Shown in pieces: positions 1 to 64,000 of a stretch of 64,000 nucleotides of DNA (the first letter of the stretch is position 1; each line of letters opens with the position of its first letter). The position numbers were made by a program, and so were the translations under genes. This DNA is from Candidatus Kuenenia stuttgartensis (lineage in GTDB: Bacteria > Planctomycetota > Planctomycetia > Gemmatales > Gemmataceae), in NCBI GenBank assembly GCA_945875585.1, contig CAMCLK010000027.1, forward strand, positions 1 through 64,000, written 5' to 3'. Below the pieces are notes generated by a model. It saw only the letters and a program-made list of their open reading frames with translations. It ran no database searches and was not told the origin of the DNA.

Positions 1-3000
1 TCAGGTTGTTGATGTTGGTGAAACCGCCCGCAGTGGTATTGAGAGAAATTTGGGCAGCAGGCGGTGTAAAATCTGATACGAAAGTGATGGCGTTGGATGG
101 TGTGGAACTATTCCCAGCACCATCTGTAATGTTGGGTGCGACAACCGCAACAGACACTTTTCCGTCCGCAACTGGTGTGAGTGTGAATGAGTAGTTGCCT
201 GTGGCGTCCGGTCCACTGATGCCTGAAACGGTGGCGTTGGTGAGTTTGAAGTCGTTGGCGAGCAAAGCACCTGTCACAGGTTCGCTAAACGAGATGGCGC
301 CTACAAATGTCAAGGCACTGCTAGATGTTCCAGGATTAGGGGTAAGCGTAAGCGTTGGAACGGGCCTTATTCCATCAATGGTCAAGCCAGTCCCAATGTT
401 ATATTGCGGGATCAGAACCGTGTGATTGACGCCATCGCGGACATCGAATGTGCTGTTGTTTGCATTGCTTGCTGTCAGGCTGCCAATGGAATCGCCTTCT
501 TGAACTGTGTATTGCAGTGTAATGACTGATAACTGTGGCGATCCGCTTGGCTGCGCTGGTGCAACTGCCTGAGCACCTGAAACATTAAGATTGAAGGCTG
601 GTTGACCGTAATATGTGACGGGGTGGGAGAAGTCGATTTTGAAAACAGCCTTCGACCCGATTCCAAGCGTTCCATTGCGTGGTGTGAATGACACGTTTGT
701 TGCTTGAACGACCTGATATGCGCCAATAGTTGGGTTTGAACCGCGAATGATTCCTCTCTGGTCGGGTTCATTGCTGAGAAGAACTCCGGTTGATGCGATC
801 AAGGGAGAGCCTGGCAGTGGCTCCATGGTAGGAGTGGGACCGCCGTTATTCGCGAGTGGCCCAAGCATAGGATCGCCAATAATAAAATTGATCCCAGATG
901 GCAATCCGGCGCTTGATTCTACAGAATTTGAATTGAAGTTGATGTCAAATGTGCTGGTCCCGTTTTTGGTGAGAGAAATATCGTTGCCGGTGGCGTGTGC
1001 AAAAACAGAATTGGTCACATCAACATCGGTTGGCTTGCTCGATTTTGCGATGAACAGTATGCCGCCAGTTGTTCCCGTTGCTGATCCCTTGTAAAAAGTG
1101 CTGTTAGCGATGGAATAGCGTGTTCCGGGCTCGTTGGAGTATGACCCTTTACCGGTGTTGATCGCCAGAATGTGGCCGCCTTCGCCAACATATGGCCCCG
1201 TACCCGTTGCATTTTCGACGCTGTTATTGAAGAAGGTACTATTGTATATTTGCAAACGACCGTTGTTAATGCTTATAGCACCGCCAGCCGCCATCAGTTT
1301 GCTGGCCTTATTGTTTCTAACAGTAACAGAATCGAGAAAGATACTGCCGCCGTCACTAAAAATGGCTCCGCCTTGTCCGTCAATAACGTTTCCACCTTGA
1401 AGGGTAAGGGCATCAAGCCCAAGTTTTTCGAAAGGGGAAACATTGAAAAAACGTATATTGCTGCCTGCGCTGGGCTGTATCACCAGTCCAGGGGCATCGC
1501 GGCCGGAAATCAAAACACTAGAGTTAACGGCGAACGCTGACGTGGACGCCATACTGGCGGGATCTGGGCCGACGTAAACCGTTTGTCCGGCAAGACTTGG
1601 GGTAAAGGAAATCCTGTCAATACCGGATTGATTCGTGGCTTGCGCAAGTGCCTCGCGCAGACTTGTTTTGCCGTCTAAATTGTCGGTGATGTCATCAGGG
1701 GTGTCGACAACTATTGATGGCGATATTGTGATATTAACAATTTGTTCGATTGATAGGCCTGTTGGGCCTGTAGCGCGCACACGAATGGACCTGTTGCCAT
1801 CGGAGGCAAGAAACGATTGTTTTGAGTGAATTTGCACGCTATCCCGTGATTCGCCAATAATATATTCAAGTCGGAACGCGTTATTATCAGTATCGCCAAT
1901 TCCGGAGACGAGTTCAAAAGTGAAATCAGAGCCGCTCTCGCTGGAGGTTTGTACTTGTATGATGCCCGCTTCCAATCCTTCTGGTAAACGCTCACCCAAT
2001 TGGGTGTCAGACTGAATAATACCTTGTGGTGGAGCGTAGTATTCTGCCGCTCCTGCTGCTGAACTGGAAAATCTGATTAAATTGGTTTGATCCGTTTGGC
2101 TTGTTGGGTTGCTAATGGCATGAATAAGCGGACTGCCTGCCTGCGGACGAAAAACGGGAGACTGTCCTAAATTGCTCGTGGAATAATCGAGGAGAGGGTC
2201 GCCAATTGTGAAACCATTGGCTGGGACACCGCTTCCAAGTGTCCCGGCAAAGGAGTTTAACGCGTTAAATTCCACAGAGCCAAGGCCAGGCAATATATCA
2301 ATATCAGCGGGATTACCATCGGATTGAACGACTAGCGCGTTTGCATTGAAAAAAATGGTGCCGCTGGCAGGCGTGAGCCCCGGCGCAATGGCAATGGCTC
2401 CACCAGCAAAATTGACTTGGTTGTCGCCTTGGTTGCGGGCGATGGTCACGGCCTGTAAATTCAGAGAAATAGGCTTTAGCGTGGCTTCCGCATAAATCCC
2501 AGCGCCATAATAATTTCCGGAAGAGCTTGGGGTGTATTGCCCGGCGACTGTTGAATCGTTGCCACGGAATAGTTTGTTGTCGGCAACTGTTGATTCCAAC
2601 AAATCCAAGTTGGCATTGGTATAGATAGCCCCGCCCATGGCATCACCCGGGTTAGCGCCACCCGCGCCATAGACTCTCGCGCCCAAAATCGAAGAGCGTA
2701 TCAGTGAAACCGGGCCATGAGCGAGAATGGCACCACCCTTGCCATTGATATCTCCAGATTTGTTTCCGCGTGCCAAACCGCCTGATAGATCGATGTTTTC
2801 GAGGCGAAGATCGCCAGTGGTTTCCACCCGGAAGAATCGCATTTCTGAGCTTGGGTCTATTCGAAAATCAGTGGAGCTGGTAAGTCCTTGAATTGAAACA
2901 GCGGTTGAAACAACCAAAGCGCTGTTTCCTTCGGCAGTAGATCCTACTGATTCCAGAACGACGGGTATTCCTCTCAAAGCGTTGTCGAAGGAGATTCTAT

Positions 3001-4870
3001 CGTGATCCGGGTTGAGATTAGCTTCAGCAATTGCTTCGCGGAGCGATGTTTTGCCGTCTAAAGGGTCGACGATATCGTTCGGCGTGTTGACAACAATATC
3101 GGATTTGGCCACGAGACTGATGGCTTGGTCGTAGGAGTCGCCCGCGGCTCCTGTGGCGCGCACGCATATTGAGTAGTTTCCGATCGCTAGCTTGCCTGTG
3201 GTGAATAGTTCGTTATTTCTGATATAGAATTCGGCGTTGTCTGTGTCGCCAATTCCCGCCACCAGGGAGAAGCTAAACGCGGTTCCAGCAAAAGGCCCAA
3301 TAGCCGAAATCGAGCCAATCAACTGTCCGTTTTCAAGTTGCCCCGCGAAAGATGAAGCAGAAATGTTGATGGATGTTGGCGGAGCATAGTATTCGTATGC
3401 GCCGATACTGGGAGCCATTTGCCTTTTGATTTGCCTTTGGTCGAACGGAAACAGACCCGTTGGGGTCGCCGCGCCAATCGCCGGGCTCCCCGGAGTTAAT
3501 GGCACAACAAGTGCCCCGGTGGGTGCAATGACTGTTGTGCCGAGAAGCGCGCTACTGTTCGAGATGATTCCCAATGGCGACGACAGCGAGCCATTGAAAA
3601 CGATATTGTTGTTGCCGGAAAATGTAGCGGTTGATCCGGAAGCTTGAAAAGACGCGAATTCGGGAGTTGATATTGAAGTCTCAAAAATTGAATTGTGGCT
3701 GACAACGTTGGCTGTTAAGCCATTGATGGCGATGTTAACGAGAGAACCGGCTTGTTCTGCCGCGTTATTCGAGTTGGCGGAAAACGTGGATGAACTAATT
3801 GTCACGTTGCCGTTCAGGTTGGCAATGGCCCCGCCAATACCGAGCCCTTTTGCGCCGCCAGGTCCAGCTAGGCCTCCAAAGGCTTGGTTGTCGATGAACG
3901 TGGAGTTGGAAATAGTGATGTTTCCGCTCTCATTGAAAATGGCGCCACCCATACCGGCACCACCACCCCCGCCTCCACCAGTGGCAGAGTTTAGGGGTGC
4001 TCCGTTTCCAGCTCCGTACCCACCATGGCCGCCATAAGCACCGCCGCCGCCTCCAAACCCGCCATTTCCGCCTTTGGCGCTTGTTATTGAGCCTGCGCCA
4101 CCTCCACCACCACCTATGGAACCGTTAGTTCCTGTCCCGAAGGGGCCAGCGCCACTGCCGGCATTGACTGCACCACCACCTCCGCTCGTCGAAGTACCCG
4201 GCTGGCCCGGGCCGCTGAGACTACCCCCACCACCACCAAACCCTGACGTTGTTGATGTGGTTGATCCCGTTCCCCCTTCACCGCCTTTGGTCTGGTTGTC
4301 GATAAAGGTTACCCGTTCAATGGTAAGGGTACCTTGGTTGTAGATTGCGCCTCCCAACCCAGCGCCACCGCCACCCCCCGCACCATCGATGTCACCCGTG
4401 GTGCCAGTGCTGCCCATACCTCCCGATCCGCCTTGAATGCGTCCCCCAAAAATGGTCAGGTCATTGAGTTGCAAATTTCCAGTTGGCTGTACCCAAAAGA
4501 AACGCATGGGGGGGGCATTAGGACTGATACTGAGAGTGCAAGTGGTGCCGGGACTGGGGCGAAAGGCAATATCGGAACTGATGACAAAAGCCGTGGGGCC
4601 AAAGTTGGTGGGTGTGTTGAGTTTGGCCTGGTAGTTTAATGCGGTGTTGGGAAAGATTATGTCGTCGTGATCTGGATTTAAGTTTGCTTGCTGTATCGCC
4701 TCGCGGAGGCTGATTAGCCCGTCCGCTTGGTCTAGCACGTCGTCGGGAGTTGTGACGAAAATTTGGGCGGGGAGCAATCGATCTTCTAAAGCTTCCAACA
4801 CCAGCCTGTGGCTGGGCTGTCGGGCTTTAACCGAGTCTGATTTCCACAAGAACCCGCCGGAAGGGCGCAT
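1..4870 (-). CDS. Giant modular surface protein, CSLREA/beta-helix modules (C-terminal part outside window)
   Basis: The frame is open from an ATG at 4870 to the left edge (1,623 codons), so the C-terminus is missing. AAAGG stands 5 bases before the ATG. Residues 25-35 read LEALEDRLLPA, the planctomycetal LEPR/LEDR-type N-terminal motif of secreted surface proteins. Three modules follow, each opening with a CSLREA-like segment (SLREAIQQANLNPDHDD near 4690-4730; SLREAIAEANLNPDHDR near 3000-3045; SLREALAQATNQSG near 1625-1665). Each continues into Asn/Ser-rich repeats typical of a right-handed parallel beta-helix, and modules 1 and 2 then have a cadherin-like stretch (LVAGIGDTDNAEF, LVSGIGDTDNNAF). 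Modules 1 and 2 end in E-Y-Y-A-P-P. The first helix is very Gly-rich (about 3950-4450). The last 400 bases encode Ig-like adhesin domains (ISFSEPVTGALLANDFKL). Role inferred: extracellular adhesin or cell-surface structure. Confidence 0.9.
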   Translation of the reverse strand, partial: MRPSGGFLWKSDSVKARQPSHRLVLEALEDRLLPAQIFVTTPDDVLDQADGLISLREAIQQANLNPDHDDIIFPNTALNYQAKLNTPTNFGPTAFVISSDIAFRPSPGTTCTLSISPNAPPMRFFWVQPTGNLQLNDLTIFGGRIQGGSGGMGSTGTTGDIDGAGGGGGAGLGGAIYNQGTLTIERVTFIDNQTKGGEGGTGSTTSTTSGFGGGGGSLSGPGQPGTSTSGGGGAVNAGSGAGPFGTGTNGSIGGGGGGAGSITSAKGGNGGFGGGGGAYGGHGGYGAGNGAPLNSATGGGGGGGAGMGGAIFNESGNITISNSTFIDNQAFGGLAGPGGAKGLGIGGAIANLNGNVTISSSTFSANSNNAAEQAGSLVNIAINGLTANVVSHNSIFETSISTPEFASFQASGSTATFSGNNNIVFNGSLSSPLGIISNSSALLGTTVIAPTGALVVPLTPGSPAIGAATPTGLFPFDQRQIKRQMAPSIGAYEYYAPPTSINISASSFAGQLENGQLIGSISAIGPFAGTAFSFSLVAGIGDTDNAEFYIRNNELFTTGKLAIGNYSICVRATGAAGDSYDQAISLVAKSDIVVNTPNDIVDPLDGKTSLREAIAEANLNPDHDRISFDNALRGIPVVLESVGSTAEGNSALVVSTAVSIQGLTSSTDFRIDPSSEMRFFRVETTGDLRLENIDLSGGLARGNKSGDINGKGGAILAHGPVSLIRSSILGARVYGAGGANPGDAMGGAIYTNANLDLLESTVADNKLFRGNDSTVAGQYTPSSSGNYYGAGIYAEATLKPISLNLQAVTIARNQGDNQVNFAGGAIAIAPGLTPASGTIFFNANALVVQSDGNPADIDILPGLGSVEFNALNSFAGTLGSGVPANGFTIGDPLLDYSTSNLGQSPVFRPQAGSPLIHAISNPTSQTDQTNLIRFSSSAAGAAEYYAPPQGIIQSDTQLGERLPEGLEAGIIQVQTSSESGSDFTFELVSGIGDTDNNAFRLEYIIGESRDSVQIHSKQSFLASDGNRSIRVRATGPTGLSIEQIVNITISPSIVVDTPDDITDNLDGKTSLREALAQATNQSGIDRISFTPSLAGQTVYVGPDPASMASTSAFAVNSSVLISGRDAPGLVIQPSAGSNIRFFNVSPFEKLGLDALTLQGGNVIDGQGGAIFSDGGSIFLDSVTVRNNKASKLMAAGGAISINNGRLQIYNSTFFNNSVENATGTGPYVGEGGHILAINTGKGSYSNEPGTRYSIANSTFYKGSATGTTGGILFIAKSSKPTDVDVTNSVFAHATGNDISLTKNGTSTFDINFNSNSVESSAGLPSGINFIIGDPMLGPLANNGGPTPTMEPLPGSPLIASTGVLLSNEPDQRGIIRGSNPTIGAYQVVQATNVSFTPRNGTLGIGSKAVFKIDFSHPVTYYGQPAFNLNVSGAQAVAPAQPSGSPQLSVITLQYTVQEGDSIGSLTASNANNSTFDVRDGVNHTVLIPQYNIGTGLTIDGIRPVPTLTLTPNPGTSSSALTFVGAISFSEPVTGALLANDFKLTNATVSGISGPDATGNYSFTLTPVADGKVSVAVVAPNITDGAGNSSTPSNAITFVSDFTPPAAQISLNTTAGGFTNINNL

Positions 4871-5028
4871 AGTTGCCTTTCATGACTCCCGGTCTGCCGA
4901 TCGTATGCCCTAGATCTCCCAAGCACGAGAGATTTCATCCTATATCAGCAGTAGACCTTGTTGCAGTCTAGTACACCTCCGGCAGGGTCACAAATAAATC
5001 TGGAAAAAAACAGGGCGGTTTTTGCCAA

Positions 5029-5556
5029 TTAAGCAGCTCGGAGAGCAAAACCAGTCGTGCGACGGCTATGGTTGGTTCCTTCGGGCAGGGCAGCCATGGC
5101 AATGCCTAATGCGGCGGTACCCCAAGCGAAAATGTGGTCTACAGACGATTCTTGTTTATTGTGGTTGCCGGGCGTTTGGCGCATATTTTCCGCAGGTTTC
5201 CACGAGAAGAATGCAGCGTCGCGTACCTGTTCAACCGATGGTTCACGCATTTCCACGAAAATATTATCTTGGCTCGTGGTGCTGCCTTGAGACCATACTG
5301 GTTCTGCCAGCAAGCCAATGGAGCATTCGGTGGTGACTTCCGGGGCCCGTACTTCGGCCGGGATTTCCAGCAATGGCTGGAATGAATCGAGTTCTGGCCC
5401 GGCAATCATCCAGCAGGCCAACCGCGCAGGAACAGCACGATTTTCCAGCTGCATGAAATCCCAAGATGACCAAGAACGGCGTGAAGAAACGGCATCAACC
5501 CGCCATTGCAGGCAGCGTGCCACGAATTCACACATCTTCATGAAAGAAGTAAACAT
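5029..5556 (-). CDS. Hypothetical protein with LENRAVPA motif
   Basis: 175 residues from the ATG at 5556. This start was chosen over one 29 codons upstream because AGGAGG lies 7 bases before it. No enzyme family is recognised. Residues 37-44 read LENRAVPA, which matches the LEDRxxPA motif at the start of the giant surface protein (4870) and LEVRDTPA of the SdrD-repeat protein (43148), so export is possible although there is no clear signal peptide. Cys and Trp are frequent in the first 50 residues. A hydrophobic stretch (FAWGTAALGIAMAAL) near the C-terminus could be a membrane segment. Function unknown. It is separated by about 160 bases from the divergent kinase gene. Confidence 0.6.
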   Translation of the reverse strand: MFTSFMKMCEFVARCLQWRVDAVSSRRSWSSWDFMQLENRAVPARLACWMIAGPELDSFQPLLEIPAEVRAPEVTTECSIGLLAEPVWSQGSTTSQDNIFVEMREPSVEQVRDAAFFSWKPAENMRQTPGNHNKQESSVDHIFAWGTAALGIAMAALPEGTNHSRRTTGFALRAA

Positions 5557-5716
5557 GGCATGGCCTCCTGATACGGATTGACTCAGATGTAGTGATCGGC
5601 ATGGCGAATGTTCGGACTTGAACGATTTTCCCGAGATCATCATGCAGGGTGTCCCGAAGGTTTCATGTGCCGTGAGAATAAGCTAAAGTGCAGTGCCCTT
5701 TCCGGGAGTATGGACA

Positions 5717-8700
5717 ATGCTGATCATTCGGTGTGCGTGTGGTGCTTCCTGTCCTGAAGGGACGCCCTCTTGCCCGGCTTGCCATCGGGTTTTGGCATCA
5801 TCTAGCGGTACGCTGGCTGACGATCCCTCCACGCAACCGCGATTTAATGATACCCAGATAGAACCTGATAGTTTTGCTGAGCCTAGCTCCTCGGGCACTC
5901 TTGTTGATCAGTCTGTTCCTCAGCCTTCTGCCATTCTTCCTGGCCGCGACCAGAACATACCTGCTCAAGATCCGGGCCAGACGCGGGCTACTTGGATTGA
6001 TTCAGATTCCCAGGCAAACTCAGCTAGTCAGGCATCCGGCATGCTCGCTGAGTTCAGCACGGGAACACTTGCCGAAAGCGCGTTGCCTTTAGGCATAAAG
6101 GGGCTTGGTTGGCCGCTCGCAAAAACGGCTGCTTCCATTGCGGACATGAAGCAAACGGCTGCAACTCTGGGCTTATCTCCCCAAATTAGCGGACCTCTAG
6201 AGTCGAGTGCTCCTGCCGCAACTCTCGACACACCTTCCATCGCTGCCACGGCTCAATCGTCCGACCGCAGCGAGTCGTTCGATGCGTCGGGTACGCTGGC
6301 GCACGATCTTGGTGCCGGTACAGGAACACTCGTACGCGACGCCGGTACCGTGGCGCCATCGGAACGCACCGGCCGGACCATGATGCCGGCAAATTTCAAT
6401 TATGAATTGCTGTCTGAATTAGGGCGTGGAGCCATGGGCGTGGTTTATCGGGCGCGGCAGCGCGGCCTGAACCGCTTGGTGGCTTTGAAAATGATTCTCT
6501 CGGGCGGGATGGCAGGCAAAGCTGAACTCGCGCGCTTCCAAGCCGAAGCCGAGGCGGTTGCAGCCATCGATCACCCCAATATTGTCAAGATTTATGAAGT
6601 TGGTGAGTATGAAGGCAAGCCGTTTTTCTCACTTGAATTCGTTACGGGCGGCACATTGGAAGGGCGCACCAATACTCAGCCACAAGATCCGAAACAGGCT
6701 GCCCGGATCGTAACCCAAATTGCCCGCGGAATGGCCTTTGCCCACCGCAAGGGTATTGTTCACCGCGACCTGAAACCGGCCAACGTGCTGCTGGCTCTGC
6801 CTGAAGGTGCCGACCCTAAGCGTATTCCTTTGGGAGACTGTGTGGCCAAGGTCAGTGACTTTGGTCTGGTCAAGAAAGTCGATGACGATTCGGCGCGAAC
6901 CCGCGATGGCGCCATTATGGGAACTCCCAGCTTCATGGCACCCGAACAGGCCATGGGGCGGAACAAGGATGTGGGCCCCCCTGCAGACATCCATGCCATT
7001 GGCGGAATTCTGTACGATCTGCTGACAGGATCACCACCATTCCGTGGTAGCACGGTGATGGCGACCATCCAGCAGGTGATCTCGCGTGATCCGGCTCCGC
7101 CACGCGATGTGCTCGATACCGTGCCGCTGGACCTGTCAACAATCTGTCTGAAATGTCTGGAAAAGGATCCTCAAAAGAGATATCTCACGGCGGATCTGCT
7201 TGCCGACGATCTGGAAAGGTACTTACGCAACGAACCGATCCTGGCAAGGCCATCCACCACCCTTGAACGCACTGTGAAATGGGTGCGCCGTAAACCAATG
7301 CATGCGGCACTTGCTGCTGCTGCCGGATTGATTTTTATGCTGATCCTTGGCTCTGGTTTTCTGATGGCTGGATTTGAAGCCGAGAAAGCCCGCATGGCGC
7401 AGGCGGAAACCGAACGGGAGCAAAAGGAAGCGGAAACACAAAAAAGATTGCGTGAGCGCGCCGATGAATTGCGCAAACTAGCCGAGGAACGCCGAGTTCG
7501 CGCGGAGGTCAACTTTCGGCAGGCGTGTCAGGCTGTAGATTCGCTGTTGGACAGAATTGGTGGTGCGCGACTTGCCCACGAACCTCGCCTTGAAATGCTC
7601 CGTCAGGAACTGCTGCAACAGGCGGCTCAGTTTTACCGCAAATTTCAGGACCAACAGGGCGATGACCCCCTTGTGAAAATACAGCAAGCTGCCATTTACA
7701 AGCACTTGGCCAGTGTCTCGTCGCTGTTGGGCGATAAAAAAGAAGCGGAAGAAAGCCTGCGCGCGGCACTGGCTCGGCTGGAAAGGCTGCATGAACCCGA
7801 ATTTGAAGTTCAAAAGTTCGGTGAACTTCTGGAAGTGCGCCAATTGCTGGGCTCACTGCTGGTGGAACAAAGAAGATTGCCCGAGGCGCGCGCCCTTCTT
7901 ACCGAGGCGCTGGCGCAGATCAGCAATAAGCCCGGACAGGTATCGAATGAAATTGCCCAATTGCGGTTAGATCTTGCCGATCTGGAACGCAAGGAAGGCC
8001 ATCCAGCCAAGGCTTTGCCAATTATTGACTCAGCTATTAGCGACTTGACACATCTGGCAGAAATAGAATCGGGCGCTAAGGCTACACCAGCAATTTTGCG
8101 GCTAGGCAATGCGCTAATGGTTCGCGCCCGATTAGCCGAAGAAGCGGGAGACCGCAAAATTGCCCGTTCCAGCCTGGATCTTGCGCTCTCCAAGGCTGAT
8201 AAGCTACTCGTTGCGGCGCCTGCGCTTCCAGAGGCACTGATCCTGCGCGCCGTAGGCTTGACAGCACGCGCTGACCTGATGCGCGATGAAAATACCCCCA
8301 TGGCCCGGGCCGATATGGAGCTAGCATCGACGGCATTGGAAGGTCTGGTGCGCGATTATCCGGCCACGCCAGAGTACCGCCAACAACAGGCAGCACTTCT
8401 CACCAGCTTGGCGAACTTTCATTTGGCGCAAGGCGATTCCGCGCAATCGGAAGCCATACTCGACCGCGCCTTAGCCGTGCAGGAAGATCTGGCACAACGT
8501 GTTCCATGGGTTCCGGAATTCCGTCGGCAGGTGGCTGGAACGTTGAATGATCGAGGTATTTTGTTCGCGACAAGCAAAAGGCTGGATCGTGCCGAAAAAA
8601 GCTACACAGAGTCTGAGAAAAGGTTGCGCGATCTGGTTAAAACGCACCCCAACGCTGCCGATTATCAACAAGAACTGGCGCGTACCTTGCTCAACTTGGC

Positions 8701-9838
8701 AGCGCTGCGTTTGCAGCAGAAACAACCCCAGCTTGCCAGCCCGCTTGCGGACGAAGCCATTGGCCTATTAACCAGTCTGGTGGCACGATTTCCCAATGAG
8801 CCTGCGCGGAAAATTGAATTGGCGCGCAGTTTGGGCAATGCCGCCGTGCAGGCCCAGCAGGCCGGAGCACCAGACAAAGCCGCAAGCCTAGACAGGAGCG
8901 CGCTCGACCTGTTAGCTTCCTTGCCCCCCGCTTCGATCGATCCAGATGCGATATACCTTTCAGCCATGACGGGTAACCATCTGGCGGAATTGGTGGAAGT
9001 GCGCGACGGGATGAAGTCTGCTGAACCTATCTATCAAAAAGCACTCGCAGATTTCCGCAATTTGGTGGCATTGCCTGGCGCGCGCCCGGAATTTGTCAGG
9101 CAGATCATCGAAGTGCTGCTGGAGTACGGATTCCGTCAGATTCGCGCCGATGCGGTTGAAAAGGCGCGTGGCGCATGGACGGAAGCATTGGCGGCAATCA
9201 GATCGCCTGCCGGTACCGATATGGCGGATGAGATCGCAGACCTCTCGACAAAATTGGCGATCAATCTTGCCGGTATGGCACAGCTCGATCACCAACAAGG
9301 TAGGTTTGATAAAGCACACGAAATGATCGCTATGGCGCGCGATCTCAGACGGGATCGTTTGGCATCGAGCCCAACGGTCGGCCAGGGTGCTTTGGCTTTG
9401 GCTCGGCTGGAACTCCTTGAGGCCACATGGCGGGAAGAACGGAATAACAAAAAAGACGCTCTTGAAGCATCTGTCCGCGCCGGGGAGCAGTTGGTTCGCT
9501 GTTTGTCTGCCAAAGGCGAAGTGATTCCTGAAATGACACCGCTGGTAGCAGAGGTTGCCAGAGTGCTGGCTAGCGCGCCTGTTAGCAGCAAGCCAGCCAT
9601 GGTGTTGGCAAGCATGGTAAAGGAGTCGGTCGATTCTGCCAATACCCCTGCATCACTGGCCATGGCGGAAGTGCTGGTCAAGGCCGCAAAGTTGGATGAG
9701 GCATGGGATCTGTTGCAGCGCCTCGATGCCAAAGGCGTCAAAGATGGAGAATGGATGAAGAAAATGATTCCCGTGGCGCCACCCGTAGGACCGCGCCGCG
9801 ATCTGCACGCCCGTTGGTTGGCCGCACCCGCGCGGTGA
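5717..9838 (+). CDS. Receptor-type Ser/Thr protein kinase with zinc ribbon and TPR-like C-terminus
   Basis: 1,373 residues. ATG 5717 (GGGAG 8 bases upstream) is preferred to the GTG eight codons earlier. In order: a Cys-rich N-terminus (CACGASCPEG then CPACH; five Cys in residues 6-22, a likely zinc ribbon); a Ser/Thr-rich linker to about 220 with five S/T-G-T-L motifs; a Hanks-type kinase domain about 229-505 (glycine loop GRGAMG at 236, Lys258, HRDLKPAN at 349, DFG at 381, MAPEQ); one transmembrane helix about 530-553; a charged coiled coil; then about 800 residues of Ala/Leu-rich helical repeats like TPRs. All catalytic motifs are intact. By family the kinase is cytoplasmic and the TPR part lies beyond the membrane, probably as sensor or scaffold; the ligand is unknown. 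It converges on the kinase gene ending at 9907. Confidence 0.93.
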   Translation: MLIIRCACGASCPEGTPSCPACHRVLASSSGTLADDPSTQPRFNDTQIEPDSFAEPSSSGTLVDQSVPQPSAILPGRDQNIPAQDPGQTRATWIDSDSQANSASQASGMLAEFSTGTLAESALPLGIKGLGWPLAKTAASIADMKQTAATLGLSPQISGPLESSAPAATLDTPSIAATAQSSDRSESFDASGTLAHDLGAGTGTLVRDAGTVAPSERTGRTMMPANFNYELLSELGRGAMGVVYRARQRGLNRLVALKMILSGGMAGKAELARFQAEAEAVAAIDHPNIVKIYEVGEYEGKPFFSLEFVTGGTLEGRTNTQPQDPKQAARIVTQIARGMAFAHRKGIVHRDLKPANVLLALPEGADPKRIPLGDCVAKVSDFGLVKKVDDDSARTRDGAIMGTPSFMAPEQAMGRNKDVGPPADIHAIGGILYDLLTGSPPFRGSTVMATIQQVISRDPAPPRDVLDTVPLDLSTICLKCLEKDPQKRYLTADLLADDLERYLRNEPILARPSTTLERTVKWVRRKPMHAALAAAAGLIFMLILGSGFLMAGFEAEKARMAQAETEREQKEAETQKRLRERADELRKLAEERRVRAEVNFRQACQAVDSLLDRIGGARLAHEPRLEMLRQELLQQAAQFYRKFQDQQGDDPLVKIQQAAIYKHLASVSSLLGDKKEAEESLRAALARLERLHEPEFEVQKFGELLEVRQLLGSLLVEQRRLPEARALLTEALAQISNKPGQVSNEIAQLRLDLADLERKEGHPAKALPIIDSAISDLTHLAEIESGAKATPAILRLGNALMVRARLAEEAGDRKIARSSLDLALSKADKLLVAAPALPEALILRAVGLTARADLMRDENTPMARADMELASTALEGLVRDYPATPEYRQQQAALLTSLANFHLAQGDSAQSEAILDRALAVQEDLAQRVPWVPEFRRQVAGTLNDRGILFATSKRLDRAEKSYTESEKRLRDLVKTHPNAADYQQELARTLLNLAALRLQQKQPQLASPLADEAIGLLTSLVARFPNEPARKIELARSLGNAAVQAQQAGAPDKAASLDRSALDLLASLPPASIDPDAIYLSAMTGNHLAELVEVRDGMKSAEPIYQKALADFRNLVALPGARPEFVRQIIEVLLEYGFRQIRADAVEKARGAWTEALAAIRSPAGTDMADEIADLSTKLAINLAGMAQLDHQQGRFDKAHEMIAMARDLRRDRLASSPTVGQGALALARLELLEATWREERNNKKDALEASVRAGEQLVRCLSAKGEVIPEMTPLVAEVARVLASAPVSSKPAMVLASMVKESVDSANTPASLAMAEVLVKAAKLDEAWDLLQRLDAKGVKDGEWMKKMIPVAPPVGPRRDLHARWLAAPAR

Positions 9839-9906
9839 TGTTTTTGTGGTTAGTCGTGTTGTGTCGGAAGACAATTGAAAATGTTTTCTGTTGCCAGAAT
9901 GGTAAG

Positions 9907-12900
9907 TTATTGTTTCGACACGACCCCGGGAGTTGCTGGAGGTAACGTGCGGGCAAGGCGCAGGCCGAAAAGTTTCCTTGTTTCGCTTCGCAAATTAGTA
10001 ATGGAAAATAGGCCTCGCTGGGATGATGACGACAGGTCCGAATATGCGCTAAAAGCGATTCCGCGGATCAGTATTTTGTCGTCGGCTGTGTACCCCTGTT
10101 TCAGCCCAGCGAATTGATATGGGTCGTCATCGACAAGGTGTTTGCCTTCGGCTGTATGGTGTTGCCCACCCACGGTGAGTGACCATTGCCATGTGTTGCT
10201 GCCATTCAGGTCGAACATTCCGACATCATTGGGTGGCAGTAATCCGCGACCAAGAATCGATATGCCAGAATCCTTGGGAAAGAAGCTGTACTGGGTATGT
10301 AATTCACCCCGGGTTCCCCAGTGGAAGCGAGTTGTTGACCCACCGCGTCGGGCCCATTCAAATTCCCAGTCGGTGGGAAGCCGGTAGCCGGTGCGCTTCA
10401 GAAAATCAGAGGGCATGACAATTGTGGAAGATTGCTTGTTGATGTCTGGCGGAACAACCATTTGGCTTTCGGGAATTCCTTCATTCTCCGAAAGCCATCG
10501 ACAATAGGCTAGAGCATCGACAAAATTGATGCCTCGCACAGGTGAATCGGGCAAGCCTGATTCATTTCCTGGAGGCAATACTGGAGAAAAACGCCGGTAT
10601 TCTGCCTGGGTGACAAGGTACATTCCTACGGCAAAACTTCGTGGTATAGAAACATCGTCGCAGGTTGGCAGCGAACCGTTGAGTTTCAGGGCTTCGGCCG
10701 AAGCGGGAAGTACGAAGCTGCTGGCATTGAGGCGAAGCGGACCCGGACTGACCATCATGGTATTGGCATTTTTGGTGGCGAGCCATTGCTGCTGGCGGTT
10801 ACGTGGTTTTTCAACCAAAGCAGAAAGCTCTTTAGTCAATCGACTGGACTGGTCAAGCCGTTGACTCAGCAACCATTCCAAAGCGCCATGGACGCCGGCG
10901 TCCGGATGAGTGGTTGCCAGTTTGAGCAAGTCAACAATGTCGTTTGAAAGCCTGTTTTTCAGCCGCTGAGTTTCATATTCGCCAAGGGCCAGAATACACC
11001 CTGCCACAACCCCCGCATCGGGGTGAGTCAAGGCGATTTGGGCCAGCTCATGTGGGTCCTGAATCAGTGTGTGCAGTTTGCCGATCAATTCTGTCCGCAC
11101 TGTTGGATCGGGTTGGTAAGCCAAGGCAAGAAGCGATGCCTTATCACCTAAAGAGATCAGTATGGCATGGGCTGCCGTTTGCTGATCGATCGATAATGAT
11201 TTGGCTTGCCATCGCCGAATGGCTTCCATGGCTCGTTTACGGTCGGATCTTAAACCGGAAATCACGATGGCTGGTTTGGGCTTGGTAGACCTAAGAACCA
11301 TTTCCACCAATCGGTCGGTATCGTTGCCGGCCAGTGCCATAAAGATCTGGCCTGCCACGAATTGATCTGCCTGCGATGTGGCTGGTTGTTCAATAACCTG
11401 ATCCAGTGCGGCAGCGATAGCGTCTTTTTGCGGAGCAAGCAACCGGATCAGTGCCATAATGTTCGTTTGATTTTCCTGCATAAGCTCAAATGTTACAATA
11501 GGGATCACGTTTGGCCATTGACTATTAGCAGGGTCGATTCCAGCAAGCAATGCGGCGGGTCCATTAATCGGATAAGCTCCCGCGGCATCAGTGACAGTTT
11601 TCCAAAGTGCCGAGATAATTTTGGCATCGGGGGGCGCGCGCAAAAAAGCTTTAGCCATTAGGCTCAGTAGCGTAGGATCCCCCGCAAGAGACAGATCGAC
11701 AATAGTTTCAGGTGTAGCGCCTTCAGGGTACAGGAACAGCGAAAGGACTTTTCGTTGTCTGTCTTCAAGTCTATCAGACTGCAACAGCTCACGCGCCAAT
11801 TCACGAGACTTATTGCCACCTGAATCCAGCGGGGCCAGTAGCGGTGCAAGACTATCCGCATTGGCGGTCATCAAGGCTTCAAGCAGGCCGCGGAGGCGTG
11901 TTTCCTCATTTCGCCTTTCCGCCAAAACCGTGAATCGCGCCAATAGCATGGAACCGGCCACCACGGATATCACCAACAAGGCAGCTAAGGCCAAGGCTGC
12001 TGATTGCGTTGGTTTTCGGCGGATCCATTTGACTGCTTTTTCAATCACGCCTGCTTCACGAGCTTTTACAGGCCTGTTGTCTAAAAATGCTTCCAGATCT
12101 TCGGCCAATGCTGTGCAGTGCGGATAACGCCACAAGGAATTCTTGTTCAAGCACTTCAGGCAGATCTGTTCAAGATCCTTGGGGCAGGTGGAGATGAGGG
12201 AACGAGGTGAAATCGGCTCGTTTTCAACCACTTGGCGGATGACTTCAGGAACCGTGGCGCCCTGAAATGGCACGCGGCCTGTGATCAATTCGTAAAGTAT
12301 CACTCCTAAAGCATGCACATCTGCTGCTGGCCCCACACTTTGGCCTGAAACTGCTTGCTCCGGAGCCATGTACAGGGGCGTACCCACCATATTTGCTGAA
12401 AGAGACAACGCAACGGAGTCTTTGCCCAGAACCTTGGCCAGACCCAGATCGGAAATTTTCAATTCGTCGGCCACGGGAGATTCGCCATCCTCAAGTTTCC
12501 GAATCAACAACACATTTCCCGGCTTGAGGTCTCGATGAACAACGCCATCGTAATGTGCCGCGCCCATGGTCCGCGCCAATGCCAATACTATTTCTGCAGC
12601 TTGCCGGGGCGGAAGTGCGCGGTGATTGGCCCATTGTCCCAATGTGCCACCCGGGCAGTATTCCATGGCAAACCATGGGCCTGTGGTTTCTTTGCCAACG
12701 GCAAAAACCTTCAGGAAACCAGGCACACGCAGGTTTCCTTGAAGGCGCGCTTCCGTTTCGAATCGCTCGATCTCTTCTGGAATGGCATGGCGGCCAGTTT
12801 GAATCACCTTGATAGCAACGAGGCGATCGAGACCGTCCTGACGGGCCAGATAAACCAACCCCGAGGCACCCCTGCCAATAATCTGAAGTAGATCAAATGC

Positions 12901-13140
12901 TCCCATTCGCCCCAAAGAAGGAACTACCGGATCGGTACCGTCTTTTAACGGGACGGGCACCACTCGGGGTTTAGTAAGTTCCAGAGCGTTTTCAGCCTCA
13001 TTCGACGCAACTACTGGATTTGGCTCAATAGGTGGTAATGGCTTTGGAGCCAGAAGCTTGCGTGGCCACGTCGCGTCGTAGCCACGCGTATCCGGGGAAG
13101 ATCCGCTATCACCCGGTCGATCATCTGGCTGCATGGTCAT
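9907..13140 (-). CDS. Ser/Thr protein kinase with HEAT-like middle and degenerate SUMF1/FGE-like C-terminus
   Basis: 1,077 residues. The kinase domain spans about 82-355: glycine loop GRGASG at 89, Lys111, HRDLKPGN at 202, DLG in place of DFG at 231, MAPEQ at 258. A transmembrane helix follows at about 380-402. Residues 405-800 are helical and HEAT-like. Residues 828-1067 are a formylglycine-generating-enzyme/sulfatase-modifying-factor fold (GYRLPTDWEFEWARRGG, NDVGMFDLNGS, terminal FGLRLART). The segment where catalytic FGE carries its cysteines reads SSSQRGLFSITN, with no Cys, so this domain is probably a binding module and not an active oxidase. Kinase-FGE fusions are common in planctomycetes. 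No clear ribosome binding site is seen, and ATG 13134 is an alternative start. Confidence 0.92.
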   Translation of the reverse strand: MTMQPDDRPGDSGSSPDTRGYDATWPRKLLAPKPLPPIEPNPVVASNEAENALELTKPRVVPVPLKDGTDPVVPSLGRMGAFDLLQIIGRGASGLVYLARQDGLDRLVAIKVIQTGRHAIPEEIERFETEARLQGNLRVPGFLKVFAVGKETTGPWFAMEYCPGGTLGQWANHRALPPRQAAEIVLALARTMGAAHYDGVVHRDLKPGNVLLIRKLEDGESPVADELKISDLGLAKVLGKDSVALSLSANMVGTPLYMAPEQAVSGQSVGPAADVHALGVILYELITGRVPFQGATVPEVIRQVVENEPISPRSLISTCPKDLEQICLKCLNKNSLWRYPHCTALAEDLEAFLDNRPVKAREAGVIEKAVKWIRRKPTQSAALALAALLVISVVAGSMLLARFTVLAERRNEETRLRGLLEALMTANADSLAPLLAPLDSGGNKSRELARELLQSDRLEDRQRKVLSLFLYPEGATPETIVDLSLAGDPTLLSLMAKAFLRAPPDAKIISALWKTVTDAAGAYPINGPAALLAGIDPANSQWPNVIPIVTFELMQENQTNIMALIRLLAPQKDAIAAALDQVIEQPATSQADQFVAGQIFMALAGNDTDRLVEMVLRSTKPKPAIVISGLRSDRKRAMEAIRRWQAKSLSIDQQTAAHAILISLGDKASLLALAYQPDPTVRTELIGKLHTLIQDPHELAQIALTHPDAGVVAGCILALGEYETQRLKNRLSNDIVDLLKLATTHPDAGVHGALEWLLSQRLDQSSRLTKELSALVEKPRNRQQQWLATKNANTMMVSPGPLRLNASSFVLPASAEALKLNGSLPTCDDVSIPRSFAVGMYLVTQAEYRRFSPVLPPGNESGLPDSPVRGINFVDALAYCRWLSENEGIPESQMVVPPDINKQSSTIVMPSDFLKRTGYRLPTDWEFEWARRGGSTTRFHWGTRGELHTQYSFFPKDSGISILGRGLLPPNDVGMFDLNGSNTWQWSLTVGGQHHTAEGKHLVDDDPYQFAGLKQGYTADDKILIRGIAFSAYSDLSSSSQRGLFSITNLRSETRKLFGLRLARTLPPATPGVVSKQ

Positions 13141-13245
13141 AAGAGGCGGCCCAAGGCGTAGACTGCTTCATGTTACCTTACACCAAAGAAAGCTTCCCTG
13201 AACAAATCTTTCAGCAACTTAATAAATTAATCCATCAGCCCGTGG

Positions 13246-15906
13246 CTATGGTTCAACCACAACCGAGGCTTGCAGCACACGCGCAATCCTTTCCCGGCTT
13301 TCATCCCAGTGCGCTCGCACGGTTTCATCGCTTCCGGGCTTGGGCGGAGCTTTAAGTGATAGGTCCAGCCTGCCTCCAATTTCCTTCAGGTGAGCACGCG
13401 CCAGACTGCGAGCATCGGGGGGAACAGTTCCTGCCTTGCCTAGGGATATATTCGAAAGCGATGTCACGTATTCGCGTTGCAGGTTGCGCCGCAAGGCACT
13501 GCTGGTAACGGCTGGCTTGCCTGGATCCCCCGGCAATTCACCAAAAATGCCATCGGTCAAGGTGCGGAATACTTCTGATAGTTGCAGTGGTTTCTCGGCA
13601 CCCTCGGCTTTCAATGCCGACTCCTGTACCCTGATCAGCGTGGCACCAGACAGGATATTGGACAGGACCACTTTCTGAATGCGCAGAACCCGGGACTGAA
13701 CCTGAAATTCCACCCCGTTCGTCACGGCGCTTTCATTACCCCAGTGATACCACCTGTCCGCGCCAAGCCGTCGCAGCAGTGAAGGCGGAAACGCGAAAGA
13801 CTTGTCGGAAAGAATATGCTCTTTGAGGAAGGTCAGGGCCTGCCGCTGCTTGTCCCCTTTCACGGCAACCAGAGAGTCGCGGCCATTGGGATCTCCACGG
13901 TGGTCGCGGTGGTACTCTTCGCCCCCAATGAATTGTGATACTAAAAAAGCGGCATTGCCGTACTGATTGAGCAACAGTGAGAATGCCTGTCTGACCTTTT
14001 GATATCCTTCACCCTTGTCACCCACTTTGTCGGCAAGTGTCTTGAACAAGTCCTCGGCCAGCAGCATGCGGTCTTGGGCGAAGCGCATGGGATCGGCACC
14101 CAAGTCCCACAAGTTGTTCAGAGGATCGGGGTTGGCTAGATCTTCATCGGTTGCATAGTCGAGGCCGGCGGATGCGCCTCTTTGAGCAATTTCACGGAGT
14201 TTTTCAGCCTCACCCATGGTGTCGCCCGATAAGGGTTTATACGCATATTCAATAGCCCAATAGTCGTAGGGCCCCAGTGTTTGGGTGAAGTAGTCGCCCT
14301 GCTTGACCCCCTTGGGAGCCAAGTTGACCGGCGTGTAATCCATTACCGAGCCTGTCAGCCCCTGCTTGCGGGTGATGGTGGTGTCGTGCAACTGATCATG
14401 CTTCAGCATGGTGCTGGCCTTGAAATTGTGTCGCAGACCCAGAGTATGGCCAACTTCGTGCATCACCACCTCTTTGATGGCCTGCTGAAGCAACTCATCG
14501 GGAACCTTATCGCCCGGCCCAATTTTGCCCTGCTCCGCCAGCACCAAAGCTCCCATCGACAGTTCCAGCTTCATGTGAGCGCCGCACTGGCACATACCAT
14601 GGCGCGCAGCCAAGTCGATGGCCCGATTCTGTGGTTGGCGCATCGGTTCGTTCCAGCCGGCAGAGGCGCCACGCGCGGCAGCAGGATCCGGGGGCATCAG
14701 GTTCCAGCCACGCTTGGCGGCTTCGAGCGTGCTGGCTGGCGCGTTCGGGCTTACCAGCAGTTGGTATTCCTGCCTCCAAAATCGCACCATGCTCGCATCA
14801 AAAACAATGTCAGCGTCGAGAATCTCGCCTGTCAGCGGGTTGGCGCGCGATGGCCCCATGGCATATCCGAGGTCTGTGGTGATCCAGCGGAATGTGTTGT
14901 AATTAATATCTTCCGGATCAAACTCCTCGTTTTCTTGCTGGCGCACCTCAATGGCATCGCGGAAGCCGATCTTCTCGAACGCCTTGTTCCATTCGAGAAT
15001 CCCTTCGCGAACCGAAGCGCGATATTCTTCAGGAACCGACTTTTCGATCCAGAAGATGATTTTCTTTTTAGGAGCCGATAAACGGTTGGGGTTTTTGGGA
15101 TCGACCGGCTCAGCCCGCTCCAGACGCCAGCGGTTGACATGTCTTACAAAATTGGAGTCTTGCGCGTCGGTGGAAAAGTCTTTCACCACGCTTAGGAAAT
15201 GGCCTACACGGTCGTCAGCAAGGCGAGGTTGGTAGCCCGATTCGGGCAGCGGTGTCAGGCCGTAATGAATCACCACTGTCTTGCCGCGGGCATCAATCAC
15301 ATTGTCGTCACCGGTGCGTGACGTGAAGGTGGCGGCCACCTCAAGTTCCAGATTGCGCGGAAATGCCTTGACCTTGAACCACGTGCTGCGGCCGGGGTCG
15401 AATGTGCCCATCCCCACCTGCCCAAAATCGGACATAAAGATATCGTTGAGATTGATGATCACTGACTGCCGGGCGGGCTGAATCGTGACGATGCGCAACG
15501 ACAACAAAATAGAATCGGTGTAGGTGGTTTCAACGGCTCGCGCGACCGGCGTGCCCGCCTTGGCCTGAAACCTGACATTCCGCCGCACCAAATGCACTCG
15601 GTCGCCTACCCGCTTGAAGATCACCACCCACTGCTCATCGAAGTTCAGGGTATGCCCGCCCATTCCGGCGCCCCGGGCCACGGCAATGGGCAGCAGGAAC
15701 GAGCGATCGAACTGGTCGGGGCGGATTTCGGCGTAGACCTTTTCGTCTTTTATGTGCAGACGGAACAACCCTTCCAATTCCTTGGCACCCTTCACGACAG
15801 CATCGTAGTTTTCAAACTTGCTGTCGGTGGCGGGTTGCGCCTGCGCGTTGATCAGCCAGAAACCCACAATTGCTACTATCGCACAGGTGTGCCTGAGGTA
15901 TGGCAT
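13246..15906 (-). CDS. Secreted zinc metalloprotease (DUF5117/DUF4953 type)
   Basis: 886 residues with an N-terminal signal peptide (hydrophobic core to about residue 22, cleavage near AQA). The zinc site HEVGHTLGLRH lies near residue 481 and has the metzincin form HExxHxxGxxH. The N-terminal part resembles DUF5118/DUF5117 (R-P-D-Q-F-D-R-S-F-L-L; LNFDEQWVVIFKR). The long C-terminal part matches the same family of bacterial zinc-dependent metalloproteases. GGAGGG 7 bases before the ATG fixes the start. The substrate is unknown; peptide or protein hydrolysis in the periplasm or outside the cell is inferred. It is transcribed away from the TPP enzyme gene, with 230 bases between the two starts. 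Confidence 0.9.
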   Translation of the reverse strand: MPYLRHTCAIVAIVGFWLINAQAQPATDSKFENYDAVVKGAKELEGLFRLHIKDEKVYAEIRPDQFDRSFLLPIAVARGAGMGGHTLNFDEQWVVIFKRVGDRVHLVRRNVRFQAKAGTPVARAVETTYTDSILLSLRIVTIQPARQSVIINLNDIFMSDFGQVGMGTFDPGRSTWFKVKAFPRNLELEVAATFTSRTGDDNVIDARGKTVVIHYGLTPLPESGYQPRLADDRVGHFLSVVKDFSTDAQDSNFVRHVNRWRLERAEPVDPKNPNRLSAPKKKIIFWIEKSVPEEYRASVREGILEWNKAFEKIGFRDAIEVRQQENEEFDPEDINYNTFRWITTDLGYAMGPSRANPLTGEILDADIVFDASMVRFWRQEYQLLVSPNAPASTLEAAKRGWNLMPPDPAAARGASAGWNEPMRQPQNRAIDLAARHGMCQCGAHMKLELSMGALVLAEQGKIGPGDKVPDELLQQAIKEVVMHEVGHTLGLRHNFKASTMLKHDQLHDTTITRKQGLTGSVMDYTPVNLAPKGVKQGDYFTQTLGPYDYWAIEYAYKPLSGDTMGEAEKLREIAQRGASAGLDYATDEDLANPDPLNNLWDLGADPMRFAQDRMLLAEDLFKTLADKVGDKGEGYQKVRQAFSLLLNQYGNAAFLVSQFIGGEEYHRDHRGDPNGRDSLVAVKGDKQRQALTFLKEHILSDKSFAFPPSLLRRLGADRWYHWGNESAVTNGVEFQVQSRVLRIQKVVLSNILSGATLIRVQESALKAEGAEKPLQLSEVFRTLTDGIFGELPGDPGKPAVTSSALRRNLQREYVTSLSNISLGKAGTVPPDARSLARAHLKEIGGRLDLSLKAPPKPGSDETVRAHWDESRERIARVLQASVVVEP

Positions 15907-16136
15907 GTTGAATCCCTCCGGAATCGAATCAGCAGCGTGTTCAACGAATCTTCACTATTCTACCCACGCAATCCTACCGGCACGATCAACTTATCCAACC
16001 CGAACGGATTTACCGAATTATCCGTCACCTCGAAGCCCGGATATGCCCCAGCTCACTCATACCGCATGGGCCAAAAGGGCTGGGCGTCCGATCCCATAGG
16101 AGATGGATTTGTTGAAGGCTTGGAGGCCTGTTCGCC

Positions 16137-17987
16137 ATGTTGTCCCCCACGCGCCGTGGCGCACTTCAAGCTTTGGGTGCTGCTGCAACTCTTCCCGCCA
16201 TTCAGGGAGACGTGTTGGGCAAGCCACGGAACGATGGCAGCATTCATGGCAAAATGTCGGGCGCCCGGGCCCTTGTAGAAACCCTGCAATCGGAGGGTGT
16301 GGCCTGCGTTTACGGCATTCCTGGCGCTCAGGAAAATGAACTCTGGGACGCCATGAAACAGATGGGACTCCCCTATCTGCTAAGCACCCACGAATATGGT
16401 GCGGCTTCTATGGCCGATGGCTATGCTCGTAGCACCGGCAGGCCCGGAGTGTTGGCGGTGGTGCCCGGCCCGGGTGTCACGAATGCCGCGACCGGGCTTG
16501 GGGAAGCACTGCTCGACAGTGTGCCGATTGTGGCACTGGTAGGCGACGTGGCCCGCGGCGAGAAATACCGCTCGTTTCAGGTGCACGAGATTCCTGTTCA
16601 TCTGGTGCTGCAGGGTGTGACTAAAAAAGTGCTGCACTGCCCGGATGTTAGCCAAATACCGTGTGTGGTCCGCGAGGCCTTCCGCCTGAGCATGGACGGT
16701 GAGCCCGGTCCAGTAGCTGTGATGATCCCCTACACCCAGTTGGTGGATGCCGTGCGGTTTGATGTGCCCGGTCCCCTGCCGCGTACGGTTCCGTGGGATC
16801 AGGAAGCTTTCGATCGCGCGGTGGCATGCCTGTCGGATCGCAAGTGCCGAGTGGGCTTGTTTGTGGGGCAGGGGTGTCTCGACTACGCCCCCTTGGTTGC
16901 CCGTGTTGCTGAAATGCTTCAGGCTCCCGTAGCAACCACGGTGTCTGGTAAAGGCGCCATCGACGACCTGCACCCCTTGGCGGTGGGATGGGGCTATGGC
17001 GGCGCGGGCAGCGCCGTGGCGGAAAAGGTATTCACCCATGTGGACATCGTGTTGGCGCTGAGCGCGCGGTACAGCGAGGTCTCCACCGGATTCTACTCTA
17101 TACCCGAGCGCCCATGTGTGATTCAGGTGGATAGTTGCGCTGACAATATAGGCCAAGTGGTGAAGGTGGCCGTGGGTGTGCATGCCGATGCTGGCCTGTT
17201 TCTGGAAAGGCTCTTGGGGGTTGAAGATCGACTCGCCCGGCCTTTCAATCAGGGGTTGGTTAACGAAATTGTCCGGTTGAAATTCCAGCAGGAAAAGGTG
17301 TTCCGCGCCAATCATCAGAAACGGAAAGCAAGCGGTATCGACCCGATGGAACTGGTGCTGGCCCTGCGCGACCGCCGTGCTTGCAATTCATTGATGTTTG
17401 TTGATGTGACGCTGTCGGAGCATTGGGCGGCAGAAGCGGTGACAGTGCGCCAGCCAAGAACGTACTTCAACCCGACCGACAATCAGGGAATGGGATGGTC
17501 CATTCCCGCGGCTATTGGTGCGGCGCGCGTCCACCCCGGCAAACAGGTCTTCACGCTTACTGGAGACGGGTGCTTCCTCATGGCCGGGCAAGAGATTTCC
17601 ACAGCGGCACGCGAACATCTACCCGTGGCATTTTTCATTCTCGATGACCATGCCTACCATTACATGCAGGCCCTGCAGGAAAAAGCGTATGACCGTACCA
17701 CAGCAACCCATCTTGCCCGTCTCGACTACGAGGCCTTGGCCCGTGGATACGGAGTAGGCTTTATGGAGATCCGCTTGGGAGACAATATCGCCGCTGCTGT
17801 CGATGCCGCATTGGCGACTAACGGCCCTTTGCTTGTACGCGTTGTTTCTGAATACACCGACAGGCCCGTGCGCTGGCTCGACGCCACACGCAAACGCTAC
17901 ATCAGCGAGCTTTCGATTGGCCAGAAAGCGCGATTCCTTTCAAGACTTGGCTCGCGCGCCGTGCAACTGCGCGACCGCAACGACTGA
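16137..17987 (+). CDS. Thiamine diphosphate-dependent enzyme (acetolactate synthase-like) with Tat-like leader
   Basis: 616 residues; GGAGG 10 bases upstream supports ATG 16137. Residues 1-30 contain [17 protein letters not shown], a twin-arginine-like leader. From about residue 40 it is a full ThDP-enzyme chain: N-terminal pyrimidine-binding domain with the conserved Glu near residue 85 ([16 protein letters not shown]), a central domain, and a C-terminal pyrophosphate-binding domain with TGDGCF near residue 476. The motif normally ending in NN reads LDDHAYHYM here. It belongs to the acetolactate synthase/benzoylformate decarboxylase superfamily; the substrate cannot be read from the sequence. 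The next gene starts 13 bases after the stop, so the two are probably cotranscribed. If the leader is not used, an internal ATG at 16254 would give a cytoplasmic form. Confidence 0.88.
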
Positions 17988-18000
17988 CGGACTATCGCAA

Positions 18001-19236
18001 ATGGACCCGGTGATTATTGTTGGCGCGGGCATTTCAGGCCTGAATTGTGCGCGGATTCTCCACCGGGCAGGCCGCCGTGTTCTGGTGCTGGAAGCCACCG
18101 ATCGTATTGGTGGCAGAGTGGCAACCGACACGGTGAATGGTTTCCGTGTGGATCGTGGTTTCCAAGCTTTGCAGACAGCCTACCCCGAGGCGCGCTCGGC
18201 ATGGCACTACCCTTCTTTACAACTACATTCTTTTTTTCCTGGGTCGATGGTTCGTTACCGGGGTTCATGGCACCTGTTTGCCGACCCTTGGTGTCGGCCA
18301 TTTCTGGCACTTGCGTCGTTGTTTTCCGGGCCTGGGAATTTTTGGGATCGACTTCGTGTGGGGCTGGTTCGGCGCGATGTCACGGTGGCTTCCCTGAAAT
18401 CTTTGCTGGCGCGGCCTGAGGTTTCCACGCGGCAACGACTGGAAAGAGCAGGCTTCTCAACGGATTTTATTGAGGGCTTTTTTCGGCCGTTGTTTGCCGG
18501 AATATTCCTTGAGCCAGATCTGGCCACTTCGAGCCGCGTCTTTGATTTTGTGTTCCGAATGATGGCGCTGGGGCCGGTTGCCTTGCCTCAGGGCGGCATC
18601 GCTGCTCTGCCGGCCCAGTTGGCGTTATCTTTACCGTCCACCAGCCTCAGACTGGAAACGCCTGTTGCTGCGGTTTCTGCGCAATGTGTGCAACTGGCCA
18701 GCGGATTATCGATACGCGCTTCGGCGGTGGTCGTGGCTGCGGATGCTCCAGCATTAACCGGATTGGCACCACGCCAATGGCTGCCAACCATGCAAGTGGC
18801 TTTCGCAGCGGACCGGGCACCGTTCAGCCGGCCTATTCTGGGGCTGGATGGCGATGGCAGTGGACCGGTCAATCATTTGGCGGTACCCAGCCTAGTGGCT
18901 CCCGGATATGCGCCTACCGGCCGGCATCTGATTTCGGCCAATGTGGTGGGCGCGCGAGCCCGGGAAAACGAAAAGACATTGCTGCCCGCGATTATGCAGC
19001 AGATGCACGCGTGGTTTGGGCCTGATGCGGCGTCGTGGCATGTGCTGGCCATTCACCGGATTGAAAAAGCGCTGCCCGTTCAGCTTCCGGGTGCATTGGA
19101 ACCGATTGATCGTGCTATCAGGCGGGAAGACGGGGTTTACCTTGCCGGCGAACAACGCCACATGGCTTCTTTGCAGGGTGCCTTGCGAGCAGGCAGGCGA
19201 GTAGCGGAAACAGTGATGGAAGAGATTTCGGTCTGA
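18001..19236 (+). CDS. FAD/NAD(P)-dependent oxidoreductase, amine oxidase family
   Basis: 411 residues from ATG 18001. The reading frame is open about 200 bases further upstream, but that part lies inside the TPP enzyme gene, and the FAD-binding Rossmann motif sits at the very start of this choice ([17 protein letters not shown]). It is followed by the second FAD signature [14 protein letters not shown] and by [17 protein letters not shown], as in flavin amine oxidase/protoporphyrinogen-oxidase-like proteins. The C-terminus has the usual closing FAD site ([22 protein letters not shown]). The substrate is unknown. It could also be distantly carotenoid-desaturase-like, but it is not part of the cassette at 28-33 kb. 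No strong ribosome binding site is seen; coupling to the upstream gene is likely. Confidence 0.88.
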
Positions 19237-19258
19237 ACTTCAAATATGGGCACGAGAC

Positions 19259-19299
19259 GAAAACAAAAGAGGCTGCCTTGGTAACCAAGGCAGCCTCTT
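19259..19299 (-). terminator. Rho-independent terminator, perfect 16-bp stem
   Basis: A perfect inverted repeat has arms 19267-19282 and 19284-19299 around a single central base. Read on the minus strand, the stem is followed by TTTTGTTTTC. It lies 22 bases after the stop of the lipoprotein gene (19322) and so ends the DUF1559/lipoprotein transcript. The same hairpin lies downstream of the flavoenzyme gene on the plus strand but has no T tract there. Confidence 0.85.
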
Positions 19300-19321
19300 G
19301 AATGGGTTAATGAAAAAGCAA

Positions 19322-19507
19322 TTACTTGGTTGGCGTCTTAGGTGGCACAACCATCGGGCCGGTTCCCTTCATGGTGCTCTTTAAAATATCGTTAGCTTTT
19401 TCAGGAGTAGGAACGGGCTTGCTGGCTGCCGAGTCACCACAACCCTGAGCTGCCAATGCTGCGGTTACAACAAAGGCAGCAACCAACGAACGGAAATTAA
19501 TGCGCAT
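19322..19507 (-). CDS. Small predicted lipoprotein
   Basis: 61 residues. The N-terminus is a lipoprotein signal: two early Arg, a hydrophobic Ala/Val core, and a lipobox-like LAAQGC with the Cys at residue 23. The mature part is about 38 residues and rich in Pro, Lys and Thr, with no recognisable domain. AAAGGG is 6 bases before the ATG. It follows the DUF1559 gene by about 50 bases and precedes a strong terminator, so the two form a bicistronic unit. Small lipoproteins after DUF1559 genes are a recurring planctomycetal layout. Function unknown. Confidence 0.8.
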   Translation of the reverse strand: MRINFRSLVAAFVVTAALAAQGCGDSAASKPVPTPEKANDILKSTMKGTGPMVVPPKTPTK

Positions 19508-19556
19508 AAGAAACCCTTTCAGATGAAGAGAAAACGGAAATCTACTGGGTTAAGAA

Positions 19557-20549
19557 TCACCAATCGCTGCCCAAAGGCACACCGTCGTTGGCTGTGATGG
19601 CTTGCTGCCATGTTGCCTGGGTGACGCTGGTGCCAACGCCACGTGCGCTGCCATCGAGCATGAGGACCTGGCAGGTGTTGTGCGAAGAGCTTGGGCGCGA
19701 GCGGTCGCACTTGTCGGCGTTGGACACGCTGACCATGGGGGGTTGGTTCCAGTTATTGCCCTGACTACCCTGACCACCGTTGGCCATGGTTGGACCCCAA
19801 TCGTGTGCGCTCCACCACCAGTTGCCGCCTGGCCACCAAAGAAGGTTGCCACCAGCCGTGATAGTTGCTGAGCCGTCGCGGGTGTTGCAGGTAACAACGC
19901 GTTCGCCGAAGCCAACCACGTTGCTGGTACCATCTGGAACTGTAGCAATGGTGAAAGAGCTGTTGGAGTCGGGTTTTCCATTCCCACCGATGTAAGTAAC
20001 TACCCAGCCTTGACCAAAAACCATGTAGTTGGCTGCGTAGGATGTTCCTGCCCAACCGTTGACTTGGTTGGTGGGAAAACCGCTTGAATAAGTCGGATCA
20101 GACGGGCAGTTATATGCCTTGAGGGTTTTAGTTCGCAGGGTACCACTTGGTGTACCAGGAACCGGTGCATCCCATGACCATGGGTCTTGTGCACTCATAC
20201 CCGTCCAAGGAGTAATTGCCATTTTATAAAGAGCATCCTGCTCCAAATATGGAAGCAGAGCCACGTTGATGTTGTAGCCAGTCGAGGTCGGTGGGCTTGC
20301 ACCTGGATTGGACGCGCCAAATGGACAGCGCATGGCGCCGGGCAGCTTGCCAAAGGCGTCGTTGAAACTGTGAACAGCGATACCGATCTGCTTCATGTTG
20401 TTGGAGCAGGTCATGCGGTTGGCAGCTTCGCGCACTTTCTGCACGGCAGGGACAAGCAATCCGATAAGGACGGCGATGATGGCGATTACCACCAACAGTT
20501 CGATCAGCGTGAAGCCTTCACGGCTTCTACGCATGGGCAAGCAATTCAT
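19557..20549 (-). CDS. DUF1559 (pseudopilin-like) protein
   Basis: 330 residues from ATG 20549, chosen because GGAG is 8 bases upstream and a promoter overlaps the longer reading frame. Residues 9-34 carry a type IV prepilin cleavage and methylation motif ([19 protein letters not shown]) followed by [22 protein letters not shown], the DUF1559 signature. The C-terminus has an H-x8-DG segment ([16 protein letters not shown]), as in prepilin-processing-associated proteins. The family is hugely expanded in planctomycetes; its role is unproven but probably involves a surface pseudopilus or envelope assembly. It is transcribed with the lipoprotein gene at 19322. Confidence 0.93.
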
Positions 20550-20592
20550 GGGGAGAGACTCCGCAGATGTGAAGAAATGATGATGCAAAAGA

Positions 20593-20621
20593 AGTATCGG
20601 CAGGAGTGGCTCATATGTCAA
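20593..20621 (-). promoter_or_regulatory. Sigma70-type promoter for the DUF1559 gene
   Basis: On the minus strand, a perfect -35 box TTGACA (20616-20621) and a -10 box GATACT (20593-20598) are separated by 17 bases. This predicts a 5' leader of about 35-40 bases before ATG 20549. The position also argues against a start at 20621. Confidence 0.5.
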
Positions 20622-21067
20622 ACTCGTAAATTTATTTTTAATAAATAATCAGAATTTTAAAAATACGAAATCGATGTCGCAATCAGCAACTGACCAGTGT
20701 TCTAGCGGAAGTGCATTCCCATAAGGCAAAGGCGCTTCAGTAAAACGATTAATATTGTTTAATAGCTTTTCCAAAAGGTTGAGCTGGTTTTAGCAGAAAG
20801 TCCTGTTTTTTACAAGTAATTGCTTTTTTGTGTTTTTGATAAGCCGTAGATCGGGGTGAACTGTTTTCGTCATGTTTGGCCGATTGAATCGAATCGTTTC
20901 GACTCGAGTGCTAGGAAATTCTGTATCTATTCGTGGCAAAGATTCGCAGGCAAATTAAAACGGTATGGTTCTGTTGTTAAAGTTTGTTTTTGTCTCGGGC
21001 CTGTTGGATATTTGGTCAATGATTGCGTGAGGAATTAAATTATTTTGCTCGGCTTGCTTATAAAAAG
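20622..21067. other. AT-rich intergenic region
   Basis: About 450 bases between divergent genes, clearly richer in A/T than the surrounding coding DNA, with several T runs (TTTTTT near 20806 and 20826) and TTATTTTTAATAAATAA near 20632-20648. I find no convincing open reading frame, tRNA or hairpin-plus-T terminator inside it. It probably holds promoter and upstream elements for the two flanking genes; a small RNA cannot be excluded. Confidence 0.4.
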
Positions 21068-21096
21068 TTAACGTTGCAATTGCCTTATGCGATAAT
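21068..21096 (+). promoter_or_regulatory. Promoter of the HEAT-repeat gene, predicting a leaderless transcript
   Basis: TTAACG (21068-21073), a 17-base spacer, then GATAAT (21091-21096). Transcription would start about 7 bases later, at 21103-21105, which is the ATG itself. This fits the absence of any ribosome binding site before that ATG. Confidence 0.45.
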
Positions 21097-21104
21097 TTTA
21101 ACTG

Positions 21105-22064
21105 ATGGTTAATACTTTCATTTTTGCGTTACTTTTCGGTCTGTCCCCGTATCAAGCGGACACTCCGTCATTCCGCCTTCCGCATCCGCTGGCACCCTCG
21201 TTGCCGCAATTATCTGATGCGGAAGAAGACGAGCTTGATGGCATTATTGACCGGTTCATGCTGTTCGACGTTGGCAGGCTTCCCGGGCCAGCCGGTCAGC
21301 AGGCACTGAAACAGTTTGAAGCCTTGAAATCCGATGCCATTCCCGCGCTTTTGCGTGGATTGGCTCGCTCTGCCAGGCTAGATCACGATTGCCCGGTGAC
21401 CGTTATTGCCCGCCGCTTGCGCGACCTGTTGCTTAGGTCCACCGACCGCACCTTACTGGCGTTTGCCCGGGACGAAGTCGATTCCGTAGACCTGCGCCGC
21501 CACCGGGGCATTGTTACCGACCTGAAGGTGCGCCTGACCGGCCGTCTGGCTTTGTTGGACCGTTCCAACACCCCGGAACCACCTCTCTACCGCGACGAAA
21601 AACTAGCTGGGCTTACCGTTGCCGATATCAAAAAAATGCTGGCCAATAACCCCGACGCGGTGACAGCGCGCGCCGTGCTGGCAGAACTGGCGACCCGGAA
21701 AGAGCCCGAGGTACTTGAGGCATTGGCCTTGGGTGCCAGCAGCCCGTACCCCGAAATCCGAGCCATTGGTCGCAAGCAGTTGGCTCAATATTTGTCGAAA
21801 CGTACCGATAACCAAATGTCCACTTTGCTGCGACATGCCATGATCGAGGTCAGGCGCGCGGCTGCTTTGGCTATGCTTGTATCTCGTTCGCCGCTTTCAA
21901 TCGAAGCCATTGCACTTCTTGAAGACGATAGCGCTCAGGTGCGACAGGCAGTTCATCAGGAACTTGTACGACAGGCCGGTAAGGATCTGGCAGCTTTAGT
22001 AGACAGTGCTGCCAGCCGTGCTAAGGCAGTGACAGTTTGGACAGCATGGTGGCGCCAACGCTGA
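21105..22064 (+). CDS. Exported HEAT-repeat-like protein
   Basis: 319 residues. A hydrophobic N-terminus (MVNTFIFALLFGLSPYQA) looks like a short signal peptide. The rest is Ala/Leu-rich and helical, with HEAT/armadillo-like units in the second half (EIRAIGRKQLAQYL, EVRRAAALAMLVSR, QVRQAVHQELVRQ). No catalytic motif is seen. HEAT proteins usually act as scaffolds; the partner is unknown. There is no Shine-Dalgarno sequence, and the promoter position suggests a leaderless mRNA. The DUF1501 gene starts about 110 bases downstream on the same strand. Confidence 0.75.
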   Translation: MVNTFIFALLFGLSPYQADTPSFRLPHPLAPSLPQLSDAEEDELDGIIDRFMLFDVGRLPGPAGQQALKQFEALKSDAIPALLRGLARSARLDHDCPVTVIARRLRDLLLRSTDRTLLAFARDEVDSVDLRRHRGIVTDLKVRLTGRLALLDRSNTPEPPLYRDEKLAGLTVADIKKMLANNPDAVTARAVLAELATRKEPEVLEALALGASSPYPEIRAIGRKQLAQYLSKRTDNQMSTLLRHAMIEVRRAAALAMLVSRSPLSIEAIALLEDDSAQVRQAVHQELVRQAGKDLAALVDSAASRAKAVTVWTAWWRQR

Positions 22065-22087
22065 AAATGCGCCCATTGCCATCGGTA

Positions 22088-22116
22088 TGGCATGGGGGCG
22101 AAATACAGGTTATAAT
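22088..22116 (+). promoter_or_regulatory. Possible promoter of the DUF1501 gene
   Basis: A perfect TATAAT -10 box lies at 22111-22116, 56 bases before ATG 22173. The sequence at the -35 position (TGGCAT, 17-base spacing) matches poorly, so this is a weak call that rests on the -10 box. Confidence 0.3.
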
Positions 22117-22172
22117 CAGTTTATATCCCGCCTTGGCCACTCGCGGCCGCCTTCCTTTCATGAGGGCTCGAC

Positions 22173-23474
22173 ATGCAGACCAATCGACGCGCATTTCTCC
22201 AAGTCGCGGGTTCCTCGTTTTTGGGCCTTGGTTCGGGTCAGGCCGGCGCTGTTGCTGCACCGAAATCCGTCATTATTGTCCTGCTGACAGGCGGAGCCAG
22301 CCAGCTCGATACATTCGACCCCAAGCCCGATGCCCCAGAAGAGATCAGGGGTGAATTCGGCACCATTGGGACTTCGTTGCCGGGTGTGCGTTTGTGCGAA
22401 CACCTGCCGCAACTGGCCCGGCGTATGAACCACTGGGCGTTGGTTCGTTCGCTGTCTCATGGCGAAAATGGCCACCTGCCCGGTACGCACAGGTTGCTGA
22501 CGGGCAGCCCGATGCCCCTTCAACGCGGCACCGATCTCGACAATGTTTTGTCACGCCGCGACTGGCCAAGTTATGGCGCGGCTGTTTCGTTTATTCGCAA
22601 GCCCACAGATGGGATTCCGGCCGGTGTAACGCTACCCCATGCACTTATTGAAGGGCCACTCACATGGCCGGGGCAGCATGCGGGCTTTTTGGGCGCGGCT
22701 TATGATCCGTTTTTGGTGACACAAGATCCCAACAGCCCGTCATTCCGGTTCGACACGCTGGAACCTCTGGCCTATGCGCGCCACGACCGCCTAGAAGAGC
22801 GACGTAACTTGCTGGCCAGCATCGATCGTTCAGACGACCAACGGCCACACCACGCGACAGCATTCCGCATGCTAGGTGCCAGTCAGGTGGCGCGCGCTTT
22901 CAAAATGGAGCAGGAAGCAGAGCGCACCCGCGATCGTTACGGTCGCACCAGTTTCGGGCAAACGTTGCTGCTGTCTCGAAGGCTGGTTCAGGCCGGAGTA
23001 AGCGTTGTTCAGGCCAACATGGGTATCGTGCAAACGTGGGACACGCACAGCAACAACTGGGGTCGCCTGAAAACCCAGTTGCTTCCTTGGTTGGATCAGG
23101 GACTTGCAGCCTTGATTGATGACCTTGCCGATGAAGGCCGACTCGATTCAACACTGGTGGCCGTGGTTGGCGAGTTTGGCCGCACACCCAAAGTTTCCAC
23201 CTTGCCGGGCGATCCCAAACCGGGACGCGATCACTGGGCCGCTTGTTACTCAGGTCTCTTTGCCGGGGCAGGCGTGCGCGGCGGGCAAGTGATTGGCCGA
23301 TCCGATAGCAAAGCGGCATTTCCTTTAACCACGGCTTACACGCCCTACGACATCGGAGCGACCATTTACCAAGTGTTGGGAATCGATCCAACAACCGAGG
23401 TGGTCGATAGTCTTGGGCGCCCCATTGCCATCAACCGAGGCAAGGCAATGGATGTTCTTTTCCGGGGGGCGTAA
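22173..23474 (+). CDS. DUF1501 family protein with Tat signal
   Basis: 433 residues; GAGGG 6 bases before the ATG. The N-terminus NRRAFLQVAGSSFLG is a twin-arginine signal. The body is typical DUF1501, an alkaline-phosphatase/sulfatase-superfamily relative: IIVLLTGGASQLDTFDPKPD near the start, WDTHSNNWGRLK in the middle, VAVVGEFGRTPKV and GRDHWAACYSGLFAGAGVRGG near the C-terminus. Such proteins are very common in planctomycetes, often beside DUF1549/1553 cytochrome-like genes, which are absent here. Export in folded form is inferred; the reaction is unknown. Confidence 0.93.
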   Translation: MQTNRRAFLQVAGSSFLGLGSGQAGAVAAPKSVIIVLLTGGASQLDTFDPKPDAPEEIRGEFGTIGTSLPGVRLCEHLPQLARRMNHWALVRSLSHGENGHLPGTHRLLTGSPMPLQRGTDLDNVLSRRDWPSYGAAVSFIRKPTDGIPAGVTLPHALIEGPLTWPGQHAGFLGAAYDPFLVTQDPNSPSFRFDTLEPLAYARHDRLEERRNLLASIDRSDDQRPHHATAFRMLGASQVARAFKMEQEAERTRDRYGRTSFGQTLLLSRRLVQAGVSVVQANMGIVQTWDTHSNNWGRLKTQLLPWLDQGLAALIDDLADEGRLDSTLVAVVGEFGRTPKVSTLPGDPKPGRDHWAACYSGLFAGAGVRGGQVIGRSDSKAAFPLTTAYTPYDIGATIYQVLGIDPTTEVVDSLGRPIAINRGKAMDVLFRGA

Positions 23475-23558
23475 CTGAAGGCTCCCGTATCGTGCCGAAA
23501 TGCCCGATCCGTATACCATACGATTATTCCTGTATGAACCTGGACGTGAGGCAGTTGA

Positions 23559-24152
23559 GTGACCCCATCATCCCCTTCGCGTTGGCCTCGTCTAATATTG
23601 GTTTATGGGCTCGCCGTTCTGGCCTGCGCCATTGATCTGGTTTCCAAGGAACTTATCTTCGCCCGCCTGAGTGAAGGTGCCGAACAGCGTTCGTGGGTCA
23701 CGTTGCTGACGTTGGGGGCACCGGGCCTTACCGCGCCTATTCCAGGCTTTCACCTCGATATTGCCTTTGAACGCGACGCCGAGGGCCGGGTGATTCCTTT
23801 TGTGAATCATGGCGCCTTGTTCGGCATGGGCGGCGGACAGGCATGGGGCAATATGTTTTTTGCCGTGATCAGTCTGGCTGCCGCGGTGGGTATTGCTGGT
23901 TGGGTAGCTTGGATGCGGCGCGCACCGGACTGGATTCTTGCTGTGGCATTGGGGCTCATTCTGGGCGGCACGGTAGGCAACCTGCACGACCGTGTTGTTC
24001 ATGGCGGGGTACGCGACTTTTTGCATTGGAACTATCTGTATGATTGGCCAGTATTCAATATGGCAGATGTCTTTTTAGTGACGGGTGCCGGACTGTTGCT
24101 TTTGCATGTGTCGCTGACACCGTCCGAGCCAATCGCAGAAAAGGGTGCTTGA
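23559..24152 (+). CDS. lspA: Signal peptidase II (lipoprotein signal peptidase)
   Basis: 197 residues from a GTG start with GAGG 7 bases upstream. This inner-membrane aspartic protease removes lipoprotein signal peptides after lipidation. The two catalytic Asp regions are present: GNLHDRVVHGGVRDFLHW and FNMADVFLVTG. The family's AIDLVSKELIF appears in the first helix and NHGALFGMGGG in the periplasmic loop. Four membrane segments are visible. The loop between helix 1 and the NHGALFG motif is somewhat long, as in other planctomycetal LspA. It would serve the lipoproteins in this window (19322, 36656). Confidence 0.93.
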   Translation: MTPSSPSRWPRLILVYGLAVLACAIDLVSKELIFARLSEGAEQRSWVTLLTLGAPGLTAPIPGFHLDIAFERDAEGRVIPFVNHGALFGMGGGQAWGNMFFAVISLAAAVGIAGWVAWMRRAPDWILAVALGLILGGTVGNLHDRVVHGGVRDFLHWNYLYDWPVFNMADVFLVTGAGLLLLHVSLTPSEPIAEKGA

Positions 24153-24188
24153 CGCCCCGAGCGTGATTGAAGTGCGGATTAAAATTCA

Positions 24189-25145
24189 TTAATTGGCGAG
24201 GTCTTGGTCTGAAGGCTTCCGAACCACGCCCCATTCAGCCACAGCGTTGCCCAGCAAGATGAGCCCGCCACCCGCCACCAGTGCCACTGTCAATGCGTCG
24301 TGCCCGATCAACCATGAAAAAAGAGTCGAAAAGACTGGCTCCAGAAGATAGATAAGCCCGGCGCGCGTGGCGTCGAGTCTTGGCTGGCACAGATTCATCC
24401 ACCAGAAGCCCCAAAGTGTTGGCAGGGCTATCAGCAGTACTAGGTCGAGCTGCACCCAACGATCGGTCAAGGTGTTGGTTATAAAAGACACTGTTTCATA
24501 TGTGCCGATCCCGGGTGTCAGTGCCGCGACACCCAACGCGGAAAGCAGTGCAATGGCCAGAAAAAAACCGGCGCTCATGCGGCTGGCATCGGCATTCTGC
24601 CCGAGACGATCCAAGGCGATGATCTGTGCCGCGAACATGACGGAAGCGAAAACAGTCAGTAATTCTCCGATGCCCAGTTTCCAACCGCCCTCCACAAGAA
24701 TGGTTCCGCCAATCAAGCTCAGAACTAGCCCCGCGATATTGGCCAAGGCGACTGATTTACCAAAAAGAAGATAGGCGATGATGGGTACCCACAAGCTGGC
24801 CAAACCGGTGAAGAAGGCGCAGAGTGCGGGTGTGGTGTGCGCCAGCCCCCATAGCTGAAGAAATAGCCCGATTCCCATAAATACGCCTACCCACGCCCCG
24901 GCGCCCCAACCGGGTGCTTGGGTCCTCGGCAGACGAAGGGCCAAGGTGCCAAAAACAAGGGTCCCCGCAGTCATGCGGATGACCATCAGAATCAGTGAGG
25001 CTTGTGCTTGACGGGCTGGATCGTCGCCCGTCCATTCATGCGCCCGGAGTTGCCAATTGCGCATGAGGGAAAACGACAAACCCCAGAAGACAGTGACAAT
25101 AGTGAGGCCAAGGGCAGGGTATTTTTGGGCGAACGTCGATAACAT
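24189..25145 (-). CDS. EamA/DMT-family membrane transporter
   Basis: 318 residues with about ten hydrophobic segments in two homologous halves, the layout of the drug/metabolite transporter superfamily (EamA repeats: LTIVTVFWGLSFSLMRNW at the start of half 1; LLIALPTLWGFWWMNLCQ and GLIYLLEPVFSTLFSWLIG in half 2). The substrate cannot be predicted. It starts 4 bases after the stop of the redoxin-like gene, so it is the last gene of the ABC/redoxin operon and is probably translated by coupling. Confidence 0.88.
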   Translation of the reverse strand: MLSTFAQKYPALGLTIVTVFWGLSFSLMRNWQLRAHEWTGDDPARQAQASLILMVIRMTAGTLVFGTLALRLPRTQAPGWGAGAWVGVFMGIGLFLQLWGLAHTTPALCAFFTGLASLWVPIIAYLLFGKSVALANIAGLVLSLIGGTILVEGGWKLGIGELLTVFASVMFAAQIIALDRLGQNADASRMSAGFFLAIALLSALGVAALTPGIGTYETVSFITNTLTDRWVQLDLVLLIALPTLWGFWWMNLCQPRLDATRAGLIYLLEPVFSTLFSWLIGHDALTVALVAGGGLILLGNAVAEWGVVRKPSDQDLAN

Positions 25146-25149
25146 TTAT

Positions 25150-25794
25150 TTATCGCAATCCAGCAGCTTCGCGCCGCAATGCTTCGATGCCATTGACCAG
25201 TTCCTGAACGTGTTCCCGTTCGAGGCGGCCACCAGCGGCCATGCGTACTTGCGACTTAGCGTCGATAATCACAAGATTGGGCACGCCCTGTGCCATGCCG
25301 AACGACTGCCTCATGGAGTCTTCGCAGTCGAGCCAAATGGGGCAATCCGGACTCGCTTTTTTGAATTCTCCTCGCAGGATGTTTTTTACCAGCCCGGGAA
25401 CCCGGCCAATCACCGCCACTGGCACAGCGTGCACGTTGGGGCAACGCGTTCCAGGCGGCAGGTCGGCCATGGCCAGAGGCGGTGCCTTGCGCGCCTGTGA
25501 AGGCGATAAATTGCGCGCTTGCGGGTGAAATGACAGGTGGAGTGTTTCGCCCAGTGCCCGATTCTGATCGGCACTTTCACGGTCGCCATAGATCAGTACC
25601 AGAATATCACCTGTGAATCCGTTCAGTTGATATGTCTTTTCAAACTGGTCCTCAATGCGGAATGAAGGCGCTGGCGCAGGCTTGAGACTGACAACCCTTG
25701 CCATGGGCTGTGGAGTACCCTGAGGCTGTGCGTGGGCTGTTGCTGCCACGGCCAACGCCAGAAACACCGGAATCCATCGCACGCATCGGACCAT
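25150..25794 (-). CDS. Secreted thioredoxin-fold (redoxin/YtfJ-like) protein
   Basis: 214 residues. ATG 25794 overlaps the permease stop by one base (TGATG) and starts a clean signal peptide (MVRCVRWIPVFLALAVAATAHA). The mature part has a redoxin-like pattern: YQLNGFTGDILVLIYGDRES, an internal WLDCEDSMRQSFG, and GVPNLVIIDAKSQVRMAAGG, where the cis-Pro of thioredoxin folds would be. No CxxC is present, so a disulfide oxidoreductase role is doubtful; it resembles YtfJ-type proteins. Coupling to an ABC permease suggests an envelope function linked to that transporter. Confidence 0.65.
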   Translation of the reverse strand: MVRCVRWIPVFLALAVAATAHAQPQGTPQPMARVVSLKPAPAPSFRIEDQFEKTYQLNGFTGDILVLIYGDRESADQNRALGETLHLSFHPQARNLSPSQARKAPPLAMADLPPGTRCPNVHAVPVAVIGRVPGLVKNILRGEFKKASPDCPIWLDCEDSMRQSFGMAQGVPNLVIIDAKSQVRMAAGGRLEREHVQELVNGIEALRREAAGLR

Positions 25795-26954
25795 CACGCA
25801 CCTCGTGAGGAGGGAACCGTCGATCGGCGTGTCAGAAGCGACGTCGCCACGACAAGGAACAGTAAACTGTAAGCCATAACCACGGCCGCGCAGGTCGCCG
25901 ACTGGGTGAATGAAGCTCCTTGCCAGGTGGAAGATTCGAGTCCACGCAGCGCCCACGAGGTTGGTAGCAACCAGCCGAGGTCACGTACCCACCAAGGCAG
26001 CAAAAACGCGGGCAGCCACAATCCACCTACCAAAGACAAAGCCAGAATTACCAAAATTGAAATGCTTCGGGCCCGGCCTTCGGTTCCCCCGATGCTGGCC
26101 ACCAAAAGTCCGCATGTCGCCGCAAGGCTGGCAATGGCAATCACCACCAAGATAAATCCGGGGATAGATCCCCTTACAGACACGCCAAACAGAAGCCAAG
26201 CGCAGCCCATGGTGAAAGTGATCTGAACGAGGGCAATCAGCATGGTGGCTAAGGCCCGGCCCGCAATAATGGCCCAAGGCGGTGTCGGGGAACTGCTCAA
26301 CCTGCGCCAAACGCCGTGAGTTCTTTCCCGAAGCAGCACAAGGCCGCAATCCATGCCGAGGAACAGTAGGTATTGTAATGTCATGCCACAAAAACTGTGC
26401 CCAAATACGGCATGGTCTTGTTCCGACTTGCCGGTGACTTCGCGTTCAACGCCGTAGCGCGCTTCCAAACTGTCGATGAAGCTGTTACCGCCTATTTGAG
26501 GCAACCAACGTCGGCCTGCTTCCCGCAAAACGGTTTCTGTGACAATCCCAGTGGCCCACTGACCTTCGAATGAAGTGCCCGGAGCATGCTTCACCCGCGG
26601 ACGCTGAGCGATTTCACCGCCGCCCAGTCCTTCGGGCATGGTGACCACTACAGCTATGCGCAAACTGTCCAAAGCGGCCTCGGCATCTTCCGAAGACATG
26701 ATCTGGGCGTTGAGGAGCGGGTTTTTTTCCAAAGAAGCAGCCACGGTATGTGCCAGAGGCGAATTGTCGTTCACCACGATGGCTGTGCGAACAGGATCAA
26801 ACTGCTCCCGGCTGCCATTCCTGAAGATGAACCCGAACAAAGTCGCCAATGCCACAGGAATGATCAAGGAGAGCGCGACCCCTTTGGGATCGGACCGAAA
26901 TAACAGAATGTCCTTGCGCGCGACATCCCAAGCCTGACGGAAAGAGCCGAACAT
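25794..26954 (-). CDS. ABC-2 type transporter permease
   Basis: 386 residues from ATG 26954, two bases after the ATPase stop and 10 bases after GGAGG. This start removes a 42-residue extension that overlaps the ATPase gene. The layout is that of an ABC-2 exporter: one N-terminal helix (VALSLIIPVALATLFGFIF), a roughly 150-residue extracytoplasmic region, then five helices, ending in a segment like those of Na+- or drug-efflux permeases (GFILVVIAIASLAATCGLLVAS; SILVILALSLVGGLWLPAF). With the upstream ATPase it should form an export complex. Substrate unknown. Confidence 0.88.
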   Translation of the reverse strand: MFGSFRQAWDVARKDILLFRSDPKGVALSLIIPVALATLFGFIFRNGSREQFDPVRTAIVVNDNSPLAHTVAASLEKNPLLNAQIMSSEDAEAALDSLRIAVVVTMPEGLGGGEIAQRPRVKHAPGTSFEGQWATGIVTETVLREAGRRWLPQIGGNSFIDSLEARYGVEREVTGKSEQDHAVFGHSFCGMTLQYLLFLGMDCGLVLLRERTHGVWRRLSSSPTPPWAIIAGRALATMLIALVQITFTMGCAWLLFGVSVRGSIPGFILVVIAIASLAATCGLLVASIGGTEGRARSISILVILALSLVGGLWLPAFLLPWWVRDLGWLLPTSWALRGLESSTWQGASFTQSATCAAVVMAYSLLFLVVATSLLTRRSTVPSSRGA

Positions 26955-26956
26955 GT

Positions 26957-27781
26957 TCAGGCTGCCTCCGCGTGGAACGTGGTGGTACTGCCTCGTTGCG
27001 GAAATTCGGCAACGGTTGGCGGTGCGAGTGTTAGCCTGAGGACCTCTTCCAAACGCGTTGGAGCGTTGTGGCCAATCCAATAACCCTTTTGCTGGCGCAC
27101 GTTGTGCAGCAGTTCGGTAAGTGTGCCTTCCGCCACGAGCTGGCCATGATTGAGAATGGCAATCCGGTCGCAGAGAGATTGCGCCTCGTCGAGGTGGTGC
27201 GTGGTGAGAATCATGGCAACACCTTGTTGCCTCAGCCGTTTGAGCACGTCGAAAATGGCGTCTCGTGATGCGATATCTAGGCCGACAGTGGGCTCATCGA
27301 GCAGCAAAAGTTGCGGGCGATGCAACAGGGCGCACGCCAGATTCAACCGTCGCTGCATGCCGCCTGAAAAGGAACTGGGTTTACGGTCTGCCTGTGAGGT
27401 GAGGTGGACAAAGTCGAGGGCATCCGCCACGCGGTTACGCAGTTCCCGGCCATGGATAGATTGGAGTCTGCCGAAAAACATCAGGTTGTCGCGGGCAGTC
27501 AGCTCTTCATAAAAGGCCAATTCCTGCGGAACATAACCAATGCCTGAACGATAAGATTTGGGGCAGGCCGATTCGCTGACGCCACCAACACGAATCGTTC
27601 CCTGCATGGCAACGCCCTGACCCGCCACCGCCGCCATGGTGGTGCTTTTGCCAGACCCGTTGGGGCCAAGCAGGCCCAGTATTTCGCCACGTTGCACTTC
27701 TAAACAAAGGTGCTCCACAGCCACACATTCGCCGTACCAAACGGTCAGGTCCTGAATGCTCAGGGCTAATGGATCTGGCAT
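26957..27781 (-). CDS. ABC transporter ATP-binding protein
   Basis: 274 residues from ATG 27781 (GGAG 10 bases upstream; a start three codons earlier leaves only one base after GGAG). All ATPase motifs are present: Walker A GPNGSGKST, signature FSGGMQRRL, Walker B LLLLDEPTVGLD, and H-loop TTHHLDE. It belongs to the CcmA/drug-exporter (ABC-2) subfamily. It is the first gene of a four-gene minus-strand operon (ATPase, permease, redoxin-like, EamA) and diverges from the carotenoid-like cassette, with about 190 bases between the starts. Confidence 0.93.
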   Translation of the reverse strand: MPDPLALSIQDLTVWYGECVAVEHLCLEVQRGEILGLLGPNGSGKSTTMAAVAGQGVAMQGTIRVGGVSESACPKSYRSGIGYVPQELAFYEELTARDNLMFFGRLQSIHGRELRNRVADALDFVHLTSQADRKPSSFSGGMQRRLNLACALLHRPQLLLLDEPTVGLDIASRDAIFDVLKRLRQQGVAMILTTHHLDEAQSLCDRIAILNHGQLVAEGTLTELLHNVRQQKGYWIGHNAPTRLEEVLRLTLAPPTVAEFPQRGSTTTFHAEAA

Positions 27782-27971
27782 CGCGCGCATTCTCCAACCC
27801 CGTTCATGCTCTGGCGTGTTGATCCGTCAGGTGTATTGCCGGGTCGAATCGATACCTTGTCCCGGTGGGCGTACCGAAATCAAGTGGACTTGTAGGCTGA
27901 TACTGGCTTACTACTGGAGTTGGGGAAAAGCATGTGAGGATATTCATGCCTTTTGCCCACGGGGACATTTC

Positions 27972-29558
27972 ATGGCACGCGTGGTGGTAGTTGGTGCTGG
28001 ACCAGGTGGGCTGGCTACTGCAATGTTGCTGGCCCGTGCTGGTTTGGATGTGACTGTACTCGAGAGGCAGCCCCATGTGGGCGGCCGCACCAGCAGCCAC
28101 GGTGGATCGGGCTTTACATTCGATCTGGGCCCAACATTTTTTCTGTACCCACGGGTGATCAGCGAAATCTTCCGTGCCTGCGGCCGCGATCTATCGACCG
28201 AAGTTGATATGAGGCGTCTCGACCCTCAGTATCATCTGGTATTTGGTGGTGGTGGCTCGATGAAGGCCACCCCCGACGTGCCGCGCATGATTGAAGAGAT
28301 ACGCCGTGTCAGCCCAGCCGACGCCGGGGCGTTTCAAAGATTTCTCGACGATAATCGTCATAAAATGGAGTGCTTTAGGCCGGTTCTTGAGAAATCGTTC
28401 CAGAGCATTCGCGATGTGTTGACTTGGCCGATGATGCGGCTGTTGCCCATGCTGAGGCCGTGGTTATCGCTCGAACAGGAATTGGGCCGTTATTTCACAG
28501 ACCCACGCGTTCGCTTGGCGTTCTCGTTCCAATCTAAATATTTGGGCATGTCGCCATTCAACTGCCCCAGCCTCTTTTCCATACTCAGCTTCCTCGAATA
28601 CGAGCATGGCGTATTCCACCCCATGGGCGGATGCGGTGCCGTGAGTACTGCCATGGCTAAGGCGGCTCGTGAGATGGGAGTTGACATACGTTTGGGCGAA
28701 GAGGTGGATAAACTTGAATTCAAAGGCAGAAAAATTATTGCCGCCCACACGCGTGGCGGCCGCCACGAATGCGACCGGATGGTGGTGAATGCCGATTTTG
28801 CTCATGCCATGACGAAGTTGGTGCCCGATCACCTTCGTTCCAACTGGAACGACCAAAAGATCAAGACCCGGCGGTACTCCTGCTCGACATTTATGTTGTA
28901 TTTAGGTGTGGAGGGTATTTTCCCAGACATCGAACACCACACTATTTACATGTCAAAAGACTACGAGGGTAATCTGCGTGACATCGAGACAACGCACACC
29001 CTTTCGAACGATCCTTCATTTTACCTTCACAATCCTAGCAGAATCGACCCATCGCTGGCTCCCCCAGGCCATAGTTCGCTTTATGTGCTCGTGCCTGTAA
29101 CACATCAGCATGACAATGTGGATTGGTCTGTTGAAGGCCCGCGATATCGCGAGAAAGTACTGGATCAGATTCGAATCCTTGGGCTGCCCGATCTTAGGCC
29201 ACTGATACGCCATGAACGCATGATTACCCCGGCTGATTGGGAAAATGAGCAATTCATTTACCGGGGTGCCACATTCAATTTGGCTCACAATCTTGGCCAG
29301 ATGCTGCATTTGCGTCCACGTAACCGATTTGATGATTTGCAAGGAGTTTACCTGACGGGAGGCGGTACCCATCCCGGCAGCGGACTCCCAGTGATCTATG
29401 AGTCGGCCCGCATCAGCAGCCGATTGCTACTTCAGGACCTTGGACTTCCGTATGATCACTGCGTGGCGGATGACAAGCGAACCCAGTCCAAAACCCTCCT
29501 TGGCAGATTGTTCCCAGCAAGGGCAACGTCCCAGGATCAACGTCAACTGACGGCTTGA
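27972..29558 (+). CDS. CrtI/CrtN-family carotenoid desaturase-like flavoenzyme
   Basis: 528 residues from ATG 27972. The frame is open further upstream, but only this start places the FAD Rossmann motif at residue 3 (VVVVGAGPGGLATAMLLARAG), and the upstream part overlaps the divergent ABC gene. The family features are VLERQPHVGGRTSSH, FDLGPTFFLYP, FHPMGGCGAVSTAMAKAA and the C-terminal FAD site GVYLTGGGTHPGSGLP. CrtI-type enzymes desaturate or oxidise linear polyene chains in the membrane. With a second CrtI homologue, an acyltransferase and a glycosyltransferase downstream, a C30 (squalene-derived) carotenoid route is likely. Desaturase versus terminal oxidase cannot be settled from sequence. 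Confidence 0.88.
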   Translation: MARVVVVGAGPGGLATAMLLARAGLDVTVLERQPHVGGRTSSHGGSGFTFDLGPTFFLYPRVISEIFRACGRDLSTEVDMRRLDPQYHLVFGGGGSMKATPDVPRMIEEIRRVSPADAGAFQRFLDDNRHKMECFRPVLEKSFQSIRDVLTWPMMRLLPMLRPWLSLEQELGRYFTDPRVRLAFSFQSKYLGMSPFNCPSLFSILSFLEYEHGVFHPMGGCGAVSTAMAKAAREMGVDIRLGEEVDKLEFKGRKIIAAHTRGGRHECDRMVVNADFAHAMTKLVPDHLRSNWNDQKIKTRRYSCSTFMLYLGVEGIFPDIEHHTIYMSKDYEGNLRDIETTHTLSNDPSFYLHNPSRIDPSLAPPGHSSLYVLVPVTHQHDNVDWSVEGPRYREKVLDQIRILGLPDLRPLIRHERMITPADWENEQFIYRGATFNLAHNLGQMLHLRPRNRFDDLQGVYLTGGGTHPGSGLPVIYESARISSRLLLQDLGLPYDHCVADDKRTQSKTLLGRLFPARATSQDQRQLTA

Positions 29559-29586
29559 ATCATTTGTGGAAAGGTTGGATGCAGGC

Positions 29587-31140
29587 ATGGCGGTACGAAC
29601 TGGCAAGCGCATTGGCGTGGTGGGTTCCGGTCTGGGCGGTTTGGCCGCAGCCTGCACATTGGCCGCGCGCGGCCACGATGTGACGGTCATTGAAAAGAAT
29701 ACTTGGTTGGGTGGCAAAGCCGCTGTATTGGAAACTGATGGTTTCCGATTTGATATGGGACCAACCATTCTCACCATTCCGTCGGTGCTTCGCAAAATTT
29801 TCGGCGAAGCCGGGTTGGCGCTTGAAGAACGCATGGACCTGGTGCGCCTCGATCCTCAATGGCGTTGCTTTTACGACGATGGCTCCGTTCTTGAATTGGC
29901 TGAGGGACTGGGCAAAATGGCAGCCAACCTCGAGGCTTTTGCCCCGGGTAGTTCTGCTGGGTATCAACGATTTCTGGAGTTGTCTGAGCGTCTCAACCGC
30001 ATCAGCCAGAAGTTTTTCTTCTGGAAGTCGATTGGCGGCTTATGGGACATGTTCGATTGGAAAAACGTGGGCAACCCCGGCATGTTGCTTGACGTGATTG
30101 CCATGAGACCGGGCAGCACCGTTGCCGGGACCGTACGCAAGCATGTTCCCGACCCCAGAGTGGCGCAGATGCTCGACCATTTTACCCAGTACGTTGGCTC
30201 GTCGCCTTACGCGTCGCCCGCGGTTCTCTGCGGTATCGCGCATATGCAGACGGGTGAGGGCGTTTGGTATCCCATGGGTGGAACGGGTGCCGTTCCCAAG
30301 GCTCTGTGCCGTTTGGCGTCTGAATTGGGCGTGAAAACCATGACGGGTGTGGAAGTCACGCGCATCAACCAGAAATCTGATGGTTCAGTCAGCGGAGTTA
30401 CTTTGGCCACCGGGCAGACTATGCCGTTCGATGTTGTTGTTTCGAACAGCGACGCCGTACGAACGCACAGCGAACTTCTGGCTCCCGGCAAGGCATCGCG
30501 CCGATTCGCCAACCGCCGGGGTTACGAACCAGCGTGTTCTGGAGTGGTTTTGTACCTTGGATTGAATAAGAGGTACGAGCATATCGCCCATCACGATTTT
30601 GTTTTCTCTCGTGATGCCGAGGAAGAGTTCGATTACATTTATCACAAGGGTGAACCCGCGCCCGACCCGACCTGTTATGTGTGCGCGCCAGCAATTACCG
30701 AACCGGGTGTGGCCCCTCCTGGAGGTGAGGCCCTTTATGTGCTGGTGCACACGCCCTACCTGCGCCCGCATCACAACTGGAAGGAAATGTTCCCGAAATA
30801 CCGCGAGGTGATTCTCGATAAACTTGAAAAGACAGCGGGCATGAAGGATATTCGCGGCCGCATTATGGTGGAGCGCTCGCTGACTCCGCAGGATATTCAC
30901 GATCGTTACCGGGTTTTGAATGGCGCCATCTACGGACTTGCCAGCCATGGCCGGCTGACGGGTGCCTTCAAACCAGCCAACCGCAGCCCGGATGTTCCCG
31001 GACTATACCTTGCGGGCGGTGCGGCCCACCCAGGCCCTGGAATGCCCATGGTGCTGATGTCGGGCTGGATTGCCGGAGACGTGGTGGACAAAGATCTCGG
31101 TGGCGCAGTCTCCACACGCTTGCCAGTGGAAACGGCCTGA
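29587..31140 (+). CDS. Second CrtI-family flavoenzyme (phytoene/diapophytoene desaturase-like)
   Basis: 517 residues from ATG 29587; a GTG seven codons earlier is possible but has no ribosome binding site. Motifs are IGVVGSGLGGLAAAC, VIEKNTWLGGKAAVLE, FRFDMGPTILTIPSVLRKIF (very close to the CrtI/CrtN consensus), WYPMGGTGAVPKAL and the C-terminal LYLAGGAAHPGPGMPM. It is more typical of CrtI/CrtN than the gene before it and so may be the main desaturase, leaving the first as the oxidase, or the reverse. It begins 28 bases after the upstream stop and is followed after 3 bases by the acyltransferase, so one transcript is likely. Confidence 0.9.
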   Translation: MAVRTGKRIGVVGSGLGGLAAACTLAARGHDVTVIEKNTWLGGKAAVLETDGFRFDMGPTILTIPSVLRKIFGEAGLALEERMDLVRLDPQWRCFYDDGSVLELAEGLGKMAANLEAFAPGSSAGYQRFLELSERLNRISQKFFFWKSIGGLWDMFDWKNVGNPGMLLDVIAMRPGSTVAGTVRKHVPDPRVAQMLDHFTQYVGSSPYASPAVLCGIAHMQTGEGVWYPMGGTGAVPKALCRLASELGVKTMTGVEVTRINQKSDGSVSGVTLATGQTMPFDVVVSNSDAVRTHSELLAPGKASRRFANRRGYEPACSGVVLYLGLNKRYEHIAHHDFVFSRDAEEEFDYIYHKGEPAPDPTCYVCAPAITEPGVAPPGGEALYVLVHTPYLRPHHNWKEMFPKYREVILDKLEKTAGMKDIRGRIMVERSLTPQDIHDRYRVLNGAIYGLASHGRLTGAFKPANRSPDVPGLYLAGGAAHPGPGMPMVLMSGWIAGDVVDKDLGGAVSTRLPVETA

Positions 31141-31143
31141 CTT

Positions 31144-31941
31144 ATGGCGAGACCGGGTTTGCCCAGTCGGCAGGACTGGCTGATGCGCTGGTTCACATGG
31201 TACTGTCGTGTTTTTTACCTGCCAAAAGCCTTTACGGCATTGAGATTGGCGCGCAATTCGTCGGATCCGATGCCCGCCTTCGAAATCCCATTGGTTGTTG
31301 TTTGCAATCATCCATCGTGGTGGGACCCGATTGTGTGCGCGGCGTTGAATGTTCGCTGGGCAGACCGTAGTTCCTTCGCACCCATCGATGCTCGGGCCTT
31401 GAAGGCCTATCCAATGTTCGGCCGCCTTGGTTTCTTCCCTGTGGAACAAGGCTCTGTGGCTTCCGCGCGCGCATTTCTTGAGACTGGTTCTGTTATTCTG
31501 TCCACCCCTGGAACTTCGTTATGGATTACGGCGCAAGGGGAATTTTCGGACCCGAGGAAACGACCGGTAGAATTGCGCGGCGGCCTTGGGCATCTGTTGC
31601 GGCGGTGCCAGCGCTGTTTGGTAGTACCGCTGGCCATTGAGTATACCTTCTGGAACGAACGCCTGCCCGAAGCGCTCGTGTGTTTCGGTGAACCGTTGGA
31701 AGTCAACGATGGCAAGGCCATGACTGCCGCGGAATGGACCGCGGAAGTCGCCCAGCGTTTGTCAATTACCATGGATACTTTGGCATCCATGGCCGTGAAG
31801 CGCGATCCGAATGAATTTGAAGTGATAGTCGCTGGACGTACCGGTGTGGGCGGCGTCTACGACTGGCTTCGTCAGATCATGTCGTGGTGCAGGGGACGCC
31901 GTTTTGTCGCCGGGCACGAAGCTGGCCGGAGTCATGCTTGA
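31144..31941 (+). CDS. PlsC-type (1-acylglycerol-phosphate-like) acyltransferase
   Basis: 265 residues. The HX4D catalytic block reads NHPSWWDP near residue 55, and the later block corresponding to FPEGT reads WITAQGEF. A hydrophobic, membrane-associated N-terminus precedes it. By family it moves an acyl chain from acyl-CoA or acyl-ACP to a hydroxyl. Its place between two CrtI-family genes and a glycosyltransferase suggests that the acceptor is the sugar of a carotenoid glycoside, as in staphyloxanthin-like pigments, but a lysophospholipid substrate is not excluded. Start 31144 is 3 bases after the previous stop. Confidence 0.85.
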   Translation: MARPGLPSRQDWLMRWFTWYCRVFYLPKAFTALRLARNSSDPMPAFEIPLVVVCNHPSWWDPIVCAALNVRWADRSSFAPIDARALKAYPMFGRLGFFPVEQGSVASARAFLETGSVILSTPGTSLWITAQGEFSDPRKRPVELRGGLGHLLRRCQRCLVVPLAIEYTFWNERLPEALVCFGEPLEVNDGKAMTAAEWTAEVAQRLSITMDTLASMAVKRDPNEFEVIVAGRTGVGGVYDWLRQIMSWCRGRRFVAGHEAGRSHA

Positions 31942-33073
31942 CATGGATATTATTGCTTGGTCTGCGCTGGGGTGCCTGTTTCCTGCTGCGCTTCCAGCGC
32001 TTGTTTACTGCATGAATTTGCGTCATTACCGGGTTCCTCCAAGTCCGTCGGGACACGTTGGACCTGTATCTATTCTAATTCCTGCCCGCAATGAAGAAAA
32101 AACAATTGGCGATGCTTTAACTACTGCAGTAGCTGCCAGCGGTGGTGTCGATATTGAAATAGTTGTGCTCGACGATGGCTCCACTGACCGAACAGCGGAG
32201 ATTGTGACCCGCATGTCGGAAACCGATGGTCGGGTGCGATTGGCCAATGCCCCTCCATTACCCGCTGGTTGGTGCGGCAAGCAACATGCCTGCCATGTGC
32301 TGGCGGGATTGGCACATCACGATATATTCCTGTTTTTGGATGCTGATGTTCGCCTAGAGCCGGGTTCCATCGGCCGACTGGCAGGCTTTTTACGGGATTC
32401 GCAAGCCGATTTGGTTAGCGGGGTGCCTAGGCAGGAGACATTTACGGTTTTAGAGCATCTGCTTATTCCGATGATTCATTTTGTGCTTCTGGGATTTCTT
32501 CCACTTGGGCGCATGCGTCAAAGCCGCGACCCGTCGCTTGCGGCAGGCTGTGGCCAATTGTTCATGGCCACCCGATCGGGTTATCTGGCGTCTGGTGGCC
32601 ATGCTGCCATTCGCTCGACTCTGCACGATGGTATCAAACTGCCGCGCTCCTTCCGGCAAGCAGGCCTGATGACGGATCTGTGCGATGCCACACCTTTGGC
32701 TCGTTGCCGCATGTACGATGGGTTTGTGGCCACGTGGAAGGGGCTTGGCAAGAACGCCACGGAAGGCTTGGGGAATCCACGACTAATCATTCCAGCGACG
32801 CTACTTCTGCTGGCAGGTCAGGTTGCGCCATTTGTGATATGGATTTTGGGTATTGTTTCGGGTGCGGCATGGCCAGGAACTGTTATGGCAGCATGCGGCT
32901 GCGTGCTGGCGTTGCTACCCCGACTGGTGAGCGCGGTGATTTGCCGGCAAAGCTTCTTTGGTGCGTTGTTTCACCCTGTAGGCATTGTGCTGCTGCTGGC
33001 CATTCAGTGGCAGGCCCTGTTGAAGAGCTTTCTGGGTGTTGGATCCACATGGCGCGGCCGGACCTATCCGTAA
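31934..33073 (+). CDS. Membrane family 2 glycosyltransferase (CrtQ/HpnB-like)
   Basis: 379 residues from ATG 31934, which overlaps the acyltransferase stop by 8 bases; ATG 31943 is an equal alternative. An N-terminal membrane helix is followed by a GT-A domain (VSILIPARNEEKTIGDAL, VVLDDGSTDRTAEIV, FLFLDADVRLEPGS) and by three or four C-terminal helices. A late DLCDATP and the WKGLGKNATEG segment resemble the hopene/carotenoid-associated glycosyltransferases. In staphyloxanthin synthesis, CrtQ glucosylates the carotenoid acid; the same job is inferred here from context. It ends 2 bases from the stop of the convergent sulfatase. Confidence 0.88.
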   Translation: MLDMDIIAWSALGCLFPAALPALVYCMNLRHYRVPPSPSGHVGPVSILIPARNEEKTIGDALTTAVAASGGVDIEIVVLDDGSTDRTAEIVTRMSETDGRVRLANAPPLPAGWCGKQHACHVLAGLAHHDIFLFLDADVRLEPGSIGRLAGFLRDSQADLVSGVPRQETFTVLEHLLIPMIHFVLLGFLPLGRMRQSRDPSLAAGCGQLFMATRSGYLASGGHAAIRSTLHDGIKLPRSFRQAGLMTDLCDATPLARCRMYDGFVATWKGLGKNATEGLGNPRLIIPATLLLLAGQVAPFVIWILGIVSGAAWPGTVMAACGCVLALLPRLVSAVICRQSFFGALFHPVGIVLLLAIQWQALLKSFLGVGSTWRGRTYP

Positions 33074-33075
33074 GG

Positions 33076-34578
33076 TCAGCGTTTGTCTGCCCGTATTGTT
33101 TCAAGAAGCTTGGCTAGTTGGCGAGCTTCATCCGGGTTTCTGCCAATGCGGTTATCCAATTCCCCCGGATCTTCCTTCAGGTTAAAAAGCTGTCCTTTAG
33201 GGTGGTTACCTGTTTCTGTATGAGTGGAAGTGGCTACTGCCGGTCCCGGACGCGGTTCCAGATATTTCCAGAAACCTTTTCTGATGGCTAGGCCACCCGC
33301 CTGCTGAACAAGGATGGAACGGCCGATTTTGTCATCTCCTATCAGAGCAGCAGAATGGTCCACACTATCGGGGCCGGCGCCTGCGGGGCGAGAAGTCTTG
33401 CAGATGGCACTGAGGCTGGCGAGCATGTCGATCTGGCTGAACACCGCATCACTGGTTTTGCCAGCCGCAACACCTGCAGGCCAACGTACGATCAATGGCA
33501 CGCGCGTGCCGCCTTCAAACATGCTTGATTTACCGCCCCGCCATGGTCCTGCAGGTTTGTGGGCGCCAATTTTTTCAACGGACTGGTCTTTATAACCATC
33601 GTCAAGCACAGGGCCGTTGTCGCTGGTTAGCAGCACCAGCGTGTCGCGTGCCAACCCCAAACGATCGAGGGTTGCCAAAACCTTTCCTACGGTGTCGTCG
33701 AACTCCGCGATACAGTCGCCGCGAGGGCCCATGGTGGTTTTGCCGACAAATCGCGGGTTGGGCACGCGTGGCACATGAATGTCATGCGTGGCCAGAAACA
33801 GGAAAAACGGTTTGTCACGAGATTTCTCAATGAATTCCACGGCCTTGGCAGCGAAGGTATCGGCCATGGTTTCGTCGTCCCAAAGAGCTTTTGCGCCGCC
33901 TTTCATGTAACCGATGCGGCCAATTCCTCCCACAACGGCCATGTTGTGTCCGTGGCTCCAGTCCATGCGCAGATTGGCGCGGGCCGATTGGCCTGTTGGA
34001 AGACCGGGAAATGGCTTTTGGTAGCTGATGGAGATCGGATCGCCTGGATCCAACCCGCGTACCAGTCCGTTTTCCACATACACGCAAGGCACCCTGTCGC
34101 CTGTGGCTGGCATGATAAAGGCACTGTCAAATCCGATTTCACGCGGGCCCGGTGCGATGGGTTTGTTCCAATCGATGGGAGTGCCCGCAGTGCCAAGGCC
34201 GAGATGCCATTTGCCAACGACTCCAGTGGTGTAGCCAGCGGCTTTCAGCAGGCTGGGCAATGTCGGCCTGCCGGGTTCGATAATAAGTGCAGCATCGCCG
34301 GGAAGGATGCCGGTGCCTTTTTTGCGAAAGGCATACTCGCCCGTCATCAGGCCGTAACGTGATGGGGTGCATGTGGCTGCGCACGAATACCCGGCAGTGA
34401 GCCGCAACCCTTCCCGCGCCAAACGATCGCATGCCGGGGTCGAAACTGCCTTGGCGCCGTAGCACGAGAGGTCGCCATAACCAATATCGTCGGCATAAAT
34501 GACCACCACGCCACGCGGGGCAGCGGGGGCATTTTGCCCGGCGGCAGAAACGACGGTCAGCAGGCATAGCATCCACAT
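33076..34578 (-). CDS. Sulfatase, Cys-type (arylsulfatase A-like)
   Basis: 500 residues with a short signal peptide (cleavage near SAAGQ). The active-site motif CTPSR is at residues 70-74, where the Cys would be converted to formylglycine. Metal ligands D30/D31 (YADDIGYGD) and the later HDIHVPR and SDNGPV segments are intact. It would hydrolyse sulfate esters, probably of algal or other polysaccharides, in the periplasm; this family is strongly expanded in planctomycetes. No maturase gene is adjacent, and the FGE-like domain at 9907-13140 lacks the cysteines needed to act as one. Confidence 0.93.
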   Translation of the reverse strand: MWMLCLLTVVSAAGQNAPAAPRGVVVIYADDIGYGDLSCYGAKAVSTPACDRLAREGLRLTAGYSCAATCTPSRYGLMTGEYAFRKKGTGILPGDAALIIEPGRPTLPSLLKAAGYTTGVVGKWHLGLGTAGTPIDWNKPIAPGPREIGFDSAFIMPATGDRVPCVYVENGLVRGLDPGDPISISYQKPFPGLPTGQSARANLRMDWSHGHNMAVVGGIGRIGYMKGGAKALWDDETMADTFAAKAVEFIEKSRDKPFFLFLATHDIHVPRVPNPRFVGKTTMGPRGDCIAEFDDTVGKVLATLDRLGLARDTLVLLTSDNGPVLDDGYKDQSVEKIGAHKPAGPWRGGKSSMFEGGTRVPLIVRWPAGVAAGKTSDAVFSQIDMLASLSAICKTSRPAGAGPDSVDHSAALIGDDKIGRSILVQQAGGLAIRKGFWKYLEPRPGPAVATSTHTETGNHPKGQLFNLKEDPGELDNRIGRNPDEARQLAKLLETIRADKR

Positions 34579-34650
34579 GGAACAGGTCTCGCATTCTGGT
34601 TTGATTTGGTAAGACTATGGGATCGTTCAGGGTGGTAACAGGGGGTGGGC

Positions 34651-35259
34651 ATGCAGCGGCGCATTGTGCTGACAGGGGGCCCGTGTGGCGGCAAGACCAC
34701 CTGTTTGGAAGCATTGAAGCGTGCCTTGGGAGACCGGGTGGTGCTGGTGCCCGAAGCCAGCACCATGGTTCTTGAATCTGGTTTTTCACCACCTGCTGAG
34801 GGCTCAGATTTCGGTGAAATCGAGCTGTGGCGTCGTGAATTTCAGGATGCGGTCCTTTCAACCCAGCGCCATTTGGAAGAAACATGGGCGCGACTGGCGC
34901 GTCATTCAGGCCGCAGCCTCATGATCTGCGACCGCGGATTTCTCGACGGCGCCGCTTATTGGCCCGGTGGCAGGAACGCTTTTCTTGAGCACTTTGGAAT
35001 TGAACTCGATTCTGTCATGGCGCGCTACGACCTTGTTTTGCATCTGGAGTCTGTCGCTGTTTCTCGCCCATTGCTTTATGGCCGAGCCAATAATGGCATC
35101 CGTTACGAGGATGTCGAAGGCGCGCGCCGGGTAGAATCGCGCGTGATCGAGGCCTGGGATGGCCATCCGGCGCGCATTCATGTTCCTGCCATGGACACGG
35201 TTGAAGACCGGGTGGCTGTGTTGCTACGTGAACTGCGTCGGTCTGTTATTGATATCTGA
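34651..35259 (+). CDS. AAA_28-type P-loop NTPase/kinase
   Basis: 202 residues from ATG 34651; a GTG two codons upstream is less likely. The P-loop GGPCGGKTT is at residues 9-17. LMICDRGFLDGAAYW corresponds to the Walker B/lid region of deoxynucleoside-kinase-like AAA_28 proteins, and the NNGIRYED and ARRVESRVIEAWDGH segments match that family. The substrate is unknown; AAA_28 proteins resemble NadR ribosylnicotinamide kinase and small-molecule kinases. It stands alone, divergent from the sulfatase and convergent with the phosphomutase with 2 bases between stops. Confidence 0.8.
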   Translation: MQRRIVLTGGPCGGKTTCLEALKRALGDRVVLVPEASTMVLESGFSPPAEGSDFGEIELWRREFQDAVLSTQRHLEETWARLARHSGRSLMICDRGFLDGAAYWPGGRNAFLEHFGIELDSVMARYDLVLHLESVAVSRPLLYGRANNGIRYEDVEGARRVESRVIEAWDGHPARIHVPAMDTVEDRVAVLLRELRRSVIDI

Positions 35260-35261
35260 AT

Positions 35262-36611
35262 TCAAAGTTCACTTCGCGCTTGAAGAATCCACGAGTGTGC
35301 TGTTGCCTCGTCGGGCGCTTCGGCAATGATCCGGGCTATTGGCTCGGTGTTGCTGGCGCGAACCTGAATCCAGCCGGTGGGGCCATCGAGCCGCAGGCCG
35401 TCGCGTCGGTCTGCCGTCCAGCCTGGAAACGCGCTTTCCAGCCGTTTCAAAAACAAGGGCATGGCATTGCGGTCGAGTGGGATCTTATCCTTCACAATGG
35501 AGTAATGTGGCAAGGAGGCAACAGCGGCTGAAAGGATTGTTTGCCTTTGCGCCAGCAACCCCAGCAGCAGAGCCAACCCCACAAATGGATCTCGTACCAG
35601 TCCAATCCGTGGGTCCATAACGCCACCATTGCCTTCGCCACCAAGGACGGCGCCATGCGCCAGCATGGCATCGGCGACATTAGCTTCGCCTACAGCGCTG
35701 CGGAAAAAGGCACACCCGTGCCGGTGTGCTACGTCTTCATTCATCCGGCTTGTTGAAAGGTTTACCACCAGAGGCCCGGGGCGCCGCTCCAGCATGAAGT
35801 CAGCTGCAAGCGCCAATGTGAATTCTTCACCAATATAAAGGCCTTTTTCGTCAAAAAGTGCCAGCCTGTCGGAATCTGGATCGAGCACGGCACCCAGTTG
35901 ACAACCGTGATCGACAACAAGCTGACCAACTCCAGCAACATTTTCCAGTGTGGGCTCCGGAGAATGCCGGAAGATGCCATCGGCTTCACAATGTACCGCT
36001 ACTGCAACCGCACCAAGGGCTTGCAGCAATCGCAAAGCAGCGGGGCCGCCCGCGCCGCCGTTCGCATCGACCAGTACCCGAGGTGACATCGACCGAATGG
36101 AGTCGGCGTAACCGTCGGCCGATGCCAGCGCGGCAACATCAGCGATATGCCAAGAGGCGACATCTCGGGCTTCGGATCTCAGGCCACCCAGATTGTGGAC
36201 TACCGGACGGGACATTCCAGCTTCAAACCGCGCTCGGACCCGCTCTCCAGCTGAAGCAGTAAGTACCCTCCCATCACCTCCAAATAATTTCATGCCGTTG
36301 TAAGGCGCGGGATTATGGCTCGCAGTGATATGCAGGCCTCCGGCGGCTGACAATCGGCGGATGGCGCTACCGGCAATGGGCGTCGCTGCCACTCCGATAT
36401 CCAAAACATCGCGGCCTCGGGCACGCAAGCCTGCTTGCGCGGCCTGCGATAGCCAACTACCCGATGGGCGCCCATCTGTTCCCACAACAACTGGGCCATC
36501 GGGAAGGGTGTCGGCCAAGGCTGCGCCAAATTGCATGGCTTCCAGAGGACCGAGCGCGGGGCCAACGATGCCACGGATTCCGGAAACCGAAACAATGAGA
36601 TTCTCTGTCAT
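35262..36611 (-). CDS. Alpha-D-phosphohexomutase (phosphoglucosamine/phosphomannomutase-like)
   Basis: 449 residues from ATG 36611 (AGGGG 10 bases upstream; a TTG three codons earlier is less likely). All four domain signatures are visible: the N-terminal VSVSGIRGIVG, the phosphoserine loop TASHNPAPYNG (Ser98), the metal loop DPDSDRLA, the sugar-binding loop GGEGNGGVMDP, and the C-terminal phosphate loop RASNTEPIARII. The VSGIRGIVG start is closer to archaeal-type GlmM and phosphoglucomutases than to bacterial GlmM. It interconverts 1- and 6-phosphates of a hexose or hexosamine; which one is not clear from sequence. Confidence 0.9.
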   Translation of the reverse strand: MTENLIVSVSGIRGIVGPALGPLEAMQFGAALADTLPDGPVVVGTDGRPSGSWLSQAAQAGLRARGRDVLDIGVAATPIAGSAIRRLSAAGGLHITASHNPAPYNGMKLFGGDGRVLTASAGERVRARFEAGMSRPVVHNLGGLRSEARDVASWHIADVAALASADGYADSIRSMSPRVLVDANGGAGGPAALRLLQALGAVAVAVHCEADGIFRHSPEPTLENVAGVGQLVVDHGCQLGAVLDPDSDRLALFDEKGLYIGEEFTLALAADFMLERRPGPLVVNLSTSRMNEDVAHRHGCAFFRSAVGEANVADAMLAHGAVLGGEGNGGVMDPRIGLVRDPFVGLALLLGLLAQRQTILSAAVASLPHYSIVKDKIPLDRNAMPLFLKRLESAFPGWTADRRDGLRLDGPTGWIQVRASNTEPIARIIAEAPDEATAHSWILQARSEL

Positions 36612-36655
36612 GATTGCCAATCCCCTGATTTTTAATCTGGAATGCCCGTCTGTTG

Positions 36656-37486
36656 TTATTTGAGCCTTGGCTGCAAACTACGCGCCTGCGCAATCTTTTC
36701 GTCGATGGCTTCCGCCTCGGAGGGATCGTTCAGCCGCATTCGAGCCGATTTCAAGTCGGTATCGGCACCTGTGGAGTCGCCCAAGCACAATCGCGTGTAC
36801 CCTCTATTGGCCCGATAGTAAAAAGGTTCAGGTGGGGCGGTGCGTGCCGTGGCCAAACGAATCGCTTCCGTGAATTCCGCTTCGGCACGTTGAAAATCAG
36901 ACCGTTTCAGGGTGCGCTCTGCTTCTACCAAAAAAGTCAAACCGCGGTATTCGCGGCATTCGGCATGGTTGGGGCGCGCTTCAATCAAACGATCAAGTTC
37001 GCGGCGCACCTCGCCAAAATTCTGCCGCATGGCTTTTTCGGTATCGGTATCTAGGTGCATAAGCTCAAGAAATGTGGTCAACTCAACGTCGGAATCCAGC
37101 GCTTGACCAATATTCCTTTTTCCCAAAGCTGGATCGCCCATTTCATGGGCTGCTAAACCGCGTACATAGAGTGCCAGTACCCAGTCTGGGCGCTCACGCA
37201 ACATGGCATCGAGGTCGTTGACCGCCAGAGAAGGTTCACCCATTTTCACATAAGCAGTCGCCACACCTAAACGCGCCTCAGCATTTCCCGGCTGACGAGC
37301 CAAAACTTCAGCCCACTGACGACGAGCATTAGGGTGGTCGCCCCTTCGGGCCAAAAGGCGGGCATTCTTGACAGGATCAGCTTCTGTTACGGGCTGGGTT
37401 GCTTCGGCAACGGGCTGGCGACGTGAGCATCCTGACTCAAACAGTAAGGCGAGCATCAGCCCGGGAATAATTGGATGAACATTCAT
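36656..37486 (-). CDS. TPR-repeat lipoprotein
   Basis: 276 residues. The N-terminus is a lipoprotein-like signal (PGLMLALLFESGC, Cys20), though Glu at -3 is unusual in a lipobox. TPR units follow: ARRQWAEVLARQPGNAEARLGVATAYVKMG, WVLALYVRGLAAHEMGDPAL, RAEAEFTEAIRLA and FYYRANRGYTRLCLGDS each carry the Ala/Gly/Tyr spacing of TPR helices. No enzyme domain is seen, so a scaffolding role in the envelope is inferred. It lies 44 bases upstream of the phosphomutase start on the same strand, so the two may be cotranscribed. Confidence 0.82.
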   Translation of the reverse strand: MNVHPIIPGLMLALLFESGCSRRQPVAEATQPVTEADPVKNARLLARRGDHPNARRQWAEVLARQPGNAEARLGVATAYVKMGEPSLAVNDLDAMLRERPDWVLALYVRGLAAHEMGDPALGKRNIGQALDSDVELTTFLELMHLDTDTEKAMRQNFGEVRRELDRLIEARPNHAECREYRGLTFLVEAERTLKRSDFQRAEAEFTEAIRLATARTAPPEPFYYRANRGYTRLCLGDSTGADTDLKSARMRLNDPSEAEAIDEKIAQARSLQPRLK

Positions 37487-37650
37487 GGATAGCCCTCGCA
37501 GTACCCCGGATGGTGGGGATCATGGGCTTCGCTATGCCATGTGGAAGCTACCAGCGCAAGGATGGAGTTGATTGGTGGGGTTGTGCCGTCATAATCGGAC
37601 CGTTGTTTCAAAGAATTGTGATTAAGGTTAATCCTTCACTAGATTGACCA
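37487..37650. other. Intergenic region upstream of the repeat-protein gene
   Basis: About 340 bases separate the TPR lipoprotein start from the repeat-protein start. Apart from the promoter at 37651-37678 I see no gene or strong hairpin. The part nearest 37487 should carry the lipoprotein gene's promoter, but no boxes stand out. Confidence 0.35.
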
Positions 37651-37678
37651 TTGACATGCAGTTTGCCCTGATTAACAT
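37651..37678 (+). promoter_or_regulatory. Sigma70-like promoter of the repeat-protein gene
   Basis: A perfect TTGACA (37651-37656), a 16-base spacer and TAACAT (37673-37678). It would give a 5' leader of about 140 bases before ATG 37824, long enough for post-transcriptional control. Confidence 0.4.
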
Positions 37679-37823
37679 TAGTCCTTAGCAATCTCATCTT
37701 TTCCTTCTTGCCCTGATGCTTGAGGAGGGAAAGCGATTCGTCGGGAAACCGCGAGCCGTTCCAACGACGTAACAGGGCAGGTGTGGTTGCTGTATTTTGA
37801 CGTAACCTCCGGAGTTTACACCC

Positions 37824-38438
37824 ATGTTTAGCGCAGTATTGATGATGGCTCTTTCTTCTGGCAGCCAGTCCCCCGACTTCTTCTTCAAGAAGAAGAAGGC
37901 TGCTGAGTGCACCGAGTGCGCAACCGTAGAAGTCGTAGCAACTGGCAAGGGCCAGGATGCAGGCAAGGGTCAGGCTGCTGCCAAGGGCCAGGACGCTGCT
38001 AAGGGCCAGGCTGCTGCCAAGGGCCAGGACGCTGCTAAGGGTCAGGCTGCTGCCAAGGGCCAGGACGCTGCTAAGGGTCAGGCTGCTGCCAAGGGCCAGG
38101 ACGCTGCTAAGGGTCAGGCTGCTGCCAAGGGCCAAGACGCTGCTAAGGGTCAGGCTGCTGCCAAGGGCCAGGACGCTGCTAAGGGTCAGGCTGCTGCCAA
38201 GGGCCAGGACGCTGCTAAGGGTCAGGCTGCTGCCAAGGGCCAAGACGCTGCTAAGGGCCAGGCTGCTGCCAAGGGCCAGGACGCTGCTAAGGGCCAGGCT
38301 GCTGCAAAGGGCCAGGACGCAGGCAAGGGTCAGGACGCTGGCAAGCCACAGGCTGCTAAGGGTCAGGACGCAGGCAAGGGCCAGGCTGCTAAGGCTCAGG
38401 CCGCACCAGCAGCTAAGGCTGCAGACGCCAAGAAGTAA
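37824..38438 (+). CDS. Low-complexity Lys/Gly/Gln/Ala repeat protein
   Basis: 204 residues; GGAG lies 9 bases before the ATG. The N-terminal 40 residues are unique: a short hydrophobic start, then DFFFKKKKAAECTECATVEVV. Residues 48-167 are ten copies of the 12-mer KGQAAAKGQDAA (the last ends in G), flanked by variant KGQDAG units, and the tail ends AKAADAKK. Charge is positive (two Lys, one Asp per repeat). Composition recalls histone H1-like or LEA-like disordered proteins, but no family is recognised. The plus-strand frame is judged real because it has a ribosome binding site, an upstream promoter and its own terminator. Role unknown; nucleic-acid binding or desiccation/cell-surface roles are guesses. 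Confidence 0.8.
   Translation: MFSAVLMMALSSGSQSPDFFFKKKKAAECTECATVEVVATGKGQDAGKGQAAAKGQDAAKGQAAAKGQDAAKGQAAAKGQDAAKGQAAAKGQDAAKGQAAAKGQDAAKGQAAAKGQDAAKGQAAAKGQDAAKGQAAAKGQDAAKGQAAAKGQDAAKGQAAAKGQDAGKGQDAGKPQAAKGQDAGKGQAAKAQAAPAAKAADAKK
37965..38324 (+). repeat. Ten tandem 36-bp repeats
   Basis: 360 bases made of ten head-to-tail 36-base units within the coding sequence at 37824. The units differ mainly at synonymous positions (AAGGGT/AAGGGC, CAGGAC/CAAGAC). The near identity indicates recent expansion by slippage or unequal exchange, held in frame. Confidence 0.92.
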
Positions 38439-38460
38439 TCCAACGTTCAACGTTTGATTC

Positions 38461-38504
38461 AAGATCCGGGTCAGCCGATAGGCGGACCCGGATCTTCTTT
38501 TTTT
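38461..38504 (+). terminator. Rho-independent terminator
   Basis: A 12-bp perfect stem (38461-38472 with 38485-38496), a 12-base loop, then C and seven T's (38498-38504). It starts 22 bases after the stop of the repeat-protein gene. Its position just before the next plus-strand gene implies separate expression of the two. Confidence 0.93.
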
Positions 38505-38551
38505 GCTAGATCAATGTGATGGTGTTTGCTGACAGGGCATTCAGGTGGACC

Positions 38552-40750
38552 ATGCGTTATGCCTTTGCCATGCTTGTGGCGTTATCCGCGTTTCTCCTTT
38601 TCGTAATTCAACCGGCTGCTGGCAAGCGCCTATTGGTTGTCATGGGAGGCACCCCGTCTGTTTGGACAACTGTCTTGGTGTTTTTTCAAGTAGTTGTTGT
38701 GGCGGGGTATGGCCTGTCACTCGTGCTTGCGCAATGGCGGAATAGTGTTGGTGCGGCGCTTGTTCCCATTGGTCTTGTTGCGGCGGGTTTTCTGGTGCGC
38801 GGCGGTATGCCGCTCGGAGAGTTGCAACCGCCCCCTTCCAGCCAAGTTTCAAATTCACCCGTGTTCTGGATTCTTTTAGAGCTTTGTCGAGATATCGGTT
38901 GCGCCGTCGTTGCCATTGCTACCACATCGACTTTGCTTCAGGTTTGGTTTACGCGTCGTGAGGGGGGGCGAGACCCCGTATGGCTTTATGCCGCCAGTAA
39001 TGCTGGTAGCCTTGGCGCGTTGGTGATCTATGTGATAGGTGTGGAACCGTTCATGGCCTTGGAATCCCAAGGCAGGTGGTGGCACTACGGCTTGCTTCTT
39101 TGGGCGGGTTGGCTGCTTGCTGTTGCATTTACTGTGGCCAACAAAGCGCCTGAAAGCGACGAATTGGTCAAGTCGCCTTCAGAACCGGCGCCAACTCGAA
39201 TCAAACATTGGGAATGGTTGTTTCTTGGGGCTGTGCCGAGCTTTTTTCTCATGGCATCCACGCGCCATCTGGTTACCGATGTGGCACCGATTCCCATGCT
39301 CGGATTAATGCCTTTGGCCCTGTTTTTGATAGCTTATATTCTGGCGTTTAGTTTGCCTTGTCTCCGGATTTTGTTGAGTCTTCAGGTGTTGGCTTCCATC
39401 GCGCTGATGCTTGTGGAATCGATGGGTGCCACCGATACGCGGATGGGCGGAGCCGCCTTGGTGATTTTCATCCATCTGGCTGGATTTTTTCTAGTCACAT
39501 GGGCAGCCTTGACAGGTCAAGCAGCCAGTCGCCCTGCCAATTCATATTTGGCCCGTTTTTACCTCACTACCGCCATAGGGGGCGCCCTTGGAGGTTTGGC
39601 CCAAGCAGTCGTGGCCCCGGTGGTGTTTCGATTTGTTGGTGATTGGGATTATCCATTGGGGCTTGCAGCCATGGCATTTGCCCGCCCTGTTGGTTGGCAA
39701 TGGGCCGGGTGGCGTCACTTAGCCATTGGCTTGGCATGCGGATTGTTGTCGATTTCTGTCAGCTTGGCTTGCCCTTGGGAAGCTGGCCCGTGGCGTGATG
39801 GTATTACTCGTGGCTTGCCGTTGGTGGTTGCTTATTGTGTTGTTAGCCGAGCGCCTTCTTGGCCTATCTGTTTGGCATCTATCTTTCTAGTGGGAATCAT
39901 TGTGCCGGCAGATCGGTCTACGACTTTGTTTCTCGAACGAGGCTTTTTTGGAACAACACGGGTATCTCAAGAATACGACGCGCATGGATTGGTGCGGAAG
40001 TTGTATCACGGTACAACCGTGCATGGAATATGCGCCCCCGACCAGACCGACGCGATGGGCCGACCGCTGCCTTTGGCGTATTACCATACCAAAGGACCGG
40101 CCGGCACCACATTTTTGCGTATGTTTCCGAAGGAATCAGCGCCCATGCGGTGTGCTGTTGTGGGCCTTGGTGCTGGGAGTCTGGCATGGTACGCCAGGCC
40201 GAATGATCGATGGATTTTTTATGAAATTGATCCGGTTGTGGTGCGGGCTGCTACCCGTGAGTCGCTCTTCCCATACCTAACGCAATGTCTGGGTGACTGG
40301 TCTATTGTGGAGGCGGATGGCAGAAAGGGACTTGAACTTCATGAGGGCGATCATTTTGATGTGATCGTGATGGATGCCTTCAGTTCCGACAGCATCCCGA
40401 CACATTTGCTCACACGCGAGGCCCTTGCCGCATATCGATCGCGCCTTAAACCAAGCGGAATCATGCTTTTTCATGTGTCTAACAGGTACTTGGATCTGTC
40501 GCCTGTACTGGCTGCATTGGCCCACGATGCCGGTATGTCGGCTTGGCAATGGGCCGACCTGATGGGAAGCAGCGGCAAAGATGAAGTTGGGAAATCACCA
40601 TCAGAGTGGGTGGTGATTTCAGGAAATACAGCCGCATTTAATTCATTTCGTGGCGGATGGAGCAGGCTTCAGCATTCCGAAACCACGCCCATTTGGACCG
40701 ACAGGCACTCTTCGGTGCTGTCGGCATGGCGAACAAGCAGTATCGACTAG
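38552..40750 (+). CDS. Membrane-fused spermidine synthase-like protein
   Basis: 732 residues from ATG 38552 (AGGTGG just upstream); a GTG at 38516 is possible but close to the terminator. The first 450 residues hold about twelve hydrophobic segments (FAMLVALSAFLLFVIQPAAGK near the start). The C-terminal 230 residues are a SAM-binding spermidine-synthase-like domain: FYEIDPVVVRAA, VEADGRKGLELHEGDHFDVI, VMDAFSSDSIPTHLLTREAL, GIMLFHVSNRYL. The DAFSSDSIP segment replaces the polyamine-type catalytic site of SpeE, so aminopropyl transfer is not assured. Such fusions are widespread and mostly uncharacterised. Confidence 0.85.
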   Translation: MRYAFAMLVALSAFLLFVIQPAAGKRLLVVMGGTPSVWTTVLVFFQVVVVAGYGLSLVLAQWRNSVGAALVPIGLVAAGFLVRGGMPLGELQPPPSSQVSNSPVFWILLELCRDIGCAVVAIATTSTLLQVWFTRREGGRDPVWLYAASNAGSLGALVIYVIGVEPFMALESQGRWWHYGLLLWAGWLLAVAFTVANKAPESDELVKSPSEPAPTRIKHWEWLFLGAVPSFFLMASTRHLVTDVAPIPMLGLMPLALFLIAYILAFSLPCLRILLSLQVLASIALMLVESMGATDTRMGGAALVIFIHLAGFFLVTWAALTGQAASRPANSYLARFYLTTAIGGALGGLAQAVVAPVVFRFVGDWDYPLGLAAMAFARPVGWQWAGWRHLAIGLACGLLSISVSLACPWEAGPWRDGITRGLPLVVAYCVVSRAPSWPICLASIFLVGIIVPADRSTTLFLERGFFGTTRVSQEYDAHGLVRKLYHGTTVHGICAPDQTDAMGRPLPLAYYHTKGPAGTTFLRMFPKESAPMRCAVVGLGAGSLAWYARPNDRWIFYEIDPVVVRAATRESLFPYLTQCLGDWSIVEADGRKGLELHEGDHFDVIVMDAFSSDSIPTHLLTREALAAYRSRLKPSGIMLFHVSNRYLDLSPVLAALAHDAGMSAWQWADLMGSSGKDEVGKSPSEWVVISGNTAAFNSFRGGWSRLQHSETTPIWTDRHSSVLSAWRTSSID

Positions 40751-40766
40751 GGCATCCCACGCGGCG

Positions 40767-43148
40767 TCAGGCGATATACCTGCGTTTGCTCAGCAATGTT
40801 GAGGCTGGCGTCACCAACTGGGTCACAGCGAAGTCGTACCTTTGTGCCAATGATGCGATACCCAAGCTCAGTCCAATCCCGCCATTTCTGACCATGCCAC
40901 CGAGTGAACCGATCTTGGCAACACCGGCCTGGTAACCTGTTGGTATGGTCCTAGTAACAAAATAGCTGCCGGAGCGCAGGTTGTCGAATGCGTAGGACCC
41001 ATCGAAAGCAGTAACGGCTTGTCTTCTGACAGCTCTGCCTAAATCATCGTTGCCCGTCAGTGTGATAATGACATTGGCAATTCCAAAATCTCCGGGGTTG
41101 CGGACACCATTGCGGTTCAGATCATTAAACACCACACCGGAAATCCGTGAAGGTGGAACCATGGGGAAGTCGTACCCCACGCCGCTGCCGGAAAGCCCCA
41201 GATTGATCTGCGAGATGGTCGCCATCCCCGCAGATCCACCCACCGAGCCTACAACAGCCCTCGCGATCATAGCGCCAGACACAGACTTTGCTGCAAGCTG
41301 GTAAACACCATCCGGCAATGAAATGAAAGCGTAACGGCCAGCAGCGTTCGTGACCGCCTGTCGCGTGATGGGTTGTCCTGCTGAACTAAGTCCAGTCAAT
41401 GTTACGCGAACTCCTGGCAGCAGCATATCAGAAGCTTGGTAGCGACCATCTGCGTTTCGGTCGAGGAACGCCCTGCCAGTCAGGTTCAATACAACCGAGC
41501 GGCCCAGATTATAATTGTCGCCCAAACTGCCTGATCCGATTGTGATATCGGAAATCGAGTCTGTGCCCGGTGTTCCGCCAAGGTCGCCTGCCTCTGTACC
41601 CGTGGCCGTGAATCCGCCAGCAGCGGGACTGGTTACCTGATATGTTCCTGGCAGGAGGTCAACAAATGTGAAGCCACCATTGGCATCTGTCCGCGTGGTT
41701 TTGGTTGTTGTACCTGAAGGACCATTTCCATTCAAAGTGACTGCCTGATTGGGCAGCCCGGGTTCGCCATTATCGCGCATTCCATTGGAGTTGCGATCAA
41801 GAAAAACAGTACCTGAAAGTGCCGAACCTTCCGATTGAGGCAACAGATATCCGGTTGCATTCTGGCCTGAACCAAGGCGAATGGAGCCGACGGCTACAGG
41901 AGCTGAAATGCCGCCCGCGTCACCAGGCTGTCCGGGCCCTGCCAAGAACTTGGGGAGTAAACCGCTGACAACAGAGTAGTTGCCTGGGCGCAGATCCGTG
42001 AAGGAGAACAGGGCATCGACGCCCACATTGGCGGTGCGCGTGACTTTCGCACCCGTGTCGTCTGTCCCTGTAAGGGTAACCGTGACGCCTTCAGCACCGA
42101 TTTCATCGGTATCGAAAACAGCATCGCCATTGTTATCGATGAATGCAAGTCCTTGAAGCGCTGCTGCTTGTACTTCACCAAAACCCAGCGTCGATATTCC
42201 TGCCTCGGTCAATGTCAGCGGTATTTCATCGGTAAACGCCGATCCGGGAATAGGTGTTATTCCATTGCGAGTTTCAAGGCCATCAAGTGTGCCATCTGGT
42301 TGAGTTGTTTGCCTGACAATGTAATTACCCGGTTTGAGGGCTGTGGATGGGTCGTAGGAATAGCGCACAGTGATATCGGCAGAACCTGTGGTTAGCACGG
42401 AGATCTGGAAGTTTCCAGGGCCCTGTGAAGTTGCTGTTCCAGTGGCTACAGCCTGGTAAACAACCGAACCGGACCCAATGAAATTGGCTAAATCCATTGG
42501 GTCTGTCACATTGGCTGTTTGCGTGATGGATGAAGTTCTCTGTGGAAACGTGATACCGCTAGATCCTGTGAAATTTGTGGTGCCATCGTAGCCGCCAAGC
42601 ACTGCGGTGAAGGTTTGGGTCGTTGAAACGAGTTCAATAGGGCCACCCGGTCCGGTAACCGTCAGGGCGCCATCGTGACTGACGCGGATGGTTGCGGCAT
42701 TACTTTCGAGGTTTTCAACGCTGGCTCGGGCCTCAATTTGTCCATTGACTTCGATATCCACCGCAGTCAAGGTTCCCAAAGCCGGGTTAAAACGGGGAAT
42801 TGTGGCTACCGACCCAGACGACGCTGAAAGGTTTGTCAGCGAAACCGTGTATGAGGCAACCGTCGAAGAGTTGAGCAATCGCCTATCAGAGTCAAAGGAG
42901 AATTGGCCATTGTCATCTGAAATGGCTTCCCCGACAAGAATTCCAACAGGCGTGACAAGCTGCAGGCTGGAAGCGGCGATTCCCGGTTCGTCCGCGTCGC
43001 GGCGTCCATTGCCATTCAGGTCGGAGTATACCGACCCGGCAATAACAGGGTTGGCTGCCGGTGTGTCACGCACTTCAAGCCTTTCGAGGCCTGGTAGCCG
43101 CGTTTTTTTGGTGTTTCCTGCGCGGCTGAAACTGTTTGAATAACCCAT
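40767..43148 (-). CDS. SdrD-type B-repeat surface protein
   Basis: 793 residues; GGAGG lies about 9 bases before the ATG. Residues 21-31 read LERLEVRDTPA, the same N-terminal motif as the protein at 4870. Five SdrD B-like domains follow, each opening with a pattern such as GSVYSDLNGNGRRDADEPG, GTVFLDRNSNGMRDNGEPG or GVVFNDLNRNGVRNPGDFG; the Asp/Asn runs resemble calcium-binding loops. Between the first and second domains, about residues 175-270 resemble a choice-of-anchor E domain (TQTFTAVLGGYDGTTNF). No LPxTG or PEP-CTERM tail is seen. It lies 67 bases downstream of the BBP7 gene on the same strand, so both are probably made together at the cell surface. Confidence 0.9.
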   Translation of the reverse strand: MGYSNSFSRAGNTKKTRLPGLERLEVRDTPAANPVIAGSVYSDLNGNGRRDADEPGIAASSLQLVTPVGILVGEAISDDNGQFSFDSDRRLLNSSTVASYTVSLTNLSASSGSVATIPRFNPALGTLTAVDIEVNGQIEARASVENLESNAATIRVSHDGALTVTGPGGPIELVSTTQTFTAVLGGYDGTTNFTGSSGITFPQRTSSITQTANVTDPMDLANFIGSGSVVYQAVATGTATSQGPGNFQISVLTTGSADITVRYSYDPSTALKPGNYIVRQTTQPDGTLDGLETRNGITPIPGSAFTDEIPLTLTEAGISTLGFGEVQAAALQGLAFIDNNGDAVFDTDEIGAEGVTVTLTGTDDTGAKVTRTANVGVDALFSFTDLRPGNYSVVSGLLPKFLAGPGQPGDAGGISAPVAVGSIRLGSGQNATGYLLPQSEGSALSGTVFLDRNSNGMRDNGEPGLPNQAVTLNGNGPSGTTTKTTRTDANGGFTFVDLLPGTYQVTSPAAGGFTATGTEAGDLGGTPGTDSISDITIGSGSLGDNYNLGRSVVLNLTGRAFLDRNADGRYQASDMLLPGVRVTLTGLSSAGQPITRQAVTNAAGRYAFISLPDGVYQLAAKSVSGAMIARAVVGSVGGSAGMATISQINLGLSGSGVGYDFPMVPPSRISGVVFNDLNRNGVRNPGDFGIANVIITLTGNDDLGRAVRRQAVTAFDGSYAFDNLRSGSYFVTRTIPTGYQAGVAKIGSLGGMVRNGGIGLSLGIASLAQRYDFAVTQLVTPASTLLSKRRYIA

Positions 43149-43215
43149 GTCCGTAACCCTCCCTGATGTGCGTTACTTGTTGGCATCCGTGCCAAATCTT
43201 GCTTAAAATGGTCAA

Positions 43216-45057
43216 TCAATATCGTAATTCAAGACCCACATTGACGCCTTGCGCCCAAAGGTCGGTGAACTGCACTTGCTGGGCGGGTCGGGCAGGCAAG
43301 GCGCTGCCGCTCGCGGGTGGAATCAAGTTGGGATTGACGGAAGCATCAATCAGGCCGCCCGAGCGCGCCACATTTGTCCAGTAAAGGACATTGTAACCAG
43401 CAAACACTTTCAGTTTTGGAGTGATGTAATAGCCCAAAGTAAGTCCCAGCTCAGGAACGACCGAGAAGTGGTTATCTGTAAACCCTCCAATATTGCTTGA
43501 TTGGGCAAGCAGACCGCCTGGCAGGGTTTGCGAACTGCCGGGCGCATTGATTTGCGTGTATCCGGAAATATCAGCATTAACGTTGGTTTGTCCCAATGCA
43601 ACCTTGACTGTGGTATCGAGAGCCCACCGGCGGTAATTCAGCCCGAAGACCATACCAAGTTGGCCGCCCCAAAATGTGTTTTGGGAACTGAAGCTGTCAT
43701 TGACCCGGAAAGATCCGCCACCTCCACTGGTTTCGCTGAGGATTTCCGTGATGCTCAAATTATCGCGGAGGTTCAGATTGCGAACGCCAGCGAGGCCATC
43801 GATTGTCCAAAAGCAACCTCTGTGGAGTCCAAATTTGGCATTCAGGTCGCCTCCGTAGAATTGTGTTTGATCCTGCACAATGACCGAGCCAGCGAGCCCA
43901 TTTCCGCCATTGAGAGCCGCTGGTACACCGACAAATTCAACCGATTGATTACCAGTGAGCGCGTTGACAAATGGTCGGCCCATCACCGGGTAGCCAGTAG
44001 ATGGATTGCCAAACGACTGAAATGCCGTCTCAGTGCTGTTGCTTCCCAAGCCAAAGAATGTGAATTCTGTGGCAATGTCCTGAGCCCTGTTCCACCACAT
44101 GCCAATTTTGACTCGTCCGCCACTGTTCATTCCGGTGGAAAGATCGCTTCCTTGGCCGCCGTAAAGTGTCTGTGTGCCTGGCTGTCCAAGCGCACCTGAA
44201 TTGGGCGAGGTCAGATTGCTACTTCCTGTAACCAGCACGGGGGTCTGGTTGCCGGTGAGAGCCCAGCTCAGGTATTCGAAAGACGCATAAAACTTATAGC
44301 GGTCCAAATGCGGTTTTAATGGGTCCGAGAATTCGTTGGTTTGGAATGCCGTACCGCGCAGGCTTCGGGCGCGAAGCTGCTGCAACCATGTGCCACCCGT
44401 GGCCATGCCATCACCCGAGTCGATGATGATTTCACCCGGCATGGTCTCGATGACAGTTCCTCCCGGCGCGACAGGGCTTATTCGGCCCTGAGAGCCCGAA
44501 GGACTGGTGATGATGGTGTTTGATGGCGAAACAATTGTTCCCGGCGGAAGACCTCCAAGCCCCGGGGTCACAATGGTTCCTAGCGGGAGTGATTGAATAG
44601 ACTGCTGCGACATGGCTGGTGAAGGCATGGCCATGGGAACAGAACGAGGCATGGGCAGCAGGGTTGGCGCAGCAGCCGCTGCGGGAATAGGCTGTGCCAC
44701 TGGTGGCTGTTGAGCCGATCGAGCCTGGGCATCGCTGACGAACATGGCAACGGGAGATCCGGGTTGGGCGAGAATGCCAACAGGCGGATGTTGCACCAAA
44801 ATCGGACCTGTTGTGGTGTTCATGGCCGTTGGCATGAGGCCTTGGTCAAGCCGAGTCGGTTCAGCCTGAAGCGGTTGCAAAAATGGACCTGACTCACGTT
44901 GTGGCGTTGATACTGCGATAACGCGTGGAGCACCAAGCGAAGCAAAGGGAGGGGCCCCGGGAGTGGTGACAACGGGCACTTGGCCCGAAGCCGATTCCCC
45001 GTGTGCAAGCCAGACAGCCAGGAGTGCAGCTAGGTGACGCTTCCGTGCGTGTGTCAT
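43216..45057 (-). CDS. BBP7 family outer-membrane beta-barrel protein
   Basis: 613 residues from ATG 45057 (GGGAG 7 bases upstream). The longer frame upstream has no signal peptide and no ribosome binding site. A signal peptide (RKRHLAALLAVWLAHGESASG) precedes a Pro/Gln-rich linker to about residue 250. The C-terminal 340 residues match the planctomycetal BBP7 barrel: YKFYASFEYLSWALTGNQTPVLV, GGRVKIGMWWN, FWTIDGLAGVRNLNL and the final VNVGLELRY with an aromatic last residue, as in outer-membrane barrels. Its role is probably a porin or surface anchor. It precedes the SdrD-repeat gene in one unit. Confidence 0.9.
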   Translation of the reverse strand: MTHARKRHLAALLAVWLAHGESASGQVPVVTTPGAPPFASLGAPRVIAVSTPQRESGPFLQPLQAEPTRLDQGLMPTAMNTTTGPILVQHPPVGILAQPGSPVAMFVSDAQARSAQQPPVAQPIPAAAAAPTLLPMPRSVPMAMPSPAMSQQSIQSLPLGTIVTPGLGGLPPGTIVSPSNTIITSPSGSQGRISPVAPGGTVIETMPGEIIIDSGDGMATGGTWLQQLRARSLRGTAFQTNEFSDPLKPHLDRYKFYASFEYLSWALTGNQTPVLVTGSSNLTSPNSGALGQPGTQTLYGGQGSDLSTGMNSGGRVKIGMWWNRAQDIATEFTFFGLGSNSTETAFQSFGNPSTGYPVMGRPFVNALTGNQSVEFVGVPAALNGGNGLAGSVIVQDQTQFYGGDLNAKFGLHRGCFWTIDGLAGVRNLNLRDNLSITEILSETSGGGGSFRVNDSFSSQNTFWGGQLGMVFGLNYRRWALDTTVKVALGQTNVNADISGYTQINAPGSSQTLPGGLLAQSSNIGGFTDNHFSVVPELGLTLGYYITPKLKVFAGYNVLYWTNVARSGGLIDASVNPNLIPPASGSALPARPAQQVQFTDLWAQGVNVGLELRY

Positions 45058-45363
45058 CCTTGATCTCCCAATCAACAAGGTGTGAATTTCAGTGTGCGTA
45101 TCGAAATCAAGGGTTTGGCTTCGTCTGCCATAGCACCAAGGAATCAATTCCACGGGGCCCCAATCATTGGTTCGGAAGACTGGCAGTGTTAGAGCGTGGA
45201 AAACAGAAGCAGGTGAGCCAAGGATTTCCTGTTGGCGTGTCATCTTGAGCACAGAGCGAAATCATGCCACGATTGTTGCGGCTCCCCCAGTTGGGTGTTC
45301 TTGCCCTGTTGCCGCATTTGGCAGAGGTGGCACAACTGGTGTTTTGGGATCGAGGAGAGAGAC
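45058..45363. other. Divergent intergenic region
   Basis: 306 bases between the BBP7 gene (minus) and the PQQ-propeller gene (plus). It must carry both promoters, but I find no pair of boxes with good spacing on either strand, no hairpin with T tract and no RNA gene. GGAG lies 6 bases before ATG 45364. Confidence 0.35.
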
Positions 45364-46620
45364 ATGAATCACGGTTATTTACCAGTTATTCTGATAATGA
45401 TGGCCGCCGCCCCAATCTGCGCCGCAGAGCTGGAATGGCCGCAGTTTCGCGGTCCGGGTGGTCAGGGCCATGCGGACGGAACCTTGCCCTTGGCAGGTGC
45501 CACATTGCCTGCGCCCGCATGGAAGGTTTCTATTCCCGGCAAAGGCTGGTCCTCCCCAGTCGTATCAAGTGGAAAAGTCTTCCTGACCTCCGCCATTCCC
45601 GCAGCCGATGCCAAGAGCCTGAGCCTTGCGGTCATGGCCAATGATCTTGGCAATGGCAAGCAACTCTGGAAGGTGGAAGTATTTCGCCGGGAAACGGGGG
45701 AAGCCCCGAAAATTCACGCCAAGAACAGTAATGCCAGCCCAACCCCCATTATTGATGGAAATCGGTTGTATGTGCATTTCGGGCACATGGGGACCGCTGC
45801 ACTTGATTTGAATGGCAAAGTGCTTTGGCAAACGCCGGGGCTTTACTCCAAACCCGTTCATGGAAATGGTGGCAGCCCCGCTCTGGCGGGCGACCGTTTG
45901 ATTTTCTGCTGCGATGCGACCGATGTGCAGGAAGTTGTCGGGCTCGATACCGCAACGGGCAAGGTGGCTTGGAGAACGCCGAGAGCAGCGTCTCCTAATA
46001 GGCCGTTCTCGTTCTGCACGCCACTGGTCATTCAGGAGGGCGGGCAAACGGCAGTCATTTGTCCGGGAAGTGATGTTGTGCAGGCGCTTGATGCGGCAAC
46101 GGGTAAGGAAATTTGGCGCCTCAAGTACAGCGGCTATTCGGTCATTCCCCGGCCTGTGGCAGGTGGGGGCCTCGTGTATCTCAGCACCAGCTACGACAAG
46201 GCTTCCCTACTGGCAGTAAAACTTGGTGGAGCAGGCGATGTTTCGGGAAGTCATCTTGCATGGAAGCTCGACAAAAATGCGCCGCACACCCCTTCGCCAC
46301 TGCTTACGAAGTCTGCGCTCTACGTGGTGAGTGATGGCGGAATTATGTCGAGGCTCGACCCTGCTACTGGCGTTCCAGCATGGCAGGAACGTTTGCCTGG
46401 GCACTATTCGGCCTCGCCAGTTGAAGCAGGCGGGTTGATTCTCCTGACTTCGGAGGAAGGCGATATCAATGTTGTTCGCGACGATGCAAAATTCACCAAG
46501 GTTGCCAGTGGCAAGCTTGGTGAACGCTCATTGGCATCACCCGCACTGGCGGGCGGCGTGTTGCTTGTGCGAGGTGAGGAGCACCTGTTCCGCTTCAATC
46601 CACCTTCTGCCGGCCGCTAG
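45364..46620 (+). CDS. PQQ-binding-like beta-propeller protein
   Basis: 418 residues from ATG 45364; this start gives a signal peptide (MNHGYLPVILIMMAAAPICAA), while the frame upstream does not. The mature protein begins ELEWPQFRGPGGQGHADG, the usual opening of planctomycetal outer-membrane-assembly/PQQ-like propellers. Blades with the repeat A-x-D-x-x-T-G-K-x-x-W follow (GLDTATGKVAWRT, ALDAATGKEIWRLKY, RLDPATGVPAWQE). No dehydrogenase active site is evident, so it may be a structural propeller and not a quinoprotein enzyme. Its stop overlaps the convergent HEAT/TPR gene's stop by 3 bases. Confidence 0.9.
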   Translation: MNHGYLPVILIMMAAAPICAAELEWPQFRGPGGQGHADGTLPLAGATLPAPAWKVSIPGKGWSSPVVSSGKVFLTSAIPAADAKSLSLAVMANDLGNGKQLWKVEVFRRETGEAPKIHAKNSNASPTPIIDGNRLYVHFGHMGTAALDLNGKVLWQTPGLYSKPVHGNGGSPALAGDRLIFCCDATDVQEVVGLDTATGKVAWRTPRAASPNRPFSFCTPLVIQEGGQTAVICPGSDVVQALDAATGKEIWRLKYSGYSVIPRPVAGGGLVYLSTSYDKASLLAVKLGGAGDVSGSHLAWKLDKNAPHTPSPLLTKSALYVVSDGGIMSRLDPATGVPAWQERLPGHYSASPVEAGGLILLTSEEGDINVVRDDAKFTKVASGKLGERSLASPALAGGVLLVRGEEHLFRFNPPSAGR

Positions 46621-47324
46621 GCATTGGGACGGTCGTCTCTGAGCGATTGCTCAAGGAGTCGAATGGTGGACGCCACCCCTTCCATGAAGGGGTGGATCCT
46701 TTGGGCTCGGCGAAATGCCTTCAGTGCCTGGGCATGTCGGTCAAGGTGCATCAGGCAGTTGGCAAGCCCGGCCAGCGCGCCGAAGTGAAACCGATTCAGT
46801 CGGATGACCTTCATGCAGTCGCGTGCTGCAGCATCAAAATGTCTATTTTGGAAATGGATGATAGCCCGTTGGTTCCAAGCTTCGGCAAAGTCAGGGCGCT
46901 TCAACACAACAGCATTCAGGGCTTTCAGAACAGTTTCACGGTCTGCTAGGGCTAAAGCCTGTTGCAGCATGACATAGTCATTAGGCTCTGTACCGCGGAA
47001 CCAAAGGCGCCAGAGGGATTCAACCGTAACTTCCCGAATGATGTCTTCATCGTCATGAAGGAAGCGAGCCAGCGACGCATTGCAGTTCCAAGAACCCAGC
47101 AACCCGAGCGCGAACAGTGCTGCCTCACGGGCCTGTGGGTCGTGCGATTCCAGCACGCGCAAGAGCGTTGCCTCGCTGCAGCGCCTTGCTGTGCGTGTAC
47201 TGAAGTGTTCGATGGAACGGTGGTTACGTCGAATCCAGTGTTCTCGCGACTGACCAGCCTTTGGCGTTTTCAACCGCAGAAAGTTGCGAACAACCAAAGG
47301 CAGCGGGCCGCGTGATGATGCCAT
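46617..47324 (-). CDS. HEAT/TPR repeat protein
   Basis: 235 residues. The middle has HEAT-like units (ATLLRVLESHDPQAREAALFALGLLG; ASLARFLHDDEDIIREVTVESLWRLW). The second half has TPR-like helices (AEAWNQRAIIHFQNRHFDAAARDCMKVIRLN; FGALAGLANCLMHLDRHAQALKAFRRAQRIHP). There is no signal peptide, so it is probably cytoplasmic. No catalytic motif is seen; protein-protein contacts are inferred. The same HEAT/TPR combination occurs widely in planctomycetes. Confidence 0.78.
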   Translation of the reverse strand: MASSRGPLPLVVRNFLRLKTPKAGQSREHWIRRNHRSIEHFSTRTARRCSEATLLRVLESHDPQAREAALFALGLLGSWNCNASLARFLHDDEDIIREVTVESLWRLWFRGTEPNDYVMLQQALALADRETVLKALNAVVLKRPDFAEAWNQRAIIHFQNRHFDAAARDCMKVIRLNRFHFGALAGLANCLMHLDRHAQALKAFRRAQRIHPFMEGVASTIRLLEQSLRDDRPNA

Positions 47325-47541
47325 GGATGTCTCTCAAGAGTATGTGGTCACCGTCGAATCCTAGAAGGCCGGTTTACAAGCTGCCAGTCCCGCTAGAGAT
47401 TTCTTATCGCAGGTCCTTGGCTGGCCAAGGGTTGTGTGTGCAAAAGATGAAGGCATAGAATGCATCGGCTGCAATGACGGCCAACAACCCAGCGGGTTGC
47501 GGTGTTGATGGTCTGGAAGCGTGGCCTGAACTGGTGCCCCC

Positions 47542-48165
47542 ATGAGTGCTGGCCCGAATATGCCTGTTGCCGAGCCTTCTCTGCCTGAACCACTGGATTC
47601 AGACGCGGCTTTGACTCGTTTGGCTCGGGCTGGTGATCGGGCCGCCTGGGGCGCGTTGGCGGCGCGGCATTATGAGCCGATTTTTCGTTGGCTTTGGCGT
47701 GTCAGTGGGCGGCATGAAGTGGCCGAAGACTTGGCTCAAGACGCCTTCCTGCGCGCGGCAACCCGAATGGAACTGTTCCATGACGGTACACATTTTCGTG
47801 CTTGGCTATTTCGGATAGCACACAACCTTTGGGCGAACCATTGCCGGTCTTCGGCCCGGCGCCGCGCCGGTGGGCTTGAAGAAGCGGCGGAGGTGCCGGA
47901 TGCGGGCTTGGCGGCTATTGATCCGGTTCAGCAATTGGGTGATCGCGAAGAGATCGACGTTTTGAAAGAGCGCTTGCAGGCGGTGCCGCGAGAATGGCGC
48001 GAAGCTCTTCTGCTGCGCGCCGAGGGCGAACTTTCTTTCCGGGACATTGCCGAAGTGCAGGGAATAACAGAAGAGACGGCACGGTGGCGTGTGTTCAAGG
48101 CCAGAAAAGAACTCGCGGCGATGGCATCTGCGGAGGTTACTCGCGATGGGGAGAAAATAACGTGA
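47542..48165 (+). CDS. ECF-type RNA polymerase sigma factor
   Basis: 207 residues. The sigma2 domain is at about 25-95 with region 2.2 EDLAQDAFLRAATRM and the preceding helix YEPIFRWLWRVSG. The sigma4 domain is at about 140-200 with a helix-turn-helix (LSFRDIAEVQGITEETARWRVFKARKEL). It is an extracytoplasmic-function sigma70 that directs RNA polymerase to a small regulon. The gene downstream overlaps its stop (GTGA) and encodes a one-helix membrane protein, the usual place for an anti-sigma factor. No good ribosome binding site is seen before ATG 47542; ATG 47560 is an alternative start. Confidence 0.93.
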   Translation: MSAGPNMPVAEPSLPEPLDSDAALTRLARAGDRAAWGALAARHYEPIFRWLWRVSGRHEVAEDLAQDAFLRAATRMELFHDGTHFRAWLFRIAHNLWANHCRSSARRRAGGLEEAAEVPDAGLAAIDPVQQLGDREEIDVLKERLQAVPREWREALLLRAEGELSFRDIAEVQGITEETARWRVFKARKELAAMASAEVTRDGEKIT

Positions 48166-48833
48166 GCGAATATCGTTTTGATGAGGATGAGGATCTCGCA
48201 TTCGATCGTCAGGTGCGCGCCCAGATGGCTCCTGGCGATCCCGCGGCAAGATTGGCGCGTTTGCTGGGGCAAATGTCTGAATCCCGCGTGGAGATCGTGA
48301 GACCGTCTGGTGTAACCAATCCGGCAAAACGCGCGCACAACCGCAAGCGGGCTTCCATCAAGTTGTCGATGGCTTCGGCCTTGCTGGCGGCAAGCCTGTT
48401 GCTAGCAGCTGGTGTTGGTCTGGGCCGGGTACGGGTTGGGGGCAGCGGCAATTCCGCCGCGATCAATCCCGCGACGACGGTTCAGGGTGCTACTTCAACT
48501 TCCGACATATTGGAGATTTCTTTAGCCAAGGCCCGCCAATCTGTGACAGATCGGGCAGAAATGTTGGCCCGGTCCGGTCAGGTGCAAGCGTTGGCTGGTC
48601 TGGAGGCTGTTTACATTTCTGTGGCAATCCAAATCGTGGAAGAAGCCTCAGCTGAAGTTCCCAGCGCACTCCGGCAGGAAGCTCTTGTCCGTTTGGCGGA
48701 TTCGTTTGAACGAGATGACAGCCGGTTTTCCCGCCTTGCTGCCGAAACGGGCCCTGCTTGCCAAACATCCTTGGTTCGCCTAGCTGCCGAGGCGCGACGG
48801 TTGGGTGCCCTGGCTAGGCAGCGTTCGACTTAA
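48162..48833 (+). CDS. Probable anti-sigma factor (single-pass membrane protein)
   Basis: 223 residues from a GTG at 48162 that overlaps the sigma factor's stop by 4 bases (GTGA), with GGGAG 8 bases upstream. The first 65 residues are acidic then basic and cytoplasmic, with no zinc-binding HxxxCxxC motif. One transmembrane helix follows (ASALLAASLLLAAGVGLG, about 68-86). The remaining 135 residues are helical with no known domain. The anti-sigma role is inferred from overlap and topology only. An alternative is a membrane target controlled together with the sigma factor. Confidence 0.6.
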   Translation: MSEYRFDEDEDLAFDRQVRAQMAPGDPAARLARLLGQMSESRVEIVRPSGVTNPAKRAHNRKRASIKLSMASALLAASLLLAAGVGLGRVRVGGSGNSAAINPATTVQGATSTSDILEISLAKARQSVTDRAEMLARSGQVQALAGLEAVYISVAIQIVEEASAEVPSALRQEALVRLADSFERDDSRFSRLAAETGPACQTSLVRLAAEARRLGALARQRST

Positions 48834-48875
48834 ATGTGACATGGTCTAAAAGCTTATCTGCACGGAAAAATATCC

Positions 48876-49925
48876 ATGACGACGCCCTTGCGCGAGATTG
48901 TGGCCTTGGCAGATTTGCCGGTGGATGTCGTGGGCGATTTCTTTGCGGTCCTCACCTTGAAAGAAGCGGGCACAACCCGCGAGGCCAAGCCCTTTTTCAA
49001 CCTAAGATTTGAAGCGAAAGGCCGCTCGTTGGCCTTTGCTGTATGGAACGATATGGGCTGGTTTGGCCTTTGCCGCGATTCTTGGCGTGTTGGCCAATGG
49101 TTCAAAATCCGTGGATTGTGGCGCGACCATGCTCGTTATGGCCCCAAGCTTGAGGCATCGCTGATTCGCTTGGCAAACGACGATGACCGGGATGATGGCT
49201 TTGATCCAGCAGCACTGTCTGGCCTGCCACAAATCGACCCCGATCAACTGTTCGTTAGCATTATTGATTTGGCGGAATCCATTGTTCATCCCGGTTTGAA
49301 AAGCCTGACGCTGGCGTTGCTTTGTGATCATGAGGCTCTTCTCAAAAAACTGCCAGCGAGCAAGGGCCGTTTCCATGTTCATCCGGGCGGATGGGTGCAG
49401 CACACGCTTGGTGTGGCTCATACCGTCAACGTGCTGGTATTGGATTACATCCAGCGCAATCCTAGTGCGGCAATGCGTCTGGATCGTGATTTGGCGGTCT
49501 CCGCCGCGCTGCTACACGAAATTGGCCGTGTGCGAGAGTGGGTTGAACCTGAAGAAATGGCCTTGGTTCCCCCCGAGATCAGCGTTGAAGGTCAGCTTGT
49601 TGGCCCCCATCTTCTTGCTCGCGATATGGTGCGAGACAAGGCGGTTTCGATTCCGGAACTAGATGCCACCAGACGCTTGGCACTCGAGCACCTGCTTCTG
49701 TCATTTCTTGAACGGCCTGAATGGGGATCACCCCGCTTGCCCGCCATGCCCGAAGCGCTGATCCTTCATCACGCCGACGATATGGACGCGAAACTTGAGA
49801 TGTATCTGCGCCATATGGATGAATCGACAGGTACAGGTCCGTTTACGCAGGCTGATCCAGTTCTTAAACGCGTATTATGGAGCAACCGTAATTTTCCTCC
49901 CGTGCCAGAACCCAAGGCGACTTGA
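48876..49925 (+). CDS. YhaM-like OB-fold/HD-domain exoribonuclease
   Basis: 349 residues. The first 110 residues look like an OB fold (VVGDFFAVLTLKEAGTTREAKP; FKIRGLWRDHARYGPKLEASL). From about 165 on there is an HD domain: GRFHVHPGGWVQHTLGVAHTVN, then LLHEIGRVREW with HE in place of the usual HD, and HHADDMDAKLEMYLRHM at the end, as in the YhaM 3'-5' exoribonuclease/nucleotidohydrolase family. RNA or DNA end trimming in the cytoplasm is inferred from the family. It lies 42 bases upstream of glgB. Confidence 0.8.
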   Translation: MTTPLREIVALADLPVDVVGDFFAVLTLKEAGTTREAKPFFNLRFEAKGRSLAFAVWNDMGWFGLCRDSWRVGQWFKIRGLWRDHARYGPKLEASLIRLANDDDRDDGFDPAALSGLPQIDPDQLFVSIIDLAESIVHPGLKSLTLALLCDHEALLKKLPASKGRFHVHPGGWVQHTLGVAHTVNVLVLDYIQRNPSAAMRLDRDLAVSAALLHEIGRVREWVEPEEMALVPPEISVEGQLVGPHLLARDMVRDKAVSIPELDATRRLALEHLLLSFLERPEWGSPRLPAMPEALILHHADDMDAKLEMYLRHMDESTGTGPFTQADPVLKRVLWSNRNFPPVPEPKAT

Positions 49926-49967
49926 TAAACTGGGTTGAGATCGACATGGCAGGAGGGGGGAGTCCCA

Positions 49968-51926
49968 GTGACACTATCTTCCGGATTTTCAAAATACTGT
50001 GATTTCCTTCCTGCCACAGGATCTGGTCGTCTCAGTCAGGAAGATATGTATCTGTTCAATGAAGGGCGTCAGTTCAGGCTGCACCGCCACTTGGGAGCGC
50101 ATCCAGGCCATTTGGCAGGCGTACCGGGCACCCGATTTGCCGTGTGGGCTCCATCGGCACAGTATGTTTCAGTGATCGGTAACTTCAATAATTGGAACCG
50201 GGGTAGCCATCCACTTGTTGCTTTGGGGCATTCTGGAATTTGGGTTGGATTTGTACCCGGAGTGAAGCACGGGGATGTTTATAAATATCACATCGCATCA
50301 CTGTTCGGCAGCTATTCGGTAGACAAGGCCGACCCGATGGCGTTCCGGTCTGAGTGCCCGCCAAATACCGCCTCAATTGTCTGGGATATGCGCCACGAGT
50401 GGTCCGACTCGGAATGGATGGCCGGTCGCCATGCGCGGCAGACCCTCGAATCTCCTTGGAACATCTACGAAGTGCATTTGGGATCTTGGATGCGTTCGCC
50501 TGAGCACCCCGACAGGGTTCTGGGCTATCGGGATCTGGCTCACCGATTGGCTGACCATGTTTCCAACATGGGTTTCACGCATGTCGAGCTGATGCCGATC
50601 ATGGAACATCCGTTTTATGGATCGTGGGGTTATCAGGTCACGTCGTTTTTCGCTCCTACAGCGCGGCACGGCACCCCTCAAGACCTGATGTATCTCATCA
50701 ATCATCTGCATCAGCGGGGCATCGGCGTCATACTCGACTGGGTTCCCAGCCATTTCCCTTCCGATGAGCACGGGTTGTCGTATTTCGATGGCACCCATTT
50801 GTATGAGCATGCGGACCCGCGTCAGGGGTATCATCCCGATTGGAAGAGCAGTATTTTTAATTACGATAGGCATGAAGTCAGAAGCTTTTTGATTTCTAGC
50901 GCGTTGTTCTGGCTCGAAGCCTACCACGTTGATGGCCTGCGCGTGGATGGCGTGGCGAGCATGTTGTATCTGGATTATTCCCGTAAGCATGGCGAATGGC
51001 TGCCGAATGCCAATGGCGGGCGCGAGAACCTGGGTGCCATTCAGCTTCTCAGGCAACTCAATGAAGAAGTTTATCTGTCATTCCCAGACGTGCAGACCAT
51101 TGCCGAGGAATCGACGTCTTGGCAAGGAGTTTCAAGACCGACATCGATGGGTGGTCTTGGTTTTGGTATGAAATGGGACATGGGGTGGATGCATGACACG
51201 CTCAAGCATTTTTCGCGTGATCCGATCCATCGGCCATGGCATCATCAGGAACTGACCTTTCGCGGTCTTTACCAAAATAACGAAAATTTCGTCCTGCCCC
51301 TGTCTCACGATGAAGTTGTCCACCTGAAAGCCTCATTGCTTGGCAAGATGTCGGGAGACGACTGGCAAAAATTCGCGCAGTTGCGATTGCTGCTCGGCTG
51401 GCAGTTCACACTGGCAGGCAAAAAACTTCTGTTTATGGGATGCGAATGGGGCCAGTGGGGCGAATGGAATCACGATTGCAGCCTCGACTGGCATCAGACT
51501 CAACACGAATCCCATGCGGGCGTATTGAAATGGCTCAGTCACATCGCTGCCATGGTGCGCGATTGCAAGGCGTTGCACGAAGGCGATTGCCACCCATGGG
51601 GTTTCCGCTGGTTGGATGCAGACGATGCCACTAATGGTGTTGTCAGCTTCATCAGGCAAGATGCCTCTGGCCATGAGCAGGTGGCTGTGATCTTCAATTT
51701 TACGGCGGTTCCACGCGAAGGCTGGCGAATCGGCCTGCCGTGGACTGGAGCATGGACCGAGTCGCTCAACAGCGACGCTCAGGAATACTGGGGAAGTGGT
51801 GTTGGCAACTCTGGAATGGTCCAAGCCGAACAATTCCCGTGGCAAGGTATGCCAGCATCAGCCATTGTGAGAATTCCTCCCCTTGGCCTTGTTGTTCTCC
51901 ATTCACGATATCACGAGGCGGGTTGA
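49968..51926 (+). CDS. glgB: 1,4-alpha-glucan branching enzyme
   Basis: 652 residues from GTG 49968; GGGGAG lies 5 bases upstream, and the TTG 11 codons earlier has none. It introduces alpha-1,6 branches into glycogen. A CBM48 domain comes first (FAVWAPSAQYVSVIGNFNNWNRG). The GH13 barrel follows with catalytic Asp near residue 326 (DGLRVDGVASML), Glu near 379 (TIAEEST) and transition-state Asp near 446 (LSHDE), and the final beta domain closes the chain. It lacks the extra N1 domain of long GlgB proteins. glgA starts 15 bases after its stop, so the two are made together. Confidence 0.95.
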   Translation: MTLSSGFSKYCDFLPATGSGRLSQEDMYLFNEGRQFRLHRHLGAHPGHLAGVPGTRFAVWAPSAQYVSVIGNFNNWNRGSHPLVALGHSGIWVGFVPGVKHGDVYKYHIASLFGSYSVDKADPMAFRSECPPNTASIVWDMRHEWSDSEWMAGRHARQTLESPWNIYEVHLGSWMRSPEHPDRVLGYRDLAHRLADHVSNMGFTHVELMPIMEHPFYGSWGYQVTSFFAPTARHGTPQDLMYLINHLHQRGIGVILDWVPSHFPSDEHGLSYFDGTHLYEHADPRQGYHPDWKSSIFNYDRHEVRSFLISSALFWLEAYHVDGLRVDGVASMLYLDYSRKHGEWLPNANGGRENLGAIQLLRQLNEEVYLSFPDVQTIAEESTSWQGVSRPTSMGGLGFGMKWDMGWMHDTLKHFSRDPIHRPWHHQELTFRGLYQNNENFVLPLSHDEVVHLKASLLGKMSGDDWQKFAQLRLLLGWQFTLAGKKLLFMGCEWGQWGEWNHDCSLDWHQTQHESHAGVLKWLSHIAAMVRDCKALHEGDCHPWGFRWLDADDATNGVVSFIRQDASGHEQVAVIFNFTAVPREGWRIGLPWTGAWTESLNSDAQEYWGSGVGNSGMVQAEQFPWQGMPASAIVRIPPLGLVVLHSRYHEAG

Positions 51927-51941
51927 TACCCGGGAATGCTC

Positions 51942-53459
51942 ATGCGGGTACTTGTTGCCGCCTCTGAGGTGGTTGGATTCGCCAAAACTGGCGGATTGGC
52001 TGACGTTGCAGGTTCTTTGCCTCGGGCGTTGGCGCGCCGTGGCATCGATTGCCGAATCGTCATGCCACTCCACGGGGTTTGCCGTCGTACGGGGCTGGCA
52101 AAACCAACGGATAAAGTTTTCGAGGTTCCCCTTGGAAATCGCATGCTTCCTTGCCGGATCTGGCAGGCAACATTGCCGGGAAGCCAAGTCCCGGTAATGA
52201 TGCTGGAAAACGATGACCTTTTTGGTCGCGATGATCCTGAATTCGGCCGTAGCCTCTACCAGTTCAGCAGCACCGACGGCACCAAACGCGACTACCCAGA
52301 CAATGGCGAAAGATTCGCGTTCTTTTGCCATGCCATTCTCTTGGCAATGAAGGCCATCGATTGGTGGCCCGATGTGCTGCATTGCAATGACTGGCAGACA
52401 GGACTCGCGCCCGTCTATCTGCGGGAAATATATGGCAAACATCCCGACCCGGCGGTTGCGGCGGCGTGGAACCGCATTCGGTGCCTTTTTTCGATTCACA
52501 ACATCGCCTATCAAGGCAGGTTTGCATCCGGCTTAGTGGAAACGGCCCACCTGGATTGGCGATTGTACAACCATCATCAGCTCGAGTTTCATGAGTCTTT
52601 ATCGTTCCTCAAAGCGGGAATCGTGTTTGCAGATCGCATCAACACGGTGAGCCCCACCTATGCCGAAGAAATCAAAACGCCTTGGTATGGCCGTGGCATG
52701 CAAGGTTTGTTGATTGAGCGCTCAGGAAGGCTTTGTGGTATCGTCAATGGGGTAGACTATGGAGATTGGGATCCGGCAACGGATCACCGACTGCCAGCCC
52801 GATACGACGCCATGTCTTTTGATGCTGGCAAATCGATCTGCAAAGCGGCCTTGAGGGAAAAACTCGGATTAACCGGGGGAGATGAGCAGCCGGTAGTTGG
52901 TATGGTGGCCCGTCTGGTTGAGCAAAAAGGTTTCGACCTGATGAGCGACGCAGCCAGTGGATTTTTAGCTCAGGGAGCGCGGTTGGCGATATTGGGTGAA
53001 GGGGACCCTTGGATTCGCGATATGCTGGTCCATTTGTCGAATCGCTTCCCGGGGCAGGTGGGCCTCAGATTCGGTTTTGATGAGGATATTGCCCATCTCA
53101 TTGAAGCTGGTTCCGATATGTATCTTATGCCTAGCTTGTTTGAGCCCTCTGGCTTGAACCAGCTTTACAGCCTTCGTTACGGTACGCCACCCGTTGTGCG
53201 GGGCACGGGTGGACTTGCCGATACCGTCACCGATACATCTCCGGAAACCGTTGAAGCGGGTACAGCCACAGGCTTTGTGTTTCAGCCGTACTCCTCCGAG
53301 GCTTTCCGCGATGCGGTTCTGCGTGCCATGGCGCTTTGGAGGCATCACCCAGCGCAGTGGCGGCGCGTGGTGAAAAATGGCATGTTGCAGAATTGGTCGT
53401 GGGAACGCAGCGCGGCAGATTACCATAGGCTGTATTCCGCCATGCTGGTTGCTGAATAA
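51942..53459 (+). CDS. glgA: Glycogen synthase (ADP-glucose type, GT5)
   Basis: 505 residues from ATG 51942, which gives the family's N-terminus MRVLVAASEVVGFAKTGGLADV; ATG 51936 two codons earlier is possible. It adds glucose from ADP-glucose to alpha-1,4-glucan. The KTGGLADV loop (about 15-22) binds the ADP-glucose phosphate. IVNGVDYGDWDPATD and the C-terminal FEPSGLNQLYSLRYGTPPVV then TGGLADTV are the GT-B donor-site signatures. It is coupled to glgB. No ADP-glucose pyrophosphorylase gene lies in the window. Confidence 0.95.
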   Translation: MRVLVAASEVVGFAKTGGLADVAGSLPRALARRGIDCRIVMPLHGVCRRTGLAKPTDKVFEVPLGNRMLPCRIWQATLPGSQVPVMMLENDDLFGRDDPEFGRSLYQFSSTDGTKRDYPDNGERFAFFCHAILLAMKAIDWWPDVLHCNDWQTGLAPVYLREIYGKHPDPAVAAAWNRIRCLFSIHNIAYQGRFASGLVETAHLDWRLYNHHQLEFHESLSFLKAGIVFADRINTVSPTYAEEIKTPWYGRGMQGLLIERSGRLCGIVNGVDYGDWDPATDHRLPARYDAMSFDAGKSICKAALREKLGLTGGDEQPVVGMVARLVEQKGFDLMSDAASGFLAQGARLAILGEGDPWIRDMLVHLSNRFPGQVGLRFGFDEDIAHLIEAGSDMYLMPSLFEPSGLNQLYSLRYGTPPVVRGTGGLADTVTDTSPETVEAGTATGFVFQPYSSEAFRDAVLRAMALWRHHPAQWRRVVKNGMLQNWSWERSAADYHRLYSAMLVAE

Positions 53460-53488
53460 TAGAAATGGCAGTCATCGAACGCGCCGTA

Positions 53489-54487
53489 TTATTTTCTGCC
53501 TGAAACTATTGCGATTTCACTGGCCATCGCAACCAGTGGAAGAATTTTGTCAGCCAAGCCGGCGCGTGCCACGGCACCAGGCATTCCCCATACCACGCTG
53601 CTTGCCTCGTCCTGTACCACAATATTGGCGCCACGTTCCTTTAGCGCACGCACTCCACGTAGGCCATCTTCTCCCATACCAGTCATAACCAACGCAAGAA
53701 CCCTTCCACCATAAATGGCGGCTAAAGATCGGAACAGCGGGTCAACCGCCGGCCGGCACGATTGCTCGGGTGGGTCGTTGGTCAGGCCGATCGATGGTAC
53801 AGCGCCCGGGCGGACAATCATATGCTGCCCCGCCGGAGCTATAAATACGCAACCAGCCAGCAAGGGCGCGCCTTCTGTGCCCAAGGCTACCTTCAATCGG
53901 GTTCGGCGGGCGAGATTCTGGACAAGGCTCAAATCAAAACCAACAGGAACATGCTGGACAATCAGGATTGGACAAGAGATGGTGTGAGGTAGTTCTGATA
54001 TCAGATGCTCCAAGGCTGTTGGGCCCCCGGTGCTGATACCAATGGCGACAATGTCGATCCTGCGCGAAGTGGCGGGCCGGGGCAGTGTGGCAAGCGGATT
54101 ATGGGTGGTACCCGTCAATGCATTGAAAGAGGCCGGCGGCCAATCCTTATCCGGATCCTGACCGGGCCTTGGCTTGGATATGACCAATTGCCATGGTCCT
54201 TCCGGAACCGCTTGCAGCGGGTTGGTTGACGTAAGCACAATTTTCATCGGAGATGTGGGCGAAACTGGTAGTGCCAACAACTCTGCCAGAGAGGTACCAG
54301 TAGCTTCCGTGCTGTCGAGAATTAGAATGTCGGGGCACCCTTCAGATTTCATACGCGCCAAACCCATGGCAAGCGTGGGGAGTGCCCATGTCAAATTCAG
54401 TGTTGCAGTTTCAGATAAACGAGTAGAGAGCGCCCTCCGTGTGTGGGTTGACCCTTCTACCAGAGCAATACGAATACCGAAAGCCAT
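53489..54487 (-). CDS. cheB: Chemotaxis protein-glutamate methylesterase with degenerate receiver
   Basis: 332 residues. The C-terminal catalytic domain (about 145-325) is intact: Ser in IGISTGGPTALEHL, His in ILIVQHVPVGFD, Asp in VMTGMGEDGLRG. It removes methyl groups from receptor glutamates or deamidates glutamines. The N-terminal 105 residues form a receiver-like fold (IRIALVEGSTHTRRAL; PDILILDSTEATG; VISKPRPG). The Asp and Lys positions are kept, but the acidic pair that binds magnesium reads EG, so phosphorylation by CheA is doubtful. It is the last gene of the chemotaxis operon, 6 bases after the receptor's stop. Confidence 0.92.
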   Translation of the reverse strand: MAFGIRIALVEGSTHTRRALSTRLSETATLNLTWALPTLAMGLARMKSEGCPDILILDSTEATGTSLAELLALPVSPTSPMKIVLTSTNPLQAVPEGPWQLVISKPRPGQDPDKDWPPASFNALTGTTHNPLATLPRPATSRRIDIVAIGISTGGPTALEHLISELPHTISCPILIVQHVPVGFDLSLVQNLARRTRLKVALGTEGAPLLAGCVFIAPAGQHMIVRPGAVPSIGLTNDPPEQSCRPAVDPLFRSLAAIYGGRVLALVMTGMGEDGLRGVRALKERGANIVVQDEASSVVWGMPGAVARAGLADKILPLVAMASEIAIVSGRK

Positions 54488-54493
54488 ACGGTG

Positions 54494-56470
54494 TCAGTCG
54501 CTCTTGAATCCGCCAATCAGCTTTCGCAGTTCTCCGGCCAAAACCATCAAGGCCTCGGAACTGGCACTCACCTCGTGGGCGCCAACACTGGTGCCGCGGG
54601 CAGCGTCCGCTACTCCAGTTATATTCGAAGCGATGTCTTCTGTCCCGCGCGCTGCCTCTGTCACGTTCCGTCCGATTTCCCTGGTCGTTGCCGATTGCTC
54701 CTCAACTGCCGATGCAATAGCCGACTGGATTTCGTTGATTCTTTTAATGGTGGACTGAATTTCAGTGATCGCCTGCACCGCTTGGGTGGTGTCCTGTTGA
54801 ATGGCATGAATCTTTCCGCTGATGTCTTCGGTGGCGCGAGCCGTTTCTTTCGCCAACTCTTTGACCTCGTTGGCGACAACAGCAAAACCTTTACCAACCT
54901 CACCGGCACGCGCAGCTTCGATGGTGGCATTGAGGGCCAGCAGATTGGTTTGTTCGGCAATGGAAGTGATTAATTTAACAACGCCGCCAATGCGTGATCC
55001 ACTTTCACCAAGTTTGCTGACCAATCCGCCTGTCGATTGAGCCAGCGTGACGGCATCAGCAGCCACCCGGGCCGCTTGATGTGCTTGCGAAGCGATTTCA
55101 CGAATGGTGGCATCCATCTCCTCGGCTGCTGCCGCTACGGAGCGAACATTGGCGCTTACCTGTTCAGCAGCCGCCGAAACCACCTGTGCCTGAGTCGATG
55201 TTTCCTCGGCATTGCTTGTCAATTCAAGGCTGGTTTTGCGCTGTTTTTCAGCAGCAACCGAGAGATCGTTGGCGCCGGCACGCATGGGGTTCACTACTTG
55301 CCGCATCGAGTCGACTGCGATTTTGAGCGATTCTGTCATTTCCCGCAATTCACCTTGCCCCACAACTTCAACTGGCGTGATCAGATCGCCACCAGCGAGA
55401 AGTTCAAGACGAAGACGAGATTTGGCAATGGGCCTGACAATACTGATGCCAATAAAAATAACAAGCACAATGGCCAAAAACAAAGAGGCAATCGTCAACG
55501 TTGTTCCCAAGGTTTTCTGGTACTTGAATGTTGCAATTCGCTTGTTTAGCAGCAGTTCAAGCTGTTCGCTGACCAGTTTTTGCGTGGCACAGGTCCGGTC
55601 GATGGCGTCTGCAAGTTGGGCTTCGACGTCGGCATCCCCTTTAGTCACAGCTTTCAGGCTTCCTTCAACAACATGCTTAAGTGAGGTGATGGCAGCTCGC
55701 AATTCTGTCATGGACTCGAGTTTACCGTGAAACTTCTCGTCTTCAGCCAGAGCGGTATCCACATTTTTTTCAGCTCTACCAAGATCGTCTTCAGTGGCGC
55801 GCCTTGAAAGGAGAGTGATTTCCACGGCGTTCATCGGGTCTTCATTCATTGGAATGACACGGATCTGCAGATCGGATAGGCGACGGGCCAAGTTTGGCAA
55901 TGCTGCCAGACTTGCATCCATCAGGTAGTAGCTATCGAGGTCTGGATCTAGTATCAGGTTCGAGGTGTCGCCTAAATGTGAAATCATGGTCATGACAATT
56001 TCGACCATTCGGACCATGCGCGCGTCGGCTTCAGACCCTTTTAGCTTGGATATGTCGGCCTTAATTCCGTCCCATTCACGCCGTAGATCCGCGGCCGAGT
56101 TACCATCGCGTTTGCGGATCTTGAGCCCCTCGCTATTGAATTCGAGGGTTTTGCCTGAGCGAGCTTCTTCACGTTCCAAAGCGCCTATGGTTTTGTCTAG
56201 TTCCCCGCGCAGTCTGCGGCCCTGCTCGTCGTTGGCTGTTCCACTGAAGAGGATCGATCTGTGAGCTAACAACGGTTTGACAACATCCATCACCAGATTC
56301 TGGTAGGAATTCCCTACGATTTCCTTTTCAGCAAAAACAATATCCTTGTTGGCTGCTCCAATATAGATGGAAAACAAAACACCAATCGGCATCATGAAGC
56401 TGGCAGCAATCCAGATCAGCCTTACAGCGATCTTTCGACCCAAAAGAATGTCCAATAACAAGCCAGCCAT
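54494..56470 (-). CDS. Methyl-accepting chemotaxis protein with HAMP domain
   Basis: 658 residues; GAGGAG lies 8 bases before the ATG. TM1 is near residues 15-37 ([20 protein letters not shown]). A helical extracytoplasmic sensor of about 280 residues contains [18 protein letters not shown]2 is near residue 330 ([20 protein letters not shown]). A HAMP domain follows (RPI to about NPM), then a signalling domain whose hairpin tip reads [21 protein letters not shown]. The chain ends LIGGFKSD with no CheR-binding pentapeptide. It sits 50 bases downstream of a close paralogue (56521). It should pass an envelope signal to CheA/CheW; the ligand is unknown. Confidence 0.93.
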
Positions 56471-56520
56471 TTCAGTGTCTCCTCGAACGCGAATCTATTG
56501 TTGTGGCAGTCCGCGGTATA

Positions 56521-58365
56521 CTAAGTTTCTTTGGAATTCGTTTTGCCGCCAATAAGTGCCCTGAGTTTGCCTGCAAGCATCAGCAACGCGCCAGAGCTTG
56601 CACTGACCTGATGAGCACCCGCACTTGTTCCACGAGCAGCTTGGGCTACTCCAGCAATGTTCGAGGCAATATCAGCAGTTCCACGCGCGGCTTCGGTGAC
56701 ATTCCGTCCGATTTCCCGGGTTGTTGCCGATTGTTCCTCGACGGCAGAGGCGATGGCGGACTGAATGTCATTGATATGCTTGATGGTTGCCTGAACTTCG
56801 GAAATGGCACGTACTGCATTCGCCGTGTCTTGTTGGATGGCGTTGATCTTGCCGCTAATGTCTTCGGTGGCACGGGCCGTTTCTTTGGCAAGTTCTTTCA
56901 CTTCGTTGGCAACAACTGCAAAGCCTTTGCCAACTTCGCCCGCGCGCGCTGCCTCGATGGTGGCATTAAGTGCTAACAGGTTGGTTTGCTCCGCGATGGA
57001 GGTGATCAGCTTGACAACACCACCAATACGGGATCCGCTTTCGCCAAGGCTGCTAACAAGTCCACTGGTAGATTGCGCTAAGGTCACAGCATCGGCTGCC
57101 ACACGTGCTGCTTGATGAGCCTTGGAAGCAACCTCCCTGATGGTGGCATCCATTTCCTCTGCGGCAGCCGCCACAGAACGGACATTCGCGCTGACTTGCT
57201 CTGCTGCTGCTGAAACCACTTGTGCCTGCGAGGAGGTTTCTTCGGCGTTGCTGGTCAATTCTAGGCTTGTCTTGCGTTGATTTTCAGCAGCACTTGTCAG
57301 GCTTTTGGCGCCAGCGCTCATCGGATTGATGATGCTGAAACCAATCCAGATGACCAAGGCAATAGCTAATAATAAAGAGGCAGACATCAGCAAAATGCCC
57401 ATTTGTTTCTGTGAACGGAACGTGGAAATACGACGTTGGAGCAGCTTCTCCAATTGCGTGGAAACCGCCTGTTGGCATGTGCAGGTGCGATCGATGGCTT
57501 CGGAGAGCAGCGAACCGGCGGTCGGTGCCTCTGGAAGCAGCGATGCCGCCACTGCCTCTTCAACAATTGTCTTGAGTGCCCCTGTTGAGTTTTTCAAGTC
57601 GGACAAGCCTTCGAGTAAACCGTGAAATCGCTCATCTTCCGCGATTGTGGTTTCAATATCCTTTTCAGCGCGGCTCATGTCGTCTTCGCTAGCTCGGCGA
57701 GCCAGCAGGTTCATTTCAAGTTCATTCGATTCGGATTTTTCTTTCATGAGGACGCGGGCCTGCAAATCAGATAGCCTTTTTGCCAGCGTTGGCAACGCGC
57801 TCAAACTGGCATCCATCAGATAGTAACTATCGAGGTCCGGATCCAAAATTAGGTTGGAAGTGTCTCCCAGGTGAACAATCATCGACTGGATTGTTTCAAT
57901 CATCTTGACGTGCTTTAATTCTGATTCCTTCGCGTTGGTCTGGGATATTTCGCCCTTGATAATGTCCCATTCACGGCGTAGATTCGCAAAATTACTACCA
58001 TCCCGTTTGCGAAGGCGAAGGCCTTCCGGTGTGAATTCCAAAGCTTTTCCTGAACGAGCATCTTCACGTTCAAGGTTGTCAAGAGCCTTCTCGATATCTG
58101 AACGCAATCGGCGCGCTTGATCTTCATTGATGGCGCCCTTGTTCACAAGAGCCCTATGCGCCAGCAGTGGCCGAAGGACTTCCATTATCCTGTTCTGGTA
58201 GTTGTTACCAACGATTTCTTTTTCTGCAAAAACGATGTCTTTTTCCGCGGCATTTAGGTATATGGAGAATAGCACCCCAATGGGAATCAAGAAGCTTCCC
58301 GCGATCCAAAGCAGCCGCATGGCAATGCTTCGTCCCCAAAAAATGTCAAGAAAAAATGATATCAT
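56521..58365 (-). CDS. Methyl-accepting chemotaxis protein paralogue lacking HAMP
   Basis: 614 residues from ATG 58365 (GGAG 8 bases upstream; the longer frame overlaps cheW). The architecture matches the receptor at 54494: TM1, a helical sensor with [18 protein letters not shown]2 ([22 protein letters not shown]) and a signalling domain nearly identical to its neighbour's. The difference is directly after TM2: the chain goes from IGFSII straight to [10 protein letters not shown], so about 48 residues of HAMP are missing in frame. HAMP-less receptors are known, but the loss next to a HAMP-bearing twin is striking. No CheR-binding pentapeptide is present at the C-terminus (KTNSKET). Confidence 0.92.
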
Positions 58366-58388
58366 CAGATGTTCTCCATCGGTGCGAC

Positions 58389-58832
58389 TTAGGTGTTTTC
58401 GCTGTCGCGTTGTCGAATCAGACGTTCGGGATCTAGTTCCAATAACAACTGGTTGCCCAAATCCCAAGCTGCCGCGCAGGCATCGCGCAGCGATAAATGC
58501 AGATTCTCAGGCGGGTTGGCTCGACGGTGGTTGTCGAGCGTCACAACGTCTTCAATGGAGTCGACTGGCAGGCTGATCAACTCTGTCCCGTGTCTCAGCA
58601 CCACATGAATGCCGCAATCATTTTCGGTTGATTGCAGACCAATACGCCATTTCAGATTGACTGCTGGCAATACCAGACCACGCAGATTGACAAGACCAAG
58701 CACAATGGGTGGAGCCAGCGGCACAGGGGTTATATGCTGTGATTTCACGACTTCCTGAACATCGGAAACCTTGAGTCCCAATAGAAGGCCATTCACGCGA
58801 AACGTGCAAATTCGACTGGTGGTTTCTGTCAT
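58389..58832 (-). CDS. cheW: Chemotaxis coupling protein CheW
   Basis: 147 residues from ATG 58832, whose ATGA overlaps the cheA stop. This start is preferred to one seven codons earlier inside cheA. It is a single CheW-like SH3 pair: [22 protein letters not shown], then [21 protein letters not shown] (the conserved NLRG), then [17 protein letters not shown]. CheW links receptors to CheA. A C-terminal tail of about 45 residues ([19 protein letters not shown]) extends past the usual end of the domain. It lies between cheA and the receptor genes. Confidence 0.92.
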
Positions 58833-60964
58833 TGTGGCACCCCGGCAAGCCAAGTTTCCGGGACTACTATCTGCGTTACGGATCCGCGGATAATTGTTAT
58901 TCCGCCGGTTTCTTCCACAGATTCAATAACTGTGTCCACGATGCGCGCAACTACCAGTCCCTTGAGACCATGAGGTGTTTGGTGAACGACGACAGATACT
59001 GTTCCTGATGTCCATCGCTCGGCATCAAATGGGCATCCTGGGTGGCCCGAGGTGTCGTAGAGCGGAAGAATGCCACCCCGGTATTGGACAACAGGTGTGT
59101 CATCAGTGTGTTCCAGCCGGTTCACTGGAAATACTTCCAAACGATCCACAGACTCCAGTGGAATAGCCTGCATGCGATTGCGGGTTGTTTCCACCAGCAA
59201 CAATGGTCTGGTGTTTTTCGTTAATTCTGGTGTTTTGCTGTCATCCCTTATGGCTTGATTGCGTCGTCCCTGAAGTCCTGCGAGCCTGGCCACGCCTACC
59301 GGGTCGACAATCAGGGCAATGGCACCGTCCCCTAATAGGGTGATTCCCGAATACGCGGGGATTCCCTTGAGGAGTGAAGGTAATGGTTTGACGACAATTT
59401 CCTGAGAATCCAGAATCTTATTAACGCGGAGCGCAAATTGCCTGTTTTCCGCATGGACAACGACAACAGAAAATGCGTCCGTGTCCGATTCCTGCGAACA
59501 GGGGATCCCCATTGTTTTCGCCAGATCAATCAGGGGTAGAAGTTCCGATCTAAAACGGAGATAAACAGCGTCTCCAACATGTGTCAGAGCCCGAGTTCTC
59601 CGTTCTCCTTCCAGTCGCATCAGCTCGACAATGCCGGCCTGAGGCAAGGCAACCGCAGAATTGCCAGCCGATACAATCAGCGCCTTGATAATGGCCAGTG
59701 TGAGAGGCAATCGCAACCTTACTACCGCCCCGGTTCCAAGAGTACTTGAAAGGTCGATCGATCCACCAAGGCTTTCGATGCTGTTTTTGACAACATCCAT
59801 GCCTACGCCCCGACCGGAAATTTCGGTCACACGGTCCGCCGTGGAAAAACCGGGCATGAAAACATATTGCATGATTTGGCTGTCACTCAGTCTTGCCAGA
59901 TCATCAGAGGTTGCCAGTCTCTGCGACAAAACCTTGGCGCGTATACGGTCCGTGTCGATACCACGGCCATCATCGCTCATTTCAATGGTGACTTGGCCTG
60001 CTTCATGGCTGGCGCGCAGAACGATTTTGCCTTCAGCCGGTTTTCCAAGGCCCATGCGTATACTGGGTAGTTCAATACCGTGATCCACGCTATTTCTGGC
60101 CAAGTGAGTTAGCGGAGCTTTGATAGCTTCCAGAAGCGTCTTGTCCAGTTCGGTTTCACCACCTTCAAGGTCGAGTCGGCATTGCTTTCCTATCTGCCGC
60201 GATAGGTCCCTAACCATGCGTGGCAATTTAGACCATACGTTGGCGATGGGTTGCATGCGTGTCCGCATCACCACTTCTTGCAATTCGCTTGTAACCAAAT
60301 TCAATTGTCGAGTTGCTGCTTGATAACCAGCGTCTTCAATTTGATCTGAAGCCTGCATGATTCGATTGCGTGCCAGTACCAATTCGCTAGCCAGTGCCAT
60401 CAGGCGATCGATCACTTCCACCCCAATCCTGACCGTGGCTTCAGCCAGCATGCTCGCTCCAGCAGGAATGTCATCGTGCTTGATCGAGGTGCCTGAAGGC
60501 GGGTTGGGATGAATGTGCGCTATCTCAGCGGTAATCCTCATTGGAACAGTGCTTGGTGCTTTGACTGGTTCCGCTTGCTGTGAATAGGAACTTCGATTGG
60601 CGAGAATCTGGGAAACAGTCGCCGCGCCAGCGTTATCGGAACCGTCCGTCTCAATCAGTGCCAAGAGTTTTTTCAAACCATCAACGGCTTGAAGGAGCCA
60701 ATTGATGTGCGAGGTTCCAGCGGTAATTTCGCCAGAACGGATGCTGGCCAACAGTGATTCCGCAGCGTGGCTCAACTCTTCCAAATGGCGCAGTCCAAGA
60801 AAACCGCAGGCACCCTTTATACTGTGCAGCAGTCGGAAACAGCCACTTACGGCATCAGCGCGCGTGGCATCATTTTCCATGGAAAGCATCAATTGTTCGA
60901 TTTGACCGAGGCTTTCATGGCCCTCGATCAAAAATTCCCGCAATGTTTCGTCTAGTTCAGACAT
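58829..60964 (-). CDS. cheA: Chemotaxis histidine kinase CheA with two CheW-like domains
   Basis: 711 residues. The P1 (Hpt) domain has its phospho-His at about residue 47 (RLLHSIKGACGFLG). A linker of about 65 residues follows where a P2 domain would be; I see no P2 fold. P3 dimerisation helices are at about 180-245 (LASELVLARNRIMQ). The P4 ATPase domain has N-box THLARNSVDHGIEL (286-299), DDGRGID (331-337) and GRGVGMD (384-390). Two CheW-like domains end the chain: about 425-555 and 590-711. It autophosphorylates on His and passes phosphate to receivers. Loss of P2 and a second CheW domain are departures from E. coli CheA. cheW overlaps its stop. Confidence 0.94.
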   Translation of the reverse strand: MSELDETLREFLIEGHESLGQIEQLMLSMENDATRADAVSGCFRLLHSIKGACGFLGLRHLEELSHAAESLLASIRSGEITAGTSHINWLLQAVDGLKKLLALIETDGSDNAGAATVSQILANRSSYSQQAEPVKAPSTVPMRITAEIAHIHPNPPSGTSIKHDDIPAGASMLAEATVRIGVEVIDRLMALASELVLARNRIMQASDQIEDAGYQAATRQLNLVTSELQEVVMRTRMQPIANVWSKLPRMVRDLSRQIGKQCRLDLEGGETELDKTLLEAIKAPLTHLARNSVDHGIELPSIRMGLGKPAEGKIVLRASHEAGQVTIEMSDDGRGIDTDRIRAKVLSQRLATSDDLARLSDSQIMQYVFMPGFSTADRVTEISGRGVGMDVVKNSIESLGGSIDLSSTLGTGAVVRLRLPLTLAIIKALIVSAGNSAVALPQAGIVELMRLEGERRTRALTHVGDAVYLRFRSELLPLIDLAKTMGIPCSQESDTDAFSVVVVHAENRQFALRVNKILDSQEIVVKPLPSLLKGIPAYSGITLLGDGAIALIVDPVGVARLAGLQGRRNQAIRDDSKTPELTKNTRPLLLVETTRNRMQAIPLESVDRLEVFPVNRLEHTDDTPVVQYRGGILPLYDTSGHPGCPFDAERWTSGTVSVVVHQTPHGLKGLVVARIVDTVIESVEETGGITIIRGSVTQIVVPETWLAGVPQ

Positions 60965-61095
60965 GATTTCGTCAATTTATTGGCACGCATGCGTTGCTTC
61001 ACCGCAAGACATGGTAACATAGGCGTTCAGCCTAATTCAATCCTATTTTGCCCAGACTTCCGATTTTTCGCAAAGCCCCGTTTGAGTTCAGACGA

Positions 61096-63021
61096 TTATA
61101 TTCTTGCAAGTTTTCGAATAGCGGTTTGAACCTCGTCTGTCGGAGCGGACTTGGCGCAGATCACATCCACCCCGCTGTTCCGAGCGGATGCCAGTGTGCG
61201 TGGTTCTGTCTCACTGGTATTCATGAGGATTGGCGTTTTGGCATTGGTTGACGACCTTCTAGCGTGTGCCGATACAAGGTCGCCGGTAAGTCCGGGCATC
61301 TGGAAATCGGTGCAGATAAGGTCGAATGTTTGTTCATCCAAGTGTTTGGCTGCCTCGGTTCCATCGTTGGCCTCGATGATATTTTTGAATCCCAATTCAA
61401 TAAGGATGTTTTTGATGCGCCTGCGGGCGGAGGGGGAATCGTCTGCTAGCAGGACCGTTAGGGTATCAGCATTCCTGACAGTACTACTGCTGGTAGGCAC
61501 CATCTTCATGGCTGTAGATGTGATTTGTTCCTGGGTGAACGGTTTATGAAGCACTTCGACGAGGTTGAAACCAGCCACGGCGGACGCCCCGGAATCTTCC
61601 GCGGAAGATATCAGTAGAAACGGGATGTTCCGCGTTTTGACATCGGCACGCATGCTGCGTAGCAGATCAACACCTGTCCCATTCGGCAAATGGAATGATG
61701 AAACTACCAGAATGACGCGGGAATCTTCGAGCACTTCCTGAGCCATCATGGCATTGGTTGCCTTGGCAACCTTACCCATACCAGCCGATTCCAGTTGCTT
61801 GCCGATAACAGAAGCCTGAAAACGCGATGACTCCACGAGAAGAATCACAGGTTCGGTAGTGGTTGCAGCACCCACATAGGTTTCCGGTGAGGCATCCATG
61901 GCTGCCAGAGTTGATATCCCACCAGAAACAACCATGGTCGCTCCAGCACCATCATCGATGGGTGGCGCAGGCGGGGCTTTGGAAGCCTGAGGTACCAATT
62001 TCTCGAGGTCAACGACCACCTCGTCCATGGTCTGGTAACGCTCGGTGATTTTCTTGGCAACCATCTTTCGGAAGACTTTATCCAGTGCCGTGGGAGCGTC
62101 TGGACGAGCTTCACAGAGAGATGGAATAGGGGAATTCTGATGAGCCAAGATTTTCTGCATCTGAGTCTTGGCTGAATACACATTTTTTGCCGTCAAAAGA
62201 TACCACAAGGTGCATCCGAGGCTGTAAATGTCGGCACGGTGGTCGGCTGTTTTTGTGTCAACAGCCTGTTCCGGTGCCATGAATTCCAGCGTGCCAGCAA
62301 TGGTGTAGGCTTGGGTCAGATTTTCGGATTCTTCGCCATCTGTTCCTTCGTTGCCATCGGTAACGCGCACAAGCCCCAAGTCAGCGACCTTGATAACACC
62401 TTTGTTATCGCGGAGAAAATTGGCAGGTTTAATATCACGATGGACGAGACCACGGGAATGAACATAGGCCATGGCGCGCGCGGCCTGAAGGGTGCAATCG
62501 ATGGCTTCAGCCACAGGAAGCGGCCCACGTTTAGTAACCAGTCCGGCAAGATCGGTCCCGTCCACGAATTCCATGGCCAGAAAGTGGCCGAGAGGTCCTT
62601 CGTCGGCATCGTAAGCGGCAACCACGCCGGGGTGGCTGCATCGGGCGCTAGATTCTGCCTCACGTTGAAACCGCAAAACGCTATCAGCGGAACTCACCAG
62701 CTCCTTTTTCAAAACCTTTAGCGCCACTTCGCGTTTCATTCTTCGGTGCCGTGCTTTGTAGACGGCGCCCATGCCACCGGAGCCGAGTTTGTCGAGAACA
62801 ATATAATTGCCCATGACCAGTTCTGCCGCTCGCCCTTCGCGCGCTGCCTGTGCTTGAAAGGGTGTCAAATCACCGCTCTTGACGAGCAGATCTGCAATTT
62901 CAGCAGGGTTGAAAGGTGCCGCTGTGCCATCGATGGGGGCAAAAGCCTTTTCCAGATCGTGAACACCAATAATGTTCAGGGAAAGCAGGTCTTGAATGAT
63001 GGTCAGGTTAGGAATCTGCAT
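61096..63021 (-). CDS. Ser/Thr protein kinase fused to two response-regulator receiver domains
   Basis: 641 residues; AGGA lies 8 bases before the ATG. Residues 1-70 are the short N-terminal module common before planctomycetal kinases (SGDLTPFQAQAAREG). The kinase domain is at 73-343: GSGGMG loop, Lys102, HRDIKPAN at 194, DLG at 214, MAPEQ at 248; it looks active. There is no transmembrane helix, so it is cytoplasmic. Receiver 1 (392-505) is degenerate: VES instead of the acidic pair and Ser at the phospho-site (VVSSFHLPNG), though HKP is kept. Receiver 2 (522-640) is intact: LADDSPSARRRIKNIL, Asp572 in CTDFQMPGLTG, and Lys624. The gene heads the chemotaxis operon (131 bases before cheA), so receiver 2 is a likely CheA target. 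Confidence 0.93.
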   Translation of the reverse strand: MQIPNLTIIQDLLSLNIIGVHDLEKAFAPIDGTAAPFNPAEIADLLVKSGDLTPFQAQAAREGRAAELVMGNYIVLDKLGSGGMGAVYKARHRRMKREVALKVLKKELVSSADSVLRFQREAESSARCSHPGVVAAYDADEGPLGHFLAMEFVDGTDLAGLVTKRGPLPVAEAIDCTLQAARAMAYVHSRGLVHRDIKPANFLRDNKGVIKVADLGLVRVTDGNEGTDGEESENLTQAYTIAGTLEFMAPEQAVDTKTADHRADIYSLGCTLWYLLTAKNVYSAKTQMQKILAHQNSPIPSLCEARPDAPTALDKVFRKMVAKKITERYQTMDEVVVDLEKLVPQASKAPPAPPIDDGAGATMVVSGGISTLAAMDASPETYVGAATTTEPVILLVESSRFQASVIGKQLESAGMGKVAKATNAMMAQEVLEDSRVILVVSSFHLPNGTGVDLLRSMRADVKTRNIPFLLISSAEDSGASAVAGFNLVEVLHKPFTQEQITSTAMKMVPTSSSTVRNADTLTVLLADDSPSARRRIKNILIELGFKNIIEANDGTEAAKHLDEQTFDLICTDFQMPGLTGDLVSAHARRSSTNAKTPILMNTSETEPRTLASARNSGVDVICAKSAPTDEVQTAIRKLARI

Positions 63022-63049
63022 GATGTTATCCTGATGGAATTCTCGGCAA

Positions 63050-64000
63050 CTAAGCCAGAGAATCGAGCACTGATGAGTGTTTGTTCAGCTTCTCCGCGAA
63101 CTGGTCCGCTAATTGCCGCGCTGCGACATCGTAGGCATTATTATCGATCCAAGCTGAGCGTGGATCAAGGTACCGATCTTCGATCCCATCCACTTGAATA
63201 GGGTGCAGAAGGCCGAAAACCGGTTCTCGCTGCCATGATTCTGCATCCATGCTACCAGACAGAATACGGTCCACCAGCGATCGTGTCAGCGAAAGGGGCA
63301 TGCGTTTGCCGGAATTACTTCCAGCCGGGCCGCCCGACCAACCAGTGTTGATGAGCCAGACCGAGGTGGAATGCTTTTCGAGTTTTTCGGCAAGTAGGCG
63401 GGCATAGTCGCTCGACGGGCGTGGCAGGAACGGTGCGCCGAAGCCGCTAGAAAAGGTCGCTGTGATACCCATGACCCCCGCTTCTGTACCGCCTACTTTG
63501 GCGGTATAGCCCAATAGGAACTGTTCCAGCGCCTGACGTTTGTCAAGCTTGGCTACAGCCGGCAAAACACCGTAGGCATCGCAGGTGAGAAACAGGATAT
63601 TGGCAGGGTGCCCCGCGCAACCGCCCGCATGTAGATTGGAGACCCGTGACAGCGGGTAGGCAACGCGCGTGTTTTCCGTGTACGAAGTGGAATCGAAATC
63701 AGGAATGCGCGTGCGCTGGTCGAGTGGCACATTCTCAAGAACGGTTCCAAACCCGATACTGTCCCAAATAAGCGGTTCGTTTTGACGGGTGAGCTTTATG
63801 GTTTTGGCGTAACAGCCACCTTCAAAATTGAAGACGCCCTGTTCCGACCAGCCATGCTCATCGTCGCCAATGAGGAAACGCGCCGGGTCTGCCGATAGAG
63901 TGGTCTTGCCCGTGCCGGACAATCCGAAATAAAGGGCAACGTCTCCTGCCGCCCCAACAGTGGCCGAGCAGTGCATGGGCAACACGCCCAATCCGGGAAG
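63050..64000 (-). CDS. pckA: Phosphoenolpyruvate carboxykinase (ATP), C-terminal part
   Basis: The last 316 codons are in the window; the N-terminus lies beyond the right edge. The enzyme converts oxaloacetate and ATP to PEP, CO2 and ADP in gluconeogenesis. The family's MHCSATVGAAGDVALYFGLS opens the visible part. The P-loop GLSGTGKTTLSADP, the metal site IGDDEHGW, the NFEGGCYAK segment and the conserved NTGWSGGPAGSNSGKRM are all intact. Its stop lies 28 bases before the Ser/Thr-kinase start on the same strand, so read-through into the signalling operon is possible, although no terminator or promoter was seen between them. Confidence 0.95.
   Translation of the reverse strand, partial: LPGLGVLPMHCSATVGAAGDVALYFGLSGTGKTTLSADPARFLIGDDEHGWSEQGVFNFEGGCYAKTIKLTRQNEPLIWDSIGFGTVLENVPLDQRTRIPDFDSTSYTENTRVAYPLSRVSNLHAGGCAGHPANILFLTCDAYGVLPAVAKLDKRQALEQFLLGYTAKVGGTEAGVMGITATFSSGFGAPFLPRPSSDYARLLAEKLEKHSTSVWLINTGWSGGPAGSNSGKRMPLSLTRSLVDRILSGSMDAESWQREPVFGLLHPIQVDGIEDRYLDPRSAWIDNNAYDVAARQLADQFAEKLNKHSSVLDSLA

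Follow-up and report, generated by a model that had tools for sequence, protein, structure and literature searches.

The membranes of the Gemmatales are among the most elaborate known in bacteria, and we know of no satisfactory explanation for the sorting of proteins within these membranes. Among the protein classes with which the present case can be compared, hydrophilins are recognised by a Gly content over 6% and a hydrophilicity over 1, and histone-H1-like nucleoid proteins by a strongly cationic tail. In planctomycetes, the accessible part of PMC8567305 describes an extracellular signal, PF07595, with the motif RRLxxExLExRxLLA, and Cys-rich YTV-domain proteins of the cell wall. The gene described here lies in a 64-kb window (the whole stretch of DNA that was analysed, 64,000 nucleotides) from a draft genome of 4.66 Mb in 113 contigs that is 93.7% complete, and it codes for a protein in which a hydrophobic N-terminal motif precedes a tail of short repeats. 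The TIGR03000 domain that often follows this motif is already catalogued. The motif itself, its promoter and the members with K/Q repeats appear to be undescribed: no description of them was found in the literature searched, which is no proof of absence as most subscription journals lay outside the search.

Orthologs of the gene were found in two congeners, the Planctomycetota isolates REEB421 (G002, L070) and K_Offshore_0m_mx_037 (G001, L071), and in another genus, in ErkenSummer_bin-2955 (G026, L075). The features of the locus are as follows.

36656 to 37486, minus strand: divergent TPR protein, a conserved neighbour (Pfam match; loci of relatives)
37651 to 37678, plus strand: promoter, with -35 TTGACA, a 16-nt spacer and -10 TAACAT (pattern scan; spacing kept upstream of the orthologs)
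37685 to 37823, plus strand: 5' leader of 139 nt with a presumed start (conservation in the genus)
37811 to 37814, plus strand: Shine-Dalgarno GGAG (sequence)
37824 to 38438, plus strand: coding sequence, 204 aa (ORF list, sequence, cross-species codon-position changes)
37824 to 37880, plus strand: Gemmatales N-terminal motif M-Y/F-S-x-V/I-L-M-x-A-L/M-T/S-T/S-G-x-E-x-P-x-F (26-position profile, 41 members)
37878 to 37898, plus strand: aromatic/basic patch FFFKKKK, immediately C-terminal to the N-terminal motif (sequence)
37908 to 37919, plus strand: CTEC, residues 29-32, with the sole two Cys of the protein (sequence; present also in the G001 and G002 orthologs)
37942 to 38401, plus strand: whole tandem array including its degenerate ends (repeat finding: period 36, 12.9 copies, 91% matches)
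37965 to 38288, plus strand: nine exact 36-bp units coding for KGQAAAKGQDAA (exact-unit count)
38289 to 38324, plus strand: tenth unit, ending DAG (G in place of the final A)
38461 to 38504, plus strand: intrinsic terminator, a 12-bp stem (38461-38496) and then a T-run (z = -5.2, 0/200 shuffles as stable)
38516 to 40750, plus strand: fused MFS/spermidine-synthase-like protein, a conserved downstream neighbour (profile matches; loci of relatives)

The plus frame is the coding frame. In three pairwise comparisons within the genus, the changes at plus-frame codon positions 1, 2 and 3 numbered 12/29/67, 15/35/77 and 4/8/29, and this pile-up of between-species changes at position 3 fits plus-frame codons and argues against the rival minus-strand ORF (37608-38462, 284 aa); translation of the minus-strand frame was what the earlier note had named as refuting its reading. 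The plus frame is retained in the three orthologs. The protein runs from an uncharged hydrophobic start through FFFKKKK and CTEC to a tail of KGQ(A/D)A(A/G) hexapeptides, and the KKKK (residues 22-25) and CTEC segments are both in the N-terminal part where they had been reported. The repeats had been called ten identical units of 12 residues. Nine are indeed exact copies of KGQAAAKGQDAA and the tenth is not, as it ends in Gly. The 36-bp units were also said to differ mainly at synonymous sites, and among the nine, which occur in three distinct DNA versions, variation is confined to 2 of the 36 columns, each of them a third codon position. No tandem array is listed elsewhere in the window, and the one other listing overlaps 37942-38401. 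The codon adaptation index, computed with 14 ribosomal ORFs that were assigned by their position beside L2 and by reading their translations, is 0.831 for the whole gene and 0.693 for the first 40 codons, which suggests high expression within the repeats only. Because copied units share their codons, codon bias was discarded as proof of high expression.

The gene had been reported to have a TTGACA promoter of its own, a long leader and a terminator with a 12-bp stem, and all three were found. Across the promoter and leader 117 of 183 columns aligned with G001 are identical (64%) and just upstream 64 of 150 (43%). The leader contains a long predicted hairpin, conserved in the genus, in which AGCAAT..TTGCCCTG pairs with CAGGGCAGG..GTTGCT. 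The stability of this hairpin relative to shuffles is weakly significant (z -1.3, -2.6 and -1.7 in three sequences) and an analysis of covariation would need more than three sequences, so we make no claim that the leader is a regulatory RNA. A search of Rfam with 37500-38600 gave nothing near a gathering score, the best match being CsrC with 14.6 bits vs 61. The stem at 38461-38496 is absent from the listing of a consensus-based terminator scan; hairpins are also present 3' of the orthologs in G001, G002 and G026.

As in the window, the repeat gene in G001 and G026 lies between the divergent TPR gene, with a phosphomannomutase gene behind it, and the MFS/spermidine-synthase-like gene, the TPR and phosphomannomutase genes of the three having been judged homologous by eye. 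In G002 the MFS/spermidine-synthase-like downstream gene is on the contig of the ortholog. When 80 loci of this downstream gene were searched with a regular expression for the motif gene, the repeat gene was upstream in 3. Since only these carry it, the arrangement is conserved in two genera only, and synteny as a family-wide rule was dropped. About 2 kb downstream in the window there is a putative surface cluster, made up of a protein with five SdrD_B domains (40767-43148, minus strand) adjoining a BBP7 beta-barrel protein (43216-45252, minus strand), and similar ORFs are downstream in G001 (L016).

The earlier note had recognised no family and proposed a profile search of the N-terminus. That search was run, and it shows that the N-terminus belongs to a family that spans the order. 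With the first 50 residues of the window protein as query other genera were reached, 10 of 59 genomes giving a match at E 0.1 or better, and the N-terminus alone gave 8.1e-8 in G026 and 1.6e-5 in G010. The family profile has 26 positions and was made from 14 N-termini, the window protein being itself one of its rows, and it gives this protein an E of 1.0e-15. It matches 80 of the 297 genomes of the class, all of them in the order of the window: 80 of 84 in Gemmatales, that is, 74 of 77 in the family of the window and 6 of 7 in a second family, and 0 of 213 class genomes outside the order. Zavarzinella formosa DSM 19928, which is in the family of the window, has five matches, and the profile had no match in Singulisphaera sp. 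GP187 (Isosphaerales) or in a Pirellulaceae genome, which identifies the order as Gemmatales.

The 41 members considered below are the loci that were read, out of well over 100 profile matches listed. L010 (G047, E 0.077, one stop) was left out before this count was made, and L052, with 3 nt upstream only, was scored as a miss for both the Shine-Dalgarno sequence and the promoter. A Shine-Dalgarno sequence precedes 36 of the 41 starts vs 4.2 at random points, and therefore the starts are real. K and R are absent from residues 1-17 in 41/41 members and A9 is invariant; a hydrophobic run of 7-8 residues is present in 39/41, P17 in 33/41, and at least two K/R fall within residues 18-30 in 28/41. 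The motif of the window protein, MFSAVLMMALSSGSQSPDF, has no basic residue and 7-8 consecutive hydrophobic residues. In this protein K and R are missing from residues 1-21, and there is thus no basic n-region ahead of the hydrophobic core.

The members also have a promoter in common. The pattern TTGACN-N15-18-TANNNT is found within 320 nt upstream of 33 of the 41 member starts (shuffles: mean 0.8, maximum 3). Its N16-17 form is upstream of 32/41 members; in the 64-kb window, with both strands counted, it occurs a single time, at the repeat gene (37651-37678), and there are 5 in about 230 kb of flanking DNA (strands summed). In the source genome a narrower pattern gave 15 sites vs 38 for the reversed control, that is, no genome-wide enrichment, and these sites lie ahead of the two motif genes and also of ORFs interpreted as those of bS18, a ribosomal protein, and PlsX. 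The family promoter is therefore taken as a strong housekeeping-type promoter, rather than as a proven private regulon. Shared as it is by the family, it favours strong expression of a housekeeping kind over a special stress response.

The bodies behind the motif are diverse. TIGR03000 (over 43.1 bits) is present in 24 of the 41 members and has no match in the window protein. Most bodies are Cys-rich (GCYGCHGCYG), and a smaller number resemble that of the window protein in being rich in K, Q, A or P; most members that lack TIGR03000 are of one or the other kind. When 30 TIGR03000 loci were read by eye, 24 had the motif N-terminus, 5 had a Sec-like signal, of which that of L184 is the least clear, and 1 was cut off by the contig. 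G025 encodes TIGR03000 proteins of both the motif type and the Sec-like-signal type, and G001 likewise encodes both types of KGQD-repeat protein. The second KGQD-repeat protein (L160:8153-8923 in G001:C2; L037:1237 onward in G002:C128) has a GTG start, a strong Shine-Dalgarno sequence and a signal ending SVSA-AE. A KGQ query of the source genome found no Sec-like-signal KGQD-repeat protein. Since TIGR03000 and KGQD bodies occur behind Sec-like signals, both are consistent with an extracytoplasmic location. It is mainly because the same bodies occur behind either the motif or a Sec-like signal that we read the motif, from sequence comparison, as a probable targeting element.

Two other architectures were seen among these proteins. 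In the second KGQD-repeat protein of G001 and G002, the KGQD blocks alternate with Cys-containing and amphipathic segments, FLDKLKARLGDL. In genus g25 (L012:1501-1893, L025 and L028), the motif N-terminus is followed by repeated blocks such as CCGGREGIMSKLHDKKGCCGGE, with short amphipathic helices between CCGG clusters.

The commonest 12-mer of the tail is KGQAAAKGQDAA in the window and AAKGQDAKKGQD (7 times) in G002, and G001 has several three-fold units. As the three congeners have different dominant units, each close relative has expanded its own unit, and the expansion, which the earlier note had called recent, was thus recent and repeated. Other A/P/G/Q/K units dominate in G026, G104, G100, G099 and G016. 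The sum of A, K, G and Q makes up 0.76-0.90 of the tail in 8/8 K/Q-type members, the dominant 12-mer varying by species. The composition of the tail is therefore conserved while its units turn over, and among close relatives this gene shows a disordered tail holding its composition while the repeat unit is replaced. The disorder had also been suggested before and agrees with AlphaFold2, which finds no fold and predicts the protein to be largely disordered (pLDDT 44.1 alone and 44.5 with three orthologs; a helix at residues 3-9 only). In genus g15, the motif proteins L054 and L055 have K-A-Q-A-A-P repeats after GGELKSKISN..LKDRLSGLKGK, an independent K/Q/A tail.

Based on these findings we propose, giving it about an even chance, that the gene product is a strongly expressed, largely disordered spacer or matrix protein of the envelope or membrane with an order-specific N-terminal targeting motif. 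The hydrophobic motif MFSAVLMMALSSGSQSPDF would send this protein to the envelope or a membrane, or tether it there, and FFFKKKK together with the two cysteines of CTEC may anchor it through lipid contact, a disulfide or metal. The tail of KGQ(A/D)A(A/G) hexapeptides would be a hydrophilic, weakly cationic, flexible bristle or spacer, and if selection acts on its composition and not its sequence, slippage and unequal exchange could freely rebuild the repeat. We infer where the protein is located (membrane or envelope), how strongly it is expressed and what the tail and the Cys pair do.

Simple Sec export is argued against by the position of the basic patch, which in the sequence is C-terminal to the hydrophobic stretch. 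The lack of a basic n-region and the shortness of the hydrophobic run, 7-8 residues, also count against a Sec signal. In addition, Pro, found here at position 17, is a poor residue at a signal-peptidase site. Because the basic residues come after the hydrophobic stretch (28/41 members, with no K/R before it in any of the 41), the tail would stay in the cytoplasm by the positive-inside rule. It is possible, but rather unlikely, that the protein is cytoplasmic and tethered to the membrane, with its hydrophobic N-terminus dipping into either the inner or an intracytoplasmic membrane and its basic patch and tail on the inner side, where they would serve as a crowding agent or as a scaffold for condensates. 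The occurrence of TIGR03000 and KGQD bodies behind Sec-like signals speaks against this, and a reducing cytoplasm would be an unexpected place for Cys-rich members.

To return to the envelope- or membrane-associated spacer with a targeting motif, a further step can be put forward tentatively, namely that the motif is a new Gemmatales-specific sorting signal with a dedicated receptor or translocase, which would deliver co-regulated, hypervariable low-complexity proteins (Cys-rich, TIGR03000 and K/Q-repeat) to the envelope or to intracytoplasmic membranes. The 19-residue motif is near-universal in the order, is not found in sister orders and is tied to one promoter class. As it is exchangeable with Sec-like signals before the same bodies, sorting is directly testable by short fusions. 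If the motif is such a signal, then the repeat gene is a minimal natural reporter, consisting of the motif and a plain disordered tail.

Each hexapeptide has one Gln and one Lys, like the GQDPVK of trappin-2, and a transglutaminase could link such tails into a matrix by isopeptide bonds. Pfam Cementoin (PF10511) scores 44.5 bits in the window protein, over its cut-off of 27, and transglutaminase-like PF01841 proteins are present in 5/5 genomes, with 8 matches in the source genome. However, the orthologs in G001 and G002 score 10.5 and 13.8 bits, below the cut-off, and that in G026 has no match; PF01841 is a broad superfamily also present in 10 of 14 control genomes; and none of the 6 genomes searched has PF20085, the transglutaminase of Bacillus type. 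Moreover, according to the accessible part of PMC3110255, no reactivity with epidermal proteins was found for any Gln or Lys inside the GQDPVK motifs that make up part of the cementoin domain in trappin-2 itself. A cross-linked matrix is thus improbable. The idea of a lysyl oxidase was dropped, as the bacterial clades named in the accessible part of PMC4448552 include no planctomycetes and 'gemmata' there is an ichthyosporean.

The earlier note had favoured a positively charged nucleoid-associated or RNA-condensing factor or a stress-protective (LEA/hydrophilin-like) protein. The disorder and the richness in Lys, Gln, Ala and Gly agree with these roles, but the net charge of the tail is only +0.09 per residue, with D between the K residues, which makes a condensing role weak, and for a stress-protective role the disorder stands whereas the Kyte-Doolittle mean of the whole protein, -0.67, misses the hydrophilin cut-off (hydrophilicity is 1.18 in the G002 ortholog). 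The conserved membrane-type N-terminal motif shared with Cys-rich and TIGR03000 proteins and the housekeeping-type promoter also count against these functions, and we consider them improbable. A family of RiPP-like peptide precursors, with the conserved N-terminus as leader and the variable tail as modified core, would account for a conserved leader before a hypervariable body, and TIGR04114, the Cys-rich repeat model tSAM_targ_Cxxx, is matched at its cut-off by one Cys-rich member, but this is 1 of 41 members where TIGR03000 bodies occur in 24, and among the neighbours scanned no modification enzyme adjoins the gene, which makes such a family most improbable.

How does the proposed spacer protein compare with known systems? 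Many TIGR03000 proteins have the same N-terminal motif and promoter type, an example in the source genome being G000:C12, L002, but the window protein has neither the TIGR03000 domain nor a Cys-rich region and its tail consists of K/Q/A/G repeats. The PF07595 signal and the YTV proteins, as described in the accessible part of PMC8567305, are alike in having a lineage-specific N-terminal motif or Cys-rich bodies, but the motif differs, and neither PF07595 nor YTV is among the Pfam matches of the window protein up to E = 1. With the Cementoin domain of trappin-2/elafin it shares hexapeptide repeats in which each unit has a single G-Q-D and a single K; on the other hand, its repeats are without Pro and Val, its orthologs are not above the cut-off and Pfam finds no WAP domain behind the repeats, and this likeness is most likely convergence. 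The similarity to bacterial collagen-like proteins (SclA/SclB, Lcl) is one of low complexity only, because these have Gly at every third residue and the window tail has Gly at every sixth; Pfam Collagen scores 13.2 bits against a cut-off of 27.2, and the NCBIfam EntC/SclB matches, far below their cut-offs, and the PDB collagen matches were rejected as low-complexity similarity. Like hydrophilins, LEA-like proteins and histone-H1-like bacterial proteins, the window protein is disordered and rich in Gly, Ala and Lys. Its Gly content is 14.7% but its hydrophilicity is 0.67, its net charge is much lower than that of the histone-H1-like proteins, and its hydrophobic N-terminal motif sets it apart from all of these.
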